This document shows, in pieces, positions 1 to 55,700 of a stretch of 55,700 nt of DNA (positions within the stretch are counted from its first letter, which is position 1; each line of letters starts with the position of its first letter). The notes under the pieces were generated by a model. It saw nothing but the letters and a program-made list of their open reading frames with translations. It searched no databases and was not told where the DNA came from. The position numbers and the translations under genes are program-made. The stretch covers positions 1-55,700 of the forward strand of contig JADHWG010000006.1 in the NCBI GenBank assembly GCA_016783605.1. Reading direction: 5' to 3'. The stretch is from Candidatus Omnitrophota bacterium (GTDB taxonomy: Bacteria > Omnitrophota > Gorgyraeia > Tantalellales > Tantalellaceae).

Positions 1-39
1 CGTGACTCTGTTCAATTCTTTTGCTATCATATCTTTGCT

Positions 40-110
40 CCTGTTGTTTTTCACCCTTTGGGTGAAGTGGCTTTACATCTAAAACCATTATAACAACAGG
101 GGCTTTTTTT
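40..110 (+). terminator. Terminator-like structured element (plus strand)
   Basis: CCTGTTGT at 40-47 pairs with ACAACAGG at 93-100, followed at once by GG-C-TTTTTTT (101-110). This is a stem with a U-run, as in an intrinsic terminator read on the plus strand. A second perfect hairpin, CACCC-TTT-GGGTG (52-64), sits inside the loop. The two-stem form could be a small RNA or a riboswitch terminator; I could not match it to a known class. Confidence 0.5.
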
Positions 111-148
111 GTTTACTACTTTCTATTCAGGATTCAGGGGGTTATTAG

Positions 149-385
149 TCTGTCGCAAAACATCTTTTTCTGTCATCCTCGCGAACAGACTGTGTCAAAA
201 GTCGGCGACACTTTCTAAAGTGGAGAGCCACTTCCATAAAAACGACTGAAAAAAGTTGTCATCCTCGCGGACGCGGGGATCTGTAGCATAAAGTGGAGTA
301 AATTTTAAAAAGAAACTGCAAAATTCCACTTTTGACACAGTCTGTTCGCGAGGATGACATTTTGGGGGCATTTTGCGACAGCCCC
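149..385. repeat. Composite MITE-like inverted repeat with nested arms
   Basis: The left end (GTCTGTCGCAAAACATC, then TGTCATCCTCGCGAACAGAC and a further CAGACTGTGTCAAAAGT) is the near-perfect reverse complement of the right end at about 328-385. A second motif, TCATCCTCGCGGACGCGG, lies in the middle (about 260). The outer ends match the element at 33897-34026, but here an inner unit bounded by CAGACTGTGTCAAAAGT arms appears to have inserted. There is no ORF inside, so it is non-autonomous. Confidence 0.7.
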
Positions 386-386
386 G

Positions 387-3300
387 TTATACCGCCCTCA
401 TCACCTCTCGTTCCATCTTATGTAGTCTGATCAGATCATTCCAATCCACAGGTCTTATCTTTATAAACAGCTTACCAGATAACGCGAAAAGCCCGACTTT
501 TTTAACCTTTTCAATTAAGTCCTCAGCCATGTCCTTCATCTCGCTTATGGATAATCCTGATATGGAAATAATGCCTTTTACCGCGTCTTTTCGTGCAAAC
601 GTAATATCATTTTCCACAACGCCCTTTCTGTCAGGCCGCGTTAAGTCAAACAGGTTAAACACTTTTATGCTTGCCGCGATACATTTTACAAGCGGTGTCG
701 GTGTACGGAATTTGCCTTGCTTAATTTCTCCCTCAAGATAAACCGTAAACGCTTTATCCGTTATGCCCGGTATCTCTTTAGCAAATGAATACACGATACT
801 GCGCCTTTTCATCTCATCATCGGAAGCTTTCCATTTGAACTGTTTATCTTCCAATCTGCCTAACAGTTTATTACGACCGGACTCATTGTCTTCAAAGATA
901 TAATACGTAATATTCCCCACATTGAACTCCACACTTTTTTTGTCCGCTTCAACGCGCACTCCTTGAACTTCGCGCATATATCCTGAAAATTCCTCAATAG
1001 AAACACCGGACACTTCGCTGTTTATAGGAAGACTGATCATTGCCGGTTTGCCGTCAAACAAATCCTGCGCGCTTGCTTTAAAAGCCTGTTCCAAAAGATC
1101 ATGAAGCGCCTTTTTTATTTCTTTTTCCTTTGCATCACTATCCAAACTCAACGGCTGAAGTTTTCCGTCGATATGTATGCCGGAAGCCACATCCCCGGTC
1201 ATCACCGGAACTTCCGGCATTTGGCTTGTGCTGAAGTCGCCGCGGTCAGAAGAACCTTGCGCATAATCTCGAATCATAGTATTATCAACATCAACAGGCA
1301 TTACAGAACTCGGAAGTATTATCCTGATTCCTTGCCTAATTGCTTTTATTTTCGAAAAATCTTCTGCCTTAACGAGTATTGCCAATAATTTGTCACCACG
1401 TAAAGCGCAATTGAGGTTTTGTTCTTTTCCGGTTGCTTCATCAATTACATTTGCCTCTATGTTAAACTCCATTGACCGTAATTCTAACTTTACTTTCTCC
1501 GGAGTTGAAGCATCACTCATTATCCGATCTACATTCACCAAACAACATTTCATATTTTTAACTGGTTTTGTTCCTGTTTTCGTTTCCACCTCAACATTTT
1601 CAATTTTTAAAACAGGTTCCCTTATGCTTTTTATGTATGCGTCTACGGCATTTTCATGTCTCTCATATTTCGAAGTAAATTCTAAAGCGTTTTTAATATA
1701 CGCATCTATTGCTTCTTCATGTTCGTGATATATTGCTGTTATTTCCTCTTCCGGCATTTCTGCCGTGACAAAGTCGCTGTGGTCAGAATCATCAGTAGAC
1801 ATATCAATATAACCGCTCGCAAGATAACCAAGTCCGCCTACTCTATTTTCAACGAATGTAGTAGCTGGGTTTAATATTTCGAATAACAGTTCATCATATC
1901 CAAATTCTTTTGAAAATTTGACGTTAAACTTTTTACCATCAGGAAAGATCAATGTTGCGGTTGTTCCTACCCCTAAGCGCGGCTCAATCCTCTCCCACTC
2001 CGAACGCAAAGTTTCCTTAAGTGTTTTCGCGACTTGCTCCTTGTCATATGTGTCGTAATCGACATTCAGCGCTTTAGTTCGATTAATTACAACCGGGCTT
2101 TTATCAAAAGGGAAAGAAGGCATCTCTGCCATATGAAAGTCATCGCGAGATCTATTTTTAAAGTAATTACGGCATATATTGCGGGCATTAATTGTATCTA
2201 CGAGTGCTTGTGAACTTGCATTTTTACTTGTGCCAGAATGCGCCGCAAACGCTTTCTTGGAAAATGCCGGTCTAATATCCTTTTCTGTCGCTACCCCATA
2301 CTCTAATCCTAAGACCTTAAACGCATTTACTACTTCGGGTTCTAACGATGCAGAAGTATCCATAGAATCAGTTGCATCGTCTTTTTCACCATTAGATAAA
2401 ATATTCGCCAAATATTTAAGAAAATGCATCACGCTTTGGGGATCATCAACCGTTATCAGAAACTCATATTCCATAATCATATTCTCAAACGCACCAGCTA
2501 CCTCTTCAGCAAAAGACGCGTCTAATTGTAATTCTGTTAACGTGGATCTAAACGCGCGTATAGCTCTTTTGTCATAGATCATTTGAACTATTTTTCCATC
2601 TCTTATTTCAATAAACGGAAGAAACACATGACCACCACTTTGCGACATTTTCTCGAGTATCTTTAGTGCTATAGTCCCGACTAATTTTTTGGCTTGAAGT
2701 TCACGTGTTCTATCTTCTTGAGTCGGAATAGTAAATTCCCGGGCTTTTTTCTGTTCTTGCTCGGAGAGTGATTGTGTTAGGTTTAATAAAAATTTTGTCA
2801 CACCTTGTTTGCTTCTAAAATCTACACCTCCCATTCTGTTTGCCACATTAATGTAATATGCTAAAGCCGCTGAGGCTAACTGGTCATTCATTCCTAACTG
2901 TGTCAATGTTTGTTCGACAAATTTGACGTGACCTCCACTACTAATGTATCGAGTCACTATTCCATTCTGAATTGTCATCATGGAAAGATAAGCGTTGCCA
3001 CTATTGCCCGCCATTTGTTCTAAAAGGTTGAGGGCTATTTTACCCATTGAAACAGGCCCCTCTTGTGCTTGTGCCTTTGCTTTTGAATCTGCCCCTGATA
3101 CAAAAGCTTTGGCCTGTTCTTTCTCTTCTTGTGACAAAACACTTACCAATTCAAGTAAAAATGCTTTAACATCTTGAGGATCATTTACCGTGAGCGTCTT
3201 TCCTCTATTCTTAACGCTGAGATTGAATTCATCCGCTACTCCCTCAGCATAAGACGTATCTAATTTTAATTCTTTCAACGTAGATTTAAACGCGTCTACA

Positions 3301-6300
3301 GCACTTTTGTCGTAAATCATTTGAACTATTTTTCCATCTCTTATTTCAATAAACGGAAGAAACACATGACCATCACCTTGCGACATTTTCTCGAGTATCT
3401 TTAGTGCTATAGTACCGACTAATTTTTTGGCTTGAAGTTCACGTGCTCTATCTTCTTGAGTCGGCATAGCAAATTGCTGGGCTTTTTTCTGTTCTTGCTT
3501 GGAGAGTGATCGTGTTAGATTTAATAAAAATTTTGTCACGCCTTGTTTGCTTCCTAAATCGACGCCTCTCATTTTTTCTGTCGTGTGTATGTAATAGAGA
3601 AGTGCTCCTGAAGCTAACTGGTCATTCATTCCTAACTGTGTCAATGTTTGTTCAACAAATCTGATGTGACGGCTATTACTAACATATTTAGTCACTATCC
3701 CATTTCGAATTGTCATCATGGGAAGTGAAGCGTTGCCACTATTGCCCGCCATTTGTTCTAAAAGGTTGAGAGCTATTTTACCCATCGCCTCATTACCGGT
3801 TAATCCTTGGGCTTTTTTGCTAAAAAATTGTTTAAATTTTCTCGGCATCACTGCCATGCGAAAGTCGTCATGGGCTGCCTCACCCTTTTTCGACATTTTT
3901 GCCGTATCAGATTGTTTGGAGAAAAAACGTTTCTCAATTTTATCAAGCACATCTTTTGCGACTGCTTCAGTTAACTTCGGATCTTTTCTGATATGTTTTA
4001 ATTTCACATCAGGATGTTTCAACATATTTTTTATTTCTTCTTTTTTGCTTTGTTTAATGTTTTTTAATCCTTCTTTTAAGATCGCCTCCAAATTTGTTAT
4101 TTTGACTTTATACTCGTTAACTTTCTTAATCCATCCTTTTTCAATCCAGGTTTCTAATTTAATGTCGTATTCGTCAAGCGCGTCTTGCAACTCTTTTTTT
4201 CCTAGAGTCCCGGGATTCGCGGCAAGATCTAGTTCATGAAATAAACTTTCAATGAATTTTTGGGTGTTACGTGTATAAGTAACATTTACACCATAGGTAT
4301 CTCTATATGAACCAATGAGCCATGGTATTTTAGATTCATTTTTACCGGTTATGACGTTAATAAAACGTGTGGATATGCCAAATTGTTCGTCACATATCTT
4401 CTTAAGTTTCGTTACATTTTTTTCGCCGATCTTATCTACCATAATGTTACGAAGATTAGTGCCATCCTCAAGTAAATCATTCAAAGAATGGGCTTCTAAG
4501 CCGTCATAGGTTTGTTTTGGCGCGCGCGTGTGCGCCATCCTGAAAAGCAAATCCTGAACCGCCTGATGTCCATTATAGGTTAATTTGTCGCAGTCAAATT
4601 CTACTATAACCGCGTTTTCAAAATTCGGATCATATGTTTCGTTTTCTTCTCTTGCGGCGTATACCATTTTATCGTCTATCTCGCCTATTTTTTCATAAAA
4701 TTCAGAATCCGGTTTTTCGTGGGTTAATCTGAGATATCCTCCGGGAACCATTAAAACTATGCCTTTTTTCGCGTCAGTTTCTAAAGCTGTTCTGACGTCA
4801 ACTGATAGTTCCAAAAGATTCTTGCCGCTTTGGGTGCCGGTTATTCCCATTTCTGAAAGCACATGACGCGGGGTAATGTTTGAATTTAATATGCTTGTCT
4901 CCACCATCGTTTCCATTCGGCTTTTGCCTCCGGAAAGCAGGTGAAAATACGGGTTTTCCGTATCTATGGTATCCATGCGCGGCATTACCTCTATATAGGA
5001 ATAACCTTTATTTTTAAACATGCTCTTTAAGTTGTCTGTGTGAAATCCGCCGGTAACAAGAATTGTTACGTTTTTATTCTCTTTTTTGAGTTTTGATTCC
5101 ATGTTTTTTATGAAAGCGTTATCTCTTTTAAGGGAATACGCGTAGAACTTTTCCATATTTTTTCTGAATGAATCGAGTTTTGTTATGTTGTCGATATTCC
5201 CGCTTTCGCGGGAATGACAATAGAGGGGGCGGGAATGACAGTTGGTGAGGGAATGATGTTGAAAAAAATTCAGAAAATTTTGGGTATTAAAACCGGCTTT
5301 ATTCGCTCTGTAATAGTCATAGTCTTCCTTAATAAGGGCGACACTAAACATGTTTTTCATAATTTGAAGGTTTTTATCCAAAGTAAAAAGCGTTTTTTGA
5401 TCATCTGTTTTAAGCAGGCTTTTCATTAACGCGCTTTCAAGCGTTCTTATTTCTTTAAAAAGCTTAACTTTATCTATGCTTTCGTATTTCTTCACATATT
5501 CGGAGTATTTAACTACGTTGGGGAGACTTGCGAAATCCACATTCGCGAAACGCGCTTTTTTAAACAAATATCCGTAAAAGTCTTCACTCGTAATGTTCTC
5601 TTTCTTAAAATCTATGGTCACTTTTACAAGGCGTTCCATTTCAAGCCGGGAGAGTTTAGACTCAAGTTTGCCGATGAGAATAGAGCGTTCGGTATTCGCT
5701 TCCTTAAAGTCTATTCCGTCTTCTTGTTTTAGAATCTCTGTTAGGGAGGTTATGTTGCTAAAAGATGTCTTTTCAATTCCCGAAACTTTCGCTTTATCAG
5801 TAAGCGTCTTTACATACTCTTTCAGATCTAGATCTTTTTCTCTATATGCTTTTATTGTTTCGTCAAGTTCCGCAAGACCGGGAGAATAGATCTTTCGTTT
5901 AAAATTGTTTATTATGTGGGTTAAAAGGCTGAGATATTTATCCGCTTCTTCTTTATGCTGAAGCGATTTTTTGTAGGCGTTTAGATTTGACATATACAGC
6001 TTCTCATTTTCTATCCCGAAAAGCTTTGTTTCAGCAGGGTTATTTATGGCAAAAAATTCAGCCCCGCTCACTCTGCCTTCTTTTACAAAATAATTGCTGA
6101 CTCTTTTTCGTATATTTGGATCTTCTATTTTCGTAAAAACGGATAGATCATAATTACCCTTGCCTCCCTCAAGCATAACAAGATCGACTTTGTAACTATC
6201 CGACAAATGATCAATAATACTCGCGATAGAATGCTGTGCTGAATAGTTGCAGTGAGCGTCCTGGATATGTATTACCGTGTTATCTCCGGTTCCTTGAACT

Positions 6301-6500
6301 CTATCCTTGATTTCCCCAAAGGAAAGAGGAATTTGCATATCCTGGACACTAAAATTAGGCGCGGGAAGACCGGGACTGACTGCCATAGCAGATTCCACAA
6401 GAATATTCGCGCCCAGCGCGTTAAACAAAAAAGACCATAAAGTGACAAGACAAATTAAACTTCTAAACGGCCTTTTTACCATTTTGGTATTGCGATTCAT
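387..6500 (-). CDS. Giant exported multidomain protein with Tiki/ChaN-like N-terminus and repeated modules
   Basis: This is a 2037-residue protein of unknown function. Residues 1-40 form a Sec-type signal (basic start, hydrophobic SLICLVTLWSFLFNALG, cleavage-like SAMA), so it should act outside the cytoplasm. Residues about 70-500 contain HIQDAHCNYSAQ (~78-89), MLEGGKG (~109) and GGFHTD (~481); their spacing resembles the ChaN/TraB/EreA (Tiki) hydrolase-like fold, a tentative match. Residues about 905-1375 hold four tandem modules of ~115 residues in A-B-A-B order. A short motif, DF-x2-(A/S)-x-MP, recurs at about 875, 1450, 1572 and 1751 and separates the later domains. A repeat-derived stretch (CHSRESGN, ~425) is translated in frame. 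The start is supported by GGAGG upstream and by a promoter at 6560-6588. Confidence 0.85.
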   Translation of the reverse strand: MNRNTKMVKRPFRSLICLVTLWSFLFNALGANILVESAMAVSPGLPAPNFSVQDMQIPLSFGEIKDRVQGTGDNTVIHIQDAHCNYSAQHSIASIIDHLSDSYKVDLVMLEGGKGNYDLSVFTKIEDPNIRKRVSNYFVKEGRVSGAEFFAINNPAETKLFGIENEKLYMSNLNAYKKSLQHKEEADKYLSLLTHIINNFKRKIYSPGLAELDETIKAYREKDLDLKEYVKTLTDKAKVSGIEKTSFSNITSLTEILKQEDGIDFKEANTERSILIGKLESKLSRLEMERLVKVTIDFKKENITSEDFYGYLFKKARFANVDFASLPNVVKYSEYVKKYESIDKVKLFKEIRTLESALMKSLLKTDDQKTLFTLDKNLQIMKNMFSVALIKEDYDYYRANKAGFNTQNFLNFFQHHSLTNCHSRPLYCHSRESGNIDNITKLDSFRKNMEKFYAYSLKRDNAFIKNMESKLKKENKNVTILVTGGFHTDNLKSMFKNKGYSYIEVMPRMDTIDTENPYFHLLSGGKSRMETMVETSILNSNITPRHVLSEMGITGTQSGKNLLELSVDVRTALETDAKKGIVLMVPGGYLRLTHEKPDSEFYEKIGEIDDKMVYAAREENETYDPNFENAVIVEFDCDKLTYNGHQAVQDLLFRMAHTRAPKQTYDGLEAHSLNDLLEDGTNLRNIMVDKIGEKNVTKLKKICDEQFGISTRFINVITGKNESKIPWLIGSYRDTYGVNVTYTRNTQKFIESLFHELDLAANPGTLGKKELQDALDEYDIKLETWIEKGWIKKVNEYKVKITNLEAILKEGLKNIKQSKKEEIKNMLKHPDVKLKHIRKDPKLTEAVAKDVLDKIEKRFFSKQSDTAKMSKKGEAAHDDFRMAVMPRKFKQFFSKKAQGLTGNEAMGKIALNLLEQMAGNSGNASLPMMTIRNGIVTKYVSNSRHIRFVEQTLTQLGMNDQLASGALLYYIHTTEKMRGVDLGSKQGVTKFLLNLTRSLSKQEQKKAQQFAMPTQEDRARELQAKKLVGTIALKILEKMSQGDGHVFLPFIEIRDGKIVQMIYDKSAVDAFKSTLKELKLDTSYAEGVADEFNLSVKNRGKTLTVNDPQDVKAFLLELVSVLSQEEKEQAKAFVSGADSKAKAQAQEGPVSMGKIALNLLEQMAGNSGNAYLSMMTIQNGIVTRYISSGGHVKFVEQTLTQLGMNDQLASAALAYYINVANRMGGVDFRSKQGVTKFLLNLTQSLSEQEQKKAREFTIPTQEDRTRELQAKKLVGTIALKILEKMSQSGGHVFLPFIEIRDGKIVQMIYDKRAIRAFRSTLTELQLDASFAEEVAGAFENMIMEYEFLITVDDPQSVMHFLKYLANILSNGEKDDATDSMDTSASLEPEVVNAFKVLGLEYGVATEKDIRPAFSKKAFAAHSGTSKNASSQALVDTINARNICRNYFKNRSRDDFHMAEMPSFPFDKSPVVINRTKALNVDYDTYDKEQVAKTLKETLRSEWERIEPRLGVGTTATLIFPDGKKFNVKFSKEFGYDELLFEILNPATTFVENRVGGLGYLASGYIDMSTDDSDHSDFVTAEMPEEEITAIYHEHEEAIDAYIKNALEFTSKYERHENAVDAYIKSIREPVLKIENVEVETKTGTKPVKNMKCCLVNVDRIMSDASTPEKVKLELRSMEFNIEANVIDEATGKEQNLNCALRGDKLLAILVKAEDFSKIKAIRQGIRIILPSSVMPVDVDNTMIRDYAQGSSDRGDFSTSQMPEVPVMTGDVASGIHIDGKLQPLSLDSDAKEKEIKKALHDLLEQAFKASAQDLFDGKPAMISLPINSEVSGVSIEEFSGYMREVQGVRVEADKKSVEFNVGNITYYIFEDNESGRNKLLGRLEDKQFKWKASDDEMKRRSIVYSFAKEIPGITDKAFTVYLEGEIKQGKFRTPTPLVKCIAASIKVFNLFDLTRPDRKGVVENDITFARKDAVKGIISISGLSISEMKDMAEDLIEKVKKVGLFALSGKLFIKIRPVDWNDLIRLHKMEREVMRAV
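5194..5246. repeat. Palindromic repeat translated inside the giant gene
   Basis: ATTCCCGC-TTTC-GCGGGAAT (5196-5215) is a perfect hairpin followed by a partial second copy, GCGGGAATGACA (5229-5240). It is read in frame as part of the giant protein and yields the peptides CHSRPLY and CHSRESGN, a typical translation of intergenic 'GCGGGAATGACA' repeats. Confidence 0.75.
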
Positions 6501-6559
6501 GTTCGATCCTCCATATTTTACGATTATCTTTATTTTTCTTGCACTAACAACATTGGGTT

Positions 6560-6588
6560 ATAATATCACACGTTAAAAAGCATGTCAA
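6560..6588 (-). promoter_or_regulatory. Sigma-70-like promoter of the giant gene
   Basis: On the minus strand TTGACA (6583-6588) is followed after exactly 17 bases by TATTAT (6560-6565). The start codon at 6500 lies about 60 bases downstream and has its own GGAGG. This gives an independent transcription unit for the giant gene. Confidence 0.65.
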
Positions 6589-6654
6589 ACAAAGCTTTCT
6601 GGCTTTTTTGACACTTAACGTCTATTCCGCTTAAAGATTTTGATATTGAAGGAA

Positions 6655-7953
6655 TCAAATGAGGGATAATTTTTTCACGAATTTGTTAAAAAGGGCTACC
6701 GGGATAAAATATATGTCTTTGCCCTCTTTGCGTATTTTGCAAGAAATATCTTTCGTAACAACCACAGCTCTTCTTATACGCTTGTGTGTCTTAAAGAAAG
6801 AAATAAAACTCTTAGGTATTATCGGTCTGCCCTTATTTTGCCACTTAACTTCGATTGGTATTAATTCATCGTTTCCTTCCAATATAAAATCGATTTCCGT
6901 ACCAATCTTTGTCCGCCAAAAATAGACATTGTACGGAATGGGTTTATACTTGATCAACTCACTAAAAATAAAATTTTCTACATAGGCGCCCAAATTTGAT
7001 CGATATTTGATTTGCCCAAAATTTCCCAAAATAAAATTGATAATTCCGCTATCTAACAAGTAAATCTTCGGCATTTTGCTAATTTCTGTTCTTTTGTTAG
7101 AGCAGAAAGGATTCAACACTTTTATAATAAAAGTTTGTTCCAAGATGTTCAAATTTTTCAATACTTGACGCCGATCTATTTTGAGAGTGTTAGATAATCC
7201 ATTTACATTAAGCAAATTGCCTATTTGTGAAGCCAAAATTTTTAGAAGATTATTATACGCTGATATATCTTCGCCCTTAATGAGAGCCTTAATGTCTTTC
7301 TGAATATAAGAATTGTAAATATCCTGCAATTCTTCTATTTTCTCTGTTTTACTATGAAGTAATGCCACTTTGGGATAGCCACCAAACAGAAAATATTCTT
7401 TAAGATAAGCATTGTTATAAGTATCAACTACGGCAGATGAAATGTTTTTGAAATCAAGTTTTTCATACCTCGCGTATTCATCCTTACTTTTAAATCTAAG
7501 ATACTCCTCAAAACTTAACGGATACAAATTGTAAACTTTTTTTCTTCCGGCAAGTGATTCCTTCAGATGTTTTTGAATCTCCATAGATGCTGAACCGGAT
7601 GCCAAAATTTTAACATGGGGAAAAAGATCATAAATAACCTTAAACAATTTCGTCGCGTTTTTTATATAATGAAACTCATCAATGATTAGAAACAACTTAT
7701 GCTTTCTAATATCTACCCCATTACTCCGCAGATAAGATTCTAAGGTGTCAATATCCTGACAAATATTCAAGTGTTTTACATCCTCTAAATCGAAATAAAA
7801 AAGTTTGTCACTTTCGGGAATGGTTTTCTTATACATGTTCATCAGAGTGGTTTTCCCAACCTGGCGGCTTCCCATGATAATGTTGATGCGATTGTGCTTA
7901 AAACCCTTCTTTAATTTATCCAAAAGCAATCTGTCAACGTATTTTTTACTCAT
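6655..7953 (-). CDS. AAA ATPase with C-terminal DUF4143 domain
   Basis: This 432-residue protein belongs to the archaeal/bacterial AAA_14 plus DUF4143 family, whose cellular role is not established. The Walker A motif is GSRQVGKTTLM (~28-38) and Walker B is FLIIDEFHY (~88-96), followed by an arginine-rich sensor region. The C-terminal part (~300-410) has the DUF4143 features ending in EIDFIL...IPIEVKW, a pattern like PD-(D/E)xK nuclease-type folds. The full length matches the family. It is monocistronic: its own promoter lies at 7987-8015 and GGAG precedes the start. Copies of this family are often mobile or accessory, and the gene lacks any functional link to its neighbours. Confidence 0.9.
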   Translation of the reverse strand: MSKKYVDRLLLDKLKKGFKHNRINIIMGSRQVGKTTLMNMYKKTIPESDKLFYFDLEDVKHLNICQDIDTLESYLRSNGVDIRKHKLFLIIDEFHYIKNATKLFKVIYDLFPHVKILASGSASMEIQKHLKESLAGRKKVYNLYPLSFEEYLRFKSKDEYARYEKLDFKNISSAVVDTYNNAYLKEYFLFGGYPKVALLHSKTEKIEELQDIYNSYIQKDIKALIKGEDISAYNNLLKILASQIGNLLNVNGLSNTLKIDRRQVLKNLNILEQTFIIKVLNPFCSNKRTEISKMPKIYLLDSGIINFILGNFGQIKYRSNLGAYVENFIFSELIKYKPIPYNVYFWRTKIGTEIDFILEGNDELIPIEVKWQNKGRPIIPKSFISFFKTHKRIRRAVVVTKDISCKIRKEGKDIYFIPVALFNKFVKKLSLI

Positions 7954-7986
7954 ATTATTATGCTCCTTTACCGCCTATGTAAAAAA

Positions 7987-8015
7987 AGTATACATTATTT
8001 TGACACTTTTGTCAA
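7987..8015 (-). promoter_or_regulatory. Promoter of the AAA/DUF4143 gene with overlapping dyad
   Basis: On the minus strand TTGACA (8010-8015), a 17-base spacer, then TATACT (7987-7992): a near-consensus sigma-70 promoter. The palindrome TGACA-CTTT-TGTCA (8001-8014) overlaps the -35 box and is a possible operator. The start codon is about 34 bases downstream of the -10. Confidence 0.7.
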
Positions 8016-8063
8016 TTTAGTATGAAACTTACCTTCTCACTTAGGACTTGAAGAGAAGACGAA

Positions 8064-8996
8064 TTATCCTAACACCATACCGTATTTGAGGTTACGACCT
8101 TTGAGGAATTCTTTCGCGGGCATGATTTTTTTGCCTTCGAGTTGCAGGCGAATTATTCGGATATTCTTATCTCCGGCACTTACAAGAAATGATTTATCAC
8201 TGCAAATGGTTCCCGGAATGTGTGATTTGCCTTCTGAATCAACAACTTCTGCTTTGAATATTTTTAAGACCTTCCCATCAAGATGTGTAAACGCCCCCGG
8301 CCAAGGTTTTAAGCCTTTGATCTTTCTATTGATTTCTTCGGCGGGATTTGCCCAATCAATTTTTCCTTCTTCTTTCTTAATTTTAGGTGCGTACGTTGCC
8401 TCTTGTTCGTTTTGCGCACAACGCGTTTCTTTCCCATTCGCTATTTCACTCAGTGTTTTTATCATAAGATCAGCGCCTTCGGAGGAAAGCCGGAGAGAAA
8501 GCGCTTCGACGTCTTCAGTCTCAGATATTTTTACCTCTGTTTGCGCGATCATGTCACCGGCGTCCATACGCTCATTCATAACGATTATGGTATTGCCGGT
8601 TTTGTTTTCTCCGGCAAGCACCGCTCTTTGGATAGGCGCGGCACCTCTATATTTTGGGAGAAGTGACGGGTGGAGGTTTATGCAATATTTTTGGGGAATT
8701 TGCAGGATTTCTTTTGCAAGAATTTGTCCATAATCTACGACAATAAAAATATCCGAATCTATTTTTTTTAGATTCTCTATAAAATTGTTATCGGAGACCT
8801 TTTCAGGTTGAAAGATCGGAACTTCCGGACGATTTTCCTGAATAAACGTTTTTATCGGTTGCCGCGCGATTTTCCAGCCGCGTCCTTTTTTTCTATCCGG
8901 CTGTGTTACAACCGCCAAAAGGTTATGGTTGCTCTCAATAAGTTTCTTTAACGTCGCCAGTGCGAAATTGCCTGTTCCGAAAAATATAATGTTCAT
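8064..8996 (-). CDS. fmt: Methionyl-tRNA formyltransferase
   Basis: It transfers a formyl group from 10-formyl-THF to initiator Met-tRNA in the cytoplasm. The 310 residues match the family length. The N-terminal Rossmann-like domain begins with IIFFGTGNFALATLKKL; the signature SLLPKYRGAAPIQRA (~110-124) carries the folate-binding and catalytic region, with the essential Asn-His-Asp set visible as INLHPS and MDAGDMI. The C-terminal OB-like domain starts near residue 205 (KIDWANPAEEI). GGAG lies 8 bases before the ATG. It follows priA in the same direction; the usual partner def (peptide deformylase) is not between them. Confidence 0.96.
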   Translation of the reverse strand: MNIIFFGTGNFALATLKKLIESNHNLLAVVTQPDRKKGRGWKIARQPIKTFIQENRPEVPIFQPEKVSDNNFIENLKKIDSDIFIVVDYGQILAKEILQIPQKYCINLHPSLLPKYRGAAPIQRAVLAGENKTGNTIIVMNERMDAGDMIAQTEVKISETEDVEALSLRLSSEGADLMIKTLSEIANGKETRCAQNEQEATYAPKIKKEEGKIDWANPAEEINRKIKGLKPWPGAFTHLDGKVLKIFKAEVVDSEGKSHIPGTICSDKSFLVSAGDKNIRIIRLQLEGKKIMPAKEFLKGRNLKYGMVLG

Positions 8997-9019
8997 GTTT
9001 GGTTCTCCCGTTTTAATGA

Positions 9020-9235
9020 TAACGGACAGGCACAGGGGTCTGTCCCTTGTATATTATCACAATTCAGGTAACAATATACACCCCCTATTCAAAATCAACT
9101 ATCGATTTTATAAAGGCACGATTCGTAAGGATAAGGGCACGGCATGCCGTGCCCCTACGTATTTCAAATTAACTCCCAATTTGTTACCTAAATTGTAATA
9201 ATATACACCTACGAACGACCAATGACCATTCACCA
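9020..9235. repeat. Repeat-filled spacer between priA and fmt
   Basis: It contains the hairpin GGACAGGCACAGGGGTCTGTCC (9023-9045, imperfect) and then a longer inverted repeat. CACAATTCAGGTAACAATAT (9058-9077) is mirrored by GTTACCTAAATTGTAATAAT (9182-9201), with the palindrome GGGCACGGCATGCCGTGCCC (9135-9154) at its centre. The central ~100 bases recur at about 13304-13380 and 24852-24950. No gene is present. Confidence 0.75.
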
Positions 9236-11227
9236 TCACAGTGACATGGGGTCGATGTCTACTGCCATAAAGACGTCGGAGCCTTTACGGAATCCTTTTA
9301 GTGTGGTTTTTAGTTTCTTCACGATTTCTTCGCGCGACTTTGCTTTTATTAGAATGTTCCATCTGTAATATCCTCGGAGCTTTACCATCGGTGACGGAGC
9401 CGGACCCAGCATATTTTCTTCGGATATTTTTTCACGTAAAAGTTTCGCGAGTTTTTCAGCAATTTTGATCACTTTTTCTTCAATACGGCTTCTTACGGTA
9501 ATTTTAACAAGATTTGTAAATGGCGGAAAAATCAGAGCGCGGCGCGCGTCGATTTCTCTTAAATAGAAATTTTTGTAATCGTGTTTGGCGGCAAGTTTAA
9601 TGGCGTAGTGCTCGGGAGTATATGTCTGCACAATTACTTCACCTCCCAAATCTCCGCGTCCAGCGCGTCCGGCAACCTGGGTTATAAGGTTAAATGTTCG
9701 TTCTCCTGACCTAAAATCCGGCAAGTTTAGATTACTGTCGGCGGAAATAACTCCGACCCCGGTAACTTTCGGAAAATCCAGCCCCTTGGCGATCATCTGA
9801 GTGCCGACAATAATGTCAAGTTTGTGCGCTTTAAAATCTTTTAGCACACACGCGTGGGCACCTCTTTTTGACATAGTGTCGGAATCCATACGCGCGATAC
9901 GCGCGGTCGGCAGGAGTTTTCTTAGGTCCCTTTCAACTTTTTCCGTACCCACGCCTTTATATAATAGACTTTCTTTCATACAGGTTGGGCATTTCGCGGG
10001 CGGGGGAAACCGCCTGTTGCAATAATGACAGATCAGTTCTTTTTTTGTCTGGTGAAACACCATCGGTGAATCGCATTTTGAACATTTAAGCACATAGCCG
10101 CATTTTTGGCACATAACAAAGGTTGAAAACCCTCGCCTGTTCAAAAAGATCAAGGCTTGGCATTTTTTCGCGATATCTTTTTTAAGAACCTCTTCCATCA
10201 CGCGGGATATAACTTTTTTTCCCACACGCGTATCAAACTCCATACGCATGTCCACAAGTTTAACTTTGGGAAGTTTTTTCTCTTCTATGCGCTGAGTTAA
10301 TTCAACAAGCCGCCAATCACCGTTTCTTGCTTTATAATAAGATTCCAGCGCCGGAGTCGCGCTTCCTAAAATAACGGGTACACCTTGCCTCCTGGCTCTC
10401 TCGATCGCCACTTCCCGCGCGTGATACCTCGGCGTGTCTTCCTGTTTATAACTGGGCTCATGTTCTTCATCGACGATACATACGCCCAAATTGCCAAAGG
10501 GGCTAAAAACCGCCGAACGAGGACCGACAACAACGTTTACTTCTCCATCCCTGATCCTTTTCCACTCCTGAAATTTCGCGCTTTGGAGCATATTGGAATG
10601 AAAAACCGCTACTTTATCTCCGAACCGCGACCTGAACCGTTCCACGGTCTGCGGAGTAAGTGATATTTCAGGAACGAGCATGATCCCGGACTTACCGGAG
10701 ACAATAACGCGTTCCATCACCTGAAGATATATTTCGGTTTTTCCGCTTCCGGTGATTCCGTGCAGAAGAAAAACTTCATGTCGCTTGTTATCCATACACT
10801 CAAAAATATCTTTAAGCACTTTTTTTTGTTCAACATTTGGGATATGCGGTGCTGTCGGAACTATTTTTTCGGGGATTTCTTTTGTTCGGGTGGTCACCGA
10901 TATTTTTCCGCGTTTTAGCACTCCCGGGATCATCGCCTCGAGCGCTTCGCCCCATGAACAAAAATAATTATTTTTGACCCATTCCGCAAGAGATATCGTC
11001 TCTTGAGTAAATATCGGTTTTTCGTCAATTATGTCAATCAACGGTTTGGGATCGGTGCAAACAGGGTTATCTTCTATCTTAACAATATATCCCACCCGCT
11101 TGGTCCCCCGAAACGAAATATAAACCCTTTTTCCGACCTCAGGAGGATAAGTTTCTCTGCCGGTAACCATATACTGAAATGCCCGGTCGATCGGGAGGTT
11201 TGTTATGATCTCTACGTATTTATTCAT
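9236..11227 (-). CDS. priA: Primosomal protein N', replication-restart helicase
   Basis: PriA reloads the replisome at stalled forks as a 3'-5' superfamily-2 helicase. From the N-terminus: the 3'-DNA-binding domain (IITNLPIDRAFQYMV), Walker A GITGSGKTEIYL (~180), DEEH box VDEEHEPSYKQ (~275), the zinc-binding insertion with eight Cys in CxxC pairs (CQKC...CSKC...CHYC...CPTC, ~395-440), then helicase motifs IV-VI ending in QVAGRAGRG. I chose ATG at 11227 (663 residues): it begins the conserved MNKYVEIITNLP, while the longer frame reads through a repeat at 11242-11311. It shares orientation with the UDG gene upstream and fmt downstream. Confidence 0.95.
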   Translation of the reverse strand: MNKYVEIITNLPIDRAFQYMVTGRETYPPEVGKRVYISFRGTKRVGYIVKIEDNPVCTDPKPLIDIIDEKPIFTQETISLAEWVKNNYFCSWGEALEAMIPGVLKRGKISVTTRTKEIPEKIVPTAPHIPNVEQKKVLKDIFECMDNKRHEVFLLHGITGSGKTEIYLQVMERVIVSGKSGIMLVPEISLTPQTVERFRSRFGDKVAVFHSNMLQSAKFQEWKRIRDGEVNVVVGPRSAVFSPFGNLGVCIVDEEHEPSYKQEDTPRYHAREVAIERARRQGVPVILGSATPALESYYKARNGDWRLVELTQRIEEKKLPKVKLVDMRMEFDTRVGKKVISRVMEEVLKKDIAKKCQALIFLNRRGFSTFVMCQKCGYVLKCSKCDSPMVFHQTKKELICHYCNRRFPPPAKCPTCMKESLLYKGVGTEKVERDLRKLLPTARIARMDSDTMSKRGAHACVLKDFKAHKLDIIVGTQMIAKGLDFPKVTGVGVISADSNLNLPDFRSGERTFNLITQVAGRAGRGDLGGEVIVQTYTPEHYAIKLAAKHDYKNFYLREIDARRALIFPPFTNLVKITVRSRIEEKVIKIAEKLAKLLREKISEENMLGPAPSPMVKLRGYYRWNILIKAKSREEIVKKLKTTLKGFRKGSDVFMAVDIDPMSL

Positions 11228-11241
11228 TTTTATATCCATCC

Positions 11242-11311
11242 AGGGTACCCACAAGGGGCACCCCATGACTGTTGTCTTATAATTTCGTAGGGGCACCCTT
11301 TATGGGTGCCC
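11242..11311. repeat. Paired GGGGCACC-type palindromes upstream of priA
   Basis: AGGGTACCC and AAGGGGCACCCC are followed by CGTAGGGGCACC-CTTTAT-GGGTGCCC (about 11286-11311). This is the same outer arm (GTAGGGGC) as other repeats in the window but with a GGGTGCCC inner palindrome. The pair of hairpins separated by a short spacer is REPIN-like. It inflates the upstream end of the priA reading frame. Confidence 0.7.
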
Positions 11312-11328
11312 ATTTCATTTTTGTGTTG

Positions 11329-12027
11329 TTATTTTTTTTGCGGCAATTTTAATCCCAATTCTTTCGCGATCGCTTTCATGTCCTCCCATACGTCTTTTTT
11401 GCCGCTTTGGTTTCGCAGGAGATATGCGGGGTGGTATGTGGGCATAAGTTTTATTCCGTGGTAATCATAAAATTTTCCTCGAAGGCGGCTTATGGGGGTC
11501 TCCGAATTTAGAAGTGTTTGAGCGGAAAACTTGCCGAGAGAGCAGATCACTTTTGGTTTTATGATATCTATTTGTTTTAAAAGATACGGCGTGCATGCTG
11601 AGATCTCCGTCGGAAGCGGATTTCTGTTTTGCGGGGGGCGGCATTTAAGAATGTTGCCGATAAAAACATCTTCCCTTTTGAGACCGATGGATTCAATTAT
11701 TTTCGTTAGAAGCTGTCCCGCGCGGCCGACAAAGGGTTCGCCTTGTTGATCTTCATCTCTCCCCGGCGCCTCTCCGACAAACATAAGTGGTGCCTTGGGA
11801 GAACCCGCGCCGAAAACAAAACTTATACGCGTTTTGCCCAAAGGACACTTTTGGCAGGACGAAATGTTATTTTTGTATTCTTCCAGTGAAACCTTTTTTT
11901 TATGTTTTTTCGTGTTTTTTTTCACTTGTCTTCCCGCAATACAAAATTCCTCAACACCGGAAAGTTTTTCCAATTCAACCACACGTTTTACGCTGTTTAT
12001 CAGAATTTCTTTTTTGCTTATTTTCAT
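11329..12027 (-). CDS. Family-4 uracil-DNA glycosylase (Fe-S)
   Basis: It removes uracil from DNA to start base-excision repair. The 232-residue protein has motif A GEAPGRDEDQQGEPFVG (~85-101) and motif B TYHPAYLLRN (~200-209), as in thermophile-type UDGa. Four Cys placed as CQKC, CRPP and ACTPY are the expected 4Fe-4S ligands. The N-terminal ~45 residues form a lysine-rich lead-in. I chose ATG at 12027 because AGGAG lies 5 bases before it; a longer frame exists only because a GGGCACGGCATGCC repeat upstream is open. It may be co-transcribed with priA. Confidence 0.94.
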   Translation of the reverse strand: MKISKKEILINSVKRVVELEKLSGVEEFCIAGRQVKKNTKKHKKKVSLEEYKNNISSCQKCPLGKTRISFVFGAGSPKAPLMFVGEAPGRDEDQQGEPFVGRAGQLLTKIIESIGLKREDVFIGNILKCRPPQNRNPLPTEISACTPYLLKQIDIIKPKVICSLGKFSAQTLLNSETPISRLRGKFYDYHGIKLMPTYHPAYLLRNQSGKKDVWEDMKAIAKELGLKLPQKK

Positions 12028-12060
12028 TTGTCTCCTAATTATATTGTCTTCCACATCATT

Positions 12061-12135
12061 GGGCACGGCATGCCGTGCCCCTACGGGATTTTTTCGATTC
12101 ACATTAAATATGGGCACATGCAATGTGCCCCTACG
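12061..12135. repeat. Two REP-like hairpins in tandem
   Basis: GGGCACGGCATGCCGTGCCC-CTACG (12061-12085) is followed after a ~27-base spacer by GGGCACATGCAATGTGCCC-CTACG (12112-12135). The arms are the same and the inner palindromes differ, next to each other between the UDG and MGDG-type genes. They could act as a bidirectional terminator. Confidence 0.75.
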
Positions 12136-12154
12136 AATTCAAAATAAAAACGAA

Positions 12155-13285
12155 TTAATCGAGAGATTGGCTGACTATTTTCGCTATTTCTTCCGCGGCG
12201 TATGGGCGCCTTACTTTATCGATGGAGCTTTTAAGCGTATTGTATACTTCTTCGGATGAAAATATTTCGTCTACAACACGCGGAATTCCTTTGGCGCTTT
12301 CAACTTTTATCGCCGCGCCGGCTTCTTTCAAAAATTCCTCGTTCCATGTCTCCTGTCCCGGGATCGAACCGAAAAGGATCATCGGCAAGCGCGCGCTTAA
12401 CGCCTCCGTTACGCTTATTCCTCCGGCTTTTGTTATCATAAGATCCGATACCGCCATAAGTTTGGCGACTTCATCCGTAAAGGCGAACTGAATGATCGGG
12501 AACTTAAGTTTCGGTTTCAATTCCTCCACATTTTTGTACGCGACCTTGTTGTGCCCGCAAACTACGATCACCTGCACATCCGCCCGGCAAGAATTAAGCG
12601 ATAAGAGCATCTGTTCCATCGGACCGACTCCAAACCCTCCCGACATTAAAAAAATGGTTTTTTTGGTTTCGTCCAACTTATAGTTTCGTTTCAATTCAGG
12701 AATATCGAATTCTTGGTAAAACTCCGCCATCGTCGAGATGCCGGTTACGTCGATCTTTTCTTTGGGAATACCGCGTTTTGCCACTTCTCTCGCGGCGAAT
12801 TCCGATCCGACAAAAAATCTGTCTATATCCGGCGACAGCCAAAAACTGTGCGGCCCGTTATCTGTGATAAGAGTGTATGTTTTTGCTTTAAAATTTTTAG
12901 TTTCCTTTAAAATACTCATAACATTCGGAAGGAAAAAATGTGTCGCTACGATCACATCCGGATTTTCCCGGATCAGCATTTTTCCGGCTCCGACCAGGCT
13001 GTAATAGTCCAACACCGCCCGCATTTTACGGCTTATGGCGTCAACAAAAGGAATATTCGAAAAATAATATAACGCCGCCCAAAGCCATTTTGCCTTAGAC
13101 ATCATGAAAACATAAAAATCGAGATACAGAAATTTATACGCTTTATTCGCGTAGTCAAGCACATCGACATTCTCGATATTCAGATCTTTTTCGCGTTTTT
13201 TAAACGCGTTGAAGATCGCAATCGCCGCTTTCTTGTGCCCCATTCCCGCCGTTGAATAAAGTATGATTATCTTTTTTTTGGCCAT
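12155..13285 (-). CDS. MGDG-synthase/UgtP-like lipid glycosyltransferase
   Basis: This 376-residue GT28-type transferase has the MGDG synthase N-terminal domain: IILYSTAGMGHKKAAIAI (residues ~6-23) with the glycine-rich acceptor loop, and ENPDVIVATHFF (~120). The C-terminal donor-binding domain has FLMSGGFGVGPMEQML (~205-220), SDLMITKAGGISVTEAL (~290-306) and a PGQETWN loop. Relatives make mono- or di-glycosyldiacylglycerol at the inner membrane, so a glycolipid product is likely but the sugar is unknown. ATG at 13285 is preferred (GGAAG 8 bases upstream, and it starts MAKKKIIILYS); the longer frame extends into a repeat. Confidence 0.88.
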   Translation of the reverse strand: MAKKKIIILYSTAGMGHKKAAIAIFNAFKKREKDLNIENVDVLDYANKAYKFLYLDFYVFMMSKAKWLWAALYYFSNIPFVDAISRKMRAVLDYYSLVGAGKMLIRENPDVIVATHFFLPNVMSILKETKNFKAKTYTLITDNGPHSFWLSPDIDRFFVGSEFAAREVAKRGIPKEKIDVTGISTMAEFYQEFDIPELKRNYKLDETKKTIFLMSGGFGVGPMEQMLLSLNSCRADVQVIVVCGHNKVAYKNVEELKPKLKFPIIQFAFTDEVAKLMAVSDLMITKAGGISVTEALSARLPMILFGSIPGQETWNEEFLKEAGAAIKVESAKGIPRVVDEIFSSEEVYNTLKSSIDKVRRPYAAEEIAKIVSQSLD

Positions 13286-13303
13286 ACCAGCTTCCTTTCG
13301 TTT

Positions 13304-13380
13304 TTGTAAAGCTACGATTCGTAAGGATAAGGGCACGGCATGCCGTGCCCCTACGTGTTTCCAATTAACTCACATCTTGT
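13304..13380. repeat. Extended REP unit at the gmhB 3' end
   Basis: GATTCGTAAGGATAAGGGCA followed by the palindrome GGGCACGGCATGCCGTGCCC (13331-13350) and CTACGTGTTTCC-AATTAACTC. The same ~75-100 bases occur at 9108-9205 and 24852-24950. It overlaps the last codons and the TAA of gmhB. Confidence 0.7.
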
Positions 13381-13967
13381 GAATATTTGAATTCACTCCG
13401 TATAATAAATCGCACCGCTTCTAGTAGGTTTTCGCAGACATGGTCGGGTTTTGTTTTCCATGCGGGGATGTTTTTTCGTTCGGAATTGCCGGAAAGAACG
13501 AGTATGGTTTTGAGACCCGCTTTTTTTCCCGCCTCGATATCATGTTTACTGTCGCCTATAAAAAACTTATCGTCAAACCGTTCAATATTAAGTTCTTCTT
13601 TTGCTTTCAGAAAAAGGCCTTCTTTTGGTTTTCGGCAATTGCAATTTTCTTCTTTTAAATGAGGGCAATAATATACTTTTTCCACACTCCCGCCAAAAGT
13701 TTTAATTTCCTTCGTAATTTTTAACATTAATGATCTAAGAGATTCTTCCGAAATGTGTCCTTTTCCGACACATTGCTGATTTGTGACAATTATGCTTTTA
13801 TAGCCGCTATCCGCCAGCATCTTAAGCGCTTTCGGCGCTCCGGGTAAAAAATGGAAATCTTTCCATTCGATGACATACCCATGTTTTGTCCGCGCGCCGG
13901 GATCAACGTTTATTACACCATCTCTGTCAATAAAAACGTATTTAGTTTGCTTTTTTTTCGGGGGCAT
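13365..13967 (-). CDS. gmhB: D-glycero-D-manno-heptose 1,7-bisphosphate phosphatase-like HAD protein
   Basis: A HAD phosphatase of about 200 residues that removes the C7 phosphate from heptose bisphosphate in ADP-heptose synthesis. FIDRDGVIN (HAD motif I, ~13-21), VTNQQCVGKG (motif II, ~64-73) and FIGDSKHDIEAGKKAG (motif IV, ~137-152) are present. The zinc loop CPH-LKEENCNCRKPK (~102-118) separates GmhB from other HADs. The ATG overlaps the TGA of the upstream heptosyltransferase by one base (TGATG), so the two are translationally coupled. This context supports an LPS-core role. A histidinol-phosphatase-like specificity is the main alternative. Confidence 0.88.
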   Translation of the reverse strand: MPPKKKQTKYVFIDRDGVINVDPGARTKHGYVIEWKDFHFLPGAPKALKMLADSGYKSIIVTNQQCVGKGHISEESLRSLMLKITKEIKTFGGSVEKVYYCPHLKEENCNCRKPKEGLFLKAKEELNIERFDDKFFIGDSKHDIEAGKKAGLKTILVLSGNSERKNIPAWKTKPDHVCENLLEAVRFIIRSEFKYSQDVS

Positions 13968-15040
13968 CAATCTTTCTCCAAAAGTTTTAAAGAAACGGAT
14001 AAAACTTGTTCAGGAGTTATTTTCCTAAGACACTCTTTCTCACGCGTACATTCGGGCAATTTAAACTTATGATAACACGGTCGGCACTCGACGTCATATG
14101 ATAAAATCGGTTTATGTCTTTCGGTTACCGGATACGGTCCGTAAACTTTCTCATCCACCGGTCCGAAAACAAACACGCCTTTTGTTCCAAGCGCGACCGT
14201 AATGTGGAGCGGACCTCCATCATTACACACCACAAGCCTGGATTTCTTTAAAAACGCGACGTATTGTTTTATGGACAGATCGTTTCTGACGGCGCTCGGG
14301 GCGTGTTTCATCCCACCGGAGACCTTGTTACAAAGCTCTTTCTCCGAGTTGTCTCCGACAATGGCAATTTGAAATCCTTTTTCCGAAAGTGAATCCGCCA
14401 CGAGCGAAAAATTTTCAGCATCCCAACGTCTCCGGTATGCCTGTTTTCCCCAGCTTGCCCCTCCTCCGGGGACAATCGTAACCAAGCGTTCGGAATCTAT
14501 ACCCATTTTCTCGAAATAGCCTGAAATTTGCGCTATGCTTTCCGCGTCCGCTTCAAGAGACATTTTTTTCTCTAGAGACGGGATACCGGAAGTTTTAAGA
14601 AGATCAAGATCATATTCGATAACGTGCCGTTTTTCAAATGCTGTCAGAGGAACCTTCTTCGTCAAAAAAATACCTCTGCCCTTATAATCAAATCCTATTC
14701 TCGAGCGAATACCGCTGAGCGCGAAAAAAAGTCCGAACTCCCTGGATAGCGTAAAGTCAAAAACCGCGTCATATTTCTGTTTTTTTATATCGCGAAACAA
14801 TCCGAATAAGGCTGTAAACCATTTTCTTTTTGAACTTTTCCATAATCGTACGAAATCATCTTTCTCATATACAAAAATTGAATCAATTCCCGGGATATCC
14901 CCGGCAATATCAAATACGCGACCGTTACACAAATAGTCTATCGACACGTTTTCGTACGTTTTTTTGAGATTTGTGATAAGAGGCGTAGTGTTTAGAACGT
15001 CCCCGATACCAAATATGTTTGCGATTAGGATTTTTTTCAT
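13967..15040 (-). CDS. GT9-family heptosyltransferase
   Basis: A 357-residue inner-membrane-associated glycosyltransferase of family GT9 (heptosyltransferase II type), expected to add ADP-heptose to the LPS inner core. It starts with IANIFGIGDVLNTTPLI, the GT9 nucleotide-binding opening, and has PGGGASWGKQAYRRRW (~180-195) and VVCNDGGPLHITVALG (~285-300). The C-terminus has a Cys cluster (CRPCY...C...C, ~325-345) shared with the two other GT9 proteins of the window. Its start overlaps the stop of the next GT9 gene by 4 bases (ATGA), and gmhB follows with a 1-base overlap. Confidence 0.9.
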   Translation of the reverse strand: MKKILIANIFGIGDVLNTTPLITNLKKTYENVSIDYLCNGRVFDIAGDIPGIDSIFVYEKDDFVRLWKSSKRKWFTALFGLFRDIKKQKYDAVFDFTLSREFGLFFALSGIRSRIGFDYKGRGIFLTKKVPLTAFEKRHVIEYDLDLLKTSGIPSLEKKMSLEADAESIAQISGYFEKMGIDSERLVTIVPGGGASWGKQAYRRRWDAENFSLVADSLSEKGFQIAIVGDNSEKELCNKVSGGMKHAPSAVRNDLSIKQYVAFLKKSRLVVCNDGGPLHITVALGTKGVFVFGPVDEKVYGPYPVTERHKPILSYDVECRPCYHKFKLPECTREKECLRKITPEQVLSVSLKLLEKD

Positions 15041-16086
15041 GTTTTACAATTCATCAAATAGTGCTTGACCGCGCTAAACACTTCGTCTACCGTTATCGCG
15101 CTCAGGCATTTATATCCAAATGGGCAGTCTCTATCATAACACTTCCGGCATTCCACATCTTTATGGAACACTTTATGGTTCTTGCCGTATGGGCCCCATC
15201 TTTTGGGGCCGACACCCGGAATATTCCTTCCGAATATCGCGATTACCGGCACGTCTAATGCCGCGGTCATATGCATGGGGCCGGAATCGTTACCGATAAA
15301 AAGATCCGCGCGTTTTAATAATGCCGCTAGCTCTTTTAGGTTCAACTCACCGCAAACATTAAAACCGGTTTCACCCGAGGCGCGTATAATTTCTTCCGCG
15401 AGCTGACGTTCTTCCGACGTTCCGACAACTATGATCTCACATTTCGAATGAGACTTTACTTTTTTTATAAGCTCCGAATACCGCGCGTTTTCCCACATTT
15501 TTGCGGGATTACTGCTGGCGGGATGAATAACGATTAATTTTCGTGATAAATTCACTCCTTTTTTTAAAAGAAGTTCTTTTACTTTTTCTCCGGAGACGTC
15601 TTCACAAACTAATCGCGGAGAAGGTTGTTCAAAATTTTCCAGACCAAGCAATCGAGCGAAATCCATAGCATATTCCGCTTCATGCTTCTTGCCTTTTTCT
15701 CTCTCATCCTCTATGGTTTTAGTTAAAAACACGCTCCATTTACGGGAATATCCGACTCTTTCGGGAATCCCGGCAAGAAAAACGGCTAAGTGCAGAATTT
15801 TATTGGCATTGAGAACGATCGAGAGATCAAAACGTCTTTTCCTTAAAATGATCGCGAGCCTTACCGCCTTTAAAAGCCATCCGGAGTTTTTTCGCGTATC
15901 GGCAATTATTATTTCAGAGATGTCATGACGCCCGGCGAGAATGTCTTTGGAATATAGGGATGTGATAAAAGAAATTTCCGCGTCGGGATATAATTGTTTT
16001 ACCCCGTCAATAAGCACTGTCGATAAAAGAACTTCTCCTATACGATCGGTCCGCATAATCACTATTTTCGCGGGGAAATTCTTCAT
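15037..16086 (-). CDS. GT9-family heptosyltransferase
   Basis: A 349-residue GT9 glycosyltransferase. MRTDRIGEVLLSTVLI opens the N-terminal Rossmann domain; VIHPASSNPAKMWENAR (~185-201) and FIGNDSGPMHMTAAL (~260-274) form the ADP-sugar binding half. A Cys cluster (CRKCY, DCPFGYKC) follows near residue 315. It sits 14 bases after the DegT aminotransferase stop and overlaps the next GT9 gene by 4 bases, so it belongs to one operon for an LPS-core-like glycan. The acceptor cannot be told from sequence. Confidence 0.9.
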   Translation of the reverse strand: MKNFPAKIVIMRTDRIGEVLLSTVLIDGVKQLYPDAEISFITSLYSKDILAGRHDISEIIIADTRKNSGWLLKAVRLAIILRKRRFDLSIVLNANKILHLAVFLAGIPERVGYSRKWSVFLTKTIEDEREKGKKHEAEYAMDFARLLGLENFEQPSPRLVCEDVSGEKVKELLLKKGVNLSRKLIVIHPASSNPAKMWENARYSELIKKVKSHSKCEIIVVGTSEERQLAEEIIRASGETGFNVCGELNLKELAALLKRADLFIGNDSGPMHMTAALDVPVIAIFGRNIPGVGPKRWGPYGKNHKVFHKDVECRKCYDRDCPFGYKCLSAITVDEVFSAVKHYLMNCKT

Positions 16087-16100
16087 ACCAAAGTTCGCCT

Positions 16101-17225
16101 TCAGGATTTAACAAAATCGGTTACATTTTGAATTATATATTCTATTTTTTCATCGGTAAGTTCGGAATAAATCGGAAGCGAAAGAACTTCTTCCGCCGCT
16201 TTTTCCGCGAGTGGAAAACTTCCTATCGAATACCCAAGATCTTTATAACACGGCTGAAGATGAAGCGGCACCGGATAATACACTCTGGAAGAGATACCTT
16301 TTTTACCGAGATACCTCAGGAGAGCGTCTCTTTCAGAGTATGCTATGGTGTATTGGTGATACGTATGTTTATTGCTTTCCGCCACGAACGGAGTAACAAG
16401 ATCAAGTCCGCTGAACGCCGCGTCATATTTCTCAGCTATAATTCTTCTTCTATCCAGCCACGCGTCAAGTTCGTTCAGTTTGATCCTAAGGATCGCCGCC
16501 TGAAGACTGTCAAGACGCGAATTATATCCGACCTCTTCGTGTATATACATTTGGCGGCTTCCATGTACACGAAGTTCCATTATTCTTTCTATCACTTTTT
16601 CATCGTTCGAAAGAACCATCCCTCCGTCACCGAAAGCCCCTAAATTTTTACTCGGAAAAAAACTGAATGCTCCGGCATCACCGAAACTGCCGGCTTTTTT
16701 CCCTTTGTAGGAAGCTCCGATCGCTTGAGCCGAATCTTCAATGATCTTTACTCCATATTCCTCATTAAGCGCGCCGAAAGCGTCCATATCCGCGCACTGA
16801 CCATAGAGATGAACCGGGATAACGGCCTTAACTTTTAGTCTTGTCTCTATGTCCATATCTTTTATAACTTCTTCGGTTTTAGCAGGATCAAGGTTATATG
16901 TTTTGGGATCTATATCCGCGAATACCGGACGCGCTCCCAAAATGGAGATAGCCTCGCCCGTCGCGAAAAATGTAAAAGGCGACGTTATGACAAAATCGCC
17001 TTCTTTTATCCCCAACGCTTTCATCGCGAGAATCAAAGCGTCCGTTCCGGAAGCGACCCCCGCCGCGCCGCTTACTCCGCAATACGCGCATATCTCTTTT
17101 TCCAAAGAAGCAACTTCTTCGGACAACACAAAATATTGACTTTCAACCACCCGCATAAGAGCATTGTCAACTTTACTTTTTATCGATCCATATTGAGCTT
17201 TCAGATCTAAAAGCGGTATCTTCAT
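16101..17225 (-). CDS. DegT/DnrJ/EryC1/StrS aminotransferase
   Basis: A 374-residue PLP enzyme that transaminates a nucleotide-linked keto-sugar. PLLDLKAQYGSIK starts the fold; GTDALILAMKALGI (~60), EDSAQAIGASYKGKKAG (~160-176) and FFPSKNLGAFGDGGM (~188-202, with the PLP-binding Lys in SKN) are the family signatures. EVGYNSRLDSLQAAIL follows near 230. Relatives make amino sugars such as UDP-2,3-diamino or QuiNAc4N-type sugars. The flanking UDP-sugar dehydrogenases and epimerases suggest the substrate is a UDP-sugar. It lies between the repeat cluster at 17275-17400 and the GT9 genes. Confidence 0.92.
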   Translation of the reverse strand: MKIPLLDLKAQYGSIKSKVDNALMRVVESQYFVLSEEVASLEKEICAYCGVSGAAGVASGTDALILAMKALGIKEGDFVITSPFTFFATGEAISILGARPVFADIDPKTYNLDPAKTEEVIKDMDIETRLKVKAVIPVHLYGQCADMDAFGALNEEYGVKIIEDSAQAIGASYKGKKAGSFGDAGAFSFFPSKNLGAFGDGGMVLSNDEKVIERIMELRVHGSRQMYIHEEVGYNSRLDSLQAAILRIKLNELDAWLDRRRIIAEKYDAAFSGLDLVTPFVAESNKHTYHQYTIAYSERDALLRYLGKKGISSRVYYPVPLHLQPCYKDLGYSIGSFPLAEKAAEEVLSLPIYSELTDEKIEYIIQNVTDFVKS

Positions 17226-17274
17226 TTTAATTTCCTCGTATAATTAAAATTACCCCCCGCCCACAAGTTTACCT

Positions 17275-17400
17275 CAATTCCACCTCGTAGGTGGAATCGA
17301 CCGTCGTTCCACCTCGTAGGTGGAAAAGAACTCCACCTACGAGGAGGAACTTTTGCAGGCTTGCAAGCAAAACTGTTGTTCCACCTACGAGGTGGAATTG
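17275..17400. repeat. Cluster of CCACCTCGTAGGTGG palindromes
   Basis: AATTCCACCTCGTAGGTGG (from 17276) and its inverted form ending GAGGTGGAATTG (about 17380-17400) bracket another CCACCTCGTAGGTGG (about 17310), a CCACCTACGAGG and a TTTTGC-AGG-CTTGCAAGCAAAA hairpin (about 17351-17372). The 190-base gap between the uxs and DegT genes is almost entirely this. Confidence 0.75.
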
Positions 17401-17416
17401 GGGGTTGATGGTAATT

Positions 17417-18349
17417 TTATTTATTATTTTTCTTAAACCATTCGATCGTTCTTTTTAAGCCTTCGTCGAGATCGACTTCCGGACGCCAAGCGAGTTCATT
17501 TTTCGCTTTTGTGATATCGGGGCGCCTTTGTTTTGGGTCATTCACGGGGAGGTCCTTAAAAACGATTGAGCTGGCGCTTTTTGTTATTTCCTTTATTTTT
17601 TTTGCCAAAGCAAGAACCGTCATTTCCACAGGATTGCCTATATTGATCGGTCCCGCGCCTTCGGACTCCATCAATTTTAATATTCCTCTTATCATATCCG
17701 CCACATAACAGAAACTTCTTGTCTGCGAGCCGTCTCCATACACCGTAAGTTCGTCCCCTTTAAGAGCCTGATCAATAAAATTGGGGATGGCTCTGCCGTC
17801 AACCGAACGCATTCTTTCTCCGTATGTATTGAATATCCTCACCACTTTCACGTCAAGCGAGTATTTCCTCAAATACGCGAACGCTACAGCCTCCGCGAAA
17901 CGTTTCGCTTCATCATACACGCTCCTCGGTCCTATGGAATTCACGTTTCCCCAGTATGTTTCCGGCTGTGGATTCACCTCCGGGTCTCCATAAACTTCGG
18001 AAGTCGACGCGAGCAAGAAAGACGCCTTGTGCTTTAACGCGAGTTCCAACGCGTTATATGTACCGAACGCGCCGGCCTTTAAAGTTTCTATCGGGTGCTT
18101 CATATAATCTACCGGGCTGGCTGGAGAAGCGAACGAAAGGACATAATCTATCTTTTCATTCGCGGGCACCTCTTTCGAGATATCTTTCGTCACAAGCTCG
18201 AAATTCGCGTTTTTCCTAAAAGGAGCGATATTTTCTTCGAGCCCCGTTATAAAATTGTCCACACAAATTACAAAATGGTCCGCGTTCAAAAGAGCCTCTA
18301 TCAAATGTGATCCGATAAAACCCGCGCCGCCGGTAATCAATATTTTCAT
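17417..18349 (-). CDS. uxs: UDP-glucuronate decarboxylase (UDP-xylose synthase)
   Basis: A 310-residue short-chain dehydrogenase/reductase that converts UDP-GlcA to UDP-xylose. GGAGFIGSHL (~7-16) binds NAD; SEVYGDPEVNPQPETYWG and the catalytic YDEAK (~145) match the UXS signature better than generic epimerases; RIFNTYGERMR follows. The ATG at 18349 (MKILITGG) is preferred over a TTG three codons earlier. Its substrate can be supplied by the Ugd at 20770-22065. UDP-xylose could feed a glycan or be a UDP-4-keto/Ara4N-like precursor; the absence of an ArnA fusion favours xylose. Confidence 0.88.
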   Translation of the reverse strand: MKILITGGAGFIGSHLIEALLNADHFVICVDNFITGLEENIAPFRKNANFELVTKDISKEVPANEKIDYVLSFASPASPVDYMKHPIETLKAGAFGTYNALELALKHKASFLLASTSEVYGDPEVNPQPETYWGNVNSIGPRSVYDEAKRFAEAVAFAYLRKYSLDVKVVRIFNTYGERMRSVDGRAIPNFIDQALKGDELTVYGDGSQTRSFCYVADMIRGILKLMESEGAGPINIGNPVEMTVLALAKKIKEITKSASSIVFKDLPVNDPKQRRPDITKAKNELAWRPEVDLDEGLKRTIEWFKKNNK

Positions 18350-18371
18350 AAATACCAACCATATTCCCGCA

Positions 18372-19313
18372 TTATGATCCGGATTTCAGAAACCAATCTA
18401 CCGTTTTTTTCAATCCCGCGTTAAACGTCACACCGGTTTCAATTTTTAAAACTTCCTTAAGTTCTTTAACGTTCGCGATCGATCTTTTAATGTCTCCGGC
18501 TCGATCGGGTCCGTAAACTGAGTCAATATTTTTATTAAGAATTTTCTTTATTCCCTCGGCCACGTCTTGAACCGAATGATTCTCTCCACGAGCGACATTA
18601 ATAACTTTGCCGACCGCGCTTCGGGCGGTACACGCGGCGATATTCGCATCTGTCACGTTCGAAACGAACGTAAAGTCGCGAGATTGCGCGCCGTCGCCAT
18701 TAATAATACACGGTTGATCTTTCATCAGATTGCGAATAAAGATCGGGATCACCGCCGAATATTTTGATCTCGGATTTTGCCTGGGTCCGAAAACATTAAA
18801 ATATCTCAAAACTACCGTTTCAAGCCCCATAGTTTCATTAAACACACGGCAATAACACTCCCCTGTAAGTTTACTCACCGCGTAAGGCGATATCGGACCG
18901 GGCTTGAACGATTCATCCTGAGGGAATTCTTTACAATTCCCGTAAACGGAACTGCTCGAGGCGTAAATGAACCGTTTAACCCCGGCGTCTCGCGCGTTTA
19001 TGAGCATATTTAACGTGCCGTTCACGTTAACGTCATTGGTCTCCATAGGCGCTTCCAAACTCCGCGCCACACTTCCCAAAGCCGCCTGATGAATAACGAA
19101 ATCGATGTCTTTTACCGCGCGTTTTACGTCTTCGGTGTTTCGGATATCACCATGAATAAAATCAACATTATTCTTGAACTCGGATATGTTTTCTTCCGAA
19201 CCCGTGCTTAAATTGTCAAGTATGCGAACATACTCGCCCCGCGCGAGAAGTTCTTCGGCAATATTCGATCCGATAAATCCGGCCCCGCCGGTAATTAAGT
19301 ACCTATAAGCCAT
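18372..19313 (-). CDS. UDP-N-acetylhexosamine 4-epimerase-like SDR
   Basis: A 313-residue extended SDR. ITGGAGFIGSNIAEEL (~7-22) binds NAD, SSSSVYGNCKEFPQDE (~118-133) and YAVSK (~143-147) form the catalytic part, and YFNVFGPRQNP (~170) follows. The pattern is closest to WbpP/TviC/Gne enzymes, which interconvert UDP-GlcNAc(A) and UDP-GalNAc(A). The gene beside it encodes a UDP-HexNAc 6-dehydrogenase, so together they could make UDP-GalNAcA as in Vi-antigen and O-antigen clusters. UDP-Glc/Gal epimerase activity cannot be excluded. 22 bases separate its stop from the uxs ATG. Confidence 0.85.
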   Translation of the reverse strand: MAYRYLITGGAGFIGSNIAEELLARGEYVRILDNLSTGSEENISEFKNNVDFIHGDIRNTEDVKRAVKDIDFVIHQAALGSVARSLEAPMETNDVNVNGTLNMLINARDAGVKRFIYASSSSVYGNCKEFPQDESFKPGPISPYAVSKLTGECYCRVFNETMGLETVVLRYFNVFGPRQNPRSKYSAVIPIFIRNLMKDQPCIINGDGAQSRDFTFVSNVTDANIAACTARSAVGKVINVARGENHSVQDVAEGIKKILNKNIDSVYGPDRAGDIKRSIANVKELKEVLKIETGVTFNAGLKKTVDWFLKSGS

Positions 19314-19335
19314 TTATTGTTCCTTAATAAATTGT

Positions 19336-19444
19336 TGTAGGGGCACATTGCATGTGCCCGTTAGGGTACCTGCCTGTCTCTTGAAGGGTGACGGAAGGTT
19401 CAGGCAACGGGTACAGGCAACGGGCACATGCAATGTGCCCCTAC
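19336..19444. repeat. REPIN-like pair of GCACAT/ATGTGC hairpins
   Basis: GTAGGGGCACATTGCATGTG (from 19337) and its partner GGGCACATGCAATGTGCCCC-TAC (19421-19444) are inverted around a ~60-base spacer. The spacer itself has repeated GGTACC/CAGGCAACGGG words. The TAG of the right arm (19441-19443) is the stop codon of the dehydrogenase gene. Confidence 0.75.
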
Positions 19445-20769
19445 AATTTTACTACGTGTTTGCTTTCTATTTTATTTCTTTTCATCACGTCACGCGTATC
19501 GAATATTAAATCGCTTTCACGTGAGATCATCTTATAGTCAACGTCCGTATGATCTGTTATTATCAATACCAGATCCTGTTTTTTAAGCATGGTTTTTGTA
19601 AGGCGCGTCGCTTTTTCTTTAATGCCGGCTGTATCGAGATACGGTATATACGGATCATAATATCTTAACTCGACTTTCTTCTTTTTAAGGGCCTCAATAA
19701 CCTCAAGAGCCGGAGACTCTCTAAGATCATTCACATCTTTTTTGTATGTCACCCCGAGCACAAAGATCTTGGATCCTTTCAGTTTTTTTCCGCGGGCCTT
19801 AAGCAGCTCCCCTGCTCTTTCGACAATATGAGCCGGGACATCGCGGTTAACTTTCGCGGCAAGATCGATCATCTTGGTCTCAAACCCGACTTTACGCGCT
19901 TTCCATGACAAATACATCGGATCGGCTGGTATACAATGTCCTCCGATGCCGGGTCCCGGATAAAACGGCATAAATCCGAAGGGTTTCGTTTTCGCGGCTT
20001 CAATAACTTCCCATACATCTATTCCCAGTTTATGACAAAGCCTCGCGAATTCGTTAACAAGACCGATATTTACGATACGAAACGTGTTTTCCAACAGTTT
20101 CGTCACTTCCGCGGCTTCGGGACTCTCCACTCCAACCACTTTTTTAATCACGTTCGAATAAACCAGCTTTCCGAGCTCTGTACCGCGTTTTGAAAAGGCT
20201 CCGATAACCTTCGGAATATTCGTAAAATCATATTTCAAATTTCCCGGATCAATTCTTTCCGGAGAAAACGCGAGATAAAAATCTTTATCCTGTTTAAGTC
20301 CGCTTTTCTCAAGAGACGGAAGTATCACCTCTCTCGTCGTACCCGGATATGTGGTGCTTTCCAGTATGATGATCTGACCACCGCGGAGATTGCGCCTTAA
20401 AGTTCTAGATGCCGCCAAAATGAAAGAGATATCAGGTTCTTTCACCTTTCTTAAAGGTGTTGGAACGCATATTATTATCACGTCACTGGAGGATAACACT
20501 TTTTCATTTTTTGTTACGTGAAACTTTCCGGTTTTTTTTATTTTTGCCACTTCACGGGAGGGAATATCATTGATGTAGGAAACTCCGCGGCTTAATTTTT
20601 TAACTCGCCGCGCGTCGAGATCAAATCCGTTTACCGTAAACCCTTTTTTAACGAATTCGAGCGCGATGGGAAGCCCCACATAGCCTAATCCAACAACCGT
20701 AATAACCGCTTCTTTACTTTTTATTTTTTTCTTAAGTTCAAGATAAACGCTTGTTTTTTTTTCTTTCAT
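19441..20769 (-). CDS. UDP-N-acetyl-D-glucosamine 6-dehydrogenase-like protein
   Basis: A 442-residue nucleotide-sugar dehydrogenase of the WbpA/TviB/WbpO group. VVGLGYVGLPIALEF (~25-39) binds NAD, AFSPERIDPGN (~168) is typical of HexNAc-specific members, and GPGIGGHCIPADP (~268-280) carries the catalytic Cys. The product would be a UDP-HexNAc uronate. Its TAG stop lies inside the repeat arm GTAGGGGCAC. The gene begins at the base next to the stop of ugd (20770), so the two dehydrogenases are one transcriptional unit with distinct substrates. Confidence 0.9.
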   Translation of the reverse strand: MKEKKTSVYLELKKKIKSKEAVITVVGLGYVGLPIALEFVKKGFTVNGFDLDARRVKKLSRGVSYINDIPSREVAKIKKTGKFHVTKNEKVLSSSDVIIICVPTPLRKVKEPDISFILAASRTLRRNLRGGQIIILESTTYPGTTREVILPSLEKSGLKQDKDFYLAFSPERIDPGNLKYDFTNIPKVIGAFSKRGTELGKLVYSNVIKKVVGVESPEAAEVTKLLENTFRIVNIGLVNEFARLCHKLGIDVWEVIEAAKTKPFGFMPFYPGPGIGGHCIPADPMYLSWKARKVGFETKMIDLAAKVNRDVPAHIVERAGELLKARGKKLKGSKIFVLGVTYKKDVNDLRESPALEVIEALKKKKVELRYYDPYIPYLDTAGIKEKATRLTKTMLKKQDLVLIITDHTDVDYKMISRESDLIFDTRDVMKRNKIESKHVVKL

Positions 20770-22065
20770 TTATTTTCTCCCCATTCCGGAGTATTTAAAG
20801 CCCAATTGGCGGAGTTTTTCCGGATCATAAATATTCCGGCCGTCAAGAACCGCCGGATGCCTCATAACTCGCAAAACCCTCTGCCAATCTATTTCTTTAA
20901 ACTCGTTCCATTCCGTCATAAGTATCACGCAATCGGCGGAATCCGCCGCGTCATAAATATCAACACAATAAGTTACGTCTTCGGCGAGCTCTTTTTTCGC
21001 CTTTTCCATGGCTTTGGGATCAAAAACCTTTACCTTGGCACCTTCTTTCACCAATCGCCTGATAATATCGATCGCCGGGGCGGATCTTATGTCATCGGTA
21101 TCGGGCTTGAACGCCAAACCCCAAACGGCCACAACTTTCTCCGGAAGATTCCATAAAAGATCTTTAATCTTGTTAACGATCCGATCCTTCTGTCGGCTAT
21201 TTATCTTCTCAACTTCTTTCAAAAGATCGAAAGAATATCCCAATTTTTCCGAGATATGAATAAACGCTTTCAGATCTTTTGGAAAACATGACCCCCCGAA
21301 CCCGGCTCCGGCCCTCAAAAAATGTTTATTTATGCGCGAGTCCAGACCAATGCCTTCGGCAACGGAATTAATATCAGCACCGGTTTTTTCACACAGATTA
21401 CTCACGGCATTAATAAATGAAATTTTTGTCGCCAGAAATGAATTTGAAGCGTGTTTAATGATCTCAGCACCGTTAATATCGGTTACGACTATCTTTGTTT
21501 CAATGGGACTGTAAAGTTCTTTTAATAATTCCTCCGCTTTTTTTGAACCGACCCCTATCACTATCCTGTCGGGATTCATAAAGTCTTCTACCGCGGAACC
21601 CTCTCTCAAAAATTCCGGATTGGACGCCACATCGAATTCACATCCGTTTTTCTTGAACGTGTTTATCGTTTTTATGATCCAGTCGCTTGTTTCAACCGGC
21701 ACCGTGCTCTTTTCGACAACAAGTTTATATGAATCCATATGTTCGGCAATAACACGCGAAACCTTCTCAACATGACTCAGATCCGCGCTTCCGTCATCTC
21801 TTGAGGGCGTTCCGACACATATAAATATGACTTCGGAATCCTTGATACCTGTTTCAATGTCTGAGGTAAACGCCAGCCGTCCGTCTTGGCGATTTTTTTC
21901 TACAAGTTCCGCAAGAGCCGGTTCGTATATGGGCATCTCCCCGTCTTTGAGCTGAGCAATTTTACGCGTATCATTATCCACGCACATTACCTCGTTACCC
22001 AGCTCGGCAAAACACGTACCAGTCACCAATCCTACATATCCTGCTCCGATTATCGTTAAACGCAT
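20770..22065 (-). CDS. ugd: UDP-glucose 6-dehydrogenase
   Basis: A 431-residue enzyme that oxidises UDP-glucose twice to UDP-glucuronate. IIGAGYVGLVTGTCFAELG (~4-22) binds NAD, VEKSTVPVETSD (~118) and NPEFLREGSAVEDF (~152-165) shape the sugar site, and GAGFGGSCFPKDLKAF (~253-268) holds the catalytic Cys. Length and motifs match TuaD/Ugd. It is the first gene of the sugar-nucleotide run and supplies UDP-GlcA to the uxs enzyme. The upstream 22066-22474 gap is filled with repeats, so the promoter must lie within it. Confidence 0.94.
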   Translation of the reverse strand: MRLTIIGAGYVGLVTGTCFAELGNEVMCVDNDTRKIAQLKDGEMPIYEPALAELVEKNRQDGRLAFTSDIETGIKDSEVIFICVGTPSRDDGSADLSHVEKVSRVIAEHMDSYKLVVEKSTVPVETSDWIIKTINTFKKNGCEFDVASNPEFLREGSAVEDFMNPDRIVIGVGSKKAEELLKELYSPIETKIVVTDINGAEIIKHASNSFLATKISFINAVSNLCEKTGADINSVAEGIGLDSRINKHFLRAGAGFGGSCFPKDLKAFIHISEKLGYSFDLLKEVEKINSRQKDRIVNKIKDLLWNLPEKVVAVWGLAFKPDTDDIRSAPAIDIIRRLVKEGAKVKVFDPKAMEKAKKELAEDVTYCVDIYDAADSADCVILMTEWNEFKEIDWQRVLRVMRHPAVLDGRNIYDPEKLRQLGFKYSGMGRK

Positions 22066-22169
22066 AGTATACTAAACTCCTCTTTAATTCAAAATTTCTC
22101 CGCGGGACCGCATATTCCAACCCTCACAAACTAAAAAAATCGGCAAATCGCCTGTCAAAAGGAATATAA

Positions 22170-22322
22170 TTATATGAGGGGTCGGGGAGTTTTTCTCCGA
22201 ACCCTCATCCTGAGCAAAGCGAAGGATCTCTGGTTAATTTTTCAAAAGGGTCTAATAGAGATCCTTCAGCCCTTTGGGCTTCAGGATGAGGAGTCGGAAA
22301 ACTCCCCGACCCCTCAATTATA
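22170..22322. repeat. GAGGGGTCGGGGAG element, copy 1
   Basis: The arms TGAGGGGTCGGGGAGTTTTT and its reverse complement (about 22300-22320) enclose CATCCTGAGCAAAGCGAAGG and, inverted, GATCCTTCAGCCC-TTTGGGCTTCAGGATG. Copies lie at 48571-48690 (opposite orientation, right arm lost) and 55568-55700 (cut by the window end). It has MITE-like size with no coding potential. Confidence 0.8.
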
Positions 22323-22365
22323 TCATATCGCCATATCTCCCCGCAAGGCATACCGCAAACAAAAT

Positions 22366-22396
22366 CGTAGGGGCGGGTTTGAAACCCGCCCCTACG
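22366..22396. repeat. REP-like hairpin with GCGGGTTT inner palindrome
   Basis: CGTAGGGGCGGGTTT-GAAACCCGCCCC-TACG is a perfect 31-base palindrome. It has the same outer arm CGTAGGGGC as the dnaJ, miaA and UDG-flanking repeats but a different inner stem. Confidence 0.8.
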
Positions 22397-22474
22397 ACCC
22401 AATTCCACCTTAATTCAACCTCGTAGGTTGGTAATAACCTACGAGGTTGGCGGTTTTTATGCACGATGCGCGTA

Positions 22475-24742
22475 TTATAGCCCTTTCTGCCCCGGACGCA
22501 TCTGACCGGGTTTACGCCTGCTGAACGAACGATCCAGACCGATCGGCAGATCCGGAAAGGCTTTTACCTTAAAGGCGAACCATAACGTATACTGGTCTTT
22601 AAAAAATCGGCTGCCTTGCACGTCATAACTTACTTCAAGTTCACAACAATGAAGATCTCTTGTAATGGTTAACTGCTGTTCTTCTATCAAACGAGTCTGA
22701 ACGTCAAATCTTTCGTATATTCCGATCTTCCATTTGGGGTTCGGAATTATATGCACATCAAACGTAAAAGCGTTTCTTGGGTTAGGCTGCATTTTTTCGT
22801 ATCTATATCCCATCGCCATATGAAACGCGTCTACCGGCTCGGCGGAAAATTCGATCATACCCTTATCGACCGCCAGATTCTTGCGATCAATTACCATGTT
22901 GGCGTCAAAAAACAGCCACTCATACGGATCAACTTCCAGATCGAAGGTGAAATCACTAAATCTGCCGTGTTTCCGATACGGTCCTTTTTTAGCCGCTTCC
23001 AACTTACCTTTTTGCAAATGATAAGTGTATTCGGAACTGATCATAAGTCTCACAAGATCCACCGAAGTTAAAGCCCCACTGACGGGTCTTTTGGTTTGTA
23101 TCTTGTTTTCAATGGAAAACGTGATATTATCTTTTCTCGCCATCGAATCAACACCATCCAACTGCATCAATTCACTCGAATAAATATTGGGCTGTTCGAT
23201 ATGATCATAACTTATGCTCGGAGCCACAATATGCCTGAGTTTATTAATGTTGAGTCCCAAAAAATTCGTATTGACATCAAATATCCTGTACACCCTCGTC
23301 GACGCGTTAACTCCGCCGCCAACCGCATTCCGACAAGTGAGCTCCTGGCTCCGTTTCGTGCGGCTGTACATCGTTTCTTGGAACCACCCGTAAGGCGTCA
23401 CTTCAAACAATTTTAAGTTTATCGGCCAAGAAAGTTCATGTTTCGAATCAAATCTGTTCACGATTTCACACGCGCTCGATTTATTCGCGTATTGTTTATC
23501 GAACATGACCATTGAAGACTTGGAACTGTAATAGAGAGGAAGCGATCCCATTTTTTGCTGAGGTATGTCAAATTTTATCTCAGGGATGCGTTGAGTTACG
23601 GTTTCAAACTTATGAAATCTGCAATTAGCGTTAAGTTCAAACAAATAGTTTTCCTGCGCGCTTGTAAGAGAAACGTAGTTTTGTGGAATAAGTGAAGTTT
23701 CGGTATATTCGTTGTAAAAATAGTCCTCTAAGAAAAACGAGTCACTATATTTATTGAATTCCATCATCCCGACCACAGACGGCTCAAATTCAACGCGGTG
23801 TTTCCATTGAAACATTTTTCTTTCGACATATTTAACCTTTTTGCCTTCTTCTCTCTTTTCTCTATCCGGCCATTCGTCCCGAAACGGAGTCGGATCATAT
23901 GTCCACTTGCCGTTTTGCTGAACAAAATACATACGAAAAAAACCTTCACCCCAACCTTCCGCTTTCAGGTCTTTCATCCTATAGTAAAAATTAGCACCTT
24001 CGGCGAAACCTTTCTTGCTTCTATAATCAACAGAAATATCTGCCCGGCTTTCACCGATTATGTATTTTCTCCATGACGAAAGCACAAAATTACCCCAATC
24101 GGTACTTTGCCCCGGCATGAACTGAACTTTTGAACGACTTTGTATGATCGGATGATAATAGTAGGGGAAAAAGAGGACAGGAACGTCATCTACATAAAAA
24201 ACAACGTTCGTGGCAATGATCTTATCGTCCGGAAACACTTGTACCTTTTTCGCTTTTATCCGGTAATGCGGCACGTCAAGATCGCATGTGGTAATGTATC
24301 CGTTATGAAAAACATATTCGTTATCGCCGCTTCTGGTGGTTTTTTCAGCTTCACCGAACCACGGATACGCGTTGATCTCGCCGCTAATAACTTGACCTCT
24401 TTTCTTGGCAAAATCATATCTCACGCGTTCACCCGAAAGAGTTCCCTCAGGTTCGACAATTCTGACTTTACCGGTACAAAAGGCTTTTCGAGTGATCGTG
24501 TTAACTTCTATTTTGTCGCAAGTAGCTTTTACGTCGCCGTATGTAACCACAACATTCCCGCTGGCTACGATCCTGCCGCTTTTTTCAAAATACTCAACTT
24601 TGTCTCCATCGACGATTATACGCTCTCCGCTCTTCATCACTTTGGAAAGACCATCTTCATCCGCGAAAGAAACGGCAGAACAGGAGGAAAAAGCGATACA
24701 CAAAACGCACAAAACCACTGATAAAAATTTGTTAATTTTCAA
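22475..24742 (-). CDS. lptD: LPS-assembly outer-membrane protein LptD
   Basis: A 755-residue protein that inserts lipopolysaccharide into the outer leaflet of the outer membrane. A Sec signal at residues 1-28 (hydrophobic FLSVVLCVLCIAFSSC, then SFADED) precedes an OstA/LptA-like beta-jellyroll (~38-190: VEYFEKSGRIVASGNVVVTYG, IEVNTITRKAFCTGKVRI). The remaining ~550 residues are alternating aromatic beta strands of the barrel, ending in ADLP-type segments and a C-terminal tail. Its length is close to E. coli LptD. The Cys pairs are fewer than in E. coli. It shows the cell has a true LPS-bearing outer membrane, in line with the heptosyltransferases nearby. Confidence 0.9.
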   Translation of the reverse strand: MKINKFLSVVLCVLCIAFSSCSAVSFADEDGLSKVMKSGERIIVDGDKVEYFEKSGRIVASGNVVVTYGDVKATCDKIEVNTITRKAFCTGKVRIVEPEGTLSGERVRYDFAKKRGQVISGEINAYPWFGEAEKTTRSGDNEYVFHNGYITTCDLDVPHYRIKAKKVQVFPDDKIIATNVVFYVDDVPVLFFPYYYHPIIQSRSKVQFMPGQSTDWGNFVLSSWRKYIIGESRADISVDYRSKKGFAEGANFYYRMKDLKAEGWGEGFFRMYFVQQNGKWTYDPTPFRDEWPDREKREEGKKVKYVERKMFQWKHRVEFEPSVVGMMEFNKYSDSFFLEDYFYNEYTETSLIPQNYVSLTSAQENYLFELNANCRFHKFETVTQRIPEIKFDIPQQKMGSLPLYYSSKSSMVMFDKQYANKSSACEIVNRFDSKHELSWPINLKLFEVTPYGWFQETMYSRTKRSQELTCRNAVGGGVNASTRVYRIFDVNTNFLGLNINKLRHIVAPSISYDHIEQPNIYSSELMQLDGVDSMARKDNITFSIENKIQTKRPVSGALTSVDLVRLMISSEYTYHLQKGKLEAAKKGPYRKHGRFSDFTFDLEVDPYEWLFFDANMVIDRKNLAVDKGMIEFSAEPVDAFHMAMGYRYEKMQPNPRNAFTFDVHIIPNPKWKIGIYERFDVQTRLIEEQQLTITRDLHCCELEVSYDVQGSRFFKDQYTLWFAFKVKAFPDLPIGLDRSFSRRKPGQMRPGQKGL

Positions 24743-24851
24743 GCGTAACTGCTTTCGTTTTTTTGTGTACGAAAAACGATTCCAAATAAAACCCAGCGTT
24801 ATTATAACATGTTATTAAATGTAGGGGAGAATAATCATTCGCCCTTGATGG

Positions 24852-24950
24852 TATTGATTTTACAAAGGCACTACTCGTAAGGGTAAGGGCACGGCATGCC
24901 GTGCCCTTACGTATATCAAATTAATTCCCAATTCGTCACCTGAATTGTGA
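24852..24950. repeat. Extended REP unit between GGDEF gene and lptD
   Basis: The palindrome GGGCACGGCATGCCGTGCCC (24887-24906) sits in the same flanks as at 9108-9205: TACAAAGGCAC, CGTAAGGGTAAGGGC on one side and ACGTATATCAAATTAATTCC on the other. It fills much of the 242-base gap between the lptD start and the GGDEF stop; no gene is seen. Confidence 0.7.
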
Positions 24951-24984
24951 CGATACGCGCCCTACGAATATCCCCCAACCAACA

Positions 24985-26367
24985 TCACGCCCCGCAAACA
25001 ACATTCCGGCCTTTACGTTTAGCCTTATAAAGCGCCGTATCGGCTTTATCCAAAAGACCTGTCACATCCGTACCGTCTTTGGGATACGTCGCGATACCGA
25101 TACTTATGGTTGTTTTTATTTTTTTCCCATTCGCGTCAATTTCGTTTGAACCTACGGTTTTACGTAAACGTTCGGCAACACTCAACGCGAGGCGCTTCGT
25201 TGTTTCCGGAAGCACCACACAAAATTCCTCGCCTCCGTATCTGGCGACCATATCAACTTCCCTTACCGAGCATTTTAATCGTTCGGATATCTTTCTTAAG
25301 ACCATGTCTCCCGCCAGATGACCGTATGTGTCGTTACAAGCTTTGAAATTGTCCACATCGATCATCGCGACTGAAAATCTCAAATTAAGCCTGCCCGCCC
25401 TTTCAACTTCCTCTTCTAAGCGTGTCATAAGATATCTTCTGAGATACACTTCGGTAAGCCCGTCAATAATTGAAAGTTTCTGGACCTGTTCGTATAATTC
25501 CACTTTTCTCAGCTCCAGCGCGACTTGCGGTATAAGAATGCCGAATCTGCTGAAATTGTTCTTTGACGACCCTTCCGTGGCAAGGATCGCGGAAAGTTTA
25601 TCTCCGACAAAAAGCGGAAATGCCATAAACGTATCCGCGCCAATCTTCATGGAACTGAAAAATTTTTTATTTTCACTTCTTTCGATAAAAAAAGGTTTAA
25701 GATCATTTTTTTCGGCGTATTCTACAATTTTGCCATAATTCAGCACTTTGTCACGATCTTCATAATAATTGTCGCCTTTAATGCTTTTTGATATTCCCCG
25801 CGGCGGGGTTCCGCCGGCAATAGTTATCAGATGCGTCACCTCCGATCTAAAGTTCTCTTCAAGAAAATCGAATAAAACATCAAGAAGGTCTTTAAATTTG
25901 AGCGCGGGAGCAAGTCGTTTCGTTATCTCGTAAAGACGCGAAATTCGGCTCAACTCATTTTCCGCTTTTCTCCCGCGGCGATTTATTCCTTCCAATTCGC
26001 TTACAACGGCGGTATATTTTCGCTGACGATCCGAAATATCAAATCTGTAATACATCGCGAATGACGTATACAATTCCTTAACGACAAAACCGCCTCCCGT
26101 AAGCGCGCCGATCAGAACCATCAAAGCGGTAATATCAATGACGTTCAAAATGCCCATAAAATGAAAAAATACGAAAATCGCAAAATTTATTCCAAATAAC
26201 CATATAATGACCGGCAGTGTCGCGATAAAAGGCGCGGCAATAAATACGATCGGGATCATAAACAAAGCAAGATATTCATCTCCTCTCGGAGATAAATGCC
26301 CCGCCCAACTGGCGATCACCAGCAGAAAATTCAAACCGAAAATAATAACCGGTTTCAACCTGAACAT
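24985..26367 (-). CDS. Membrane diguanylate cyclase (GAF-GGDEF) with I-site
   Basis: A 460-residue protein making c-di-GMP from GTP. The N-terminal ~110 residues contain about four hydrophobic segments (VIIFGLNFLLVIASWAGHL, FMIPIVFIAAPFIATL and others), then a coiled linker (~115-150), a GAF-like sensor (~150-290) and a GGDEF domain (~300-458). The active site is GGEEF in ARYGGEEFCVVLP. REVD lies five residues upstream, an intact RxxD inhibitory site, so product feedback is expected. Its ATG lies inside the 3' end of the next GGDEF gene (13-base overlap), so the two are translationally linked. Confidence 0.92.
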   Translation of the reverse strand: MFRLKPVIIFGLNFLLVIASWAGHLSPRGDEYLALFMIPIVFIAAPFIATLPVIIWLFGINFAIFVFFHFMGILNVIDITALMVLIGALTGGGFVVKELYTSFAMYYRFDISDRQRKYTAVVSELEGINRRGRKAENELSRISRLYEITKRLAPALKFKDLLDVLFDFLEENFRSEVTHLITIAGGTPPRGISKSIKGDNYYEDRDKVLNYGKIVEYAEKNDLKPFFIERSENKKFFSSMKIGADTFMAFPLFVGDKLSAILATEGSSKNNFSRFGILIPQVALELRKVELYEQVQKLSIIDGLTEVYLRRYLMTRLEEEVERAGRLNLRFSVAMIDVDNFKACNDTYGHLAGDMVLRKISERLKCSVREVDMVARYGGEEFCVVLPETTKRLALSVAERLRKTVGSNEIDANGKKIKTTISIGIATYPKDGTDVTGLLDKADTALYKAKRKGRNVVCGA

Positions 26368-27797
26368 ACCCTATTCTTCCCTCCGGCTTTCGCCTTATAC
26401 AACATTTCATCCGCGCGCGCGATGAGTTCTTCCTTTCGGCGTCCATCTCGCGGAAAAAGCGAAACTCCGACCGAAACGGTAACAAAACATTTTTTTCGCC
26501 GTAAAACAATTGGGCTTGATCCTATCCCTTCCCTAATTTCTTCCGCGAAACGCGTGGCATTTTTTTTATCACAATCGAGCGCCAAAAATACAAACTCCTC
26601 GCCGCCGTATCTGGCGACAATGTCTCCGGCCGATGAAATAGACTTTAACTTTCGAGCGATCTTTTTTAGCACCATGTCTCCCGAAATGTGTCCGTATTCA
26701 TCGTTGAACTCTTTAAAATTATCAATATCCAGCATAAAAAGAGCGAATGTGTTCTTGCCATTACCCAGTTCCGCTCTTTTAATTTCTTCTTCAACGCGTT
26801 CGGTAAAATATCGGTGGACATAAAGCCCGGTTAAACTGTCTTTTATTGCCAGCTCTTCTGTTTGACGATAAAGCCTGGTGTTTTCCAAAGCAACCGCCGC
26901 AAGTTCACCTATAATATCGATAAGGCGGAATTCGTGCTGAGTGAACGCGTCCGCGCGAGGAGAATCCACACGGAGCATTCCAAGAATACGCCCCTCGATT
27001 ATGAGGGGCTTTATCATCAGAGACACCGCGTCATCTTTTACTTCGTCAGCACCGAGAGAAAATCTGAAATCTTTTTTTACATCCTTTACCAAAAGACTTT
27101 TCATATTTTCCCTGACCCATTTATTAAAAATTCTCCCTTTTCCCCTAACTTTAAATTCACTTCGCCGCGTTTTCTTTACTTCTCCGGCGAGTTTAAGCCG
27201 CCTTTCACCTTCCTGCACGGTGAAAAATAACACCCTGTTATTTTCACCGAACAAACGAAAAGTCTCTTCTGTTACGATTTTTGTAATGCCTTCGGCGGAA
27301 AGAGAAACACTTAAACTATCCGCGATATTTTTAAGTTTCAGTAGGCTTTCTATCTTATTACCCATAGTCAAAACTTCGCCGGATCTATTTTTCACATGTT
27401 CATGCAATAAATTAACATCTTCTTCGATCTTTTCTTTTGAAACCGTGTATTTCTGTTCGGATATCCCGATCTTTTTCGAAATATAATACCCTATATAACT
27501 ACTGACAAAAAAAGCCAGAATGAGCACGCTGTAATAGTAGGGATCCATGTCGGTCAAGGGATTATACAAAAAGATCATTGTGATGAGAAAGGAGGCTAAT
27601 CCGCCGATAACACCGAATACGCTCCAAAAAAACATAACGAGGAGACTCATCATTATCATGATGCTGATAATGATGAGTTCCAAATGCTGAACGCGGCTTG
27701 CTAAAAATGGAACAAGCTTGTGAAGGCTGTACAAAAGCCCGATAGAAAGGCATCCGACAATAATTCTAAGGAAATTTCGTTTTGTGAAGGGGGTCAT
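26355..27797 (-). CDS. Membrane diguanylate cyclase (GAF-GGDEF) lacking the I-site
   Basis: A 480-residue paralogue of the gene downstream, with the same plan: about four membrane segments in residues 10-115 (IIVGCLSIGLLYSLHKLV, LIIISIMIMMSLLVMFFW, and others), a coiled region, GAF (~165-310) and GGDEF (~320-478). The active site is GGEEF in ARYGGEEFVFLAL. At the I-site position it has SAGD in place of RxxD, so allosteric product inhibition is probably lost. It starts 7 bases after the stop of the MalK-type ATPase gene, which makes a three-gene unit. Confidence 0.92.
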   Translation of the reverse strand: MTPFTKRNFLRIIVGCLSIGLLYSLHKLVPFLASRVQHLELIIISIMIMMSLLVMFFWSVFGVIGGLASFLITMIFLYNPLTDMDPYYYSVLILAFFVSSYIGYYISKKIGISEQKYTVSKEKIEEDVNLLHEHVKNRSGEVLTMGNKIESLLKLKNIADSLSVSLSAEGITKIVTEETFRLFGENNRVLFFTVQEGERRLKLAGEVKKTRRSEFKVRGKGRIFNKWVRENMKSLLVKDVKKDFRFSLGADEVKDDAVSLMIKPLIIEGRILGMLRVDSPRADAFTQHEFRLIDIIGELAAVALENTRLYRQTEELAIKDSLTGLYVHRYFTERVEEEIKRAELGNGKNTFALFMLDIDNFKEFNDEYGHISGDMVLKKIARKLKSISSAGDIVARYGGEEFVFLALDCDKKNATRFAEEIREGIGSSPIVLRRKKCFVTVSVGVSLFPRDGRRKEELIARADEMLYKAKAGGKNRVCSG

Positions 27798-27804
27798 TAA
27801 AAAC

Positions 27805-28908
27805 TCAAACTATTGTTTTTTCCGTCGAGTTATCAAAAAAATGAACTTTACTCATATCAAAAACAATATCCATATCCTGATTTATTTCCGGATTCGCGTC
27901 TCCGGAAACTCGAGCGACCAATACGTTACTGCCGGTGTTCATATGTATATAAACGTCCGAACCCAAATGTTCAACCACCTCACACGTCATCGTGACCACA
28001 TTTTCCGGCGGAGCTTCGGAAACAAAAAGTTTATCATATATGTCTTCGGTACGAACACCGAGTATTACATCTTTTGACACATAATCCTCAAGCGGTTTAA
28101 ACATCTCTTCCACGATCCTCACGCGAAAATTACCTTCGTCAAAATACAATTTTTCGTCTTTTCGCATAATTCTTCCGTTTAAAAAATTCATCGGAGGTGC
28201 ACCGATAAAACTCGCGACAAACTTATTCAGCGGCCGATTGTACACATTGGTGGGAGTATCTATCTGTTGAACTATACCGTCTTTCATAACAACTATTCTG
28301 TCGCCCAAAGTCATAGCTTCAGTCTGATCGTGAGTGACATATATCATCGTCGCCTGCAGTTTTATGTGAAGCCTGTGAAGTTCCGTCCGCATCTGCACCC
28401 TCAGTTTCGCGTCAAGATTGCTGAGCGGCTCGTCAAACAGAAAAACCATTGGTTTACGAACGATAGCTCTTCCGACGGCAACTCTCTGCCTTTGTCCACC
28501 GGAAAGTTCTCTTGGTCTTCTCTTAAGCAGATTTTCCAATCCGAGAATACCCGCGGCTTCGGTCACTCTCGAATTTATCTCTTCTTTCGGATATTTTTTC
28601 AATTTCAATCCGAAAGCCATATTCTCATAAACCGTCATGTGAGGATAAAGCGCGTAATTCTGAAAAACCATGGCAATATCCCTGTCTTTCGGAGGAATGG
28701 AGTTAACTTTTCTGTCACCGATATACACATCTCCGCCGGAAATAGTTTCAAGACCCGCTATCAACCTCAAAGTCGTTGATTTGCCGCATCCGGAAGGTCC
28801 TACGAGCACAACAAATTCTTTGTTTTCCACACCGAAATTTACCTCGTTAACAGCAACCACTCCGCCGGGAAAAGTTTTAACTACATTCCTTAAACTTACT
28901 TGTGCCAT
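27805..28908 (-). CDS. MalK/UgpC/MsmX-family ABC transporter ATPase
   Basis: A 367-residue sugar-import ATPase. Walker A is GPSGCGKSTTLRLIAGLE (~38-55), the Q-loop is FQNYALYPHMTV, the signature is LSGGQRQRVAVGRAI (~135-149), Walker B is FLFDEPLSNLDAKLR, and the H-loop is YVTHDQTEAM. The C-terminal ~130 residues are a TOBE/MalK-type regulatory domain. No permease or binding protein is encoded in the window, so it may be a shared (MsmX-like) ATPase serving transporters elsewhere. It is followed closely by two diguanylate cyclases, an unusual partnership. Confidence 0.92.
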   Translation of the reverse strand: MAQVSLRNVVKTFPGGVVAVNEVNFGVENKEFVVLVGPSGCGKSTTLRLIAGLETISGGDVYIGDRKVNSIPPKDRDIAMVFQNYALYPHMTVYENMAFGLKLKKYPKEEINSRVTEAAGILGLENLLKRRPRELSGGQRQRVAVGRAIVRKPMVFLFDEPLSNLDAKLRVQMRTELHRLHIKLQATMIYVTHDQTEAMTLGDRIVVMKDGIVQQIDTPTNVYNRPLNKFVASFIGAPPMNFLNGRIMRKDEKLYFDEGNFRVRIVEEMFKPLEDYVSKDVILGVRTEDIYDKLFVSEAPPENVVTMTCEVVEHLGSDVYIHMNTGSNVLVARVSGDANPEINQDMDIVFDMSKVHFFDNSTEKTIV

Positions 28909-28981
28909 ACTGCCCCTTTAATATTAGTTGGAAACACCACTTCTATATACAACACCACAGCGTAAATGTCAATACCGATCG

Positions 28982-29080
28982 TGTTACAGGTTACAGGTTA
29001 CAGGTTTCAGGTTAAAAGCTTTGTTTAGCGTGAAACATGTAACATGTAACGTGTAACATGAACCAACCTCATAGGTTGAT
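28982..29080. repeat. Heptameric TTACAGG / GTAACAT tracts plus palindrome
   Basis: Four imperfect units of TTACAGG (28984-29012) are followed by ACATGTAACATGTAACGTGT (29035-29056) and the palindrome CAACCTCATAGGTTG (29064-29078). The tracts are inversely related (CCTGTAA / CATGTAAC) and could fold. They fill the gap between the ATPase and accD; no gene is seen. Confidence 0.6.
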
Positions 29081-29087
29081 CGATACC

Positions 29088-29957
29088 CTACGAACGTACA
29101 TTCTGGTTCGCCCCTACGTTCATCTGAAAATAGTCCATTAATTTGCAAAGTCTTTCTTTCAGGTCGTTCCTATGAACGATCATATCGATAAAACCGTGTT
29201 CCAGCAAAAATTCGGAACTTTGGAATCCCTTCGGAAGCTCTTGTTTTATCGTTTGCTGAATAACTCTGGGACCTGTAAACCCTATGAGCGCTTTAGGTTC
29301 CGCCAATATAATGTCGCCAAGCGAAGCGAAACTTGCCATAATACCGGCCATCGTGGGGTTGGTAAGGACTGAAATAAAAAGACCGCCCGCTTCATCGAAC
29401 CGCTTGAGCGCGGCGGAAGTTTTTGCCATCTGCATAAGAGAGATCAACCCTTCATACATCCTGGCTCCTCCACCGGAACCCGAAACGATTATTAACGGCA
29501 CTTTTTCTTTTTCGGCATGTTCGATAAGACGCGTGATCTTCTCTCCCACAACCGACCCCATCGATCCCATAATAAACCGTGAATCCGTAACAGCCAACGC
29601 GACTCTTTTTGAATCTATCTTTCCCTCTCCGACAACAGCCGCGTCTTTGAGACCGGTTAGTTTTTGGTCTTTTTTTATTTTCGTCGGATACTCACTCGGT
29701 CCCTTAAACTTCAAAGGATCCGCGCTTGTCATATCCTTGAACATTTCATCAAAGGTTCCCGGATCTAAAATGCTCTTTATACGTTCGTAAGCGCTCAGGC
29801 GAAAATGATAATCGCATTTGGGACAGATCTTATTATTGGCTTCCAACGTCTTGGTATAAAGCATCTCCTCGCACCCGGGACATTTGGTCCAAAGTCCTCC
29901 GGGTCTTTCTTTCTTTCTATCTTTATCGAATTTTGGTTTTTTTGAAAAAAATCCCAT
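29088..29957 (-). CDS. accD: Acetyl-CoA carboxylase carboxyltransferase subunit beta
   Basis: A 289-residue subunit that, with AccA, moves the carboxyl group from biotin to acetyl-CoA in fatty acid synthesis. The N-terminal zinc ribbon CPGCEEML...CPKCDYH (~28-52) is followed by the crotonase-like carboxyltransferase core with SGSGGARMYEGLISLMQMAK (~160-179) and PTMAGIMASFASLGD (~200). The last residues (GANQNVRS) are atypical: the DNA there is a repeat, CGTAGGGGCGAACCAGAATG, and the stop TAG lies in a following GTAGGG. So the native C-terminus was probably replaced. It is downstream of the DUF1015 gene (45-base gap). Confidence 0.95.
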   Translation of the reverse strand: MGFFSKKPKFDKDRKKERPGGLWTKCPGCEEMLYTKTLEANNKICPKCDYHFRLSAYERIKSILDPGTFDEMFKDMTSADPLKFKGPSEYPTKIKKDQKLTGLKDAAVVGEGKIDSKRVALAVTDSRFIMGSMGSVVGEKITRLIEHAEKEKVPLIIVSGSGGGARMYEGLISLMQMAKTSAALKRFDEAGGLFISVLTNPTMAGIMASFASLGDIILAEPKALIGFTGPRVIQQTIKQELPKGFQSSEFLLEHGFIDMIVHRNDLKERLCKLMDYFQMNVGANQNVRS

Positions 29958-30002
29958 AATTTTGCGTATGCCATTCCCGTGGAGGCGGGAACCTCTTCCC
30001 GG

Positions 30003-31295
30003 TTATTGTTCACACGTAAATTTGTTTATCACCAGTCCCGTCAGCAATTTCGGATAAAAATATGTAGACTTTTGCGGCATCATTTCTCCGAGTTCCGCGA
30101 CAGCCTTAAGTTGTTCCAGACGCGTGGGTCTTAAGAAAAACGCCGCGTTATGACTTCCGTCTTTCACAATGGCAACAGCATCTTCCGCGCGCCTGAGGTA
30201 AGCAACATTTCCTTCGGTGCCTTTAACGGCCAATATTTTATCCAAAACCGCCGAATGCAAAATGCTTACATCCAAACTTTTCCACTGGACCGATCTATCT
30301 TCACTGATAAGCTCTATTAGTTTCTCATTATCTTTTGATTCCATGAACAAATATTTTTCGCCGTTAAAAAAACCGAACGCGTAATCCTTAAAAGCACCGC
30401 CCTTAAGCTTCTCAGCTAGATCGGTAAGATCACAACATTCGGAAACTGAAAAATATTCGTTTAATTTTGATCTGATCTCATTTTCATCGATCTCAGGCAT
30501 CGATTTTATAATTCTGTGCGTGGCAAAAACCGTCAGGGCCTCCTGAACGGATAGATCTGAAAAATACATCATTATATAATCGGCACACCCGTCATATCCC
30601 GGAGAATTCCTTTTGAGATCTCTATACGCTTTCGCGACTTCATACCTGTGATGCCCGTCGGCGATAAACACTTTTTTGTCCGCCATTTCGGAACAGATCG
30701 CGTTCACCGTCTCTTCGCGCCCGAGACGCCAAAACTTATGCCCGACACCGTCAACTTGAATATCGATGACGGGTTCCGCTGAGATCATTTCTTTTTTTAA
30801 CATTTCCGTTACGCGTCGGGCGCCATCGTATAAACTGAATATCGAACTCAAATTACCACGAACCTCTTTGATCAAATTCATTCGGTCCGCTTTAGGTTTA
30901 GCCAATGTATACTCATGAGGCAATACCTCATCACCTTCGGCTTCGCCGATCTTCATAAGAGCAAAAAAACCGATTCGCTCTCGCCTTTTACCATCGACCT
31001 TATACTCTTGAGAATATATATAAAACGCTTTCTTTTCATCCCGCGCCAGCACACCTTCGGTTTCCCATTTCTCTAAAGCCTCGCTCGCGCGAGTGTATTT
31101 ATTACACTCTGGAGAATCTCCCTCGGCGGACTTGGACAGAATAAGCCTGACAATGTTATAACCGCTCTTCGAATACAGCTCATCCCGCTCTTCCGGCGAT
31201 ATCACGTCATATGGAGGCGCGACAACCTTCGAATAATCATTGCCGATCTTTTCCGAATCGTATATCAATCCCTTGAAAGGTATTATTTCCGCCAT
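30003..31295 (-). CDS. DUF1015 family protein
   Basis: A 430-residue member of the DUF1015 family, unrelated to any enzyme class I can name safely. It shows the family hallmarks: IPFKGLIYDSEKIG near the start, VVAPPYDVISPEERDELY (~25-42), LPHEYTLAKPKADRMNLI (~120), FIADGHHRYEVAKAYRD (~215-231) with the His-rich ADGHHR core, and MYFSDLSVQEALTVFATHRI. The length matches the family. DUF1015 genes often neighbour serine/glycine metabolism genes; here it precedes accD. Its first 13 bases overlap the end of the VanZ-like gene, so the two are probably co-translated. Confidence 0.9.
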   Translation of the reverse strand: MAEIIPFKGLIYDSEKIGNDYSKVVAPPYDVISPEERDELYSKSGYNIVRLILSKSAEGDSPECNKYTRASEALEKWETEGVLARDEKKAFYIYSQEYKVDGKRRERIGFFALMKIGEAEGDEVLPHEYTLAKPKADRMNLIKEVRGNLSSIFSLYDGARRVTEMLKKEMISAEPVIDIQVDGVGHKFWRLGREETVNAICSEMADKKVFIADGHHRYEVAKAYRDLKRNSPGYDGCADYIMMYFSDLSVQEALTVFATHRIIKSMPEIDENEIRSKLNEYFSVSECCDLTDLAEKLKGGAFKDYAFGFFNGEKYLFMESKDNEKLIELISEDRSVQWKSLDVSILHSAVLDKILAVKGTEGNVAYLRRAEDAVAIVKDGSHNAAFFLRPTRLEQLKAVAELGEMMPQKSTYFYPKLLTGLVINKFTCEQ

Positions 31296-31684
31296 AGCAC
31301 GAATCTTCCCACTGTTATTCCGAAAACAACTCCGGCAAAATTAAAAAAAATGTCCCACGCGCTTGCGTCTCTCGATGGAACAAGACATTGGATCAATTCC
31401 ATTAAAATACCATATCCACCGGTCAATATCAACGTAAATAAAACTATTTTCCTCCTTAAAAACCCATCCGCGCGCAAAAAACCTCTTAAGATCAATATCG
31501 CCAAAACCGCGTACACGACAAAATGCGCCGCGGAATCAATATGGCTCACCTTGACGGTGGGAATACTCTCTGAAGGCAATATTGCCAGCGCAAAAATTAT
31601 ACCCGCCCAAACAACGCTCGGTATCCATTCAAATATCCGACCCCTGCTCGAGTTATTTTTGGGGATTTGATTCACAGCACGCAC
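31283..31684 (-). CDS. VanZ-like membrane protein
   Basis: A 133-residue integral membrane protein with about four hydrophobic helices (WIPSVVWAGIIFALAILP, AAHFVVYAVLAILILRGFL, KIVLFTLILTGGYGILMEL, FFNFAGVVFGITVGRFVL). IDSAAHFVVYAVLA and ELIQCLVPSRDASAWDIFFN are the VanZ-family core. The family is named for teicoplanin resistance, but most members have no known function. The frame starts with GTG at 31684 and overlaps the FmdB-type gene end by 32 bases and the DUF1015 gene by 13, so the first codons are uncertain. Confidence 0.85.
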   Translation of the reverse strand: MRAVNQIPKNNSSRGRIFEWIPSVVWAGIIFALAILPSESIPTVKVSHIDSAAHFVVYAVLAILILRGFLRADGFLRRKIVLFTLILTGGYGILMELIQCLVPSRDASAWDIFFNFAGVVFGITVGRFVLWRK

Positions 31685-31916
31685 ACTTTTCCGTTTTTCC
31701 GCATGGAGCGGGTTTATTTTCTTTTTTTTCGGGTGATTTTTTATAATCGGTCTGATAAAATCCTTTGCCTTTAAAAATTATACCCGCCCCGGCACTGATC
31801 AGCCTTCGCGCCGCGCCGCCGCACTTAGGACAATCTTTTAGAGTGCTGTCGGTAATATTCTGCATCACTTCAAACTGATTTTTGCAATCCCCGCATTCAT
31901 ATTCATACGTAGGCAT
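31653..31916 (-). CDS. FmdB-type zinc-ribbon protein
   Basis: A small 87-residue protein beginning MPTYEYECGDCKNQFEVMQ, with a second pair DCPKCGG (~35) forming a four-Cys zinc ribbon, then SAGAGIIFKGKGFYQTDY (~48-65). This is the FmdB/CxxC regulatory family signature. A C-terminal Cys-rich tail (PCGKTEKCACC) is unusual and could bind more metal. ATG at 31916 is chosen because CCGGAGGAG precedes it at 6-8 bases and the longer frame runs through a repeat. Its 3' end overlaps the VanZ-like gene by 32 bases. Confidence 0.9.
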   Translation of the reverse strand: MPTYEYECGDCKNQFEVMQNITDSTLKDCPKCGGAARRLISAGAGIIFKGKGFYQTDYKKSPEKKENKPAPCGKTEKCACCESNPQK

Positions 31917-31975
31917 TCTTATCTCCTCCGGATTACTTTGTTGGCTCGTTAATAGTTGGCTAGTTGATAGTTCAT

Positions 31976-32001
31976 AAGGGCACGGCATGCCGGCGCCCTT
32001 C
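31976..32001. repeat. REP hairpin at the 3' edge of the RAYT gene
   Basis: AGGGCACGGCATGCC-GGCGCCCT is a slightly decayed copy of the GGGCACGGCATGCCGTGCCC palindrome. It touches the TGA (32000-32002) of the transposase gene. An equivalent copy borders the RAYT relic at 41160-41185. Confidence 0.75.
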
Positions 32002-32554
32002 ATGTTCCACAATCAACTTGCGCGTAATATTCGTCTTCTTCCCATTTGGCGGGATTATAAACAATGTATTCTCGAACACGGTTTAAATCGGGTTCATTAC
32101 GAATAACATGTTCGTAAAAATTGCGTTGCCAAAGACGGGCACCGGGGGTATTACGCATCGCATTGATTTGTTTGGTTGAACCATATTTAAAATATGCAAC
32201 AATTTGACCCAACGTAGGGGCGCGGTTTCCGCGCCCTTTTCCCGCCGTTTCATTATCAGGGCGGGGAAACCCCGCCCCTACGTTATTATCGTCATTTTCA
32301 CCACCGATCACAATTATGCCATGCATGTGGTTCGGCATTACGATGTGTTCATCCAATTCAACATGTGGGAAATGTTCGGGTATTTCATTCCAACATTTAT
32401 CAACAATTTTTCCACAATCACTTAAAAACATTTCACCATTTTTCACAACGCCGAATATGCATTTATCACCATGCGCGCAAATCGACACATCATACCCGCC
32501 TGTTTGCGCGTAATCATAATCTTTCAATCGGATTGATTTCCTATCCCCCGGCAT
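32000..32554 (-). CDS. REP-associated tyrosine transposase (RAYT, Y1/HUH type)
   Basis: A 184-residue single-strand transposase of the IS200/Y1 superfamily that cuts and joins REP hairpins. The start is MPGDRKSIRLKDYDYAQTGG; the HUH-type motif is HIVMPNHMHGIIVIG (~69-83); the C-terminal helix has RVREYIVYNPAKW (~160-172), whose tyrosine is the likely nucleophile. Residues ~90-115 ([22 protein letters not shown]) are a translated REPIN (DNA 32212-32286) inserted in frame between conserved parts. REP hairpins flank the gene on both sides (31976-32001, 32593-32699). It is plausibly the driver of the window's repeat spread. Whether it is still active with the insertion is uncertain. Confidence 0.88.
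   Translation of the reverse strand: MPGDRKSIRLKDYDYAQTGGYDVSICAHGDKCIFGVVKNGEMFLSDCGKIVDKCWNEIPEHFPHVELDEHIVMPNHMHGIIVIGGENDDNNVGAGFPRPDNETAGKGRGNRAPTLGQIVAYFKYGSTKQINAMRNTPGARLWQRNFYEHVIRNEPDLNRVREYIVYNPAKWEEDEYYAQVDCGT
32212..32286. repeat. REPIN inside the RAYT coding sequence
   Basis: CGTAGGGGCGCGGTTTCCGC (from 32214) and GCGGGGAAACCCCGCCCC-TACG (to 32283) are inverted REP arms joined by TTTTCCCGCCGTTTCATTATCAG. The structure is almost the same as at 32639-32699 and, in its centre, 40175-40246. It is read in frame by the transposase gene. Confidence 0.85.
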
Positions 32555-32592
32555 AACACCAACCTTTAATCACCAATCATACGCCATTTTCG

Positions 32593-32699
32593 TAGGAGCA
32601 CGGCACACCGTGACCTTCATTGCAAAACAACACCGATCTCGTAGGGGCGCGGTTCCCGCGCCCTTTTCCCGATTAGGGCGGGGAAACCCCGCCCCTACG
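32593..32699. repeat. REP and REPIN between RAYT and dnaJ
   Basis: A decayed REP (CGTAGGAGCACGGCACACCG, from 32590) is followed by a full REPIN: CGTAGGGGCGCGGTTCCCGC (from 32639) and GGCGGGGAAACCCCGCCCC-TACG (to 32699). The TAG at 32695-32697 (minus strand) is the dnaJ stop codon. Confidence 0.85.
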
Positions 32700-33816
32700 T
32701 AAACATTCCTTTCATTTTATCTACAAAACCTTTTTCTCCGGGAGCCGGTTTTTTTCCTAAACTTTCTTCGAATTCTTTTAATATTTTCTTTTGCCGAGCA
32801 TTAAGTTTTTTTGGAATGTTCACTTTCACTTTAACATGCTGATCACCTTTTGATGATGAATCCAATCGCTGGATACCTTTACCTCTAAGCCGAAAAACAT
32901 AACCGCTTCGAGTACCGGCCGGAATGGAAACAGCGACATCCCCGTAAAGTCCGGGAACCGTGATGTCATCGCCTAAAGTGAGCTGAGCGAAAGAAACTGA
33001 AATTTCACAGCCGACATCAATCCCTCGTCTTGAAAAAAACTTGTGAGGCTTAACCTGGATCGAGATATAGAGATCCCCGGGAGGAGCTCCGTTTAGCCCC
33101 GATTCTCCCTCACCGGAAAGACGCAGTTTTATTCCGGAATCCACTCCTTTTGGAATGGTCGCGGTAATTTTCTTCGTAACTTCTTTTCTTCCGGTACCTC
33201 CGCATTCCAAACACGGCTCTTTTATTGCCTCTCCCGCGCCGCCGCAAGCGGAACACGTTCGCGCGATACTGAAAAATCCGCCGGATTGCCTGACTTCGCC
33301 GCTGCCGCCGCACGTCGCGCAAGTAACTTTACTCGTTCCCGGTTTCGCGCCGGTTCCACTGCAATGCGAACAAGTATCATATTTACGCACCTTTATCTGT
33401 TTTGACACGCCTGTAACCGCTTCAAAAAAATCGATCTTGATCCGATATTCCAAATCACGCCCTCTCCGCGCGCCGCCGGCGGAAGACGTCCCGCCGAATC
33501 CAAAAATGCCTTCAAAAATATTACCGAAAGCTCCGCCGAACACTTCCCTAAAAATGTCCGATGGGTCGTGAAACCCTCCGCCTCCGGCACCGTATTGAAA
33601 GGCGGCTTCTCCGAACTGATCATACTGCCTTCTTTTGTCCGGGTCACTGAGCGCCTCATACGCGTGAGAAATTTCTTTAAATTTCTCCTCAGCTTCCTTA
33701 TTCCCCGGATTTTTATCCGGATGATACTTGACAGCAAGCTTTCGATAAGCCTTTTTCATCTCATCCGCCGAAGCGCTTCTGGACACGCCCAATAATTCGT
33801 AATAGTCTTTGCTCAT
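32695..33816 (-). CDS. dnaJ: Chaperone DnaJ
   Basis: A 373-residue Hsp40 co-chaperone that stimulates DnaK ATPase and presents unfolded substrates. The J-domain (1-70) has [10 protein letters not shown] with the HPD triad; the G/F region spans ~72-125; the zinc domain has four CxxCxGxG repeats ([32 protein letters not shown], ~148-215); the C-terminal substrate domain follows. Length is canonical. The final Thr codon and the TAG stop are supplied by the REPIN arm at 32693-32699, so the insertion sits exactly at the gene's end. It lies downstream of dnaK, separated by a 290-base repeat-bearing gap. Confidence 0.96.
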
Positions 33817-33896
33817 GGTTTTTGTTGGTTCGTTAATCGCTAGTTTGTTGATTGTTTAATGTGCTACACGCCACATGCTTCACGTTTTTAATTGTC

Positions 33897-34026
33897 ATCG
33901 TGGGGCTCCCCCAAAAATGTCATCCTCGCGAACGCGGGGATCTATAAGTCTAAGAGACACACTATATTACAGATCCCCGCGTTCGCGAGGATGACAGAAA
34001 AAGGTGTTTTGCGACAGACCCATCAT
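33897..34026. repeat. TGTCATCCTCGCGAACGCGG inverted-repeat element
   Basis: TGTCATCCTCGCGAACGCGG (from 33918) and CCGCGTTCGCGAGGATGACA (to 33991) form a long hairpin around a ~40-base centre with GGATCTATAA/TTACAGATCC. The right outer end GGTGTTTTGCGACAGACCC mirrors the GTCTGTCGCAAAACATC end of the element at 149-385. A CCACCTACGAGGTG palindrome (34027-34040) and a GGGACAGGCAGGCCTGTCCC palindrome (34080-34099) follow. No gene lies in the dnaJ-dnaK gap. Confidence 0.8.
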
Positions 34027-34106
34027 TCCACCTACGAGGTGAAAATGGTTTTCGATTAATTAATGAATGTACGGTAAAGGGACAGGCAGGCCTGTCCCCT
34101 ACGAAT

Positions 34107-36056
34107 TTAGTTCTTATCTTTGTCTTTATCGTCGTCGACTTTGTAGTCGGCGTCTACTACGTCTTCTTCTTCTTTCTTTTTTTCTTCTCCGCCCGCGCCC
34201 GGAGCCTGTTCGGCGCCGGCGCCAGCGGCACCTTCGGCGGAAGCTTTGGCTTGCGCGGCTTTATAAACTTCTTCCGACAATTTGTGACTGGCTTTCTGAA
34301 GTTCTTCCTGCGCTTTTTTGATCGCGTCTATGTTTTCTGAAGTTAACGCTTTTTTTGCCCCTTCGGCGGCTTCGGTTATTTTCTTTTTATCATCATCGGA
34401 AACTTTGTCTCCATAATCCTTAACCGCTTTCTCGGTCGCGTATATCAAGCTGTCCAGCATGTTGCGCGCTTCAATAAGCTCTTTCTTTTTCTTATCTTCC
34501 GCTTCATGATCCTTCGCTTCTTGTTTCATGCGCTCTATATCTTCTTTCGACAAGCCGCTTGATGATTCAATACGGATCGACTGTTCTTTTCCCGTAGCTT
34601 TATCTTTCGCCGAAACGTGCACGATACCGTTGGCATCAATATCAAACGACACTTCTATCTGAGGAATGCCTCTTGGCGCCGGAGGGATCCCGATAAGGTC
34701 AAATTTTCCAAGCGTCCTGTTTCCGGAAGCCATTTCTCTTTCCCCTTGCAGAACGTGAATTGAAACCGCGGTTTGATTATCCGCCGCGGTTGAAAACACC
34801 TGGCTCTTTTTTGTGGGTATGGTGGTATTCTTCTCGATAAGTCTTGTCATAACGCTACCCAGGGTTTCTATCCCCAAAGATAACGGCGTAACGTCAAGAA
34901 GAACAACATCCGAAAGACCTTCATCACCACTCAAAACGCCTCCCTGTATCGCGGCGCCCACCGCGACAACTTCATCGGGATTGACTCCTTTATGCGGTTC
35001 TTTGCCGAATACTTCTTTGACCGTTTCCTGAACTTTTGGCATACGCGTTTGTCCGCCAACAAGAATGATCTCGTCAATGTCTCCGGCGGAATACCCGGCG
35101 TCCTTAAGCGCGTTATAGCACGGCGTTTTCGTTCTTTCAACAAGCGAATCCACGAGTTGTTCAAGTTTCGCGCGGGTTAAAGTCATAGTCAAATGTTTTG
35201 GCCCGGAAGAATCCGCCGTAATGAACGGAAGATTTATCTCCGTCTGCAAATTGGAAGAAAGCTCACATTTTGCCTTCTCCGCCCCTTCTTTAAGCCGCTG
35301 AAGCGCCATTTTGTCATTACGAAGATCTATTCCGTTATCTTTCTTAAACTCTTCCGCGATCCAATTCATAACTTCCTGATCAAAGTTGTCTCCGCCCAAA
35401 TGCGTATCACCATTTGTGGCTTTAACTTCAAAAACGCCTTCTCCAACATCAAGAATGGAAATATCGAACGTGCCTCCGCCAAGATCAAATATTGCTATCT
35501 TCTCATTTTTCTTCTTCTCAAGCCCATATGCCAAACTCGCGGCAGTCGGTTCGTTGATAATTCTTAAAACTTTAAGTCCCGCGATCTCACCCGCGTCTTT
35601 GGTTGCCTGCCGCTGTGAATCGTTAAAATACGCGGGAACCGTTATAACGGCTTCGGCAACTTTCTCGCCCAAATAATCTTCCGCCGTCTGTTTCATTTTC
35701 TGCAATATCATCGCGGAGATCTGAGGAGGTGTGTATTTTTTACCGAACGCGTCCACAACAACGTTTCCGGAAGAATCTTCATCCACTTTATAAGGAACTA
35801 TCTTTTCTTCCTCGGCAACTTCGGAATGTTTTCGTCCCATAAAACGCTTAATGCTGAATATCGTGTTATCCGAATTTGTAACAGCCTGACGTTTAGCCGG
35901 CTGACCGACGAGTTTCTCTCCGGTTTTTGTGAAAGCAACCACACTCGGGGTGGTTCTTGTCCCTTCCGCGTTTTGTATAACTTTCGGTTTTTTACCTTCC
36001 ATTACCGCCACACAAGAATTAGTAGTTCCCAAATCAATTCCAATGATCTTTCCCAT
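34107..36056 (-). CDS. dnaK: Chaperone DnaK (Hsp70)
   Basis: A 649-residue ATP-dependent chaperone. It begins [20 protein letters not shown] (phosphate-1 motif); [14 protein letters not shown] (~195), the hinge [11 protein letters not shown] (~340) and linker [13 protein letters not shown] (~390) are intact, followed by the substrate domain and a helical lid. The C-terminus is acidic with repeated Asp-Lys ([16 protein letters not shown]), like the EEVD-like tails of bacterial DnaK. It lies in hrcA-grpE-dnaK-dnaJ order 49 bases after grpE and is controlled by the CIRCE at 37744-37770. Confidence 0.98.
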
Positions 36057-36105
36057 TTTTCTCTCCTCCCTTTGATAACTTTAACTTTAAAATTTGTCTC
36101 AATTC

Positions 36106-36633
36106 CTATACGTCCGAATCAACATTCTTTGCCACTTTCACCTGCGCCGGGCGCAAAAGACGTCCGTTCAGCGTATATCCGGCTCTAACTTCCTCAAGTA
36201 TAATTCCGTCCGGATGCTCTTTTGTCGGTTCGGCAAATACCGCTTCATGAAAATTCGGATCAAATTCTTTTCCTTCCGTTTCTATCTTTTCCACACCGCG
36301 CTCTTCAAGAACTTTATGAAACTCTTTTTGAACAAGTTTGATCCCGTCCATAACCGCGGCTTTATCTTTCGCGGTTTCCATCGCGGCAAGCGCCATATCA
36401 AAATTGTCGACGATAGGAAAAAGCTGAGCGATTATATCTTCGTTGGCGAACTTTCTATGTTCAGTTTTTTCTTTCTCCATTCTTTTGAGCGTATTTTCAT
36501 ATTCCGCGTGAACTTTAAGCCACTTATTATGGCAAACCTCCCGTTCTGCCGCTTTTCGTTCCAATTCTTTTAAATCTTCTTCCGAAACTTTAACCATAAC
36601 TTTCTTTTTCTTTGCTTGATTTTTGTCTTTCAT
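36106..36633 (-). CDS. grpE: Nucleotide exchange factor GrpE
   Basis: A 175-residue dimeric cofactor releasing ADP from DnaK. A lysine- and glutamate-rich coiled N-terminal half (VSEEDLKELERKAAEREV... ENTLKRMEKEKTE) precedes the beta domain with LIPIVDNFDMAL-type FPIVDNFDMALAAM (~75-88), FHKVLEERGVEKI and FDPNFHEAVFAEP (~128-140), then VRAGYTLNGRLLRPAQVKVAK. The length is normal. It lies 9 bases after hrcA and is in the same operon as dnaK. Confidence 0.96.
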   Translation of the reverse strand: MKDKNQAKKKKVMVKVSEEDLKELERKAAEREVCHNKWLKVHAEYENTLKRMEKEKTEHRKFANEDIIAQLFPIVDNFDMALAAMETAKDKAAVMDGIKLVQKEFHKVLEERGVEKIETEGKEFDPNFHEAVFAEPTKEHPDGIILEEVRAGYTLNGRLLRPAQVKVAKNVDSDV

Positions 36634-36642
36634 TAGTTTCTC

Positions 36643-37719
36643 CTAATAATTGATCTCTTCAAGTTTTGAACTTATAAGATCCGACAGACAACTTACGACA
36701 CGTATCGCGTGAGAATAATTCATCCTGGTATGCCCTATTATGCCAATCCTCCCGACGGTCTTTCCTCCGAAACTGTAACCTGAGGTAATAACACTGCAAT
36801 TGTCCAGCATCCTATTCTTATTTTCCGCACCGATATAAACCTTAACGCCGCCAAAGGGAAGTTCTTCCCGCATAAACCGCGCCAGATTTCCGCGTTCTGA
36901 AAACATCTGATACAAATTTTTGGTAACATTGACCTCTTCCGAACCAATGTCTTCCATAAAATAATTCAGCCCTTCCCAACACAATTCATCGTCATCAGAT
37001 TCATCAACAACAGAATCCAACACAAAAAGAGCGTCCTTTGCAAACCGGGAATCATCATACCGGCATTCATCTGATCTCATATCCCGAACGGCATTTTTCA
37101 ATCCATCCAAAACGCATGATAAAGATGTTTGGCTGTAATTTCTATTAATAAAATTCGCGATCCTGATGAGCTCGGTTTTGTGAATATCCCGCTTGAGTTC
37201 AACAACATAGTTTTTTACATCATTGGACATCATAACAAGAATGGCGAGAATGGTGTTAGGCCCCATCTTAACAAGTTCGATATGCTTTAAATAAAAATTT
37301 TCTATCCCGGGCCATAGAACAACCCCGGCACTTTGAAGTTCACGGCTCAAAACGTAAGACGTTTTTACCAATACCTCTTTTATGGTGTCGATCTTACGCG
37401 CGTATTCTTCCGCCAGTCTTTCAGATTCACGCCTTTCGAACTGTATGTGAGCCTTGATCCTGTTTACGTATTTCCTATAACCGAGTTCGGTGGGAACACG
37501 TCCCGCGGAAGTATAAGGTTGCTCGATATAGCCTTCTTCTTCAAGTTCAGCCATAATGTTTCTGACCGTCGCGCTTGATATATCGGCGTCCATTATTCCG
37601 GCAACCATTTTGGAGCTGACAGGAACACCCATTGAGACATAAGAATGCACAATGTGCCCCAAAACACGATACTTTCTCGTTTCTCTTTTGTTATTGCTGG
37701 TTGTCATATTCATACTCAT
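36643..37719 (-). CDS. hrcA: Heat-inducible transcription repressor HrcA
   Basis: A 358-residue repressor that binds CIRCE and is kept active by the GroE chaperonin. The N-terminal winged helix has VSSKMVAGIMDADISSATVRNIMAELEEEGYI (positions ~34-65, read in two parts) and QPYTSAGRVPTELGYRKYV; the remainder is the GAF-like dimerisation and inserted domains. It is first in the operon, 25 bases from the CIRCE, so it represses itself along with grpE, dnaK and dnaJ. The start is ATG 37719 with GAGGA upstream; ATG two codons further in is an alternative. Confidence 0.95.
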   Translation of the reverse strand: MSMNMTTSNNKRETRKYRVLGHIVHSYVSMGVPVSSKMVAGIMDADISSATVRNIMAELEEEGYIEQPYTSAGRVPTELGYRKYVNRIKAHIQFERRESERLAEEYARKIDTIKEVLVKTSYVLSRELQSAGVVLWPGIENFYLKHIELVKMGPNTILAILVMMSNDVKNYVVELKRDIHKTELIRIANFINRNYSQTSLSCVLDGLKNAVRDMRSDECRYDDSRFAKDALFVLDSVVDESDDDELCWEGLNYFMEDIGSEEVNVTKNLYQMFSERGNLARFMREELPFGGVKVYIGAENKNRMLDNCSVITSGYSFGGKTVGRIGIIGHTRMNYSHAIRVVSCLSDLISSKLEEINY

Positions 37720-37743
37720 AAAAAATCCTCTAAAACATAATTT

Positions 37744-37770
37744 TTAGCACTCACTGAACTCGAGTGCTAA
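37744..37770 (-). promoter_or_regulatory. CIRCE operator
   Basis: TTAGCACTC (37744-37752), a 9-base spacer, GAGTGCTAA (37762-37770): a perfect CIRCE consensus. It directly abuts the -10 box at 37771 and would cover the transcription start, which suits repression by HrcA. Confidence 0.97.
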
Positions 37771-37798
37771 ATTATAGCATCTTCCAATAAAATGTCAA
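37771..37798 (-). promoter_or_regulatory. Sigma-70 promoter of the hrcA-grpE-dnaK-dnaJ operon
   Basis: Minus strand: TTGACA (37793-37798), a 16-base spacer, TATAAT (37771-37776). Both boxes are perfect consensus, so the operon is expected to be strong when HrcA is inactive, and no sigma-32-type promoter is needed. Confidence 0.9.
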
Positions 37799-37814
37799 CC
37801 AAAAGTTCTCGATA

Positions 37815-37839
37815 AGGGCACGGCATGCCGTGCCCTACA
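37815..37839. repeat. REP hairpin at the hflX stop codon
   Basis: AGGGCACGGCATGCCGTGCCC-TAC. The TAG of its arm (37835-37837, minus strand) ends hflX; it lies between hflX and the CIRCE promoter and could terminate hflX transcripts. Confidence 0.8.
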
Positions 37840-39112
37840 TTTTTATGGTCTTCAACACGGCACATTTAATTTTTTTGGGCACGCGCGCCTTTATAAAAAC
37901 ACCATTTTCGCGGTAAACTTCCCGTTGTATCGTACCTTTTTCGCGTATCATTATCATGGCGGCATAACATTTATGCGGAATAACAAGCTCTATGTCTTCG
38001 GTATCTTTATCCATTAGCCGCCGCAGGCGCTCCAATACGTCTTCCAAACCTCGTCCCTTTAAAGCTGAAATCAGGAACGAATCCGGGAACCGGCGTTTGA
38101 TCCGTTTCAATTCGTTTACATCTGAAATTTTATCGATCTTGTTAAATACCGTAAGAATCGTTTTATCCAAAACTCCAAGTTCTTCCAACACCTTAATGAC
38201 GGCCGCTTTTTGCTCTTCAATACGATGATCACTCGCGTCTATAACATGCAACAACACATCAGCGCGAACAACTTCCTCCAACGTTGCCTTAAAACTTTCG
38301 ATTAAGTGATGCGGCAGGTCATTCAAAAAACCCACCGTATCGGAAATGAACGCGGTCTGTTTACTCCCAAGCGATAACTTTCGAACGGTAGGATCAAGCG
38401 TGCTGAAAAGCTGATTTTTTGTTGCCACACGCGCGTTCGTAAGCGTGTTAAACAAAGTTGATTTCCCGGAATTGGTATATCCGACGAGCGCGGCGGTTAT
38501 TCGCGCTATTCTTTCGCGCTGACGATGCCTGACGCCGCGGCGCGCGGTAATATCGTTTAAAGATCTTTTAAGTTTTCCGATACGCCCGCGAATACGCCGG
38601 CGGTCAACTTCAAGTTTTTGTTCTCCGGGACCGCGTGTCCCGATCCCGCCGCCAAGACGCGAAAGCCGCACTCCTTGGCCGCTTAAACGCGGCAAAAGAT
38701 ACAGAAGCTGAGCAAGTTCGACCTGAACTTTACCTTCATTTGATGAAGCCCGCGCGGCAAATATATCCAATATTAATTGAGTTCTGTCGATAGTTTTAGC
38801 ATCAATAACTTTTTCCAGATTTTTCTGCTGGGTCGGAGAAAGATCATTACTGAAAATAACAACATCCGCTGACTCTTCCCGCACAAGATCCGCGATCTCC
38901 GAAACTTTGCCTTTGCCAACAAAAAAATTCGACGTTACCGTTTTTCTGCGACAAATGACTTTACCGGTGATCTCCACACCGCGAGAGACGGCAAGGCGCA
39001 CAAGTTCCGCCTGCATACCCTCCGCTTCGAGAGACGTCTTTCCCTCAACATGAACCGTCACTAAAACAGCTCTTTCGCGTTCGTCCGCCGTAACATGAGT
39101 AATTACACCCAT
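37835..39112 (-). CDS. hflX: GTPase HflX
   Basis: A ribosome-associated GTPase that splits stalled ribosomes under stress. The 425-residue protein has the HflX N-terminal domain (NDLSPTQQKNLEKVI, RLGGGIGTRGPGEQKLEVDRR around 160-180) and a G-domain with GYTNSGKSTLFNTLTNA (G1), DTVGFLNDLPHHLI (G3) and NKIDKI (G4). I chose ATG 39112 (MGVITHVTADER, GGTGA upstream); the longer frame runs into the previous GT9 gene. It overlaps that gene by 10 bases. The TAG stop is inside a REP arm. Confidence 0.94.
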   Translation of the reverse strand: MGVITHVTADERERAVLVTVHVEGKTSLEAEGMQAELVRLAVSRGVEITGKVICRRKTVTSNFFVGKGKVSEIADLVREESADVVIFSNDLSPTQQKNLEKVIDAKTIDRTQLILDIFAARASSNEGKVQVELAQLLYLLPRLSGQGVRLSRLGGGIGTRGPGEQKLEVDRRRIRGRIGKLKRSLNDITARRGVRHRQRERIARITAALVGYTNSGKSTLFNTLTNARVATKNQLFSTLDPTVRKLSLGSKQTAFISDTVGFLNDLPHHLIESFKATLEEVVRADVLLHVIDASDHRIEEQKAAVIKVLEELGVLDKTILTVFNKIDKISDVNELKRIKRRFPDSFLISALKGRGLEDVLERLRRLMDKDTEDIELVIPHKCYAAMIMIREKGTIQREVYRENGVFIKARVPKKIKCAVLKTIKM

Positions 39113-40158
39113 AAATTCACCAAAGATATTACCTCGCTCACCGTTATTGCCTTCATGCAAGGCGTAACATTTCCATCAAGACACTTTTTTTTATCTTCCA
39201 TTCTGTATCCTGGATAAAAATGACACGGTCCGCATTTAAATTCTTTTCGGATCGCTTTATATTTTCCAACTCCGGTGGGTCCGGTATGCGCCGGAGAACT
39301 CGGTCCCATAAGCGCTATTACCGGTATATTAAGCGCGCGTGTTAAATGCAAAATACCCGTATCCAAACTTAAAACGCCCCGCGCGCGGCTAATAACACGC
39401 GCCGCGTACCAAATATCGCGTCCCGCGAACGGTATAACTTTTCCGGTATCTTTACAATTTTTCATAATATTTTCAATAACCCCACGGTCATTCTTACTGC
39501 CTGTAATAAATACACGCGTTCCTTTGTTTGTAACAAAATTAATGATCTCCGCGAATTTTTCCGCTTCCCACGCTCTAAGCGGCAGATATTCCGTACATCC
39601 TGGATGAATAACAATATATTTTCCCGCACGATCTATTTCTTTGTCTATACCTGATCCAAACTTCCTCAAAACATCTTCAGGAAAACGAAAATCCATTTTA
39701 AGATCACTTTCTGAGACATCCGCGCCCAAAAAGTCTTTCAACAAAAATAACTGGTTCTCTATCACATGGTTCTCATAGGAATACTCGTTCTTCTTATCCA
39801 AAAGATCGGAACAAGCATATCCGTCATAACCGATCTTAAGAGTATCCTTATCGGTTACATCATCCCCAAACCTCATATATTCACGATTAGATTCCAAAAT
39901 AAAACACATATTATATTTATTTTTCCGGACTAACCGTTTAAACAAAAATCGCCTTATTATTCTGACTGCTTTACGATATTTTCTATATACATACACATTG
40001 TCAATGTACGGATTCGCGCGTACTGCGAACTCGGCATGCGGCGACACAACAAAATCTATTTCCGACGACGGAAACATCCCTTTAAGTTTTCTGACCAAAG
40101 GCGTCGTCATTAAAACATCCCCGATATTCCCTATTCTGATTATTAATATTCGATCCAT
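39103..40158 (-). CDS. GT9-family glycosyltransferase (third copy)
   Basis: A 351-residue GT9 heptosyltransferase-like protein, apart from the two at 13967-16086. IIRIGNIGDVLMTTPLVRKL opens it; FVIHPGCTEYLPLRAWEAEKF-type IVIHPGCTEYLPLRAWE (~190) and SLDTGILHLTRALNIPVIALMGP (~280, spanning two segments) form the donor half. The C-terminus carries Cys (CGPCHF...KKKC...TPC) as in the others. The catalytic D of the G-D-x-G motif is present as LDTG. ATG 40158 (MDRILIIRI) is preferred; upstream codons come from a REP. It lies between miaA and hflX and shares the hflX transcript. Confidence 0.88.
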   Translation of the reverse strand: MDRILIIRIGNIGDVLMTTPLVRKLKGMFPSSEIDFVVSPHAEFAVRANPYIDNVYVYRKYRKAVRIIRRFLFKRLVRKNKYNMCFILESNREYMRFGDDVTDKDTLKIGYDGYACSDLLDKKNEYSYENHVIENQLFLLKDFLGADVSESDLKMDFRFPEDVLRKFGSGIDKEIDRAGKYIVIHPGCTEYLPLRAWEAEKFAEIINFVTNKGTRVFITGSKNDRGVIENIMKNCKDTGKVIPFAGRDIWYAARVISRARGVLSLDTGILHLTRALNIPVIALMGPSSPAHTGPTGVGKYKAIRKEFKCGPCHFYPGYRMEDKKKCLDGNVTPCMKAITVSEVISLVNLWV

Positions 40159-40174
40159 ATTCGCTTTTTTGTCT

Positions 40175-40246
40175 ACGTAGGGGCACGGCATGCCGTGCCC
40201 TTTATCTAACGTTTCATTGTTAGGGCACGGCGTGCCGTGCCCCTAC
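40175..40246. repeat. REPIN between the GT9 gene and miaA
   Basis: CGTAGGGGCACGGCATGCCG (from 40175) and GGGCACGGCGTGCCGTGCCC-CTACG (to 40246) are inverted arms around TTTATCTAACGTTTCATTGTTA. The CGTTTCATT centre also occurs in the REPIN inside the RAYT gene. The TAG at 40243-40245 is the miaA stop. Confidence 0.85.
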
Positions 40247-41145
40247 GATTGTTTAATTAAAATCTCGTTCACGATCTTTTTAATATCCCGATTAGCGTCG
40301 ATCCACTCGATCCGCCCATCCGAGCGAAACCATGTGAGCTGACGTTTCGCGTAGTGCCGCGTATTTTTCTTAAGTTCTTTTTTTGTCTCTTCCAAATTCA
40401 TTTTCCCGTCCAAATACGCCTCCGCCTCTTTAACACCAAGCGCTTTGGACGCGGTCAAACTGAGCGCGCGTTTTTTTAGAGCTTTGACTTCTTCAACAAG
40501 TCCCTCATCAAACATCGCCTCAACCCGAGCCTCAATACGCGCGTATAACACGTCTCTGGGCAAACTTAATCCAAACATCCTGCAATCGTACTTATTAAAA
40601 ATTCCGCGCGAGTCATTTTTTTTATCCGTCAGTTCCCCCCCCGTAAGTTTAAATATTTCAAGCGCGCGTACGATCCGCCGCACGTCGTTAAAATGTAACA
40701 CTGCGGCCGTTTCCGGATCGACCTTCTTAAGTTCGTTATGCAAATAAACATTTCCCTTTTCTTTCGCGAGTTCTTCAAGCGCGCGCCTAAGTTTCACATC
40801 TTTCTCCGGCGCGGAAAAGATCCCATCCAAAAGCCTTTTCACATAAAGCCCCGTACCTCCGACAAAGATGGGAACCTTCCCTTTTTTAAGGATCGAACAA
40901 ATGGCTCTAGTGGCCATTTCAATAAACTTCACGGCATTGAATTCTTCTTCAGGCGAGATAACTTTCACAAGATGATGCCCGATAGCGGGATCGATCACGC
41001 CTTGCGTGATTATGTCCATATTTTCATAAACCTGCATGGAATCACAAGATATAATTTCCCCATTCAACCTTTTGGCAAGCTCGATCGCAACTTCAGTTTT
41101 CCCCGACGCCGTCGGGCCAAGAATAAAAATAATTTTTTGTTTCAT
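40243..41145 (-). CDS. miaA: tRNA dimethylallyltransferase
   Basis: A 300-residue enzyme that prenylates A37 of UNN-reading tRNAs, the substrate for MiaB found at 43090-44424. IIFILGPTASGKTEVAIELA (~4-23) is the P-loop; ISCDSMQVYENMDI (~36-49), IFVGGTGLYVKRLLDG (~95-110) and DVRRIVRALEIFKLTG (~155) are the family motifs. The C-terminal RQLTWFR is conserved. Its TAG stop is the REPIN arm TCG-TAG-GGG. The miaA-miaB pair is separated by the AbiE insertion. Confidence 0.96.
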   Translation of the reverse strand: MKQKIIFILGPTASGKTEVAIELAKRLNGEIISCDSMQVYENMDIITQGVIDPAIGHHLVKVISPEEEFNAVKFIEMATRAICSILKKGKVPIFVGGTGLYVKRLLDGIFSAPEKDVKLRRALEELAKEKGNVYLHNELKKVDPETAAVLHFNDVRRIVRALEIFKLTGGELTDKKNDSRGIFNKYDCRMFGLSLPRDVLYARIEARVEAMFDEGLVEEVKALKKRALSLTASKALGVKEAEAYLDGKMNLEETKKELKKNTRHYAKRQLTWFRSDGRIEWIDANRDIKKIVNEILIKQS

Positions 41146-41159
41146 AATAGCTTATGTTA

Positions 41160-41185
41160 GGGACACGGCATGCCGTGCCCTTACG
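41160..41185. repeat. REP hairpin beside the RAYT relic
   Basis: GGGACACGGCATGCCGTGCCC-TTACG, a single mismatch away from the canonical palindrome. It touches the 3' end of the RAYT fragment, as the copy at 31976-32001 does for the intact RAYT. Confidence 0.75.
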
Positions 41186-41247
41186 TAATATTTGTCGTCT
41201 TCCCATTTCGCGGGGTTATAAATGATGTATTCTCGAACACGGTTTAA
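41184..41247 (-). pseudogene. RAYT transposase 3' remnant
   Basis: Minus-strand translation gives LNRVREYIIYNPAKWEDDKY, nearly the same as the C-terminal helix of the transposase at 32000-32554 (NRVREYIVYNPAKWEEDEYY). Only about 21 codons remain; the rest of the gene is absent and the AbiE genes follow upstream. This marks an earlier RAYT insertion site that was later deleted or replaced. Confidence 0.85.
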
Positions 41248-41280
41248 AAAAGCATTCCTCCTGTTTCTGATTATCATTAC

Positions 41281-42228
41281 CTACAACCTATCCAAATTTT
41301 TTAACACTTTATTCAAGATATCGGTCAGCGACATTTGCCCCTGATAATACAATGCGGCTGTTTTCTTATACTCTTTTTCGAATAATTCTCTCGTTTCTGA
41401 ATCATTTAACAAAAAAGCTTCTTGTTCAGATAACGGAAGTTCTTTTTCTTTTCTGGGAAATCGTTTATTCTTATGTTCTTCATATTTTTGTGTTCCTATA
41501 AACTTCTGAACAATGTCTTCATCTAAAAGACACGCAACATCATAATAATGTCTTATAAAATTGGCAGACATTTTTCCTGTTTCTTGCTGTTGACGAAACT
41601 TGGTTGCAATTGTCTGCAATTTTTCAACAAAGGTAAATCCGGGATGATAACACTTCACATCATAGGCTTTATTATCTATAACATCCACCTTCTTTTTCTG
41701 TGCAAAATCTAGGGCCCATGAACTGACCTTTAACAATTCATTAGGTGTTACATCATCAAAACCAGCCTCCAACAAAACTCCTTCTTTCAAGCCTTCTATA
41801 GGGGGAAACGTAGATTGATAAAAAAGCCGAATACCTCCGCTAAAATAAGTCTCATTATCAAATTCCGTATCACGAACAATTTTATTAACTCCGTCAATCT
41901 TGATATTCTTTGCCAACCAATCGTAATATTGTTTCCGGCTTTCACAATGAGCAGACATGGTCTGATTCCTTCCTATCTTCACATCCATATTCGCAGAAGG
42001 TTCAATACGGATATCTATGTCCTCGGAAAAACGATGGATAATCCCATAACCTTTTGATAGCGAAGTTCCTCCTTTAAGTTCAAAATCAAAACCATTTTGC
42101 TGTAAACCATACAAGACATGCATGATCCAGTAATCTTTTTCTACCAGACTACTATCGATGCCTTTTTCACGCTCTACAACTCGTAGAAGCTGTTCAAACT
42201 CAGGATGGTTATGAAGATAATCAGACAT
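41281..42228 (-). CDS. abiEii: AbiEii-family nucleotidyltransferase toxin
   Basis: A 315-residue AbiEii/AbiGii-type toxin. FELKGGTSLSKGY (~57-69) and HRFSEDIDIRIEP (~73-85) are the nucleotidyltransferase motifs (GG-T/S and DxD) of DNA polymerase beta-like enzymes; FVEKLQTIATKFRQ (~207-220) and HYYDVACLL (~232) are later family motifs. AbiE enzymes act as type IV toxin-antitoxin toxins and give abortive phage defence. It overlaps the antitoxin-like gene by 8 bases. It sits on accessory DNA next to a RAYT relic. Confidence 0.92.
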   Translation of the reverse strand: MSDYLHNHPEFEQLLRVVEREKGIDSSLVEKDYWIMHVLYGLQQNGFDFELKGGTSLSKGYGIIHRFSEDIDIRIEPSANMDVKIGRNQTMSAHCESRKQYYDWLAKNIKIDGVNKIVRDTEFDNETYFSGGIRLFYQSTFPPIEGLKEGVLLEAGFDDVTPNELLKVSSWALDFAQKKKVDVIDNKAYDVKCYHPGFTFVEKLQTIATKFRQQQETGKMSANFIRHYYDVACLLDEDIVQKFIGTQKYEEHKNKRFPRKEKELPLSEQEAFLLNDSETRELFEKEYKKTAALYYQGQMSLTDILNKVLKNLDRL

Positions 42229-42814
42229 GCGCTAAAATTTCCTCCGATATCCATTGATTAAACAAAGTCTTTGTTCTTTCCCCCGCGTACGCATTAACAG
42301 CTCTCTTCATCCGCGCTTCAGGTTCTTTCAAAACTTTTTCTTTAACCTTTCTCAAAATATCCTCCCTATCTTCCGCTAATTCGTTTAAATTATTCATAAG
42401 ATCAACAAACAAAAACGCTCTAGACAAATCTTTAGGGAATTTATGTTTTAAACGAAAATCAAACACTTTTCCTCCCAGTGTAAACAATCCATGCCGTTTA
42501 TGGTTATAAACAACTCTCTTATTGTACAACTGTGTTGTTCCAACTCCTAATGAATTATAAAAGTTAGGTGAGTTTAAAAGGAATTTACGGCTTTTTATAA
42601 AAACGCGCACAAGCTTTTCATCTTCTGGCGGCACACTTCCAAAAGATGCTTTCACCGGATAGTAATACAATCCCGGAGACACCTTTTGCAGAGTTTCCTC
42701 TTCAACAAGTTGCTTTAAATGTCTATCCACAGCATTTGACCATTGCTCAAGATCACTTCTGCGATAAACTTGTCCTGGTTTTAAATGTTTTTTCAGTTCT
42801 TCAAGTGCTCTCAT
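42221..42814 (-). CDS. AbiEi-like antitoxin / transcriptional regulator
   Basis: A 197-residue protein upstream of the AbiEii toxin. The N-terminal ~60 residues look like a winged helix (ELKKHLKPGQVYRRSDLEQW...LQKVSPGLYYYP), the role AbiEi antitoxins use to repress their own promoter. The C-terminal ~130 residues are of the DUF6088/AbiEi-C kind without clear motifs. ATG 42814 is chosen because GGAGG lies 9-13 bases upstream and a strong promoter lies at 42839-42867. The 8-base overlap with the toxin indicates coupled translation. Confidence 0.85.
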   Translation of the reverse strand: MRALEELKKHLKPGQVYRRSDLEQWSNAVDRHLKQLVEEETLQKVSPGLYYYPVKASFGSVPPEDEKLVRVFIKSRKFLLNSPNFYNSLGVGTTQLYNKRVVYNHKRHGLFTLGGKVFDFRLKHKFPKDLSRAFLFVDLMNNLNELAEDREDILRKVKEKVLKEPEARMKRAVNAYAGERTKTLFNQWISEEILAHV

Positions 42815-42838
42815 CTTGCCCCACCTCCCTACACTACA

Positions 42839-42867
42839 AGTATAAAACATTTTCCGCCAATATGCAA
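42839..42867 (-). promoter_or_regulatory. Promoter of the AbiE operon
   Basis: Minus strand: TTGCAT (42862-42867), 17-base spacer, TATACT (42839-42844). The start codon at 42814 is about 25 bases downstream of the -10, a very short leader. No clear inverted-repeat operator is visible here. Confidence 0.65.
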
Positions 42868-43050
42868 GTTTTTTAATTTAAATTCCATGCACTTATACAT
42901 ACAAACACAACTTCATATACCGAAATTACCGAACCTGTATATTTAAACAAAATGAAGACACTCCTCACAACCTCATTACACAAAACAGGTTACAAAAAAT
43001 CGCTTTTTCCTTCATTTTTCCCATTCCCGCATATCAACGTATTATTTACA

Positions 43051-43080
43051 TTTTAGAGCAGGTTTTGAACCTGCCCCTTA
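43051..43080. repeat. REP-like AGCAGGTTTTGAACCTGCCCC hairpin
   Basis: GCAGGTT-TTG-AACCTGC followed by CCCTTA, the same arm type (GGGGC...) in a decayed copy. It lies just after the miaB stop, where it may terminate transcription. Confidence 0.55.
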
Positions 43081-43089
43081 TTGTCACAA

Positions 43090-44424
43090 TTATAGTTCTT
43101 TCACACACCGCCCCTTAAGCGTATGCGCGCTCGCACCCGTAACTTCCACCTTAACGATTTGTCCGATCAAACCCTCGTCTCCCGGAAACACGCACGAAAC
43201 ATTATTCCTCGCGCGGCCGGTCATCTCATCTTTTGACATTCTGCTCATTTTTTCAACCAACACTTCCTGTCGACTCCCGAGGAGCTCTTTATTTTTCCTA
43301 TATGAAATTTTCTTCTGAATCGCCAAAAGTTCATTATTCCGCGTCTTTTTAACTTCTTCTGAAACATCGTCAACCAAACACGCCGAAACTGCCGGCGAGC
43401 GCGGGGAATATTTAAAAATAAACGCCGAATTATACTCGATCGTTTCCATCGCTTTTTCGGTTGCCTTAAAATCCTTTTCTTTCTCCGACGGAAACCCGAC
43501 AATAATATCCGTACTTAATCCAACGTCCGGGACCATGCTTCTCAACAGATCTATCTTATCGAAATATTCTTCGCGGGTATATCCGCGATTCATCAGATCC
43601 AACATTTTGTTGGAGCCGGACTGTAGCGGCAGGTGCAGACTTTCACAAACTTTATCCAAATCCTTTATCGCGCGAAACAAACTTTTATCCGCGTCTTTGG
43701 GATGACTAGTTGTAAACCTTATCCGCGACACTCCTTCAATTTTATTCACCGCTTCCAAAAGTTTGGGAAATTTAATTTTATTCGTAAGCCCTTTTCCGTA
43801 AGAATTTACATTCTGTCCCAAAAGCGTAATTTCCCGCGCGCCTTTTTGAACCAGTTCTTTTATTTCGTTAATGATCTCATTTTTAGGCCGTGACACCTCA
43901 CCTCCGCGCACAAAAGGCACGATACAATACGAACAATAATTGTTACACCCGTACATAATGTTAACAAATGCCGAAAATCCGCCGCGCCAATAAACATTAC
44001 CAACCTTTTTACGAGGCCTCTTCTTATTTTTGACAGCTAAAACTTTATCTTCGCCCGAAAAAACCTTCTCAAGCGCCTCCCGGATACTGTAGATATCACT
44101 CGGCCCCGCAACAATATCAAGAAACGGATACTCTTTAAGCAACATCTCCCCATGACGCGCTCCCATACATCCCAAAATTCCGATCTTAAACTCAGGATCC
44201 TTCTTTTTACGCGCCGCAAGCTTACAAAGATTCCCGATCACACGATCCTCCGCGTGCTGACGCACACTGCAAGTATTAAAAAGCACCACATCCGCCTCTT
44301 CCTGCGACGCCGCCATCTCATATCCCGCCCCCAAAAGCACCTCCCAAATAATCTCCGAATCCCGCATGTTCATCTGACACCCGAAAGTCTTAATGAAAAC
44401 TTTTTTCTTAACACTTTGGTTCAT
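43090..44424 (-). CDS. miaB: tRNA-2-methylthio-N6-dimethylallyladenosine synthase
   Basis: A 444-residue radical-SAM methylthiotransferase that adds a methylthio group to i6A37 made by MiaA. The N-terminal UPF0004 domain has FGCQMNMRDSE (~14-24), FNTCSVRQHAEDR and LGCMGAR, whose three Cys bind the auxiliary 4Fe-4S cluster. The radical-SAM core has CNNYCSYCIVPFVRG (~155-169). A TRAM domain closes the protein (~375-440). Its first 19 codons and the region upstream are duplicated at 48735-48833. Confidence 0.96.
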   Translation of the reverse strand: MNQSVKKKVFIKTFGCQMNMRDSEIIWEVLLGAGYEMAASQEEADVVLFNTCSVRQHAEDRVIGNLCKLAARKKKDPEFKIGILGCMGARHGEMLLKEYPFLDIVAGPSDIYSIREALEKVFSGEDKVLAVKNKKRPRKKVGNVYWRGGFSAFVNIMYGCNNYCSYCIVPFVRGGEVSRPKNEIINEIKELVQKGAREITLLGQNVNSYGKGLTNKIKFPKLLEAVNKIEGVSRIRFTTSHPKDADKSLFRAIKDLDKVCESLHLPLQSGSNKMLDLMNRGYTREEYFDKIDLLRSMVPDVGLSTDIIVGFPSEKEKDFKATEKAMETIEYNSAFIFKYSPRSPAVSACLVDDVSEEVKKTRNNELLAIQKKISYRKNKELLGSRQEVLVEKMSRMSKDEMTGRARNNVSCVFPGDEGLIGQIVKVEVTGASAHTLKGRCVKEL

Positions 44425-44495
44425 AATATGTTACACCCTTTCCAAAAATTGTATACACTGAAACCCTTGAAGACGTTAGTACCAGATATATATGG

Positions 44496-45995
44496 CTATT
44501 TAATAAGTCCTTTGCGATTCGCAAGCGGCAAATCAAACGAATCTCTGAGAAAATTCATATCCATTTTCGGAACATAATCAGGTTTGGCGCTCTCCATCCC
44601 TTCCATCCTATTTATTAAGACTTCCAACTGAAGCCGCCCTTCTTTGGTCTTTGCGGCTTGCCTTGGCGTTCTACCGTCAAGATCAGGAATCTTTGAAGAA
44701 ATCCAATCCTTTAGATAGTATTCCTTCTGCTTCAAAATCAGCGCTTTTCTTATCTCAGGGTTGGTATTGATCCGGCGCTGTTTTTCCGAGAACTTACGCA
44801 TTTCTTCCGGTGACGGTTTGGGCATAGCGGCATGATCTTTGCTGTTAATTCTTTCAAAAGAAACCAGTTTTCCAAGACGCCTGGAAAGCTTATTTTTAAG
44901 CTTGATCGCCCGTTCCAGTGAATTAGCTGTACCCACTATACTTTCACCTTTAATATGTATCCAACCAAGGATTGTATTTTCCCAGGATTTCATCCTTCGA
45001 TTACCTTTTTTAGACCAAATCCAGCAGTCATTTTCATTGTCATAATCAACTCCCTTTAACCTTGAGAGCTTATTCCGAACCATGCCTTTGTCAAGAATGT
45101 TAAAAATCACCTCGGAAAAACGCACTTTCTCCCCGTCTGTTGTACATAAGACCGGTTTTGTTCCTTTGTTTGGCAATATTTCTTCCGACAAAATATCTTT
45201 GTTTAGATGCATTAAAGTGCCTTTGTATAAATACTCGGCCCAAAATCTTATAGCACCCTTAAAAGCATCACGCGGGATCTTGAATTCGAGTGATCTTGTG
45301 CTCGCATATTTTTCAAATGTGCTTATTATTCCTTTTATAATTTTCACAAAATTTCTTTTTGCTTCGTTTTCAAAAACAAAAGGCTGTCCAAAATAATACG
45401 CGTCTTTGTCCGGACCGACAAAACGCGCATGCCATATATCACCCGGTTTCGCGTCATCCTCCACAGAATCTCCCACGCGGCTAACCGCCCATTCGCGTCC
45501 GGTTACCAGTTCTTGAAAACAAATTCTGTTCCCGCAATTTTTTTTGATCTCGTAGCAAGTAGCGTAACTTTCTGAGAGCTCAATTAAAGCCTGCCGAACC
45601 TCACCTGTGGATTCTTTGAAGATTCCTTCTCCCATTAATTTTTCAATTACCGTACACTGATCGATACCAAAACGGTTGTCAAAAAGGAACCAGTTAAAGT
45701 AAAAACTGTCCGGCAAGCCATATTCCGTCCCCGGCTTGAATCTCTCTTCAAAATCCCGGCACACTCTCCTAAGGTTTGTTCCCAATTTAGGATCGGATTT
45801 TAAACCTTCCGAATAAAGCACCACACTACGGTAAATATCAAAATAGAAATCAAACTTTGTCCCGGTTACGAAATCATCCGGCATCGACGCGACAATATCT
45901 TCCATATTTGAAGATACATTGCCCCCGCAACATCTTTTGAACTTTTTCCCGCTACCGCAAGGGCATGGTAAATTGCGACCGATTTTTTTACTCAT
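44496..45995 (-). CDS. SEC-C motif protein of unknown function
   Basis: A 499-residue protein I cannot assign. Its N-terminus, GRNLPCPCGSGKKFKRCC (~5-22), is a SEC-C zinc motif, which in other proteins binds SecB, ribosomes or partner proteins. The long middle part has no recognised motif. Near the C-terminus, W-x2-SKIPDLDGRTPRQAAKTKEGRLQLE (~435-460) matches a motif often found in SEC-C proteins, of unknown function. It has its own GAGGTG ribosome-binding site. It is inserted between miaB and a duplicated GACAGACACTATT element, so it may be cargo of the accessory block. Confidence 0.8.
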   Translation of the reverse strand: MSKKIGRNLPCPCGSGKKFKRCCGGNVSSNMEDIVASMPDDFVTGTKFDFYFDIYRSVVLYSEGLKSDPKLGTNLRRVCRDFEERFKPGTEYGLPDSFYFNWFLFDNRFGIDQCTVIEKLMGEGIFKESTGEVRQALIELSESYATCYEIKKNCGNRICFQELVTGREWAVSRVGDSVEDDAKPGDIWHARFVGPDKDAYYFGQPFVFENEAKRNFVKIIKGIISTFEKYASTRSLEFKIPRDAFKGAIRFWAEYLYKGTLMHLNKDILSEEILPNKGTKPVLCTTDGEKVRFSEVIFNILDKGMVRNKLSRLKGVDYDNENDCWIWSKKGNRRMKSWENTILGWIHIKGESIVGTANSLERAIKLKNKLSRRLGKLVSFERINSKDHAAMPKPSPEEMRKFSEKQRRINTNPEIRKALILKQKEYYLKDWISSKIPDLDGRTPRQAAKTKEGRLQLEVLINRMEGMESAKPDYVPKMDMNFLRDSFDLPLANRKGLIK

Positions 45996-46012
45996 GTTTC
46001 ACCTCTTTTTTT

Positions 46013-46121
46013 AAATAGGGACAGACACTATTTTTTCAACTAATACCAACAAACTCAATTATCTCCTCGACATCAGCAAACTTCATGTTCCTCATCAATT
46101 AAATAGTGTCTGTCACTATTT
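46013..46121. repeat. GACAGACACTATT inverted-repeat element (copy 1)
   Basis: The 21-base arm AAATAGGGACAGACACTATTT (46013-46033) and its inverse AAATAGTGTCTGTCACTATTT (46101-46121) enclose about 67 bases. The right arm runs into the broken metallophosphoesterase gene. The left ~48 bases recur at 48845-48892. Confidence 0.8.
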
Positions 46122-46296
46122 TACCTTTGAATATAAAATCACCGAGAAAGAATACGGTATCTTCGGGTTTCACCCTCTCGTTATGTTTACGGATAATCAC
46201 CTCATTCATCTCCTCAACCGTCTCAAACGGCCGATTGCAATACCGAATGATATTGGCATGCGAAAAGTGATAATCCGATGCCCACCAGTAGTTCAT
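46099..46296 (-). pseudogene. Metallophosphoesterase 5' fragment cut by a repeat
   Basis: Residues 1-56 (MNYWWASDYHFSHANIIRYC... EDTVFFLGDFIF) are ~85-90% like the intact enzyme at 49741-50310. The metal-binding D-x-H motif (SDYHFSH) and GDFIF are present, but the rest of the catalytic domain is missing. After FLGDFIF the frame passes into the GACAGACACTATT arm and reads KGKIVTDTI before TGA. The upstream ~24 bases also match those of the intact copy. Confidence 0.9.
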
Positions 46297-46320
46297 TGTT
46301 TTATCCTGTTAATTTCTTTT

Positions 46321-47826
46321 TCATTTCGATAATTTTTTTAAATAATCTATGCCTTTTTTGGTCAAACGATACTTTTGCAAACGGCTTTTAGGCTTTTCAG
46401 GGATTGTTAATTCAATATGTTTTTCATCTAATAGCTTCCTAACAACCTTATTAAGTTGCCCGGATACTTCCTTTTGACCAAGTCGTTCAGACAACTCAGA
46501 CTTACTTAATGCCCCTTTCTTCAACAATGTGTGAACACGATCCGCCAGCGACTCTGGCTGTGACTCTGGCTGTAACTCTGGCTGTGACTCTGGCTGTGAC
46601 TTAGGCTGTTTTTTAGCTTGTTTTCGCCAAATCGTTAAAGCAAAAAAGCCTCCGTCGATCTTAAATTCAGGCTCACGAATACCTGCTTTTTTACACCGTT
46701 TAACCATGTCAACGGTGCCACTACCAGCTTTTTCAATATACTTAGTCAGAAATAATGGCTCTGCAATGAGCGGATTATTTGGCTGACTGGCATGGGGTAA
46801 AAGTAATTTTTCCAAAGTTAATGGTGGATGAATAGTCCCGGGATTCCAAATCTCCACACGATCCGGAAAAACCTGAACTTCTACACTCGCATTGCTGGTA
46901 TAATCACGATGAGCTATCGCATTCACGATTCCTTCAGCAACGACTTCTTCGGGTATATCATAATCAACAGGTGCTTGAGGCCCCTTAGCTCGGGTCCCCA
47001 CTGAACGGTTCAGCTTTGACATAACAAAATCAACCGCCTGATCAGCTAAATCAAATAGCGTTCCTTTATAAATCTGATAAGAAGGTATCGGTTTGCGTTT
47101 TTCCAGAGTGTGAAAATGCATGCATTTGACTTCGGAAGAAATCATAAATTTTTGTGGATTGTTACCAAACAACAAAATAGCCGCGTGACTAGGCTTATTG
47201 TTGTCTAAAAGATTTAAATGATTTAATGCATCTATTACCGGTGTTGAATCAGACAATTTATAATTCCTTGAGGTGCGAGCTTTTGATAAAAACCAGCTAA
47301 TTTTTTCCGAAGAAATGTCGTCTACAGTCGCATTTCGACAAGCAGACGCGTCAAAAGGACCAGTAACAATCTTGCCGTCATAAATAAGGCGGTTTATTAA
47401 ACTCGCATATACAGACGCGAATAATTCTGGCTGTGTATCAAAGCGGCGGCGAATTAGTTGTTCCCCAGCCGATTTAATCAACTTAGCCATCTTGGGATGT
47501 CGTTTAGAATCATCCAGTCCTTTAACATATATCAGTCTATGTTTTCCAAGCTCAGTAGCTAAAAGAAATTCTCTATGCGTCGGCGATTGTCCTTTGCTAT
47601 CTTCATATCCATATTGATTTCCAAATATTCCAAGGTAGACATCACAGCTCTTAACCTCATTTAAATATAGATCTTCTGCATGTCGATCGTTCGCTGGCTG
47701 TGCCTCCAATAAAAACACCTCAAAAAATTGCCCAAGAAGAGGGTCGCCATGAATATAGTCTTTTAAAGCATGGCGCTCATTCTGAAGCTCCTTCTGCACA
47801 CCGCTAATAAATATCTCATATTTCAT
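46321..47826 (-). CDS. DUF4062 - RecG-like HATPase - wHTH protein
   Basis: A 501-residue protein with an unusual architecture. Residues 1-145 are DUF4062 (IFISGVQKELQNERHAL, CDVYLGIFGNQYGYEDSKGQSP), a Rossmann-like module found on many NTPase signalling and defence proteins. Residues ~185-400 match the RecG-C/HATPase_c_4 regulators: AAILLFGNNPQKF, VDYDIPEEVVAEGIVNAIAHRDY, EIWNPGTIHPP, GSGTVDMVKRCKKAGI. A QPESQPELQPESQPES linker (~404-422) joins a C-terminal winged helix. The usual N-terminal AlbA_2 domain of such regulators is replaced by DUF4062. The start overlaps the XRE gene stop by one base, so they form an operon. The role is unproven; a stress- or phage-sensing regulator is the best guess. 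Confidence 0.85.
   Translation of the reverse strand: MKYEIFISGVQKELQNERHALKDYIHGDPLLGQFFEVFLLEAQPANDRHAEDLYLNEVKSCDVYLGIFGNQYGYEDSKGQSPTHREFLLATELGKHRLIYVKGLDDSKRHPKMAKLIKSAGEQLIRRRFDTQPELFASVYASLINRLIYDGKIVTGPFDASACRNATVDDISSEKISWFLSKARTSRNYKLSDSTPVIDALNHLNLLDNNKPSHAAILLFGNNPQKFMISSEVKCMHFHTLEKRKPIPSYQIYKGTLFDLADQAVDFVMSKLNRSVGTRAKGPQAPVDYDIPEEVVAEGIVNAIAHRDYTSNASVEVQVFPDRVEIWNPGTIHPPLTLEKLLLPHASQPNNPLIAEPLFLTKYIEKAGSGTVDMVKRCKKAGIREPEFKIDGGFFALTIWRKQAKKQPKSQPESQPELQPESQPESLADRVHTLLKKGALSKSELSERLGQKEVSGQLNKVVRKLLDEKHIELTIPEKPKSRLQKYRLTKKGIDYLKKLSK
46552..46614. repeat. 12-base microsatellite coding for SQPE repeats
   Basis: Plus strand: GACTCTGGCTGT in five near-identical units (with GAC/AAC variants), giving SQPE-type repeats in the DUF4062 protein. 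The repeat length, a multiple of three, changes linker length without frameshift. Confidence 0.85.
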
Positions 47827-48038
47827 TATGATTTACCCCTTTTTATTGCCTTTGCAATTTCCGCATCTCGTTTAGCTAAATACTTCTCCACATGATACTG
47901 TTGAATCTTGCTTGGGGTGGTTTTTCCGTTAAACCATCTGCTGACTGTCGAAAAAGCAACGCCCAGCTCTTTTGCCAGATCCTGCTGTGTGATTTTATTT
48001 TCTAAACGATATAATTCTAATTTTTTAATAATGTCCAT
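47826..48038 (-). CDS. XRE-family HTH regulator
   Basis: A 70-residue DNA-binding protein: LEYRLENKITQQDLAKELGVAFSTVSRWFNGK-type HTH (~8-40), with QQDLAKELGVAFSTVSRW as the recognition unit. The remaining C-terminal residues are basic. ATG 48038 has AGGAG upstream and a promoter at 48092-48120. Its stop overlaps the start of the DUF4062 protein by one base. The small-regulator-first layout resembles toxin-antitoxin and defence operons where the XRE protein represses the pair. Confidence 0.88.
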   Translation of the reverse strand: MDIIKKLELYRLENKITQQDLAKELGVAFSTVSRWFNGKTTPSKIQQYHVEKYLAKRDAEIAKAIKRGKS

Positions 48039-48091
48039 GGGGTATCACTCCTCTTATTTTGACAGGATTACCTCGTTTGCACATATTGCAT

Positions 48092-48120
48092 CTTATAGCA
48101 CAGATTCACGCTAAAGTCAA
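48092..48120 (-). promoter_or_regulatory. Promoter of the XRE/DUF4062 operon
   Basis: Minus strand: TTGACT (48115-48120), 17-base spacer, TATAAG (48092-48097), then GAGGAG just before the ATG at 48038. The upstream palindromes start about 90 bases away. Confidence 0.7.
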
Positions 48121-48208
48121 TGTTAAACTCCCAATGCAAAAGCCGTGGTTTATATTAATGCTCTTTTGTAAATATACGCTTGTCATTAAAAGACCATATC
48201 AAACCGAT

Positions 48209-48304
48209 ATTTGTCAGAAAAAGTATACAGTTTTTCTGACAAGCTGCCTGCACCCTAATGTTCACTCAACCGGTAATGTTCACCAAGCAGTGAACATTAG
48301 GGGT
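48209..48304. promoter_or_regulatory. Palindrome array upstream of the XRE operon
   Basis: GTCAGAAAAA (from about 48213) and TTTTTCTGAC (to 48241) form a perfect 10-base inverted repeat around GTATACAG. Next, TAATGTTCAC occurs twice (about 48256 and 48275) with the inverted GTGAACATTA at 48290-48300. They could be operators or remnants of mobile ends. Confidence 0.5.
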
Positions 48305-48418
48305 AACTTTGTCCGCAGTTTTTAAATATGCGGCGAAGGTTACCAGAACAAGTCCTTTCCAATAAAAAAGTTATGGAAATTGATCCCGGAATTACTTCCG
48401 TAAATGTCTTATAAGCCA

Positions 48419-48470
48419 AAATGTCCACTGTTTAGTGGACATTTCATAGGAGTGGACATTTATCCTACTC
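48419..48470. repeat. ATGTCCAC palindrome cluster
   Basis: AATGTCCACTGTTTAGTGGACATT is a perfect hairpin (about 48419-48445, read in two halves of 9 bases), and a third GTGGACATT follows at 48453-48462. The layout (two units plus one) mirrors the TAATGTTCAC cluster 150 bases away. Confidence 0.6.
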
Positions 48471-48570
48471 ACTGGTGAGCCTGATTTCATATCGCAACCC
48501 TATGAGGTCAAATAATAAACTTATGCCAATTTTAGTAAATATGTGGCAAAAGTCTATTGGATAACTATTT

Positions 48571-48690
48571 ATATGAGGGGTCGGGGAGTTTCCCGACTCC
48601 TCATCCTGAAGCCCAAAGGGCTGAAGGATCTCTATAGATTCTTTTGGAAAATTAACAATAGATCCTTTGCTTTGCTCAGGATGACGCCGT
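48571..48690. repeat. GAGGGGTCGGGGAG element, copy 2 (inverted, one arm lost)
   Basis: It starts TATGAGGGGTCGGGGAGTTT, then TCATCCTGAAGCCCAAAGGG and GATCCTTTGCTTTGCTCAGG at the far side. Relative to copies 1 and 3 the inner part is inverted and the right arm is missing. Confidence 0.75.
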
Positions 48691-48734
48691 GGGCCTACTC
48701 CACCAACGCCGAAGCAAGCGACATCATTGACTTA

Positions 48735-48800
48735 CTATAAATCGGCCATCGGCCATCCGAAAGTCTTAATGAAAACTTTTTTCTTAACACTTTGGTTCAT
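48735..48800 (-). pseudogene. Duplicated miaB 5' fragment
   Basis: Bases 48757-48813 are identical to 44381-44437 (57 of 57), covering the first 14 miaB codons and its ribosome-binding region; similarity goes on to about 48833. The fragment starts ATG AAC CAA and ends after 21 codons at TAG (48735-48737), having lost all functional domains. Confidence 0.9.
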
Positions 48801-48844
48801 AATATGTTACACCTCTTCTAAAAATCGTATACTACCCATTCATT

Positions 48845-48892
48845 AATAGGGACAGACACTATTTTTTCAACTAATGCCATCAAACTCAATTA
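48845..48892. repeat. GACAGACACTATT element (copy 2)
   Basis: AATAGGGACAGACACTATTT followed by TTTCAACTAATGCCATCAAA and CTCAATTA, the same as 46014-46060 with few changes. It supplies the final Asn codon and TGA of the Fic gene (48886-48888). The inverted right arm seen at copy 1 is absent. Confidence 0.8.
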
Positions 48893-49626
48893 CTACCATT
48901 GGCCATCCGCAACAAATCTTTTTGTGTTTCATGAACACATGACGCGATCAGTTCAATAAAAACAGTATCGTCTTTGTGCGCCTTTTCAAGCGCGCTAATG
49001 TATTCCGCCCGTTTAAGCGGTGGTATGATCGCAATAATGTATCCTGCCTGCATAAGCGCCAAATTCATTAAGAGTCTCGCTACACGTCCGTTGCCATCAA
49101 CAAACGGATGAATAAACACAAATTCTTTATGAAGTTTCGCGGCATAAACTACAGGATGACTTTTCTTTTTTAAATCGGGTAAATTCTTGATAAATTTTGT
49201 CATCATGCCAAGCAGCGCGTCCGGTGTAGGCAAAGAATACTGAGATCCGGTAATAATAGCTTGAACAGTTCTATATGACCCCGCGTCCTTTTCATTTATG
49301 CGATGATAAAAAAGAGAATGTAATTTTTTAACATCGTCTTCCGTTATTGTTTTCCCGGTAGCAAGAGCGTACATATGATCAAACGCGTCACTGTGCCCGG
49401 TTGCTTCATAGTGATCTTTTAACGGCTTTCCTGCAATAGTAAGACCATCCTCAATGACGACTTTTGTCTCTGATATCGTAAGAGAGTTCCCTTCAAGCGC
49501 GTTACTGGAATACGTAAGTCCAACACGGAAATACTCTTTTATTTGCTGGTTCATTTCACTTGCGAATGACCGCATTTTGTTTATTTTCGCTTGAGCCTCG
49601 TCAACCTTAATTAATATGTCTTTCAT
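48886..49626 (-). CDS. Fic-family AMPylase-like protein
   Basis: A 246-residue Fic protein. FIHPFVDGNGRVARLL (~175-190) holds the HPFxxGNGR catalytic loop that transfers a nucleotide or other phosphate group to target proteins. An N-terminal SNALEGNSL (~41-49) fits the (S/T)xxxE(G/N) autoinhibitory helix of class II Fic proteins, so activity is regulated from within. The end, MANGSN, lies in the GACAGACACTATT element, so the native C-terminus may be shortened. GGAGG precedes the start. It is not clearly linked to an antitoxin. Confidence 0.93.
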   Translation of the reverse strand: MKDILIKVDEAQAKINKMRSFASEMNQQIKEYFRVGLTYSSNALEGNSLTISETKVVIEDGLTIAGKPLKDHYEATGHSDAFDHMYALATGKTITEDDVKKLHSLFYHRINEKDAGSYRTVQAIITGSQYSLPTPDALLGMMTKFIKNLPDLKKKSHPVVYAAKLHKEFVFIHPFVDGNGRVARLLMNLALMQAGYIIAIIPPLKRAEYISALEKAHKDDTVFIELIASCVHETQKDLLRMANGSN

Positions 49627-49740
49627 ACATCCTCCATCCTATCCTCTTTTAACGATAGTACATCATTCGCTTTTTTAGTATACTATTGTCTAATACCTTA
49701 TCTGCGCCACTTTCTCCAACCACTTGTTGGAGTTTTACAA

Positions 49741-50310
49741 TTATTCCGACACCTCGCCCTTCTTCTCTTCCCTTTTAAACGCTGAAACAGCGGAACTGAT
49801 CTCATTAAACGAAACCGGGTAATAGTTCCAGACTTCAACTGACAAGTTCACAATCAAGGATTTATCATTTAGGCGCTTTACCTTGTAATGCTGATGCACG
49901 TGCCCGCAAAAATTAAGCGGTACGTCAGGGTCGGCGTTTTCCGGTCGATGCGTCATGCAGATATTCTTTGATCCGTAGTACATATACATCTTGGTGATAA
50001 TCGTTCTGAGACTATTGTTTCGATCGTGATTGCCTTTAATAAAAATAAATTTACCGTTAAGTTTTTTCTCAAAATCACGATAGCTTTCTTTTTGCCCTTC
50101 TTTTCCGCCTTTTCCGCCGGAGGCGGATCCGCCTTTGGCGAAAAAGATAAAGTCGCCAAGAAAGAATACGGTATCCTCGGGTTTCACCCTCTCGTTATGT
50201 TTACGGATGATCACTTTGTTCATCTCTTCAGCCGTCTCAAACGGTCTTCCGCAATACCGAATGATATTGGCGTGCGAAAAGTGATAATCCGATGTCCACC
50301 AGTAGTTCAT
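49741..50310 (-). CDS. Calcineurin-like metallophosphoesterase
   Basis: A 189-residue phosphoesterase. Motifs: SDYHFSHANIIRYC (D-x-H, ~8-21), GDFIF (~51-55), KGNHDRN (GNH, ~89-95), MTHRPEN (~115) and NFCGHVHQHY (GHxH, ~130). This full set of metal-binding residues suggests an active enzyme; small members act on cyclic or diester nucleotides. A lysine/glycine-rich stretch (GGSASGGKGGKEG) at ~60-72 is unusual and lies where the broken paralogue at 46099-46296 stops. It lies 4 bases after the orphan gene at 50315. Confidence 0.9.
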   Translation of the reverse strand: MNYWWTSDYHFSHANIIRYCGRPFETAEEMNKVIIRKHNERVKPEDTVFFLGDFIFFAKGGSASGGKGGKEGQKESYRDFEKKLNGKFIFIKGNHDRNNSLRTIITKMYMYYGSKNICMTHRPENADPDVPLNFCGHVHQHYKVKRLNDKSLIVNLSVEVWNYYPVSFNEISSAVSAFKREEKKGEVSE

Positions 50311-50314
50311 TGTT

Positions 50315-50698
50315 TTATCCTGCTATATTCCTTTTATTCTTGCGCTTAGTCTTCCGCCGGGTCTTCTTAAATTCTTTGTCAAGATACTCTATTTGCGCTA
50401 ACAAATATTTTTTCAGTATCGTCCATTCATACACTTTGAGTTCCTTTCCTCGATATTTATCATAATATTTTTTGTTTAAAACCTTAGGGGCTTCTTCGAT
50501 TTTCATTAACTTGCCTTTCCAAAATACCAACGCGTACACATTGCCGTTATGAAGCTCTAAGGGAACACTCCAACCGTTAAAATATGGAGTTTCATTGTAC
50601 GGAGAAAGATTATCAAGTTTCTCTAATTCTTTCTTGCCCATTTTGTTTAATGATTTACCTGAATCATTATGTCTAAGAAAAAATGTTGTCGTTCCCAT
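50315..50698 (-). CDS. Hypothetical protein
   Basis: A 127-residue protein I do not recognise. It starts MGTTTFFLRHNDSGKSLNKM and ends in a very basic tail (KKTRRKTKRKNKRN). No signal peptide or membrane segment is seen. Its stop is 4 bases from the metallophosphoesterase start, so the two are likely co-transcribed. The basic tail suggests nucleic-acid binding, which is only a guess. The start has no clear purine-rich site, so the N-terminus is uncertain. Confidence 0.7.
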   Translation of the reverse strand: MGTTTFFLRHNDSGKSLNKMGKKELEKLDNLSPYNETPYFNGWSVPLELHNGNVYALVFWKGKLMKIEEAPKVLNKKYYDKYRGKELKVYEWTILKKYLLAQIEYLDKEFKKTRRKTKRKNKRNIAG

Positions 50699-50909
50699 AA
50701 TTACCTACTCCTTTTTGCAACTGATTCGGCAATCCGCCGTATAGATCCTTTGATAAATCCGATAGATCGTTGATGACCTTGATAAAAAGCTTGTTATTGC
50801 TTTCAAATTTTTTAGACAATATTTTTGCCTTCTCTTTTCAACGTCTTTGGATTATTCCAATAGGCACGTTGTGTCGCGAAAAGCGCATATATTTTTCGAC
50901 ATGGGTGTT

Positions 50910-52163
50910 CTATGATACGGTTGCAAGCTTTGCTCTCGCGGGGATATCTGTTGACTCCAATCCGGGTGTTTGTCCGCGCAGATCAAACTCAAGCTTAACG
51001 CCTTTCTGAAAGATCATGCAGTAAGTGGAACCTCCAAAATGAAACATGCCGATCAGATCTCCTTTTTTTACATGTTGACCTTCATAAACCGTTATCTCGT
51101 TTGATGATACGTCTGCCATACCCACAAACAGTAAACCCATCAGCCCGATATCAGGATTGTCCGCCTCAATTAGGATCAAAGCCCTGGTCGCCACTGCCGT
51201 CAAATAACCTTGCGACGCGTTCGGGGCGACCGGATCAAAGCCGACCTCCAGGTCTGCCGCGTAGTAAGAACCATCTATGATCTTAGTTTTAACTATCTTG
51301 CCGCTAAGAGGAGCATGCCAACAGTGATAATCAAGCGCGCTAAGATACGCTTGATAAATGGTGCCGCCGACAAACTGTTCCACAGAAGGATCATTGTCAA
51401 GCATATGAAGAAGAGAGTAAGGTTGTTTTTTTATCCAGAACCTATCTTTGAATTGAACATCTGTCGCAAGATCATATGGCGCCGATTCGCACGCATTGAT
51501 GACAACCGCGTCATTTTCCGGATCCGCGATAGGCCGCGCCCCTTTACGTAATTGCCTGGTAAAAAAATCGTCCCATGAACTAAAACCGTAATATGGCGCT
51601 TCGGGATCACATTGAAAATCTTTCTCGAAATCAGGCATAGCCTTCAGCGCGTCGGCGCCAAACCATCCGGCAGTCGGATCATCGGTCAATACGTATCTGG
51701 AATCGGGAGAACTTAAAAAAACAGCCCACTCGTGCAGGATCTTTTTTAGCTGTTGATTAACTTCCGGGTTCAGGAAAGCAGCCGCTCCCGCGGGGGTTCC
51801 CATAACTCCGATCAGCGCGTCATTGATGGGACAACCAACATTTCCCGTCATACTAAATTCCGGCGCCTTGGTCAAAGCCCGGTTTAAAAAGGAAAGCATC
51901 TGGTGATAGTCTTTGATCTCGGTTGCCATTGCGGAGTCACCTGATTCGACCGCCGCAAGATTAGCCTGTTCAAACATTTTATTGAATAACATGTATAATT
52001 CCGGATCTTCTTCGATCAGCAGTTTAAAATCGTTAACAACGGGTGATAAAGATTCCGTTTTTGGAGATATTGCCGCTTTTGTTTCTGCGAACGCAAAAAA
52101 CATAAAGGAAAAAATGACGAGAAAAACCGCGATAAAAGCGCATTTTTTTACATATTTTTTCAT
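50910..52163 (-). CDS. Exported PsiD/phosphatidylserine-decarboxylase-family protein
   Basis: A 417-residue pyruvoyl-enzyme relative. Residues 1-28 are a Sec signal (FIAVFLVIFSFMFFAFAETKA), unusual for this family. Residues ~80-195 match the PSDC N-terminal domain of PsiD-like decarboxylases (YGFSSWDDFFTRQLRKGARP). The catalytic region has DYHCWHAPLSGKI and, near the C-terminus, FHFGGSTYCMIF with the GGST self-cleavage site in place of LGST. The substrate could be an amino acid rather than phosphatidylserine. ATG 52163 has AGGAGG upstream. It follows the TPP enzyme gene by 44 bases, so both are probably one operon. Confidence 0.85.
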   Translation of the reverse strand: MKKYVKKCAFIAVFLVIFSFMFFAFAETKAAISPKTESLSPVVNDFKLLIEEDPELYMLFNKMFEQANLAAVESGDSAMATEIKDYHQMLSFLNRALTKAPEFSMTGNVGCPINDALIGVMGTPAGAAAFLNPEVNQQLKKILHEWAVFLSSPDSRYVLTDDPTAGWFGADALKAMPDFEKDFQCDPEAPYYGFSSWDDFFTRQLRKGARPIADPENDAVVINACESAPYDLATDVQFKDRFWIKKQPYSLLHMLDNDPSVEQFVGGTIYQAYLSALDYHCWHAPLSGKIVKTKIIDGSYYAADLEVGFDPVAPNASQGYLTAVATRALILIEADNPDIGLMGLLFVGMADVSSNEITVYEGQHVKKGDLIGMFHFGGSTYCMIFQKGVKLEFDLRGQTPGLESTDIPARAKLATVS

Positions 52164-52184
52164 TCCAAGCCTCCTTTTTGATTT

Positions 52185-52213
52185 ATAGGGGCACATGCAA
52201 TGTGCCCCTACGG
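52185..52213. repeat. REP hairpin between the two decarboxylase genes
   Basis: ATAGGGGCACATGCAATGTG-CCCCTACG. Its TAG at 52208-52210 is the stop codon of the TPP enzyme; the decarboxylase's ribosome-binding site lies just beyond it. Confidence 0.8.
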
Positions 52214-53839
52214 GCTTACTCGCATTTTAAGTTTCTCCGTAAGTCTTTTTAATCTTTCGGAACAGTCATATTTTTCCAAGCGGACGTCTATGATGGTTGG
52301 AGAAGTTGTGTTTTTCTTCGCCCGAAGAAGAGCGTTTGACAATTCTTCTTCTGTCAGAACCGTATATCCTTCACCCTTTCCGATAATTTTAACGATATCC
52401 GCGTACCGCCAAGGCTGGATATCATTAAACTTTCCGTCTATCATGGGACGAAATGTACCGTACCCGCCGTTATTGAAAACAATTACGATCGGGCTGAGTC
52501 CGTATCTCGCGCCGACGGAAAGTTCCACTCCCGTCATTTGAAAAGAACCGTCTCCGACCAAGACAAGCGGTCTGCGGTCCGGCGCGGCAAACTGCGCGCC
52601 GATCGAGGCCGGTACGGCAAAACCAATTGAGGCATAATATGCCGGAGAAATAAATTCGGTCGCCCCGTGAACACATAGATCAAGCGAGCCGAAAAGCGGG
52701 TCTCCCGGTTCAGCGATCACGGTAGTCTCGTCATCTAAAAAAGTATTTACGCAGGCAATGAGGCGATCTACGGTTATTTTTTTGCCGGGCTTCGGAATAA
52801 ACGGAGCAAGTTCATATTTTTTCGGTTTAAACTTTATTTTTTTTGTCATTTTTATGGACTTATTCAAATTCTCAAGAAAATGTTTCATACTTACGTTCAG
52901 ATAATTATGATGTTTCACTAAGACACTGTTCGGCATCATCACAATGCTCTTTTTGATGTCTATGTGATGGGTAAAAATACCGGTGGCGAGATCCGTAACA
53001 AATGGTCCTAACGCAATGACGCAATCAGAATTTTCCACGGCTTTCTGCACGTGCTCGGGGCTCATTCCCCCGGCATATACGCCGATATACTGCGGATGGT
53101 TTTCCGATACCAGTGATTTGCTTAAGATCCCGGTCACGAACGGGAGCCCCGAGCGCTTTAAAAATTCCAAAAATAGCGGCTGTAAATTGAAACGGTGCAT
53201 TTCAGCGCCGCCTATTATTATGGGCCGTTTCGCGGACTTCAGCATATCCAGGACCTCTCGAAGGGCTTCACTAAGAGCCGCCTTATCCAAGGTTATCGGT
53301 TCCGCGGAAACGGTTAAATTGGATTCATCTATTTCCACATCAACCATATCGCGCGGCAATTCAATATAGCCCGGCCTTTTTGTTTCTTTTATTTTGGCTA
53401 TGACACGATTAATTTCAAAAGCGGCGGTTTTGGCATCACTTAGAACTGTCTGCGCACAGGTCATCTCCTTAAAAACATTGAGCTGAGTTTCAAAGGAACG
53501 CACTTTATGGTGAAGAAGCGCGTCATGTTCGCGCTCCGCCACACCCGGCGCCCCGCTTATAACAAGAACCGGCGAGAGTTCCGCGAAAGCCTGCGCTGTG
53601 CTATTGGCAAGCTTAAGCCCTCCGACCCCGTAAGTCACGCAAACGGCGCCGAATCCCGCTACTCTAGCGTAAGCGTCCGCGGCAAAACCGGCCCCCTGTT
53701 CGTCACAAGTATTGATCAGTTTAAGACGGCTTTTGTAAAGCTGAGAATAAAAGTTTAGTACATAATCTCCCTGTATACCGAAAACATGTTTTAGTCCGGT
53801 TTCCCGCAGTTGTTTAATAAAATATTCGCCTATTTTCAT
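52208..53839 (-). CDS. TPP-dependent 2-oxoacid decarboxylase (pyruvate/indolepyruvate type)
   Basis: A 543-residue thiamine-diphosphate enzyme. The N-terminal domain has CDEQGAGFAADAYAR (~48) with the catalytic Glu and HDALLHHKVRSF (~110) with the tandem His of PDC/IPDC. The TPP motif is GDGSFQMTGVELSVGARYGL (~420) ending in IVIVFNNGGYG. This set fits pyruvate, indolepyruvate or phenylpyruvate decarboxylase, which give aldehydes. The substrate cannot be fixed by sequence. The next gene, a PsiD-like decarboxylase, suggests amino-acid-derived chemistry. The TAG stop belongs to a REP arm. Confidence 0.9.
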   Translation of the reverse strand: MKIGEYFIKQLRETGLKHVFGIQGDYVLNFYSQLYKSRLKLINTCDEQGAGFAADAYARVAGFGAVCVTYGVGGLKLANSTAQAFAELSPVLVISGAPGVAEREHDALLHHKVRSFETQLNVFKEMTCAQTVLSDAKTAAFEINRVIAKIKETKRPGYIELPRDMVDVEIDESNLTVSAEPITLDKAALSEALREVLDMLKSAKRPIIIGGAEMHRFNLQPLFLEFLKRSGLPFVTGILSKSLVSENHPQYIGVYAGGMSPEHVQKAVENSDCVIALGPFVTDLATGIFTHHIDIKKSIVMMPNSVLVKHHNYLNVSMKHFLENLNKSIKMTKKIKFKPKKYELAPFIPKPGKKITVDRLIACVNTFLDDETTVIAEPGDPLFGSLDLCVHGATEFISPAYYASIGFAVPASIGAQFAAPDRRPLVLVGDGSFQMTGVELSVGARYGLSPIVIVFNNGGYGTFRPMIDGKFNDIQPWRYADIVKIIGKGEGYTVLTEEELSNALLRAKKNTTSPTIIDVRLEKYDCSERLKRLTEKLKMRVSP

Positions 53840-53900
53840 AGATCGTATCCTCCTTCTGTCCTGTCATTAACAGAAACGGACATATATTTTTTATTACCAA

Positions 53901-53998
53901 GGCAGGCACATGCAATATGCCACTACGGGTTCGGCATGATAAGGAACGCGTCATAATTTATGAAATATCCATACGGGCACATGCAATGTGCCCCTACG
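53901..53998. repeat. Two GCACATGCAATGTGC REP hairpins
   Basis: GGCACATGCAATATGCC-ACTACGG (53901-53927, decayed) and CGGGCACATGCAATGTGCCC-CTACG (53974-53997). They fill the 200-base gap between the GIY-YIG gene and the TPP enzyme; no gene is seen. Confidence 0.75.
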
Positions 53999-54036
53999 AT
54001 TATGATTACGCCGGATTGACATCATTATAATACATA

Positions 54037-54327
54037 TCATGGTCTTTCCGTTTCATATGTCTTTATCATTTTTTCTTTTTGCTTTCGCTTCAATTGCTTT
54101 ATTCTGTGCTCCAATTTCATCGCGTAAGCTAGATATTTATATTTTTTGCTCCAGACCACACGAACCGGTCCGCGCCCTCGAGTATATTTCGCGCCCGGAC
54201 CTTTCCCGTTATGCGCCTTAATACGACGTTCCAAATTGCTCGTATAACCCGTATAATACGTCCCGTCCCGGCACTCGACAATGTATGTATAAAACACGGT
54301 TCCACTGCGTTTAACGGTTCGTTTCAT
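54037..54327 (-). CDS. GIY-YIG nuclease-like protein (UPF0213 type)
   Basis: A 96-residue stand-alone GIY-YIG domain. FYTYIVECRDGTYYTGYTSNLERRIKAHN-type core (~12-40) with YTYIV and YTGYT as the two signature strands, the catalytic Arg in LERRIKAH and the Glu in MKLEHRIKQL. Such small proteins are widespread, often without known substrate; a DNA-repair or mobile-element role is usual. It is separated from both neighbours by REP hairpins. The start is ATG 54327, MKRTVKRS. Confidence 0.9.
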   Translation of the reverse strand: MKRTVKRSGTVFYTYIVECRDGTYYTGYTSNLERRIKAHNGKGPGAKYTRGRGPVRVVWSKKYKYLAYAMKLEHRIKQLKRKQKEKMIKTYETERP

Positions 54328-54340
54328 AATAAATTTTTAT

Positions 54341-54364
54341 CGGGCACATGCAATGTGCCCCTAC
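54341..54364. repeat. REP hairpin at the gamma-CA stop codon
   Basis: CGGGCACATGCAATGTGCCC-CTAC. TAG (54361-54363) of the arm ends the gamma-carbonic-anhydrase-like gene. It is the third copy of this inner palindrome within 460 bases. Confidence 0.8.
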
Positions 54365-54903
54365 TTTTTATATTTTTTGACCAATTCCAGATTTGCGGAT
54401 ATTACGCATTTCGCGAATTTTTTTAATTCATCATCGACTCGTTTTAACGATCCTACGTCTTCCGCGCTACTGATAGAACTCGCGGAATCTATCAGTTTCC
54501 CGGAAGGAATGTCAATATTTTCCACAACCGCCAAATGTTTAATGCACACCTCATCACCAATTTTTGTCTTAAACACAACCGATCCAAATCCGATAAAACA
54601 GTTTTTACCGATCACGCACGGTCCGTGAACTATTCCTCCATGCGCTACCGATGTATTTTCCCCTATTGAAACACCGGTTCCATGAAGCGCGTGAATTATG
54701 GCCCTATCCTGAATATCACAATTATCCCCTATGATAATGGAACTTTCCGGCTCATCCGCTCGAATAACCGCACCGGGCGCGATGAAAACATTCTTTCCTA
54801 TGGTCACCGCGCCTATAACAACCGCGGTAGGATCGACAAAACTGCTATTATCAACACTCGGTGAATCTCCATGAGGATTAGGTTTCAGCATAATATGTTC
54901 CAT
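54361..54903 (-). CDS. Gamma-class carbonic anhydrase-like hexapeptide protein
   Basis: A 180-residue left-handed beta-helix protein. Hexapeptide repeats (GAVTIGKNVFIAPGAVIRAD, IGDNCDIQDRAII) run through ~30-135. HALHGTG (~71-77), AHGGIVHG (~89-96) give three His suited to zinc or iron, as in Cam/CamH enzymes that hydrate CO2. The Glu and Arg of Cam are only partly clear. A C-terminal helix (~150-180) completes the trimer. Its TAG stop is in a REP arm. Carbonic anhydrase is the likely role, but ferripyochelin-binding-type annotation is the alternative. Confidence 0.85.
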   Translation of the reverse strand: MEHIMLKPNPHGDSPSVDNSSFVDPTAVVIGAVTIGKNVFIAPGAVIRADEPESSIIIGDNCDIQDRAIIHALHGTGVSIGENTSVAHGGIVHGPCVIGKNCFIGFGSVVFKTKIGDEVCIKHLAVVENIDIPSGKLIDSASSISSAEDVGSLKRVDDELKKFAKCVISANLELVKKYKK

Positions 54904-54952
54904 TCCTTTTTTGTTGGATCTCTACGCGCCTATTGGTTCCAATATTCGCATT

Positions 54953-55465
54953 TCACATTTCCGTCAATTTTATGTGATCGGATTCTATCTGTATTAACGC
55001 GCGAAAAAATTCCTTAATTTCTTTCTCCGGCGTCCGGGCGCTTGCCTCGCCGTAAAACTTAACGGCGTTTTTTTCTCGTCTTGCCGCCTCTTTTATGTTT
55101 TCTTCATCGGAATCAACCGCCTTATCCGAGCCGACAACGGAGACCGGTTTTTCTATACCCAAATGTTTACATATGGCCGAGGCGTGCTCTCTTTCAACTT
55201 TTGAAAGCCCTTTGAACATACTCGAAACATACGTGTCACGGCTTCTCTCGGAAATCGCCTTATAAAAATTTGTATTGTTTATCTCCAGATCCAACGCCGT
55301 TCTCAAATCCTCTTTCGTTGCCTCTCTTAAAACGTCACTCCTCAGCAATTCCCATTCCTTCGCCGAAACAAAATAATCTTCATGAGCGCCGCAAAACGGA
55401 CAGCTCAAAGGTTTTGCCTCTCCGAGATAAACTTCACCGCAAACTTGACATCGAAAAACCTTCAT
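54953..55465 (-). CDS. Reverse-rubrerythrin-like protein
   Basis: A 170-residue protein with an N-terminal rubredoxin-like site CQVCGEVYLGEAKPLSCPFCG (4 Cys, ~6-26, read in two CxxC pairs) and a C-terminal ferritin-like four-helix bundle. Metal ligands appear as LEINNTNFY, KVEREHA (ExxH), KNAVKFYGEA and IQIESDHIKL. The order rubredoxin-then-diiron is that of reverse rubrerythrin, which reduces hydrogen peroxide in anaerobes. The start ATG is preceded by a G10 tract preceded by GAGAGAGA, which may make its translation variable. Confidence 0.88.
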   Translation of the reverse strand: MKVFRCQVCGEVYLGEAKPLSCPFCGAHEDYFVSAKEWELLRSDVLREATKEDLRTALDLEINNTNFYKAISERSRDTYVSSMFKGLSKVEREHASAICKHLGIEKPVSVVGSDKAVDSDEENIKEAARREKNAVKFYGEASARTPEKEIKEFFRALIQIESDHIKLTEM

Positions 55466-55469
55466 AACT

Positions 55470-55490
55470 CCCCCCCCCCTCTCTCTCTTC
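55470..55490 (-). repeat. Poly-G / GA tract in front of the rubrerythrin start
   Basis: Plus strand: ten C at 55470-55479 followed by TCTCTCTCTTC. On the minus strand this is GAGAGAGAG then G10, ending 4 bases before ATG (AGTTATG). The tract occupies the Shine-Dalgarno position, so changes in its length could alter translation. Confidence 0.8.
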
Positions 55491-55567
55491 TTTTAAAAGA
55501 ATCATCTATGTGTGCTATTTAATGTCTTTCATCGCTATATTAATTCGTTTAAGCGCCGTATTTAATT

Positions 55568-55700
55568 GAGGGGTCGGGGAGTTTTTCTCCGACCACTCAT
55601 CCTGAGCAAAGCGAAGGATCTCTTGTTAATTTTCCAAAAGAATCTATAGAGATCCTTCAGCCCTTTGGGCTTCAGGATGAGGAGTCGGGAAACTCCCCGA
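55568..55700. repeat. GAGGGGTCGGGGAG element, copy 3 (cut by window end)
   Basis: Arms TTGAGGGGTCGGGGAGTTTT and AGTCGGGAAACTCCCCGA enclose CATCCTGAGCAAAGCGAAGG and its inverted partner GGGCTTCAGGATGAGG. The same orientation as copy 1 (22170-22322). The last bases of the right arm lie beyond the window. Confidence 0.8.

Follow-up and report, generated by a model that had tools for sequence, protein, structure and literature searches.

A header-passenger-tail family of giant proteins in Omnitrophota, with an A-B-A-B repeat in the variable middle of one member

According to Seymour et al. 2023 (PMC10066038), giant open reading frames (ORFs) of more than 20 kb occur in many Omnitrophota, are poorly conserved, have few annotated domains and have been cited as signs of a predatory or symbiotic life, hard to interpret as they are. 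A second paper (PMC12419801) describes gigantic multidomain Omnitrophota proteins with lipocone domains. The window analysed here, a stretch of 55,700 nucleotides that makes up the entire contig C48 of an uncultured Candidatus Omnitrophota genome (1.65 Mb, 95% complete), encodes a protein of 2037 amino acids with repeated modules in its middle. What kind of protein is this, and how does it relate to the giants of the phylum? The initial annotation had described a single open frame, and this is borne out on the minus strand (Table 1). The gene adjoins the contig end, with its downstream side beyond the contig; its upstream neighbour encodes an AAA_14/DUF4143 ATPase. We considered this ATPase as an obligatory partner of such genes and rejected the idea: it adjoins three of the five related genes of the genome itself, and is present in one copy in genome G012 and in none in G084. 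Searched over its whole length, the protein gives nothing in Pfam beyond a borderline DUF1722 match, and no match near the cut-offs in NCBIfam.

Table 1. Features of the gene and its product, with positions in the window (strand in brackets)
Feature	Residues	Position	Remarks
Whole gene	2037 aa	387..6500 (-)	signal, header, passenger, C-terminal domain, tail
Signal-peptide-like start	1-41	6378..6500 (-)	KR-rich, hydrophobic stretch, ends ...ESAMA; read by eye
Header domain	45-545	4866..6368 (-)	AlphaFold pLDDT 92, pTM 0.88; EreA/ChaN/Tiki-like
Motif Q80-D81-A82-H83	80-83	6252..6263 (-)	first invariant motif, strand end (model)
Motif E111-G112	111-112	6165..6170 (-)	second invariant motif, directly after strand
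In-frame palindromic repeat GTCATTCCCGCGAAAGCGGGAAT		5175..5246 (-)	low-confidence header loop
Motif G484-G485-F-H487	484-487	5040..5051 (-)	C-terminal invariant motif
Linker motif DFxxAxMP, copy 1	879-886	3843..3866 (-)	
Module A1	899-1020	3441..3806 (-)	
Homogenised tract, copy 1		3235..3785 (-)	dS 0.26
Module B1	1021-1144	3069..3440 (-)	AlphaFold pLDDT 89, pTM 0.84, alpha-beta3-alpha4
Module A2	1145-1266	2703..3068 (-)	
Homogenised tract, copy 2		2497..3047 (-)	dS 0.26
Module B2	1267-1391	2328..2702 (-)	nearest to single modules of C47 (47%) and G013 (40%)
Linker motif DFxxAxMP, copy 2	1454-1461	2118..2141 (-)	
Linker motif DFxxAxMP, copy 3	1576-1583	1752..1775 (-)	
Linker motif DFxxSxMP, copy 4	1755-1762	1215..1238 (-)	
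C-terminal domain	~1770-2037	390..1193 (-)	grouped with 28 further C-termini; that of G002 57% identical
C-terminal tail	2006-2037	390..485 (-)	ends KIRPVDWNDLIRLHKMEREVMRAV at stop

The start of the protein resembles a signal peptide, as the initial annotation had claimed, and it aligns with the starts of paralogues, whose signal-like regions end AWAQ or AEAK. Judged by this sequence, the window protein is very probably exported. A simple scan finds no strongly hydrophobic segment in it.

Behind the signal-like start lies a domain that we call the header, in which a Tiki/ChaN-like pattern had been noticed. The pattern is real in sequence. In an alignment of 122 sequences, D81 and H83 are present in all 122, Q80 in 121 and A82 in 118, and the GG pair and H487 in 119 of 119; the positions that are invariant or nearly so are Q80, D81, H83, E111, G112, E148, G162, E164, Y169, E260, Y335, R459 and GG-x-H487. 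The EreA/ChaN/Tiki superfamily is recognised by strand-end His motifs (xxH first, GxxH last) and a conserved Glu and Arg, and the header carries D81/H83, E111, R459 and GG-x-H487 in 119-122 sequences. In the AlphaFold model a strand precedes each of H83 and E111, and a C-terminal strand precedes H487, which we take to be the EreA/ChaN/Tiki arrangement. Comparison with PDB folds puts EreC, BcR135 and HopBA1 within the top nine, with weak scores (E 0.12-0.54, prob 0.12-0.72); ChaN PF04187 is matched, also weakly, by two of 64 header members (best E 0.056), and a search for related sequences in the PDB found none. The header resembles ChaN (PF04187), EreC (6xcq/6xcs) and HopBA1 (5t09) in its strand-end H, the E after the next strand, G-x-x-H and R, but it differs from them in a large helical insertion, in its fusion to giant passengers and in the weakness of the Pfam and Foldseek scores. 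Membership of the EreA/ChaN/Tiki superfamily is likely but not proven, and the invariant residues make the header a probable, though by no means assured, enzyme. We rejected its membership of DUF1722: that match (E 4e-5, 10 of 64 members) is confined to 59 residues within the helical insertion. The palindromic repeat, which has 30 matches in the genome, sits in a loop where the model falls below pLDDT 50 (model residues 383-389).

The header is widespread in the phylum. We found it in 173 of 384 sampled phylum genomes, often in several copies, and all 79 loci of the named header-domain relatives are from Omnitrophota. The ORFs that it heads reach ~13,000 aa and have, for the most part, unrelated middles. 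Within the genome itself, residues 1-540 match four further genes, C47 (2645 aa), C35a (3585 aa), C35b (5204 aa) and C10 (cut by a contig end), which makes five header genes with that of the window, and there are hundreds across the phylum. The own-genome paralogues have headers that are 25-46% identical; header and C-terminal parts are common to them and the middles are mostly unrelated. By ORF length, the five header genes (~50 kb) account for about 3% of this genome; in the relative G012 there are ten (~171 kb), and their share is about 8-9%. A plasmid search gave nothing, and a viral-contig search gave one contig.

The other end of these proteins is conserved as well. A tail of ~25 residues, with the consensus L-x-I-x-x-I-[DN]-[WFY]-x-x-I-x-x-W-x-x-A-x-x-x-V-L-x-[SA]-[LVA], could be aligned with few or no gaps in 35 of the 43 header ORFs with a visible stop, and in C35b. 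In three of the exceptions (L054, L059 and L070) it sits in the following ORF, the gene being probably split by a frameshift; in L063 the sequence is masked, and L037, L075, L082 and L125 are the remaining ones. When a tail HMM was run over 9337 frames, all 41 matches at E<0.01 ended at most two residues from the stop. Most of these 41 were training-set sequences, and searches of whole genomes and of untrained giants therefore weigh more. Five whole genomes were searched and four had tail matches; outside contig C16, all 12 matches at E<0.02 were in header ORFs. C16 has two matches, one within a 46-aa frame and the other in an ORF that the contig start truncates and whose header probably sits on C10. 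Among 20 untrained giants of about 4,500-12,700 aa, two of which have an end region cut by the contig end, the tail was matched at E<0.01 in four ends; in the others the motif is mostly visible by eye, and a few are without it. The tail closes a larger C-terminal domain, present in most members examined: over its final ~250 residues the window protein belongs to a cluster of 29 C-termini, to which profile comparison joins three further clusters (38 of 56 C-termini in all).

With an N-terminal header behind a signal-like start and a tail at the stop, the window protein belongs to what we call header-passenger-tail giants, and that this Omnitrophota family is real we hold to be practically certain. 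The initial annotation, which saw the repeat and the N-terminal domain, missed the family framework, the C-terminal domain and the tail; its statement that the full plan has no known counterpart stands for the middle but not for the two ends, which are common across the phylum. The terms 'N-terminal', 'C-terminal' and 'signal peptide' are absent from the text of Seymour et al. 2023 (PMC10066038), and, subscription papers and preprints aside, we found no earlier description of a shared header or tail in the parts of the open literature consulted. The signature is thus provisionally new. The window protein and its relatives resemble the published giant ORFs (PMC10066038; PMC12419801) in phylum, size class, multidomain build and proposed predation or symbiosis role.

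What might the tail do? A conserved C-terminus on otherwise unrelated passengers recalls the T9SS C-terminal domain (CTD) and the type I secretion signals, and we give the reading of the tail as a sorting or processing signal a little less than an even chance. Unlike that cargo, the family here also has a signal-like N-terminus and an enzyme-like header, and no matching exporter gene is linked to the tail. We know of no likeness between the tail sequence and either kind of signal, and a T9SS CTD is absent from the whole protein in Pfam and NCBIfam searches even at E 1 and 0.5.

Between header and C-terminal domain lies the passenger, which is lineage-specific. In the window protein it is made up of the A-B-A-B array, a region of ~350 residues and other unique regions, with no enzyme recognisable by Pfam. 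Other passengers do contain enzymes: in 28 that we sampled, Pfam finds ABC1 kinase-like domains (three), PPDK_N with PEP-utilizers (two), Hanks kinases (two), M48 (two) and a metallophosphatase (one), the ATP-dependent domains being a minority. Single ORFs can hold the complete set. L122 combines the header, matches to a kinase domain that include an HGDIKPEN motif, the C-terminal domain and the tail, and L055 and L107 combine header, PEP-utilizers, PPDK_N and tail. A zincin-like GHAG..HE stretch was rejected as a defining part, as it occurs in only 6 of 104 passengers. The DFxxAxMP motif of the linkers, examined as a general cleavage motif, is enriched (7 observed against 0.7 in shuffled sequence, although two of these 7 are repeat counts of the same window sequence) but is present in just two independent proteins.

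These passengers bear on a reading of the giants as surface adhesins or coat proteins, with a non-catalytic header fold, an anchoring tail, and A and B as spacers or ligand-binding repeats. The published interpretation of giant ORFs in Omnitrophota leans towards adhesion or a coat (PMC10066038). Paralogue C35a, with its PKD domain and many hydrophobic segments, would fit such a role, and stalks are typically built of tandem modules. However, kinase and PPDK passengers are at odds with adhesion, the invariant H/E/R/H set of the header speaks for catalysis, and the window protein lacks a strongly hydrophobic segment in the simple scan; we consider this reading unlikely. For ATP-needing domains behind a signal peptide, action inside another cell suggests itself, and it is possible, tentatively, that some passengers act there.

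The array itself is a two-level duplication, as the initial annotation had proposed: A and B are 26-35% identical in protein sequence (Smith-Waterman z-scores against shuffles 13.8-21.8), A1 and A2 75%, and B1 and B2 66%. In the DNA there is a gapless direct repeat of 551 nt, 87% identical, with a spacing of 738. The 'very high identity' claimed for the AB copies holds for A and the first half of B (residues 906-1088 against 1152-1334: dS 0.26, dN 0.11, omega 0.42) but not for the rest of B (residues 1089-1128 against 1335-1374), where dN is 0.65 and dS about 2.5, a value near saturation from a stretch of only 40 codons. This contrast does not support a simple recent doubling of AB. The sequence fits better with an old A-B-A-B array, one tract of which was homogenised later, whether by conversion or by unequal crossover. 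An assembly artefact is an unlikely source of the doubling, given the 70 substitutions between the copies and the one old segment that they contain. Since B2 is nearest to the single modules of C47 and G013, the array likely descends, to judge by these identities, from one B-like module.

The A/B module is an orphan domain, a lineage-specific insert known from two genomes of one family, its own and G013. No confident match was found elsewhere in the 384 phylum genomes, and module counts across Omnitrophota proteomes would therefore be zero nearly everywhere. Pfam, NCBIfam and PDB sequences gave no homologue, and thus no profile match to a known domain; sub-threshold matches (E 0.003-0.1) were taken as chance. 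AlphaFold, working from six sequences, gave five models of pLDDT 70-89, and the fold has no match better than E 1.6 among PDB and viral structures.

About 13 of 103 passengers contain an internal duplication, which makes the A-B-A-B array one case among several. Together with the one module common to the window and C47 proteins, and with same-genome paralogues that are alike in header and C-terminal parts and unlike in their middles, such duplication would also suit a recombination cassette, the ends being kept mainly as recombination sites between paralogues, as in polymorphic-toxin loci, and needing no joint sorting role. Yet the headers of this genome are just 25-46% identical, which makes recent exchange through them unlikely, and seven compact stand-alone headers from other families (532-561 aa) are without the tail, which therefore tracks the passenger; we regard the cassette as quite improbable. 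Polymorphic toxins do share a conserved N-terminal part, a variable remainder and paralogue diversity per genome with the giants, but the giants are conserved at both ends, and we recognised neither a toxin tip nor an immunity gene. In the window protein, Pfam and NCBIfam find no known toxin family, and no immunity gene adjoins its gene, the ATPase gene standing upstream and the contig ending downstream.

Least probable by far is that the window copy is a decaying gene, a pseudogene-like relic that gathers repeats and a palindromic element. It does carry the palindromic repeat in frame within its header, but the frame of 2037 codons is intact, the invariant header residues are all present, the tail is intact too, and the repeat tract has a dN/dS of 0.42.

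The explanation that we favour, secreted header-passenger-tail giants in which the header acts as an enzyme and the tail as a signal for sorting or processing, seems to us about evenly poised between right and wrong. The giants would be exported by Sec; the header, from its invariant H83, E111, R459 and H487, would be a metal-dependent hydrolase or peptidase of the EreA/ChaN/Tiki type; and either a dedicated exporter or the header itself would read the tail. The passengers would do the work and would have been shuffled and duplicated among the paralogues. Here A/B may be a young binding or spacer module, which would have gone from one B-like module to A-B, then been doubled and in part homogenised, through either gene conversion or unequal crossover. 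ATP-needing passengers, such as the Hanks kinases and the PPDK ATP-grasp, would on this view act inside another cell, as would suit a phylum for which a predatory or epibiotic life has been proposed. That many Omnitrophota giants are one family whose Tiki/ChaN-like front enzyme and new tail deliver passengers into prey or host cells is a more doubtful extension.

For the organism, the A-B-A-B array lies in the variable passenger of a single protein, whose family of very large and probably exported proteins spans the uncultured Omnitrophota, and it is a small example of how a passenger may grow by duplication and then homogenisation. For the phylum, header and stop-codon tail make many of the giant ORFs one searchable family, and these common ends open the function of the giants to testing.

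Three of the five header genes in the window's own genome (G000), the header being the EreA/ChaN/Tiki-like N-terminal domain, have an AAA_14/DUF4143 ATPase gene directly upstream on the same strand. The genome encodes 16 such ATPases, and relatives rich in header genes encode one or none. The header on contig C10 and the frame on C16, which carries the short C-terminal tail, are probably a single gene of ~3340 aa divided by assembly.

Positions of features in the window and elsewhere in the same genome
Feature	Location	Context
Palindromic repeat GTCATTCCCGCGAAAGCGGGAAT	window 5175-5246	in frame within header domain
DFxx[AS]xMP motif, 4 copies	window 1215-3866	interdomain positions of window protein
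Inverted repeat, 32 bp, perfect	window 171-202 + 328-359	immediately downstream of 387..6500 gene
Header truncated by contig end	G000 C10:1-1167	
Tail-bearing frame, 2951 aa, open at contig end	G000 C16:1-8856	
AAA_14/DUF4143 ATPase genes	window 6655-7953; G000 C47 ~11405-12643; G000 C10 1404-2816	same strand as header gene

The palindromic repeat, with about 30 matches across the genome, adds ~16 residues (CHSRESGN) to the header; the header paralogue C35b carries an insert of similar look (NPHPEQGEGS...EESGNS). Between the arms of the inverted repeat sits a smaller GTCATCCTCGCGG element, and the whole may be MITE-like or a nested terminator.

Among header-bearing loci of the phylum-wide search, the variable middle (passenger) of L095 shows on visual reading a tandem pair of kinase-like repeats, which share 51% identity, together with stretches resembling CPBP (EEFIYRG) and a methyltransferase; Pfam matched none of these. 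A caspase-like GHG...AECC stretch is visible by eye in the passenger of L100, a header-tail protein. The contig that bears the single header gene of L189 (IMGVR_UViG_3300045144_000334) is labelled viral; it is likely misclassified or a host fragment. The DFxx[AS]xMP motif of the window protein is possibly a linker or cleavage site; L109 holds the related EVTSAKMP.
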